A stretch of 11,080 nucleotides of DNA. Source: Candidatus Methylomirabilota bacterium. GTDB lineage: Bacteria > Methylomirabilota > Methylomirabilia > Methylomirabilales > Methylomirabilaceae. Positions 1-11,080 of the stretch are shown here, one piece after another. Positions within the stretch are counted from its first letter, which is position 1; every line of letters begins with the position of its first letter. Where the stretch lies: positions 1 through 11,080 of the forward strand of contig PQAQ01000031.1 in NCBI GenBank assembly GCA_003105305.1, in the 5' to 3' direction. The notes under the pieces were generated by a model. It was given only the letters and a program-made list of their open reading frames with translations. It did no database searches and was not told the DNA's origin. The position numbers and the translations under genes were made by a program.

Positions 1-1
1 A

Positions 2-253
2 GAGAAAGTCACCCAAGATGAAAGGCAGACGAAACTGTCGGGGTTGGCAGGGCTCGGCATCATTGGAACCGTTGTAACTTGCGTTGCCTGTTTTACCCCG
101 TTGGCGGTCACCCTGCTCGGGGTGATCGGGCTGGCGGGCTGGGCCGGGTATCTCGACTACGCGCTCTTCCCGCTCCTGGTCGTGTTTGCCGGACTCGTAC
201 TGCTCGGACTCGCCCGTCAGCGGCGAGAGAGAACACAAGAGGGAGAACACTGA
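2..253 (+). CDS. merF: MerF-like mercury transport protein, 5' end outside window
   Basis: Small inner-membrane protein of the MerF type, which carries Hg(II) into the cytoplasm. The frame is open from base 2, so the true start probably lies just upstream of the window; a TTG at 44 is the only plausible start inside it. Two hydrophobic segments are visible, the first with VTCVACFTPLAV, the second after the loop GWAGYLDYALFPLL, which is close to the MerF signature GYLDY. In the usual family the first helix has a vicinal CC before FTP; here the cysteines are spaced as CVAC, so one has moved three residues back. The tail is basic and short. Its stop TGA overlaps the ATG of the next gene (TGATG), which indicates translational coupling. 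Family assignment is firm; the length is uncertain because of the cut 5' end. Confidence 0.82.
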   Translation, partial: EKVTQDERQTKLSGLAGLGIIGTVVTCVACFTPLAVTLLGVIGLAGWAGYLDYALFPLLVVFAGLVLLGLARQRRERTQEGEH

Positions 254-489
254 TGGCACAAGAGATTATCGTCTACAGTCAACCGGGGTGAGGGTCCTGC
301 CACCAGGAGAAAGAGTTTCTTTCTCATAACGGGATTGCCTTCGTAGACAAGAATATTCAGGAAGACTCGGCAGCGCTGGAGGAGTTGCTGAAACTCGGTT
401 ATCGGGCGACACCTGTCACAGTTATTGATGGCGAGATCGTCGTCGGTTTCGATCGAGGGAAACTTCAGCGACTGCTCGGGCTCAGCTAA
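253..489 (+). CDS. Selenocysteine-containing glutaredoxin-like protein (UxxC)
   Basis: Reads as a 78-residue thioredoxin-fold protein if the TGA at 289-291 (codon 13) is decoded as Sec. The start is MAQEIIVYSQPG, then U13-G-S-C16, the place of the CxxC active site at the end of the first beta strand. The cis-Pro motif ATPVTVIDGE follows at about residues 53-62 and the domain closes with GFDRGKLQRLLGL before a TAA, so the downstream half is a proper glutaredoxin and not read-through noise. A hairpin at 307-325 fits a bacterial SECIS. The ATG overlaps the merF stop; the upstream GAGGGAG serves as ribosome site. Glutaredoxins with UxxC are known in Sec-decoding bacteria. Its place in a mer operon suggests it reduces, or accepts Hg(II) from, the thiol/selenol carriers around it; this role is inferred. 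Automatic annotation would probably miss it or start it after the TGA. Confidence 0.85.
307..325 (+). promoter_or_regulatory. Putative bacterial SECIS hairpin of the glutaredoxin gene
   Basis: Perfect 8-bp stem GAGAAAGA (307-314) with UCUUUCUC (318-325) and a GUU triloop. The first loop base is G and lies 24 nt after the UGA at 289-291, inside the 16-37 nt range known for bSECIS elements. It lies within the coding sequence. Confidence 0.72.
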
Positions 490-518
490 GGCCATTGCGG
501 TCAGGTCTTGGAGGCAGG

Positions 519-803
519 ATGGTTACAGTCCATTGCAGCGGGTGCGGGCAGGAGATCGAGCTTCCGGCGGGGACGCGCTCAGGCGACATCATCGCCTGTC
601 CCAACTGAGCGGGCCTCTCGCTCCGGGTGAGCGAGCAAGACGGTAACTGGTCAGCCGTAGTGCTCAAGACCGCGAGTTGCGCCGTCGGAGATGAAGTCGT
701 CGTCCTTCCCGATGACGTGCGGCCCGGCGATATCATTGAGTGCCACGGGATCACGCAACGGGTGACCTATGCTTACGGCGCCTATGCGCTTGAGAAGATA
801 TGA
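519..803 (+). CDS. Zinc-ribbon selenoprotein with CPNU, LysW-like
   Basis: A 94-residue protein when TGA at 606-608 (codon 30) is read as Sec. The N-terminal half has C6-x2-C9, the stretch QEIELPAGTRSGDIIACPN and then U30, i.e. the fourth ligand of a CxxC...CxxC zinc ribbon is Sec. This half resembles LysW-type zinc ribbons (CG.EIELP...GDI..CP.C). A second half repeats the pattern: VVVLPDDVRPGDIIECHG (about residues 60-77) parallels the first, with C54 and C75 left, so it looks like a degenerate second ribbon ending in VTYAYGAYALEKI. The start ATG at 519 has a good upstream site, GGAGG at 510-514. It lies 29 bp after the glutaredoxin and just before merT, so it belongs to the operon. Possible role: cytoplasmic metal chaperone or Hg(II) scavenger; not known. 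It may be an undescribed selenoprotein family. The only stop inside is the recoded TGA, and the second TGA at 801-803 is the real end. Confidence 0.78.
617..635 (+). promoter_or_regulatory. Putative bacterial SECIS hairpin of the zinc-ribbon gene
   Basis: Perfect 7-bp stem CUCGCUC (617-623) with GAGCGAG (629-635) and loop CGGGU (624-628). The loop begins 16 nt after the UGA at 606-608 and has G as its second base, which meets the bSECIS rules at the short end of the range. Confidence 0.74.
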
Positions 804-815
804 GGCGTGAAAGAC

Positions 816-1247
816 ATGCGAATACCAGATGTGAAGTCCGGATTTTTTGGGATGGTGTCCGCGGCCATCGCTTCACTCTGCTGTCTCCTGCCGCTCGCAG
901 TGATTGTGGTGGGGCTGGGCAGCGGGGCCTTCATGATGACCACCATGCAGTACCGGGCCATCTTCATCCCGGCGGGGATCATCGGGGTCAGTCTCGGCTG
1001 GGCCTTTTACCTTCGTGAGCGCAAGCGATGCAATGCGCTTAGTTGCAGGATGTCAGGTGGACGATTGAATCTGGTATTCCTCTTGCTTGCAACTGTTATT
1101 GTGGCCGGAGCCGTCGCTCTGGACCAGCTCCCGAACTTCACCGCCGACCTGCTGATGCGCGTCACATCCGGTGAGTCGGACACGATGCCGATGTCCGGTG
1201 CCGCTGCGGAGCATTCCGACATGAGCTATGGAGGTGAGACCAAATGA
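816..1247 (+). CDS. merT: MerT mercuric ion transporter
   Basis: Inner-membrane Hg(II) importer that takes the ion from MerP. Three hydrophobic segments are visible. The first has the vicinal pair in SLCCLLPLAV, as in MerT; the loop after the second has CNALSC, matching the second cysteine pair of the family; the third is LVFLLLATVIVAGAVAL. The C-terminus has about 35 extra residues with several Met, Ser and acidic residues (ESDTMPMSGAAAEHSDM), longer than ordinary MerT and possibly metal-binding. The start is ATG 816, with GAGG at 802-805 some 10 nt upstream; GTG 807 is the alternative but would leave almost no spacing. The stop overlaps the next ATG (ATGA). No in-frame TGA occurs: unlike its soluble neighbours, MerT keeps all its cysteines. 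Confidence 0.88.
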   Translation: MRIPDVKSGFFGMVSAAIASLCCLLPLAVIVVGLGSGAFMMTTMQYRAIFIPAGIIGVSLGWAFYLRERKRCNALSCRMSGGRLNLVFLLLATVIVAGAVALDQLPNFTADLLMRVTSGESDTMPMSGAAAEHSDMSYGGETK

Positions 1248-1552
1248 AGACCACGCGTGAGTACGATCGACGCACCTTCCTCGCCTGGGGGTTTGGTGCA
1301 TCGCTCCTCCTCGCTTTGGGGCGAGGGGTAGCCTCAGAGACCGCCGTCGTTCACCTGCGAATTGACGGCATGACGTGAGGGGCCTGACCCCTCGTGGTCA
1401 AGAAGGCCCTGGAAGGGCTGAAGGGCGTCACAAGCGCAGAGGTGAGTTTCAAGGACAAGCTCGCGCGCGTGACATATGAGAAGGGGGTCGTGACCATCGA
1501 GCAGATGATCGAGGCCGTAAAGCGCGCGGGCTTTGTCGCCACGCCCCAATAA
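1244..1552 (+). CDS. merP: MerP-like HMA protein with two selenocysteines (UxxU)
   Basis: Reads as a 102-residue exported heavy-metal-associated domain protein if TGA at 1376-1378 (codon 45) and 1385-1387 (codon 48) are both Sec. The metal motif is IDGMTUGAUP where MerP has GMTCxxCP, so both Hg(II) ligands would be selenolates. The rest is a standard HMA fold: VVHLRIDGMT, VVKKALEGLKGVTSAEVSF, ARVTYEKG, then EQMIEAVKRAGF, ending at TAA. No other stop or frameshift is present. The N-terminus has DRRTFLAWGFGASLLLALGR, which resembles a twin-arginine (Tat) signal rather than the Sec signal of classic MerP. The start ATG overlaps the merT stop and has GGAGGTGAG upstream. Role: periplasmic Hg(II) carrier to MerT. 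UxxC-type MerP-like selenoproteins have, as I recall, been reported from ocean metagenomes; a double-Sec form is the striking point here. Confidence 0.85.
1377..1393 (+). promoter_or_regulatory. Hairpin spanning both UGA codons of the MerP-like gene
   Basis: GAGGGG (1377-1382) pairs perfectly with CCCCUC (1388-1393), leaving loop CCUGA, so the first UGA sits at the base of the stem and the second UGA lies in the loop. It is too close to either UGA to be a standard bSECIS, but the second double-Sec gene has a similar structure. Confidence 0.5.
1405..1419 (+). promoter_or_regulatory. Putative bacterial SECIS hairpin of the MerP-like gene
   Basis: GGCCCU (1405-1410) pairs with AGGGCU (1414-1419, outer pair G-U) around a GGA triloop. 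The first loop G is 33 nt after the first UGA and 24 nt after the second, so a single element could serve both. The stem is short, so confidence is moderate. Confidence 0.58.
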
Positions 1553-1565
1553 GCAGGAGGACGCG

Positions 1566-2657
1566 ATGGGTCCAACAGCAAGATTCCCCATCCTGCCGAC
1601 TACGGTGGTCGGGTCGTATTCGGTGCCGGACTGGTATCCCGTGCTGCAAGAGGGGGTGCAGCGAGGGGCAATGCCCCCCTCGGCCTTTGGTGATGCGAAA
1701 GCGATCGCCGCCCTTGGCGCTATCAAGGATCAAGAGACGGCCGGCGTCGACCTGATCAGCGACGGGGAACTGTTCCGCAGGGACGACAACCGATTCGGCC
1801 CTCCCAACGCCATGATCAACTACTTCGCGGCGAAGATCCCGGGATTCTCGGCCGAGCTTCGGGACCGGAGCAATATCACGCCGCTCGACCCCTCGGCGTC
1901 ACTCCCGGCGCCGGTGGTGACGGACCCGCTCCAGCCGGCGCCGCTGGGTCTCGTAGAGGAACTCCGCTTCCTTCGTCGCTACAGCTCCCGCTCGGTCAAG
2001 ATCGCCATGACCGGGCCCCACATGTTCGCCCGGATCGTGTGGGATGAGTGCTACGGCAGCCCGGAGGTCCTCGCCATGGAGATGGCCGCGATCATCAACG
2101 CCGAGCTGAGGCGGCTGGATCGCGCCGGATGCGACGTCATTCAGCTTGACGAGCCGGTCCTGTGGTTTCGGCCGGACGATCAGGTGTGGGGCGCCAAGGC
2201 CGTCAACGCCTGCTTCCAAGGGGTCAAGCGCGCCAAGCGAGCGATCCATGTCTGTCAGGGCAACTATAACCCAGATCCCACTGCTCATCGCGGGCTACGC
2301 ATCTTTCCCTCAGAGTTCCAGGCCATCCTTCCGGTGATACAAGCCGCTCAGGTCGATCTGGTCCTTATGGCGTTTGCGGCCCTCAAGGAGAAAGACATCA
2401 CTGCCCTCAAGGACTTTCCGAAAGACAAGGCGTTGGGGGTAGGAGTCATTGACGTTCAAGAGCACCGTGTGGAAACGCCGGCACAGGTGGCCAGGACCAT
2501 CCAGCGCGTGCTGCAGTACGTGCCACCCAAGCGCCTCCTTGTCTGCCCGGACTGCGGCCTGAACCATCTGCCCCGTCCGGTGGCGTTCGGGAAGCTTCAG
2601 GCGATGGTCAAAGGGGCAGAACTGGTGCGCCAGGCCCTCTCGGGTAAGCGCCTATGA
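1566..2657 (+). CDS. MetE-like (COG0620) methyltransferase, zinc ligand altered
   Basis: A 363-residue protein matching the C-terminal catalytic domain of cobalamin-independent methionine synthase, as in stand-alone MetE-like enzymes; the N-terminal half of full MetE is absent. Visible family marks: PTTVVGSYSVPDWY at the start, LISDGELFRRDD, KIAMTGPHMFAR, DVIQLDEPVLWF, then the metal site H228-x-C230 (IHVCQGNY) and C330 (CPDCGLNHLP). The zinc-ligand Glu normally found in a motif like VD..LLEFA is replaced here by Met268-Ala269 (DLVLMAFA), so a fourth ligand seems lost. ATG 1566 is chosen because AGGAGG lies 5 bp upstream; it is 13 bp after the MerP-like gene and so in the mer operon. Its substrate is unknown: homocysteine methylation is the family reaction, but the site change and location suggest another thiol or metal-alkyl role. 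That last point is inference. Confidence 0.8.
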   Translation: MGPTARFPILPTTVVGSYSVPDWYPVLQEGVQRGAMPPSAFGDAKAIAALGAIKDQETAGVDLISDGELFRRDDNRFGPPNAMINYFAAKIPGFSAELRDRSNITPLDPSASLPAPVVTDPLQPAPLGLVEELRFLRRYSSRSVKIAMTGPHMFARIVWDECYGSPEVLAMEMAAIINAELRRLDRAGCDVIQLDEPVLWFRPDDQVWGAKAVNACFQGVKRAKRAIHVCQGNYNPDPTAHRGLRIFPSEFQAILPVIQAAQVDLVLMAFAALKEKDITALKDFPKDKALGVGVIDVQEHRVETPAQVARTIQRVLQYVPPKRLLVCPDCGLNHLPRPVAFGKLQAMVKGAELVRQALSGKRL

Positions 2658-2658
2658 A

Positions 2659-2675
2659 CGCGCCCACAGGGCGTG
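2659..2675. terminator. Weak hairpin between the converging operons
   Basis: CGCGCCC (2659-2665) pairs with GGGCGUG (2669-2675) around an ACA loop, immediately after the metE-like stop. No U-run follows, so it is at best a weak or factor-dependent terminator. The remaining intergenic bases to 2749 show nothing else. Confidence 0.3.
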
Positions 2676-2749
2676 CTGAAGCGAAGACGAAAACTGTCGC
2701 ACGCTTATGATTGGTTTCCTCAAGCCAGCTCTTAAGTCCCCTCTCAGGG

Positions 2750-3640
2750 CTAGAACACACCCCGGAATCCCCAGATCACGATCACGTCAGGCTTGAGGCC
2801 GAAGGGCCGGACGAGGCCTCGGCTGATGGGAACCTCCACCGCCGCCTCGACAGCCCACTGTGGACCGAGGAAATACTGAAAGCCTGGCGCCAGGAAGAAC
2901 TCGGTTCCACCGGACTCCGACACGGTAGCACCGCTGACCCTGTCCTTCGTTGCCGTAGTCCCTACCAGTTCCAGGCCGACGTTGAGCTGGGAGAGGTCTG
3001 GAATCGGCCAATCCGGAAAGAGCTGATATTGAACAGTGAGGTTATAGGAGACCGTATCCCCCGCTTTAAAGCCTTGCGCCTCGCTGTTCACCTTGCCCAG
3101 CGTCCCGAGATAGAGGCCCCACCGCCGGCTGATCGAACCCAGGCTGAGCCCCACCAGGCCGTCGACCGAGCCGGTCCCTGGCTGCAGGGCGGGCGGAAGC
3201 CGCCCCTGTGCATCGCGCCGCCCGCTGTCGCCCGTCGGAAGCTTCAGACCGCCCAACAGCGTAGCCTCGATGGTTCCATGGGGCCGGTCCTGCCGAAAGA
3301 GCCGGTAGAGGCCGAAGAGGCGCAGGTCCCCGGCCCCCTCAGCACCACGCCGGCGGCCATCCTCCAGCGTGAGATGTTTTGAGACATACGGGAAACTCAG
3401 CGCCACGTTAAGATCCCGGCGAGGGGAATAGAGCGCCAAGACCGGGGCCTCCCAGATGGTGAGGCGATTCCCACCTTCGCTCAGCCGGGTGTACACTCCA
3501 AGGCCGCGCACGGCTGTTCCAAGAGAAAAGAGCGTGGTAGGCCCGACGCCGACAATCGGATCGGCGAAGCTCGGGCTGGGTCCTAACAGCCAGCAGACGG
3601 CAAGCCATCCGAGAACGCGGATCCACCTGCGCTCTGGCAT
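2750..3640 (-). CDS. Outer-membrane beta-barrel transporter-like protein
   Basis: A 296-residue protein with a signal peptide (MPERRWIRVLGWLAVCWLL, likely cleaved after SFA, before DPIVG). The mature part alternates hydrophobic and polar residues with many Gly and aromatic residues and ends in the aromatic IWGFRGVF, typical of outer-membrane barrels. Segments such as LRLFGLYRLF, ATLLGGLKLPTG, GLVGLSLGS and FLAPGFQYFLGPQWAVEAAVEVP resemble the MetA-pathway/transporter barrel family (Phenol_MetA_deg type). It is the last gene of the - strand operon, 44 bp after the HMA selenoprotein, so it may be the outer-membrane outlet or a periplasm-facing partner of that system. No Cys is seen in the mature part. 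The specific family is moderately sure; the substrate is unknown. Confidence 0.68.
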   Translation of the reverse strand: MPERRWIRVLGWLAVCWLLGPSPSFADPIVGVGPTTLFSLGTAVRGLGVYTRLSEGGNRLTIWEAPVLALYSPRRDLNVALSFPYVSKHLTLEDGRRRGAEGAGDLRLFGLYRLFRQDRPHGTIEATLLGGLKLPTGDSGRRDAQGRLPPALQPGTGSVDGLVGLSLGSISRRWGLYLGTLGKVNSEAQGFKAGDTVSYNLTVQYQLFPDWPIPDLSQLNVGLELVGTTATKDRVSGATVSESGGTEFFLAPGFQYFLGPQWAVEAAVEVPISRGLVRPFGLKPDVIVIWGFRGVF

Positions 3641-3684
3641 GGTGCACCATTGGAACCCCTTGCCCCTCTTTCCGTTTGCCGTTT

Positions 3685-4197
3685 CTATTGTTGGGCCTCA
3701 AACCGCTCCACTTGCGCCCTGTTCTTCTCCTTCGGGATCATCCCAACGATGGTCACGAGCCTGCCATCCAATTTCGCGGCCTTCCGCAGCGCCTCGAACT
3801 GCTCATCGGCCACAAGCGCGATAAGCTGATCCGTTCTCTCGACCTTAAAGAAGGGAGTGCCGTCTCTGGTGGTGAGCCGGCCTACCGCCTCGAATCGGAT
3901 CCAGGTCGGTGTAAACCCTGCATCCACGACGAGCTTCCTGAGCTTCTCCACCTCGAGTAGCTGGCCTTCCTTCAGCATAATGTCTGCCTGTGCCAACTTC
4001 AAGCTGACCTTTACCGTGTCCACGCCTTCCAGGCGTGTGAGGGCCTTTTGGACCCCATACGCTCAGATGGGTCAGGTCATCCCATCCACGCCCATCTGAA
4101 CCTGCCTGATCTCTGCCAGGGCCAGAATAGGAAACGCCAATGCAAGGAACAAGGCCAACCCGATTAGGCCGGAAGTTTTGGGCGTCTGCTTTCTCAT
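3685..4197 (-). CDS. Exported HMA protein with two selenocysteines (GMTUPIU)
   Basis: A 170-residue protein if TGA at complement 4072-4074 (codon 42) and 4063-4065 (codon 45) are Sec. Before the TGAs comes a clear signal peptide (MRKQTPKTSGLIGLALFLAL, ending ALA before EIRQV), then VQMGVDGMTU42-P-I-U45-AYGVQKALTRLEGV, exactly a GMTCPxC HMA metal site with both Cys replaced. The HMA fold continues to about residue 100 (VKVSLKLAQADIML, EKLRKLVVDAGF). A C-terminal domain of about 65 residues (VGRLTTRDGTPFFKVE...GRLVTIVGMIPKE) is beta-rich and could be a small OB-like fold. The start ATG 4197 has AAGGAGG just upstream. A caller that stops at TGA would begin at 4023 and lose both signal and metal site. 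It lies between a permease and an outer-membrane barrel, so it probably carries metal in the periplasm for export; inferred. Confidence 0.84.
4021..4037 (-). promoter_or_regulatory. Putative bacterial SECIS hairpin of the second HMA gene
   Basis: On the - strand CACGCCU pairs with AGGCGUG (7 bp) around a GGA triloop. The first loop G is 33 nt after the second UGA, within the bSECIS range; it is 42 nt after the first UGA, slightly outside. The loop and its closing U-A pair are the same as in the MerP-like gene. Confidence 0.66.
4051..4073 (-). promoter_or_regulatory. Hairpin spanning both UGA codons of the second HMA gene
   Basis: On the - strand GACCCAU, starting inside the first UGA, pairs with AUGGGGUC with one bulged G; the second UGA lies in the 8-nt loop. 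This matches the layout seen at 1377-1393 in the MerP-like gene, although the two sequences differ. Confidence 0.45.
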
Positions 4198-4246
4198 GCC
4201 GTTCCTCCTTTCGAGGTTCATGTCCAGTTCATAGCGTGCCAAGCCT

Positions 4247-5284
4247 CTACCTGATCATGCTTCCCAAAGCGCTGAAGAGCCGATGCATCAGTTCGAGCGG
4301 GGGGAGGTGGGGGCGAAAACCGAAGAGGCCATATATCCAGGTAGACCCCAGCCCGCCCAGGACTGCCGCCCCGTACAGGAGACCGACCAGGTTCAGACCT
4401 TGCCTGCGGCCAAATGTCCTGACGTAGATCAGCAGATCTTTGGGGTGGATGGCGCTGGCCAGGCAGAAGCTGATGATCCCTGGATAGGAGAGCCCATCCG
4501 TCTTGAATAGGGCGTGGATGACGGGAAGGTTGCCCACTGGCGACAGGAACATCGTCATCGAGAGGGCCGGGCCGACCAGGGCATTGATGAGGTCAGAGGC
4601 GGTGGTTTCCGAGCCCAGGATCTCCGCAAAGCTCATCCACCAAGGTTGTAAGCCGGCGGCGAAGATGATTCCGCCCAGCCCGATCCCCGCGGCAAGCGTT
4701 GGCGCAAAGCCTCGCATCTCCTGTCCGATGAACCCTATCATGGCCCACCACCCTTTCGGGGACAACAGGATGACTCGCCAGGAAGGGAAGATGGCCAGGC
4801 CGATGGAGAACTGTGTGCTCTGCAGCGGCCCTCTAGCCAAGGCATTTACCGGCTTCGGTTGGAGCCAAGTGAGTCCAAAGATCACCACTCCGATCATTAC
4901 AAGGGCCCCCAGCGCGTGCCCGACAGCAAACTCGGCACCCAGCGATAGAGCAAAGATGGCCAGGAAGTGGATCGTCAGGTTCCGGCTGGCGATCAGATAG
5001 GCAAAGGCTGTGGCGATAGAGCGACCACTCGTAAGAAGCTCCCACGCCGCCTCGCGGCTTTTCGCTCGATCCACACTTCCTACAATACCCGCCTGCACGG
5101 CCCGCCAGAGGCCCAGTGTGGGAATTGGAGGGATTGAGGAAAGTCGTTCCCACGTTGAACGTCGATATTGCAAGGCAAGGATGGCTGCCACAAAAAAGCC
5201 AGGACCCCACACCGTGTAGAACAGGGTCATAAATTTGAATAATTCGAAACTATAAAACCACGCTTCTTTCCAAAAACTGACCAT
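4247..5284 (-). CDS. Permease of the ArsP/DUF318 (YraQ) type
   Basis: A 345-residue polytopic inner-membrane protein. It begins with an amphipathic/hydrophobic segment (FKFMTLFYTVWGPGFFVAAI) and has roughly eight hydrophobic helices in two blocks separated by a polar stretch (LTWLQPKPVNALARGPLQST). The second block has GPALSMTMFLSPVGNLPVIH followed by ASAIHPKDLLIY, resembling the conserved core of predicted permeases of the ArsP_1/DUF318 group, some of which export organoarsenicals or divalent metals. It starts 15 bp after the ATPase stop with AAGGAAAGG upstream, so it is co-transcribed. In this operon it is most likely a metal or organometal exporter working with the HMA selenoprotein; the substrate is not shown by the sequence. 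No in-frame TGA occurs. Confidence 0.7.
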   Translation of the reverse strand: MVSFWKEAWFYSFELFKFMTLFYTVWGPGFFVAAILALQYRRSTWERLSSIPPIPTLGLWRAVQAGIVGSVDRAKSREAAWELLTSGRSIATAFAYLIASRNLTIHFLAIFALSLGAEFAVGHALGALVMIGVVIFGLTWLQPKPVNALARGPLQSTQFSIGLAIFPSWRVILLSPKGWWAMIGFIGQEMRGFAPTLAAGIGLGGIIFAAGLQPWWMSFAEILGSETTASDLINALVGPALSMTMFLSPVGNLPVIHALFKTDGLSYPGIISFCLASAIHPKDLLIYVRTFGRRQGLNLVGLLYGAAVLGGLGSTWIYGLFGFRPHLPPLELMHRLFSALGSMIR

Positions 5285-5299
5285 GCCCTTTCCTTGCGC

Positions 5300-7738
5300 T
5301 TAAGGCGTCGGCGGCTGATGCCCGACCCCTTTGATCGCCTCGAAGAAATAGGCGCCGCGACCCCACAGGGAATTGATGAAGATCGACGTCACGCTAGCCG
5401 CCATGGCCACCATCCCCCAGATAGGGTAGATCAAGCCCGTCGCGGCGGCCGGAATTCCGACCCCATTGAACAGGAACGCCAGGCAGACGTTTTGCACCAT
5501 TTTTCGGTAGCTGTACCGGCTGACCTCGTAGGCATCGAGCACGGCACCGAGCCGCTGGTTGAGGATGATCACGTCGGCCGATTCGATGGCGATGTCGGCC
5601 CCGCTGCCAAAGGCGATGCCGACCTCGGCCTGCATGAGCGCCGGTGCATCGTTGATGCCGTCACCCACCATGGCCGTACGGGCGCCCTGCTGAAGCGTGC
5701 GGATCAGCGTCGCCTTCTCGGCCGGCAGCACGCGCGCGTGCACGTCGGCGATACCGGCGGCGCGGGCGAAGTAGCGCGCGGCCTCCTCGTTGTCGCCGGT
5801 GATCAGGCTCGTCCCGATGCCGAGCGCGTGCAGGCGGCGCACCGTCTCCACCGCGTCGGGCCGCAGACCATCGCCGAGCGCCAGCAGGCCCAGCAATTCA
5901 TCCCCCCGTGCCACGCCGATCACCGTCAGGCCTTGCGCTTCGATCGCCTTGATGCGCCCTTCCTGTGGCCGGAGATTCACGGATTGGCTCGCGAGAAAAT
6001 CCGGGCTACCGACCATCAATTGCGAATTACCAAGACGCGCCAGGACGCCTTGACCCGCCACGGCCTCAAATTCCTGCACTTCTGGTAAAGCGATACGCCG
6101 TTTGGTTGCCTCCTCCACCACGGCGCGGGCGAGCGGGTGTTCAGACCCGACTTCTACGGCTCCAGCGAGCGCAAGCAGTTCCTCTTCCGGGCAGGCCACC
6201 GGGACGATCGCCCGCAGCGCGGGGCGCCCCTCGGTCAGCGTACCGGTCTTGTCGAAAACCACGCGCTGCGCCCGTCGCAAAGCCTGAAATGCCTCACCTG
6301 TGCGCATCAGCACGCCGCGTTCGGCCGCCTGGCCCGCGCCCCGTACGATCGACAGCGGCGCCGAGATTCCCACGGCGCAGGGATACCCCATCACCAGCAC
6401 ACTCAGGCCGGCAAACATCGCTCGCCGCAGATCGGGAGTGGATCCAACGACCAGCGGGCCGAGCGCCCAGACGAGGGTGGCGCCGGCCGCGGTGAGCAGC
6501 ACCAGCGGCGTGTAGACACGCAGCACGCGGTCCACGAGATGCAGTAAACCCGGCTTCAGCGCCCGGGCGTCTTCGACGCTCCGGATCACCTGTCGAAGGA
6601 AGCTCTCTTCACCCACCGCCGTGACCCGCACCAGCAGCGTGCCGCGACCGTTCAGGGCCCCGCTCACCATCCGGTCGCCCGAGCGCTTCTCCACGGGAAG
6701 TGGCTCGCCGGTCACGAGCGATTCGTCTACATCCGATTCCCCCACCTCGACCTGACCGTCCACCGGAACCCGTCCGCCTGGTCGAATGCGGACCACGTCC
6801 CCGACGCGCACCTCCTCAAGTGGGACCTCATGCTCCGCCCCGTCTTTGAGGACGTACGCCATGTCAGGCTCAAGGTCCAGCAGCTTCTTGACCGCCTGCG
6901 AACTGCGGGTTTTCACGATCAGCGACAGCCATTCCGAAAAGATGTGATAGGCAAGGACCATCACGGCCACTGAGAAAAACGCGGTCGTCGGATACTCCGG
7001 CAGGTCGAAGGTCAAGCCGACCACGCCGCCGGTCAACCCTGCAAACGCCCCGGCCTCAACGAGCACGTGCTGGTTCAGGATGCCGCGCCGCAGCGCCATG
7101 AAGCCCATGCGCGCAATGTGCCCACCCACGCCGAAGATGACGGTCAGGGCCAGCGCGCCGGCGAGCCACGGCGTGGCGCCACCAAACGTGCCGCGCAACT
7201 GAAGCGCATACGTGCCTGCCCCGAATGCAGCGAGCAGGGTCGAGCCGGACAGCGCCCACCGCACGCCATAACTGCGCAGGACCACAAACGAGAAGGCCAC
7301 CATGCTCGCGATCGAAAATGCGCAGAGCGCAAACCATGGGCTGTCGAGTGGGTACCCCGCCAACCCCATCGCGGCAATGCTCATGGCCAATGCGGCGAGG
7401 AAACGCCCGCGCTCGCGCACCAGCGCCCGCTCTTCTTCCTCAAACGCACGCAGCTTGCGCGGATCGGAGATGGTGTAGCCGATATCCTTGAGGGTCTGCA
7501 GCAGGTCCTCGGCTCGCGCGAGCGCGGGGTCATACTCGATAAGCGCCTGTTCATGGGTCAGGCTCACCGCGACCTTGTCTACGCCGGTCCGCTTGCCCAG
7601 TGCCCGCTCGATGGTGCCGGTACACAACGAACAGTGTAACCCACCGATATGGGCGCGGATTCGGCGGCGGCCTGGTCGCTTCGAAGGCTCGTCGCTCCAA
7701 AAGCGCTGGGAAGATTCAACGGTCATTTCCATGCTCAT
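5300..7738 (-). CDS. Heavy-metal P1B-type ATPase with YPC motif
   Basis: An 812-residue metal-transporting ATPase from ATG 7738, chosen because AGGAGG lies just upstream (7743-7749); an ATG at 7795 would overlap merR. Order of parts: N-terminal HMA domain with GGLHCSLC (C36, C39), membrane helices, actuator domain with VTGEP (about residue 343), the membrane motif GYPCAVG (Y452-P-C454), phosphorylation site DKTGTLTEG (D496), SEHPLA (H534), and the hinge GDGINDAP (residues 692-699). The ion motif is YPC rather than the CPC of Cu/Ag and Zn/Cd pumps, so specificity cannot be read directly. The last helices have FNGVGIP and VTSIFINSL. It lies 11 bp behind merR and ahead of the permease. It probably expels a soft metal from the cytoplasm. 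Unlike the soluble HMA proteins here, its HMA motif keeps Cys. Confidence 0.92.
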
Positions 7739-7749
7739 GTGTGCCTCCT

Positions 7750-8163
7750 TTACGTACTCCTCCCCTCCGATGCGAGGGACTCCAGGATCGGGCACTCACT
7801 GGTGGGGCCGCGGCCGCGACAGGCGGCAGCGAGCTTCATCAGGGCGGCCTTCATCCGTTCCAGGTCGCTGATCCGTGCGTTGATATCGGCAACTTTGGCT
7901 TCGGCCCGTCTTTTAATGTCCGCGCTCGTCGTCTCAGGATTGACGCGCAGAGAAAAGAGCTCTGCGATTTCTTTCAACGAAAAGCCCAGCTCCTGAGCGC
8001 GCCTGATGAATCGGATCCGGTCCACAGCCTCGAGGGGATATTCACGATATCCGGAATCGCGTCGGGGCGGTTCGGTCATGAGCCCTCGCCGCTCGTAGTA
8101 GCGAATCGTTTCGATATTCACGTGGGCTTGCTTCGCCAACTGCCCGATCGTCAATGTCTGCAT
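7750..8163 (-). CDS. MerR-family metal-responsive regulator
   Basis: A 137-residue regulator with the MerR winged helix ([52 protein letters not shown]), the dimerisation coiled coil around residues 78-112 and a C-terminal metal loop C115-RGRGPTSE-C124-PILESL. Metal-responsive relatives have a further Cys before the coil in a motif like TTCADV; here it is TTSADI, Ser80 encoded by AGC. The protein therefore keeps two of the three usual thiol ligands, and its metal response may be altered. It is the first gene of the - strand operon and is preceded by a MerR-type promoter with a 20-bp spacer, so it likely regulates itself and the downstream export genes. Metal could be Hg, Pb, Cd or Zn; Hg is favoured by context only. 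Confidence 0.88.
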
Positions 8164-8215
8164 CTTCTCACCTCAATTATAAGATGCGCCCTGCACCTAG
8201 GTCCGGAGTCAAGGG
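8067..8215. repeat. Diverged duplicate of merR 5' part plus promoter, copy 1
   Basis: This segment and 9797-9952 are the same unit in the same orientation: start of merR, its leader and its promoter. Long stretches are identical, for example AGCCCTCGCCGCTCGTAGT. Copy 1 belongs to the intact merR. Confidence 0.75.
8181..8212 (-). promoter_or_regulatory. MerR-type promoter of the merR-ATPase operon
   Basis: On the - strand: -35 TTGACT (8207-8212), a 20-bp spacer containing the palindrome ACCTAGGT, and -10 CATCTT (8181-8186). The over-long spacer with central dyad is the hallmark of MerR-activated promoters. A TATAAT-like run (8176-8181) lies just downstream but at the wrong spacing. Confidence 0.68.
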
Positions 8216-8227
8216 CTTTTTAAAAAT

Positions 8228-9457
8228 TCACCTCGCCCGACTGGAGACTTCACGACGGAATAAGGGGATCGCGAGCAGGGCGGCTGCAAGCTGGACGGTG
8301 CTGAATATGGCCAGCGCCACGCCGAAGCCCAGCCGAAGCACTTCGCCGAAGAGGAAGCTGCCAACGCCAAATCCGATAAAGAGCATGAAAACGTTGAGGC
8401 CCATGGCCTGCCCGCCGCGCTTTCCTCCCAGGTCAGTAATGATCCCGGCCAGCAGAGGCTGCGTCATATCATAGCCAAGCGACAGCGTGGCCGCTGCAAC
8501 AGGCGCCATCAACAAGGGTATTGTAGGAATCAGGATCACCGCTGCGAGTGATGCGATTGCGAGCCCTGCAGGGACTAACCACCGCCGCCCCCAACGGTCC
8601 GCCGCTCTCCCAATAGCCGGACCTAGGAGGAAGCCAGGGATCCCATAGCCTAGCAGCGCGAGCCCAATGCCAACCTCTCCCAAACCGTAACGTCCGGCAA
8701 GGTACAGGCCCAGCCACGCGAACACGCCTCCATGGAATATCCCGTTCCATAACACGTATCCGTAGGTTCGACAACCGCGGCCTGCGGCAAGCAGGTCCCG
8801 ATAGGCCGCGAAAACCTTGTGGAAGGACAGCGACGGCCCCATCGTTGAACTAGGAAATAGCGACCTGTACGGAAGGAGGAGAACCAAAAGGCAGGCAGCG
8901 CCGGCTCCTACTCCCACGAACAGCATCCGCCATCCGAGGGCTCCTCCGAGAATCACCCCCACCGTTGCGCCGAAGGCCGCACCGCCTGCCATCGCTCCGA
9001 AAAGCCAACCCAGTGGCCGCCCGCGCTGCTCGTACGGAAACAAGTCCCCCATCAGCGCCAGTGCAAGTGGTACGACTCCACTGGCTCCCAGCCCCGTCAA
9101 AAGCCGCCAGCCGATCAACTGCAAGGCCGACTGTGCCGTCGACGTCAGGGCCGTAAGCACAGCAAAGGCCAGAAGGGAAGCGAACATAATGGGCCGTCGA
9201 CCGAGACGGTCCGAGAGCAAACCGTAGAACAGCGTGGCTATCCCATATGGGATCATATACGCCGGGACGACCAGGCCGATCGTCTGGCTGGAAACGCCAA
9301 ATGTACCGGACAGGCGAGGGATGAGCGGCGCCACCATGTATGCCTGGAAAAAGATCAAGAATGTCGCGGTAGCGAGCCCACGGAGCAAACGCTCGCGCTT
9401 GTCCAAGTTAATGTCTTGAATCGCAACAGCTCCAACCCGAGTGCTTTGAATTGCCAT
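8228..9457 (-). CDS. MFS transporter, 12 helices
   Basis: A 409-residue major facilitator protein. Motif A appears after helix 2 as GLLSDRLGRRPIMF and in the second half as GRAADRWGRRWLV, and about twelve hydrophobic stretches are visible, as in drug/H+ antiporters. The start is ATG 9457 with GGAAG upstream; the longer open frame to 9604 lacks a ribosome site, crosses a strong hairpin and reads Cys/Arg-rich nonfamily sequence. It follows the 47-residue Cys-rich protein by about 76 bp and is likely transcribed from the second MerR-type promoter near 9918-9949. The substrate is unknown; location suggests efflux of a metal complex or another toxic compound. No unusual residues were noted. Confidence 0.82.
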   Translation of the reverse strand: MAIQSTRVGAVAIQDINLDKRERLLRGLATATFLIFFQAYMVAPLIPRLSGTFGVSSQTIGLVVPAYMIPYGIATLFYGLLSDRLGRRPIMFASLLAFAVLTALTSTAQSALQLIGWRLLTGLGASGVVPLALALMGDLFPYEQRGRPLGWLFGAMAGGAAFGATVGVILGGALGWRMLFVGVGAGAACLLVLLLPYRSLFPSSTMGPSLSFHKVFAAYRDLLAAGRGCRTYGYVLWNGIFHGGVFAWLGLYLAGRYGLGEVGIGLALLGYGIPGFLLGPAIGRAADRWGRRWLVPAGLAIASLAAVILIPTIPLLMAPVAAATLSLGYDMTQPLLAGIITDLGGKRGGQAMGLNVFMLFIGFGVGSFLFGEVLRLGFGVALAIFSTVQLAAALLAIPLFRREVSSRAR

Positions 9458-9482
9458 GCTACTTCCTTTCAGAATTCGATCC

Positions 9483-9517
9483 GCGAGGACAGGGGGCTTG
9501 TCTCCCCCTGTCCTCGC
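9483..9517. terminator. 14-bp perfect inverted repeat between two genes
   Basis: GCGAGGACAGGGGG (9483-9496) pairs without mismatch with CCCCCTGTCCTCGC (9504-9517) around a 7-nt loop. It lies between the stop of the Cys-rich gene (9534) and the start of the MFS gene (9457) on the - strand. No U-run follows, so it may be an attenuator, an RNA-stability element or a partial terminator that sets a lower level of the MFS gene. Confidence 0.55.
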
Positions 9518-9533
9518 ATCACAGGTAACGCAG

Positions 9534-9677
9534 CTATTTCTTAACCATCGCCTTTCCGCAACAGCAACGCGGTGGCTCATCACCACCTTTGCCTGGGGCC
9601 GCACCTTTGGTCACGGTGATCTCACATCCACACTCCGGGACAGGACATTTGTACACTTCGCCTTCTTTGAACGCCAT
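9534..9677 (-). CDS. Small Cys-rich zinc/metal-binding protein, 47 residues
   Basis: A short gene starting at ATG 9677 behind a strong AAAGGAGGTGAG site and ending at TAG. The protein has MAFKEGEVYKCPVPECGCEI at its start (C11, C16, C18) and a PPRCCCGKAMVKK end (C38, C39, C40), six Cys in 47 residues, with a Gly/Pro/Lys-rich linker. The arrangement suggests a small zinc ribbon or a metallothionein-like buffer; similar short proteins with CPxxxCGCEI and CCCG-like ends occur in metal resistance operons, but I do not recognise a named family. It follows the merR remnant and precedes the MFS gene. Plausible role: cytoplasmic buffer for soft metals. Its codon and ribosome-site quality support a real gene. 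Confidence 0.72.
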   Translation of the reverse strand: MAFKEGEVYKCPVPECGCEITVTKGAAPGKGGDEPPRCCCGKAMVKK

Positions 9678-9682
9678 CGGTC

Positions 9683-9895
9683 TCACCTCCTTTCCTCCTC
9701 ATCCAGCGCGAGGCCATGAGCGCGCAAGCGCAATAGGAGGCCCGCGCTGAAACATGCGCCAATCGAATCGCAACAGCGGCACAACCATTGGCTGTTCGGC
9801 GGCTTCGGCATCAGCCCTCGCCGCTCGTAGTGGCGAAGCGTTTCGATGTTCACGTAGGCTTGCTTCGGCACCTGCCCTGTGGTCAATGTCTGCAT
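9683..9895 (-). pseudogene. Truncated merR remnant
   Basis: The first 34 codons (MQTLTTGQVPKQAYVNIETL, then RHYERRGLMPKPPN) are a clear copy of the N-terminal helix-turn-helix of the MerR gene at 7750-8163. After that the sequence no longer matches: the wing and coiled coil are missing, apart from a stretch RLRAHGLALDEEE that recalls the [11 protein letters not shown] segment. There is no metal-binding loop. The open frame of 71 codons ends inside the ribosome site of the small Cys-rich gene. Upstream it keeps a MerR promoter. It is most likely a decayed duplicate whose promoter survives to drive the genes behind it; a short DNA-binding peptide that interferes with intact MerR is possible but unproven. 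Confidence 0.75.
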
Positions 9896-9952
9896 AGTCT
9901 CACCTCGCTTCACTTATAAGATAGACCCTGTAGCTAGGTACGGAGTCAAGGG
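9797..9952. repeat. Diverged duplicate of merR 5' part plus promoter, copy 2
   Basis: Second copy of the unit at 8067-8215, with a few point changes and a small insertion in the leader. It belongs to the truncated merR. Together the copies flank the MFS and Cys-rich genes, so they could recombine and delete or amplify that segment. Confidence 0.75.
9918..9949 (-). promoter_or_regulatory. Second MerR-type promoter
   Basis: On the - strand: -35 TTGACT (9944-9949), 20-bp spacer with the imperfect dyad GTACCTAGCTAC, -10 TATCTT (9918-9923). It is a near copy of the promoter at 8181-8212 with a better -10, and would drive the merR remnant, the Cys-rich gene and the MFS gene, under the intact MerR in trans. 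Confidence 0.68.
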
Positions 9953-9981
9953 GGTATCACAATTTTTGCTCGAACCGGTGG

Positions 9982-10010
9982 TTGACAAACAACGGCGCGC
10001 AGTTTATTGT
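9982..10010 (+). promoter_or_regulatory. Promoter of the arsR-merB operon
   Basis: Consensus -35 TTGACA (9982-9987), 17-bp spacer, and -10 TATTGT (10005-10010). GTATAT occurs at 10009-10014 and again at 10025-10030, an AT-rich repeat overlapping the -10/start site and a plausible ArsR-family operator. It points away from the MerR promoter at 9918-9949. Confidence 0.66.
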
Positions 10011-10059
10011 ATATATGGTAAATCGTATATCTGTTTTTCTAGTTTATAAAGAGGAACAT

Positions 10060-10440
10060 GTGAGCGCCCTGAGAAAGCTGGTTCCTAAAGAAGAATTTGC
10101 GCTCCTGGAGCTGTCGGCGAAGTTCTTTCGCGGCTTGGGGGACCCGACCCGCTTGAAGATTCTCGAGATCCTTCTCGACGGTGAGCAGAGTGTCTCCGAC
10201 CTCGTTCGTCTGCTCGGCATCCAACAGGGCCGGGTGTCGAATCACCTCGCCTGCCTGAAATGGTGCGGGTATGTCACGACCGCCACTAATGGGCGCTACA
10301 CGCTCTATCGTATCGCTGATAAGCGAGTGAAGCGAATCCTTCAGCTCTCGCGCGGGATGGTAGCCAAGAACGCCGAGCATCTCTGGGCCTGCACGCGCAT
10401 CGCAGACACCCGGAAACCACGGGCCACCATGGGTAAGTAG
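10060..10440 (+). CDS. ArsR/SmtB-family metal sensor, CmtR-like
   Basis: A 126-residue winged-helix repressor from GTG 10060, which has GAGGA four bases upstream; the longer frame to 9982 would start within the -35 box. Family marks: FRGLGDPTRLKILEIL, DLVRLLGIQQGRVSNHL and the wing NGRYTLYRIAD. Thiol ligands are C65 and C69 in the recognition helix (HLACLKWCG) and C111 in the tail (LWACTRI). This C-x3-C plus C-terminal Cys set matches the Cd/Pb sensor CmtR of mycobacteria, not the ELCVC site of ArsR. It lies 2 bp before merB and likely releases DNA on binding Hg(II), Cd(II) or Pb(II), so controlling merB. Hg is favoured by its partner gene. Confidence 0.86.
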   Translation: MSALRKLVPKEEFALLELSAKFFRGLGDPTRLKILEILLDGEQSVSDLVRLLGIQQGRVSNHLACLKWCGYVTTATNGRYTLYRIADKRVKRILQLSRGMVAKNAEHLWACTRIADTRKPRATMGK

Positions 10441-10442
10441 CA

Positions 10443-11060
10443 ATGTGGGGACCATTAACTGCAACTGAACGCTGTGCCCGGAAGGCGCTGCTGGAACTGA
10501 TACTCAGGACCGGTCGAGATCCCGGCCTGAAGGCGCTGGCCTCACGCCTTGAGGTGTCCGAGGCCCTGGCCGATGAGCTGCTCTCTGCGCTTGAGCAAAA
10601 AGGTCTCCTCGTACGAGATCAGCGCTCGAACCAGATTGCAGCGGCATTTCCGCTTTCGACCCGTCCGACCCAACATCAGATCATGCTGAAGGGCAAGGGG
10701 AAGCCACGTTACGCAAATTGCGCCATCGACGCCCTCAGTGTGGGGCCGCTGTTTGGCGCAGCCGTTATCGTGAATGCCACGTGTCCGCACTGCGGACGAT
10801 CAATTCGTATTCACGTCGAGGAAAACCAGATTGCGGCGGTCGAGCCTCCAGGCGCCGTGGTCTGGGACGGCCTTCCTGGACCCCTTATGAAAAGGGCGCC
10901 CAAGTCGGATTTGGCCGAAGCCTACTGACCCTCAACCAACTTCTTCTGTACGGAAGAAGAGGCGCACAAATGGAGCATCGCACACGGGACGCCAGACGGT
11001 AAGGTCCTGCTGCTTGACGAGGCCTTGACGCGAGCCCGAGAGCTCTTTGGACAATTGTAA
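10443..11060 (+). CDS. merB: Organomercurial lyase MerB with selenocysteine at the catalytic site
   Basis: Reads as a 205-residue alkylmercury lyase if the TGA at 10926-10928 (codon 162) is Sec; the family is about 210 residues. It cleaves the carbon-mercury bond by protonolysis, giving the hydrocarbon and Hg(II). The N-terminal winged-helix part (residues 10-70, ALASRLEVSEALADELLSAL) is followed by the catalytic part: C93-AID96-ALSVGPLFG matches the Cys96 and Asp99 region of the plasmid R831b enzyme. C114-PHC-G lies near the Cys117 position. Beyond the TGA the frame gives U162-PSTNFFCTEEEAHKW and LLLDEALTRARELFGQL, the normal MerB C-terminus (Cys159 followed four residues later by FF). A 161-residue stop form would lack the catalytic Cys and C-terminal segment. 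The start is 2 bp after arsR with a weak ribosome site, suggesting coupling. Sec in MerB is new to me. Confidence 0.88.
10940..10959 (+). promoter_or_regulatory. Putative bacterial SECIS hairpin of merB
   Basis: CUUCUUC (10940-10946) pairs perfectly with GAAGAAG (10953-10959). A U-G pair (10947-10952) can extend the stem to 8 bp with loop GUAC. The loop starts 19-20 nt after the UGA at 10926-10928 and G is first or second in it, as in known bSECIS elements. Confidence 0.72.
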
Positions 11061-11080
11061 AATGAATGGACAGTCGGGAG

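What the first reader, a model, noticed from the sequence alone, without database searches (positions are those of the whole stretch)
10443..11060. MerB with selenocysteine in place of the catalytic Cys159
The frame of an otherwise normal organomercurial lyase is broken by a single TGA that aligns with the catalytic Cys159 (four residues before FF), while the Cys96 and Asp99 equivalents (C93, D96) are intact and the C-terminus continues to a TAA. A perfect 7-bp hairpin lies 19-20 nt downstream. Selenolate binds Hg far more tightly than thiolate and is a stronger nucleophile at neutral pH, so the chemistry and product release of such an enzyme would differ. I know of no described Sec-MerB.
Basis: partly seen in the sequence, partly recalled or inferred. 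Interest (0 to 1): 0.97.

Follow-up and report, generated by a model that had tools for sequence, protein, structure and literature searches.

The report
Selenium version of mercury-cutting enzyme MerB
In an uncultured bacterium and dozens of its relatives, the gene for the mercury-detoxifying enzyme MerB has a UGA codon exactly where the enzyme's mercury-binding cysteine normally sits; it is likely read as selenocysteine, and the gene lies among other mercury genes with the same feature, so this detoxification system would work with selenium in place of sulphur.

The parts
10443..11060 (+). merB, read through one TGA as Sec; 205 aa
   Evidence: PF03243 97.6 bits against cut-off 27
10926..10928 (+). 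TGA codon, predicted Sec162, at the place of MerB Cys159
10719..10730 (+). codons for C93-A-I-D96 (Cys96 and Asp99 equivalents)
10940..10959 (+). predicted bacterial SECIS hairpin CUUCUUCU(GUAC)GGAAGAAG, loop 19 nt after the TGA
   Evidence: codon constraint in relatives
9982..10440 (+). ArsR-family regulator immediately upstream of merB; found beside merB in most loci of the order
2..253 (+). merF (5' end cut by the contig end); follows merB directly in same-genus loci; ends in a TGA that acts as a stop
   Evidence: PF11431 51.5 bits against 24.3
253..489 (+). glutaredoxin-like protein with predicted Sec (QPGUGSC, TGA 289-291)
   Evidence: the 33 best matches in 35 genomes of the order all have 1 TGA inside
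307..325 (+). predicted SECIS hairpin of the glutaredoxin gene
   Evidence: 0.3% of 300 synonymous resamples as stable
519..803 (+). small LysW-like zinc ribbon, CxxC...CPNU (TGA 606-608)
   Evidence: the 21 best matches in the order all have 1-2 TGA inside
807..1247 (+). MerT-like membrane protein (below the Pfam cut-off)
   Evidence: 27.6 bits against 32.9
1244..1552 (+). MerP-like protein with UxxU in place of CxxC (TGA 1376-1378 and 1385-1387)
   Evidence: of the 16 best matches in the order 15 have 2 TGA and 1 has 1
3685..4197 (-). second MerP-like protein with UxxU (TGA 4074-4072 and 4065-4063)
4247..5284 (-). ArsP-like permease
   Evidence: PF03773 56.5 bits against 32.3
5300..7795 (-). 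heavy-metal P-type ATPase, Cys-type HMA domain
   Evidence: TIGR01525 533.8 bits against 346.25
7750..8163 (-). MerR-family regulator (just below the MerR equivalog cut-off)
   Evidence: TIGR02051 144.2 bits against 150.85

Best explanation
This is a gene of the MerB organomercurial-lyase family whose in-frame UGA, exactly at catalytic Cys159, is predicted to be read as selenocysteine with the help of a hairpin just downstream, so that the enzyme likely holds and cuts organomercury with a Cys93-Asp96-Sec162 triad. Shown by sequence: the frame, the alignment, the Sec machinery in the same genome, the TGA/Cys-only column, the hairpin and codon constraint in TGA rows, and a neighbourhood of further TGA-for-Cys genes (glutaredoxin, zinc ribbon, two MerP). 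Inferred: the selenolate, deprotonated at neutral pH, is the second mercury ligand without needing Asp99 as base; Asp96 would supply the proton that releases the hydrocarbon; Hg(II) left on Cys93/Sec162 would be passed to the Sec-containing glutaredoxin, zinc ribbon or MerP and then exported by the P-type ATPase, because no MerA was found.
Against: No protein, read or transcript evidence. The window's hairpin alone is weakly significant, and no SECIS family of Rfam matched. The outer hairpin pairs are not better in TGA rows (pair 7: 45 of 53 against 41 of 56; pair 8: 8 of 53 against 24 of 56), and the inner pairs hardly covary: sequence is conserved. Rows are related, so codon p-values overstate. 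dN/dS is higher after the TGA than before it in 9 of 15 non-independent pairs, some with saturated dS. Three TGA rows (L064, L078, L080) have their upstream part in another frame; of the 38 genomes with TGA rows, G077 gave no selB match and G046 one below cut-off. The protein is below the NCBIfam equivalog cut-offs for MerB (77.5 against 193; 71.7 against 200), so substrate is inferred. MerA was searched only in this 80%-complete genome, and MerA is known from Rokubacteria (PMC8261052, passage). Nothing shows that the neighbours accept mercury from MerB.
Confidence: 0.8

Rival explanations
1. UGA is a true stop; the product is a 161-residue MerB lacking the Cys159 half of the active site (a pseudogene or a truncated protein with another role).
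For: Gene callers appear to end it there: 108 of 123 homologous proteins are 177 aa or shorter. UGA is a stop elsewhere in the window (merF, zinc ribbon). dN/dS is somewhat higher after the TGA than before in 9 of 15 genus pairs.
Against: Downstream codons stay in frame and aligned, with dN/dS below 1 in 15 of 15 pairs; the column holds only TGA or Cys; the downstream hairpin is constrained at synonymous sites.
Confidence: 0.04
2. A sequencing or assembly error changed a Cys codon to TGA.
For: TGA differs by one base from TGC or TGT; the window is a draft metagenome contig.
Against: The same TGA stands in 54 of 67 covering rows, from 38 genomes, together with the hairpin.
Confidence: 0.01
3. 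Sec is inserted, but the protein is not an organomercurial lyase: it is a mercury or other metal ligand, or acts on another organometal.
For: Scores below NCBIfam MerB equivalog cut-offs; related SaoL is called an organometallic lyase; an N-terminal winged-helix match (HTH_IclR 21.3 bits, cut-off 22).
Against: C93, D96 and the Cys159 site are all kept, the fold matches MerB over its length, and merF, merT-like and merP-like genes lie beside it.
Confidence: 0.15

Closest known systems
SaoL, MerB-like organometallic lyase of the SAO (Sec-assisted organometallic) operon, NCBIfam NF040728
   Same: MerB-like selenoprotein; the SAO operon has six selenoprotein genes. Listed with motif CU and one Sec in PMC13188914 (passages).
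   Different: Ours scores 65 bits against a cut-off of 140. The SaoL profile ends at a Cys column aligned with Cys159; the position before it favours Ser over Cys. Some Cys-type MerBs have Cys-Cys here (P0034, P0053; 3f2g is a C160S mutant). So the CU of SaoL is probably Cys159-Sec160, while here Sec replaces Cys159 itself. Inference: no SaoL sequence was seen, and the programs read U as C.
Classical MerB (3f0o/3f2g, 1s6l) and MerB2 (5c17)
   Same: Fold, Cys96 and Asp99 equivalents, position of the third catalytic residue.
   Different: Cys159 is a predicted Sec; 22-26% identity; no MerA over cut-off in the 80%-complete genome.
'Organic mercuric lyase MerB2' in a list of predicted prokaryotic selenoproteins (PMC7435645, table passage)
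   Same: Names an organomercurial lyase as a selenoprotein family.
   Different: The passage gives no sequence or Sec position; it may be the same family as SaoL.
Known mercury-related selenoproteins: MerP in ocean metagenomes (PMC2398784, table passage), UxxU metal-binding protein NF041115, Uxx-star glutaredoxin-like NF041212
   Same: The window's MerP-like and glutaredoxin-like proteins match the last two (89.1 and 53.1 bits), so Sec in such proteins is not new.
   Different: Both are below the cut-offs (95 and 66); their place beside a Sec-MerB is what is added here.

Membership tests
MerB (Pfam PF03243) | Profile score over the curated cut-off | tested here: met
   97.6 bits against 27
MerB (Pfam PF03243) | Catalytic Cys96, Asp99 and Cys159 | tested here: inconclusive
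   C93 and D96 present; the third is a TGA, predicted Sec
MerB equivalog (NCBIfam NF009710, NF033555) | Score over cut-off | tested here: not met
   77.5 against 193; 71.7 against 200
MerB | Cleaves the C-Hg bond of organomercurials | not testable with these tools
   needs an enzyme assay
SaoL (NCBIfam NF040728) | Score over cut-off | tested here: not met
   65 bits against 140
SaoL (NCBIfam NF040728) | CU motif | tested here: not met
   Residue before U is Y here, and H, L, T and others in relatives
SaoL / SAO operon | Neighbours SaoB, SaoC, SaoP, SaoT, SaoX | not tested
   Not searched for singly; no Sao profile but SaoL appears in the listed NCBIfam matches (at most 25 each) of the 10 window proteins
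Bacterial selenoprotein gene | In-frame UGA aligned with Cys of homologues | tested here: met
Bacterial selenoprotein gene | SECIS hairpin downstream (stem 4-16 bp, loop 3-9 nt with G in its first two positions, loop 16-37 nt from UGA, energy -7.5 kcal/mol or lower; model in PMC13188914) | tested here: met
   8 bp, GUAC, 19 nt; -8.1 for the drawn hairpin with a wider loop, -9.8 for 47 nt; no Rfam SECIS family matched
Bacterial selenoprotein gene | Sec machinery in the genome | tested here: met
Bacterial selenoprotein gene | Selenium in the purified protein | not testable with these tools
   needs mass spectrometry

The most novel reading that the evidence does not exclude
A mercury operon rebuilt on selenium: selenolates line the whole path, from the catalytic MerB through glutaredoxin and zinc ribbon to UxxU MerP carriers, so that tightly held Hg(II) hops from selenolate to selenolate and is exported, letting organisms without MerA break down methylmercury.
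Probability: 0.35. Interest if true: 0.88.

Novelty: new variant of a known kind. Interest (0 to 1): 0.7.

Why it matters
MerB is the enzyme that breaks the carbon-mercury bond of methylmercury, and its Cys96, Asp99 and Cys159 were described as strictly conserved and catalytic (PMC8261052, passage). Here much of a phylum of mostly uncultured bacteria appears to have replaced Cys159 with selenocysteine, and databases seem to hold these enzymes cut off at the UGA, so MerB surveys may undercount or misread them. The same paper names an open question: how MerB catalysis can go on in genomes without MerA. A selenoprotein operon is a testable answer. It also gives a natural Cys/Sec series for the MerB mechanism.

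Tried and rejected
Single-sequence folding of the window's candidate hairpins gave weak z-scores (-1.52 merB, -1.26 glutaredoxin, 0.39 zinc ribbon, -0.09 MerP, -1.21 second MerP), so the SECIS case for MerB rests on comparison; the zinc-ribbon hairpin found no support under the published limits. As a control, 3 of 37 Cys codons in the window's genes are followed by a hairpin of -7.5 kcal/mol or lower under the same limits. Rfam gave no SECIS match (two weak microRNA-type matches below gathering). A MerA search found nothing over cut-off; the best match (318.8 bits against 454.45) reads to me like a dihydrolipoamide dehydrogenase beside an acyltransferase gene (recalled, not scanned). I considered L043's shifted GGUC hairpin as an independent SECIS origin, but some Cys rows (L128, L146, L157, L162) carry nearly the same 5-bp hairpin, so it is weak. 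The tree (112 rows, 129 columns, quick method) needs at least 3 Sec/Cys changes but is poorly resolved (51 of 109 inner branches open); direction is not claimed. Recoding of all UGA codons was rejected: UGA ends merF and the zinc ribbon in this window. The SaoL paper (PMC9879109) and a 2025 selenoprotein-neighbourhood paper (PMC12013261) are not held, so SaoL's Sec position is inferred; PMC5029168 holds none of the mercury terms.

Full report

IS IT MORE THAN CHANCE. PF03243 was found in 50 of 95 genomes of the phylum. I took the window and all the other matches, 70 loci in all; they gave 72 alignment rows, of which 67 have a letter in the Cys159 column: 54 TGA, 7 TGT, 6 TGC, nothing else; 5 rows have gaps there. 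The 54 TGA rows come from 38 genomes (my count); three of them (L064, L078, L080) have their upstream part in another frame. In a second collection (80 loci out of 104 pattern matches, partly the same genomes, 80 being the cap) 84 rows gave 27 TGA, 52 Cys (one of them a spurious second row of L162) and 5 gaps. TGA rows there are Rokubacteria/Methylomirabilota records, except one Myxococcales (L087) and one Acidobacteria (L092, L099) metagenome genome; these rows nest among the Rokubacteria rows and may be misbinned. Of the 123 homologous proteins listed in two searches (the second scored only 7999 candidates and listed 120 of 135), 108 are 177 residues or shorter, 94 of them 159-161, as expected if gene callers stop at the UGA; their DNA was not checked.

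SELENOCYSTEINE EVIDENCE. The genome has selA (515.9 bits, cut-off 22.8), selB (385.1, 242.25), selD (398.6, 125; itself with one TGA) and a tRNA-Sec with anticodon TCA (65.9 bits, gathering 47). selB is over its cut-off in 84 of 95 genomes of the phylum, and in 36 of the 38 with TGA rows (G077 no match, G046 a fragment below cut-off). Six inner stem pairs of the downstream hairpin are all formed in 52 of 54 distinct TGA rows (not in L043 and L044; L044 forms the stem with a wider loop) and in 1 of 56 Cys rows, L119. In the 53 same-register TGA rows the loop starts with G in all, GGUC in 45. The two outer pairs do not set TGA rows apart (45 and 8 of 53, against 41 and 24 of 56), and the inner pairs hardly covary. 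The mean energy z-score against synonymous resampling is -1.16 (26 rows) and -1.82 (20 rows) for the two large TGA groups, -0.20 for the window's genus (5), -0.29 for two further rows, 0.24 for L043 and 0.03 for 56 Cys rows. Codon choice in the hairpin is nearly fixed: over 44 distinct TGA rows GAA for Glu in 42 of 42, TCG for Ser in 37 of 37, CGG for Arg in 38 of 39, against 19%, 44% and 28% in the rest of the same genes (relatedness makes the p-values too small). In the window, loop distance (19 nt), stem (8 bp) and G-first loop fit the published bacterial SECIS model (PMC13188914, passages). Codons after the TGA have dN/dS below 1 in 15 of 15 genus pairs (0.10-0.92), against 0.22-0.38 before it; it is higher after the TGA in 9 of 15; the pairs are not independent and some dS values are saturated.

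NEIGHBOURHOOD. The window also holds a glutaredoxin-like gene (QPGUGSC), a LysW-like zinc ribbon (CPNU), two MerP-like genes with UxxU, merF, a MerT-like gene, an ArsP-like permease, a P-type ATPase and MerR- and ArsR-family regulators. In 35 genomes of the order the 33 best glutaredoxin matches all have one TGA inside, the 21 best zinc-ribbon matches one or two, and of the 16 best MerP matches 15 have two and one has one; weaker MerP matches, many of them domains of long proteins, mostly have one or none. The order has 18 merB matches; I looked at the surroundings of 16 (left out: the window and a contig-edge fragment in G002). Of these 16, 14 have a Sec glutaredoxin close by; the other two (L225, L237) have merB at or near a contig end. 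The usual order is arsR, merB, (merF), Sec-glutaredoxin, Sec-zinc ribbon, merT, UxxU merP. In families f2-f4 of the order merB keeps Cys159 while the neighbours keep Sec. Of 25 loci from the second collection (L085-L109) 5 have a Sec glutaredoxin beside merB, one a partial match, and in 19 none was found; the zinc ribbon of the six lacks Sec.

MECHANISM. Known for Cys-type MerB: Cys96, Asp99 and Cys159 are the essential residues (PMC8261052, passages), and Hg(II) leaves by attack of thiol or thiolate, with Cys159 or Cys96 released first and MerA as the physiological acceptor (PMC4525700, abstract and passages). Recalled, not from a call: a selenol has a pKa near 5 and binds Hg(II) more tightly than a thiol. 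Sec162 would therefore be charged without help and be a strong second ligand, while release would be harder. The Sec-bearing neighbours are the natural acceptors. No MerA was found over the cut-off (genome 80% complete; other genomes not searched; MerA is known from some Rokubacteria), so export by the P-type ATPase is the likely end. All of this paragraph that concerns the Sec enzyme is inference.

NOVELTY. A MerB-like selenoprotein, SaoL, is in print (PMC13188914 table passage; its source paper is not held). The window protein is far below the SaoL cut-off (65 against 140) and lacks the CU motif. Scoring 16 typed variants against NCBIfam showed that the last SaoL column (159), aligned with the Sec of relative L061, is Cys, and that the column before it favours Ser (40.0 bits) over Cys (38.0). 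Some Cys-type MerBs have Cys-Cys at 159-160 (P0034, P0053; 3f2g is titled a C160S mutant). The likely reading is that SaoL's CU is Cys159-Sec160, whereas here Sec replaces Cys159. In the listings of the ten paper searches (titles and starts of abstracts) I saw no paper on Sec at MerB Cys159 or on a Sec-rich mer operon in Methylomirabilota; I opened passages of eight papers only, and most subscription journals are not held.

Noticed in passing
L061 (G040:C148), relative: A MerB-family paralogue with TGA at both the Cys96 and the Cys159 columns: a possible double-Sec active site.
   Followed up: partly
loci among L058-L082, same class: A second paralogue group with CGFE in place of CAxD (Asp99 to Glu) and Sec at the Cys159 column; of its 20 distinct rows, 17 have a hairpin stem of 7 bp or more, mostly CUCUUCC(GGUC)GGAAGAG.
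   Followed up: partly
window 1 and 11080; L225 (G026:C7): A related assembly breaks at the same bases just after merB, and G026 has two copies of the glutaredoxin-merP block; the window's ends, read together, would give merB followed by merF as in relatives. Probably a repeat boundary, possibly a circle.
   Followed up: partly
L227, L228, L229, L233-L235, L238 (zinc-ribbon relatives): The zinc ribbon has Sec in both knuckles (CxxU...CPNU) in several genomes.
   Followed up: no
window 1566-2654: A methionine-synthase-like (MetE core) gene follows merP; also next to merP in L221 and L226.
   Followed up: no
window 9683-9913, minus strand: A short frame resembling the N-terminus of the MerR regulator at 7750-8163: perhaps a MerR remnant.
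   Followed up: no
L011 (G000:C215): selD itself carries an in-frame TGA; Sec-type SelD is known (recalled).
   Followed up: no
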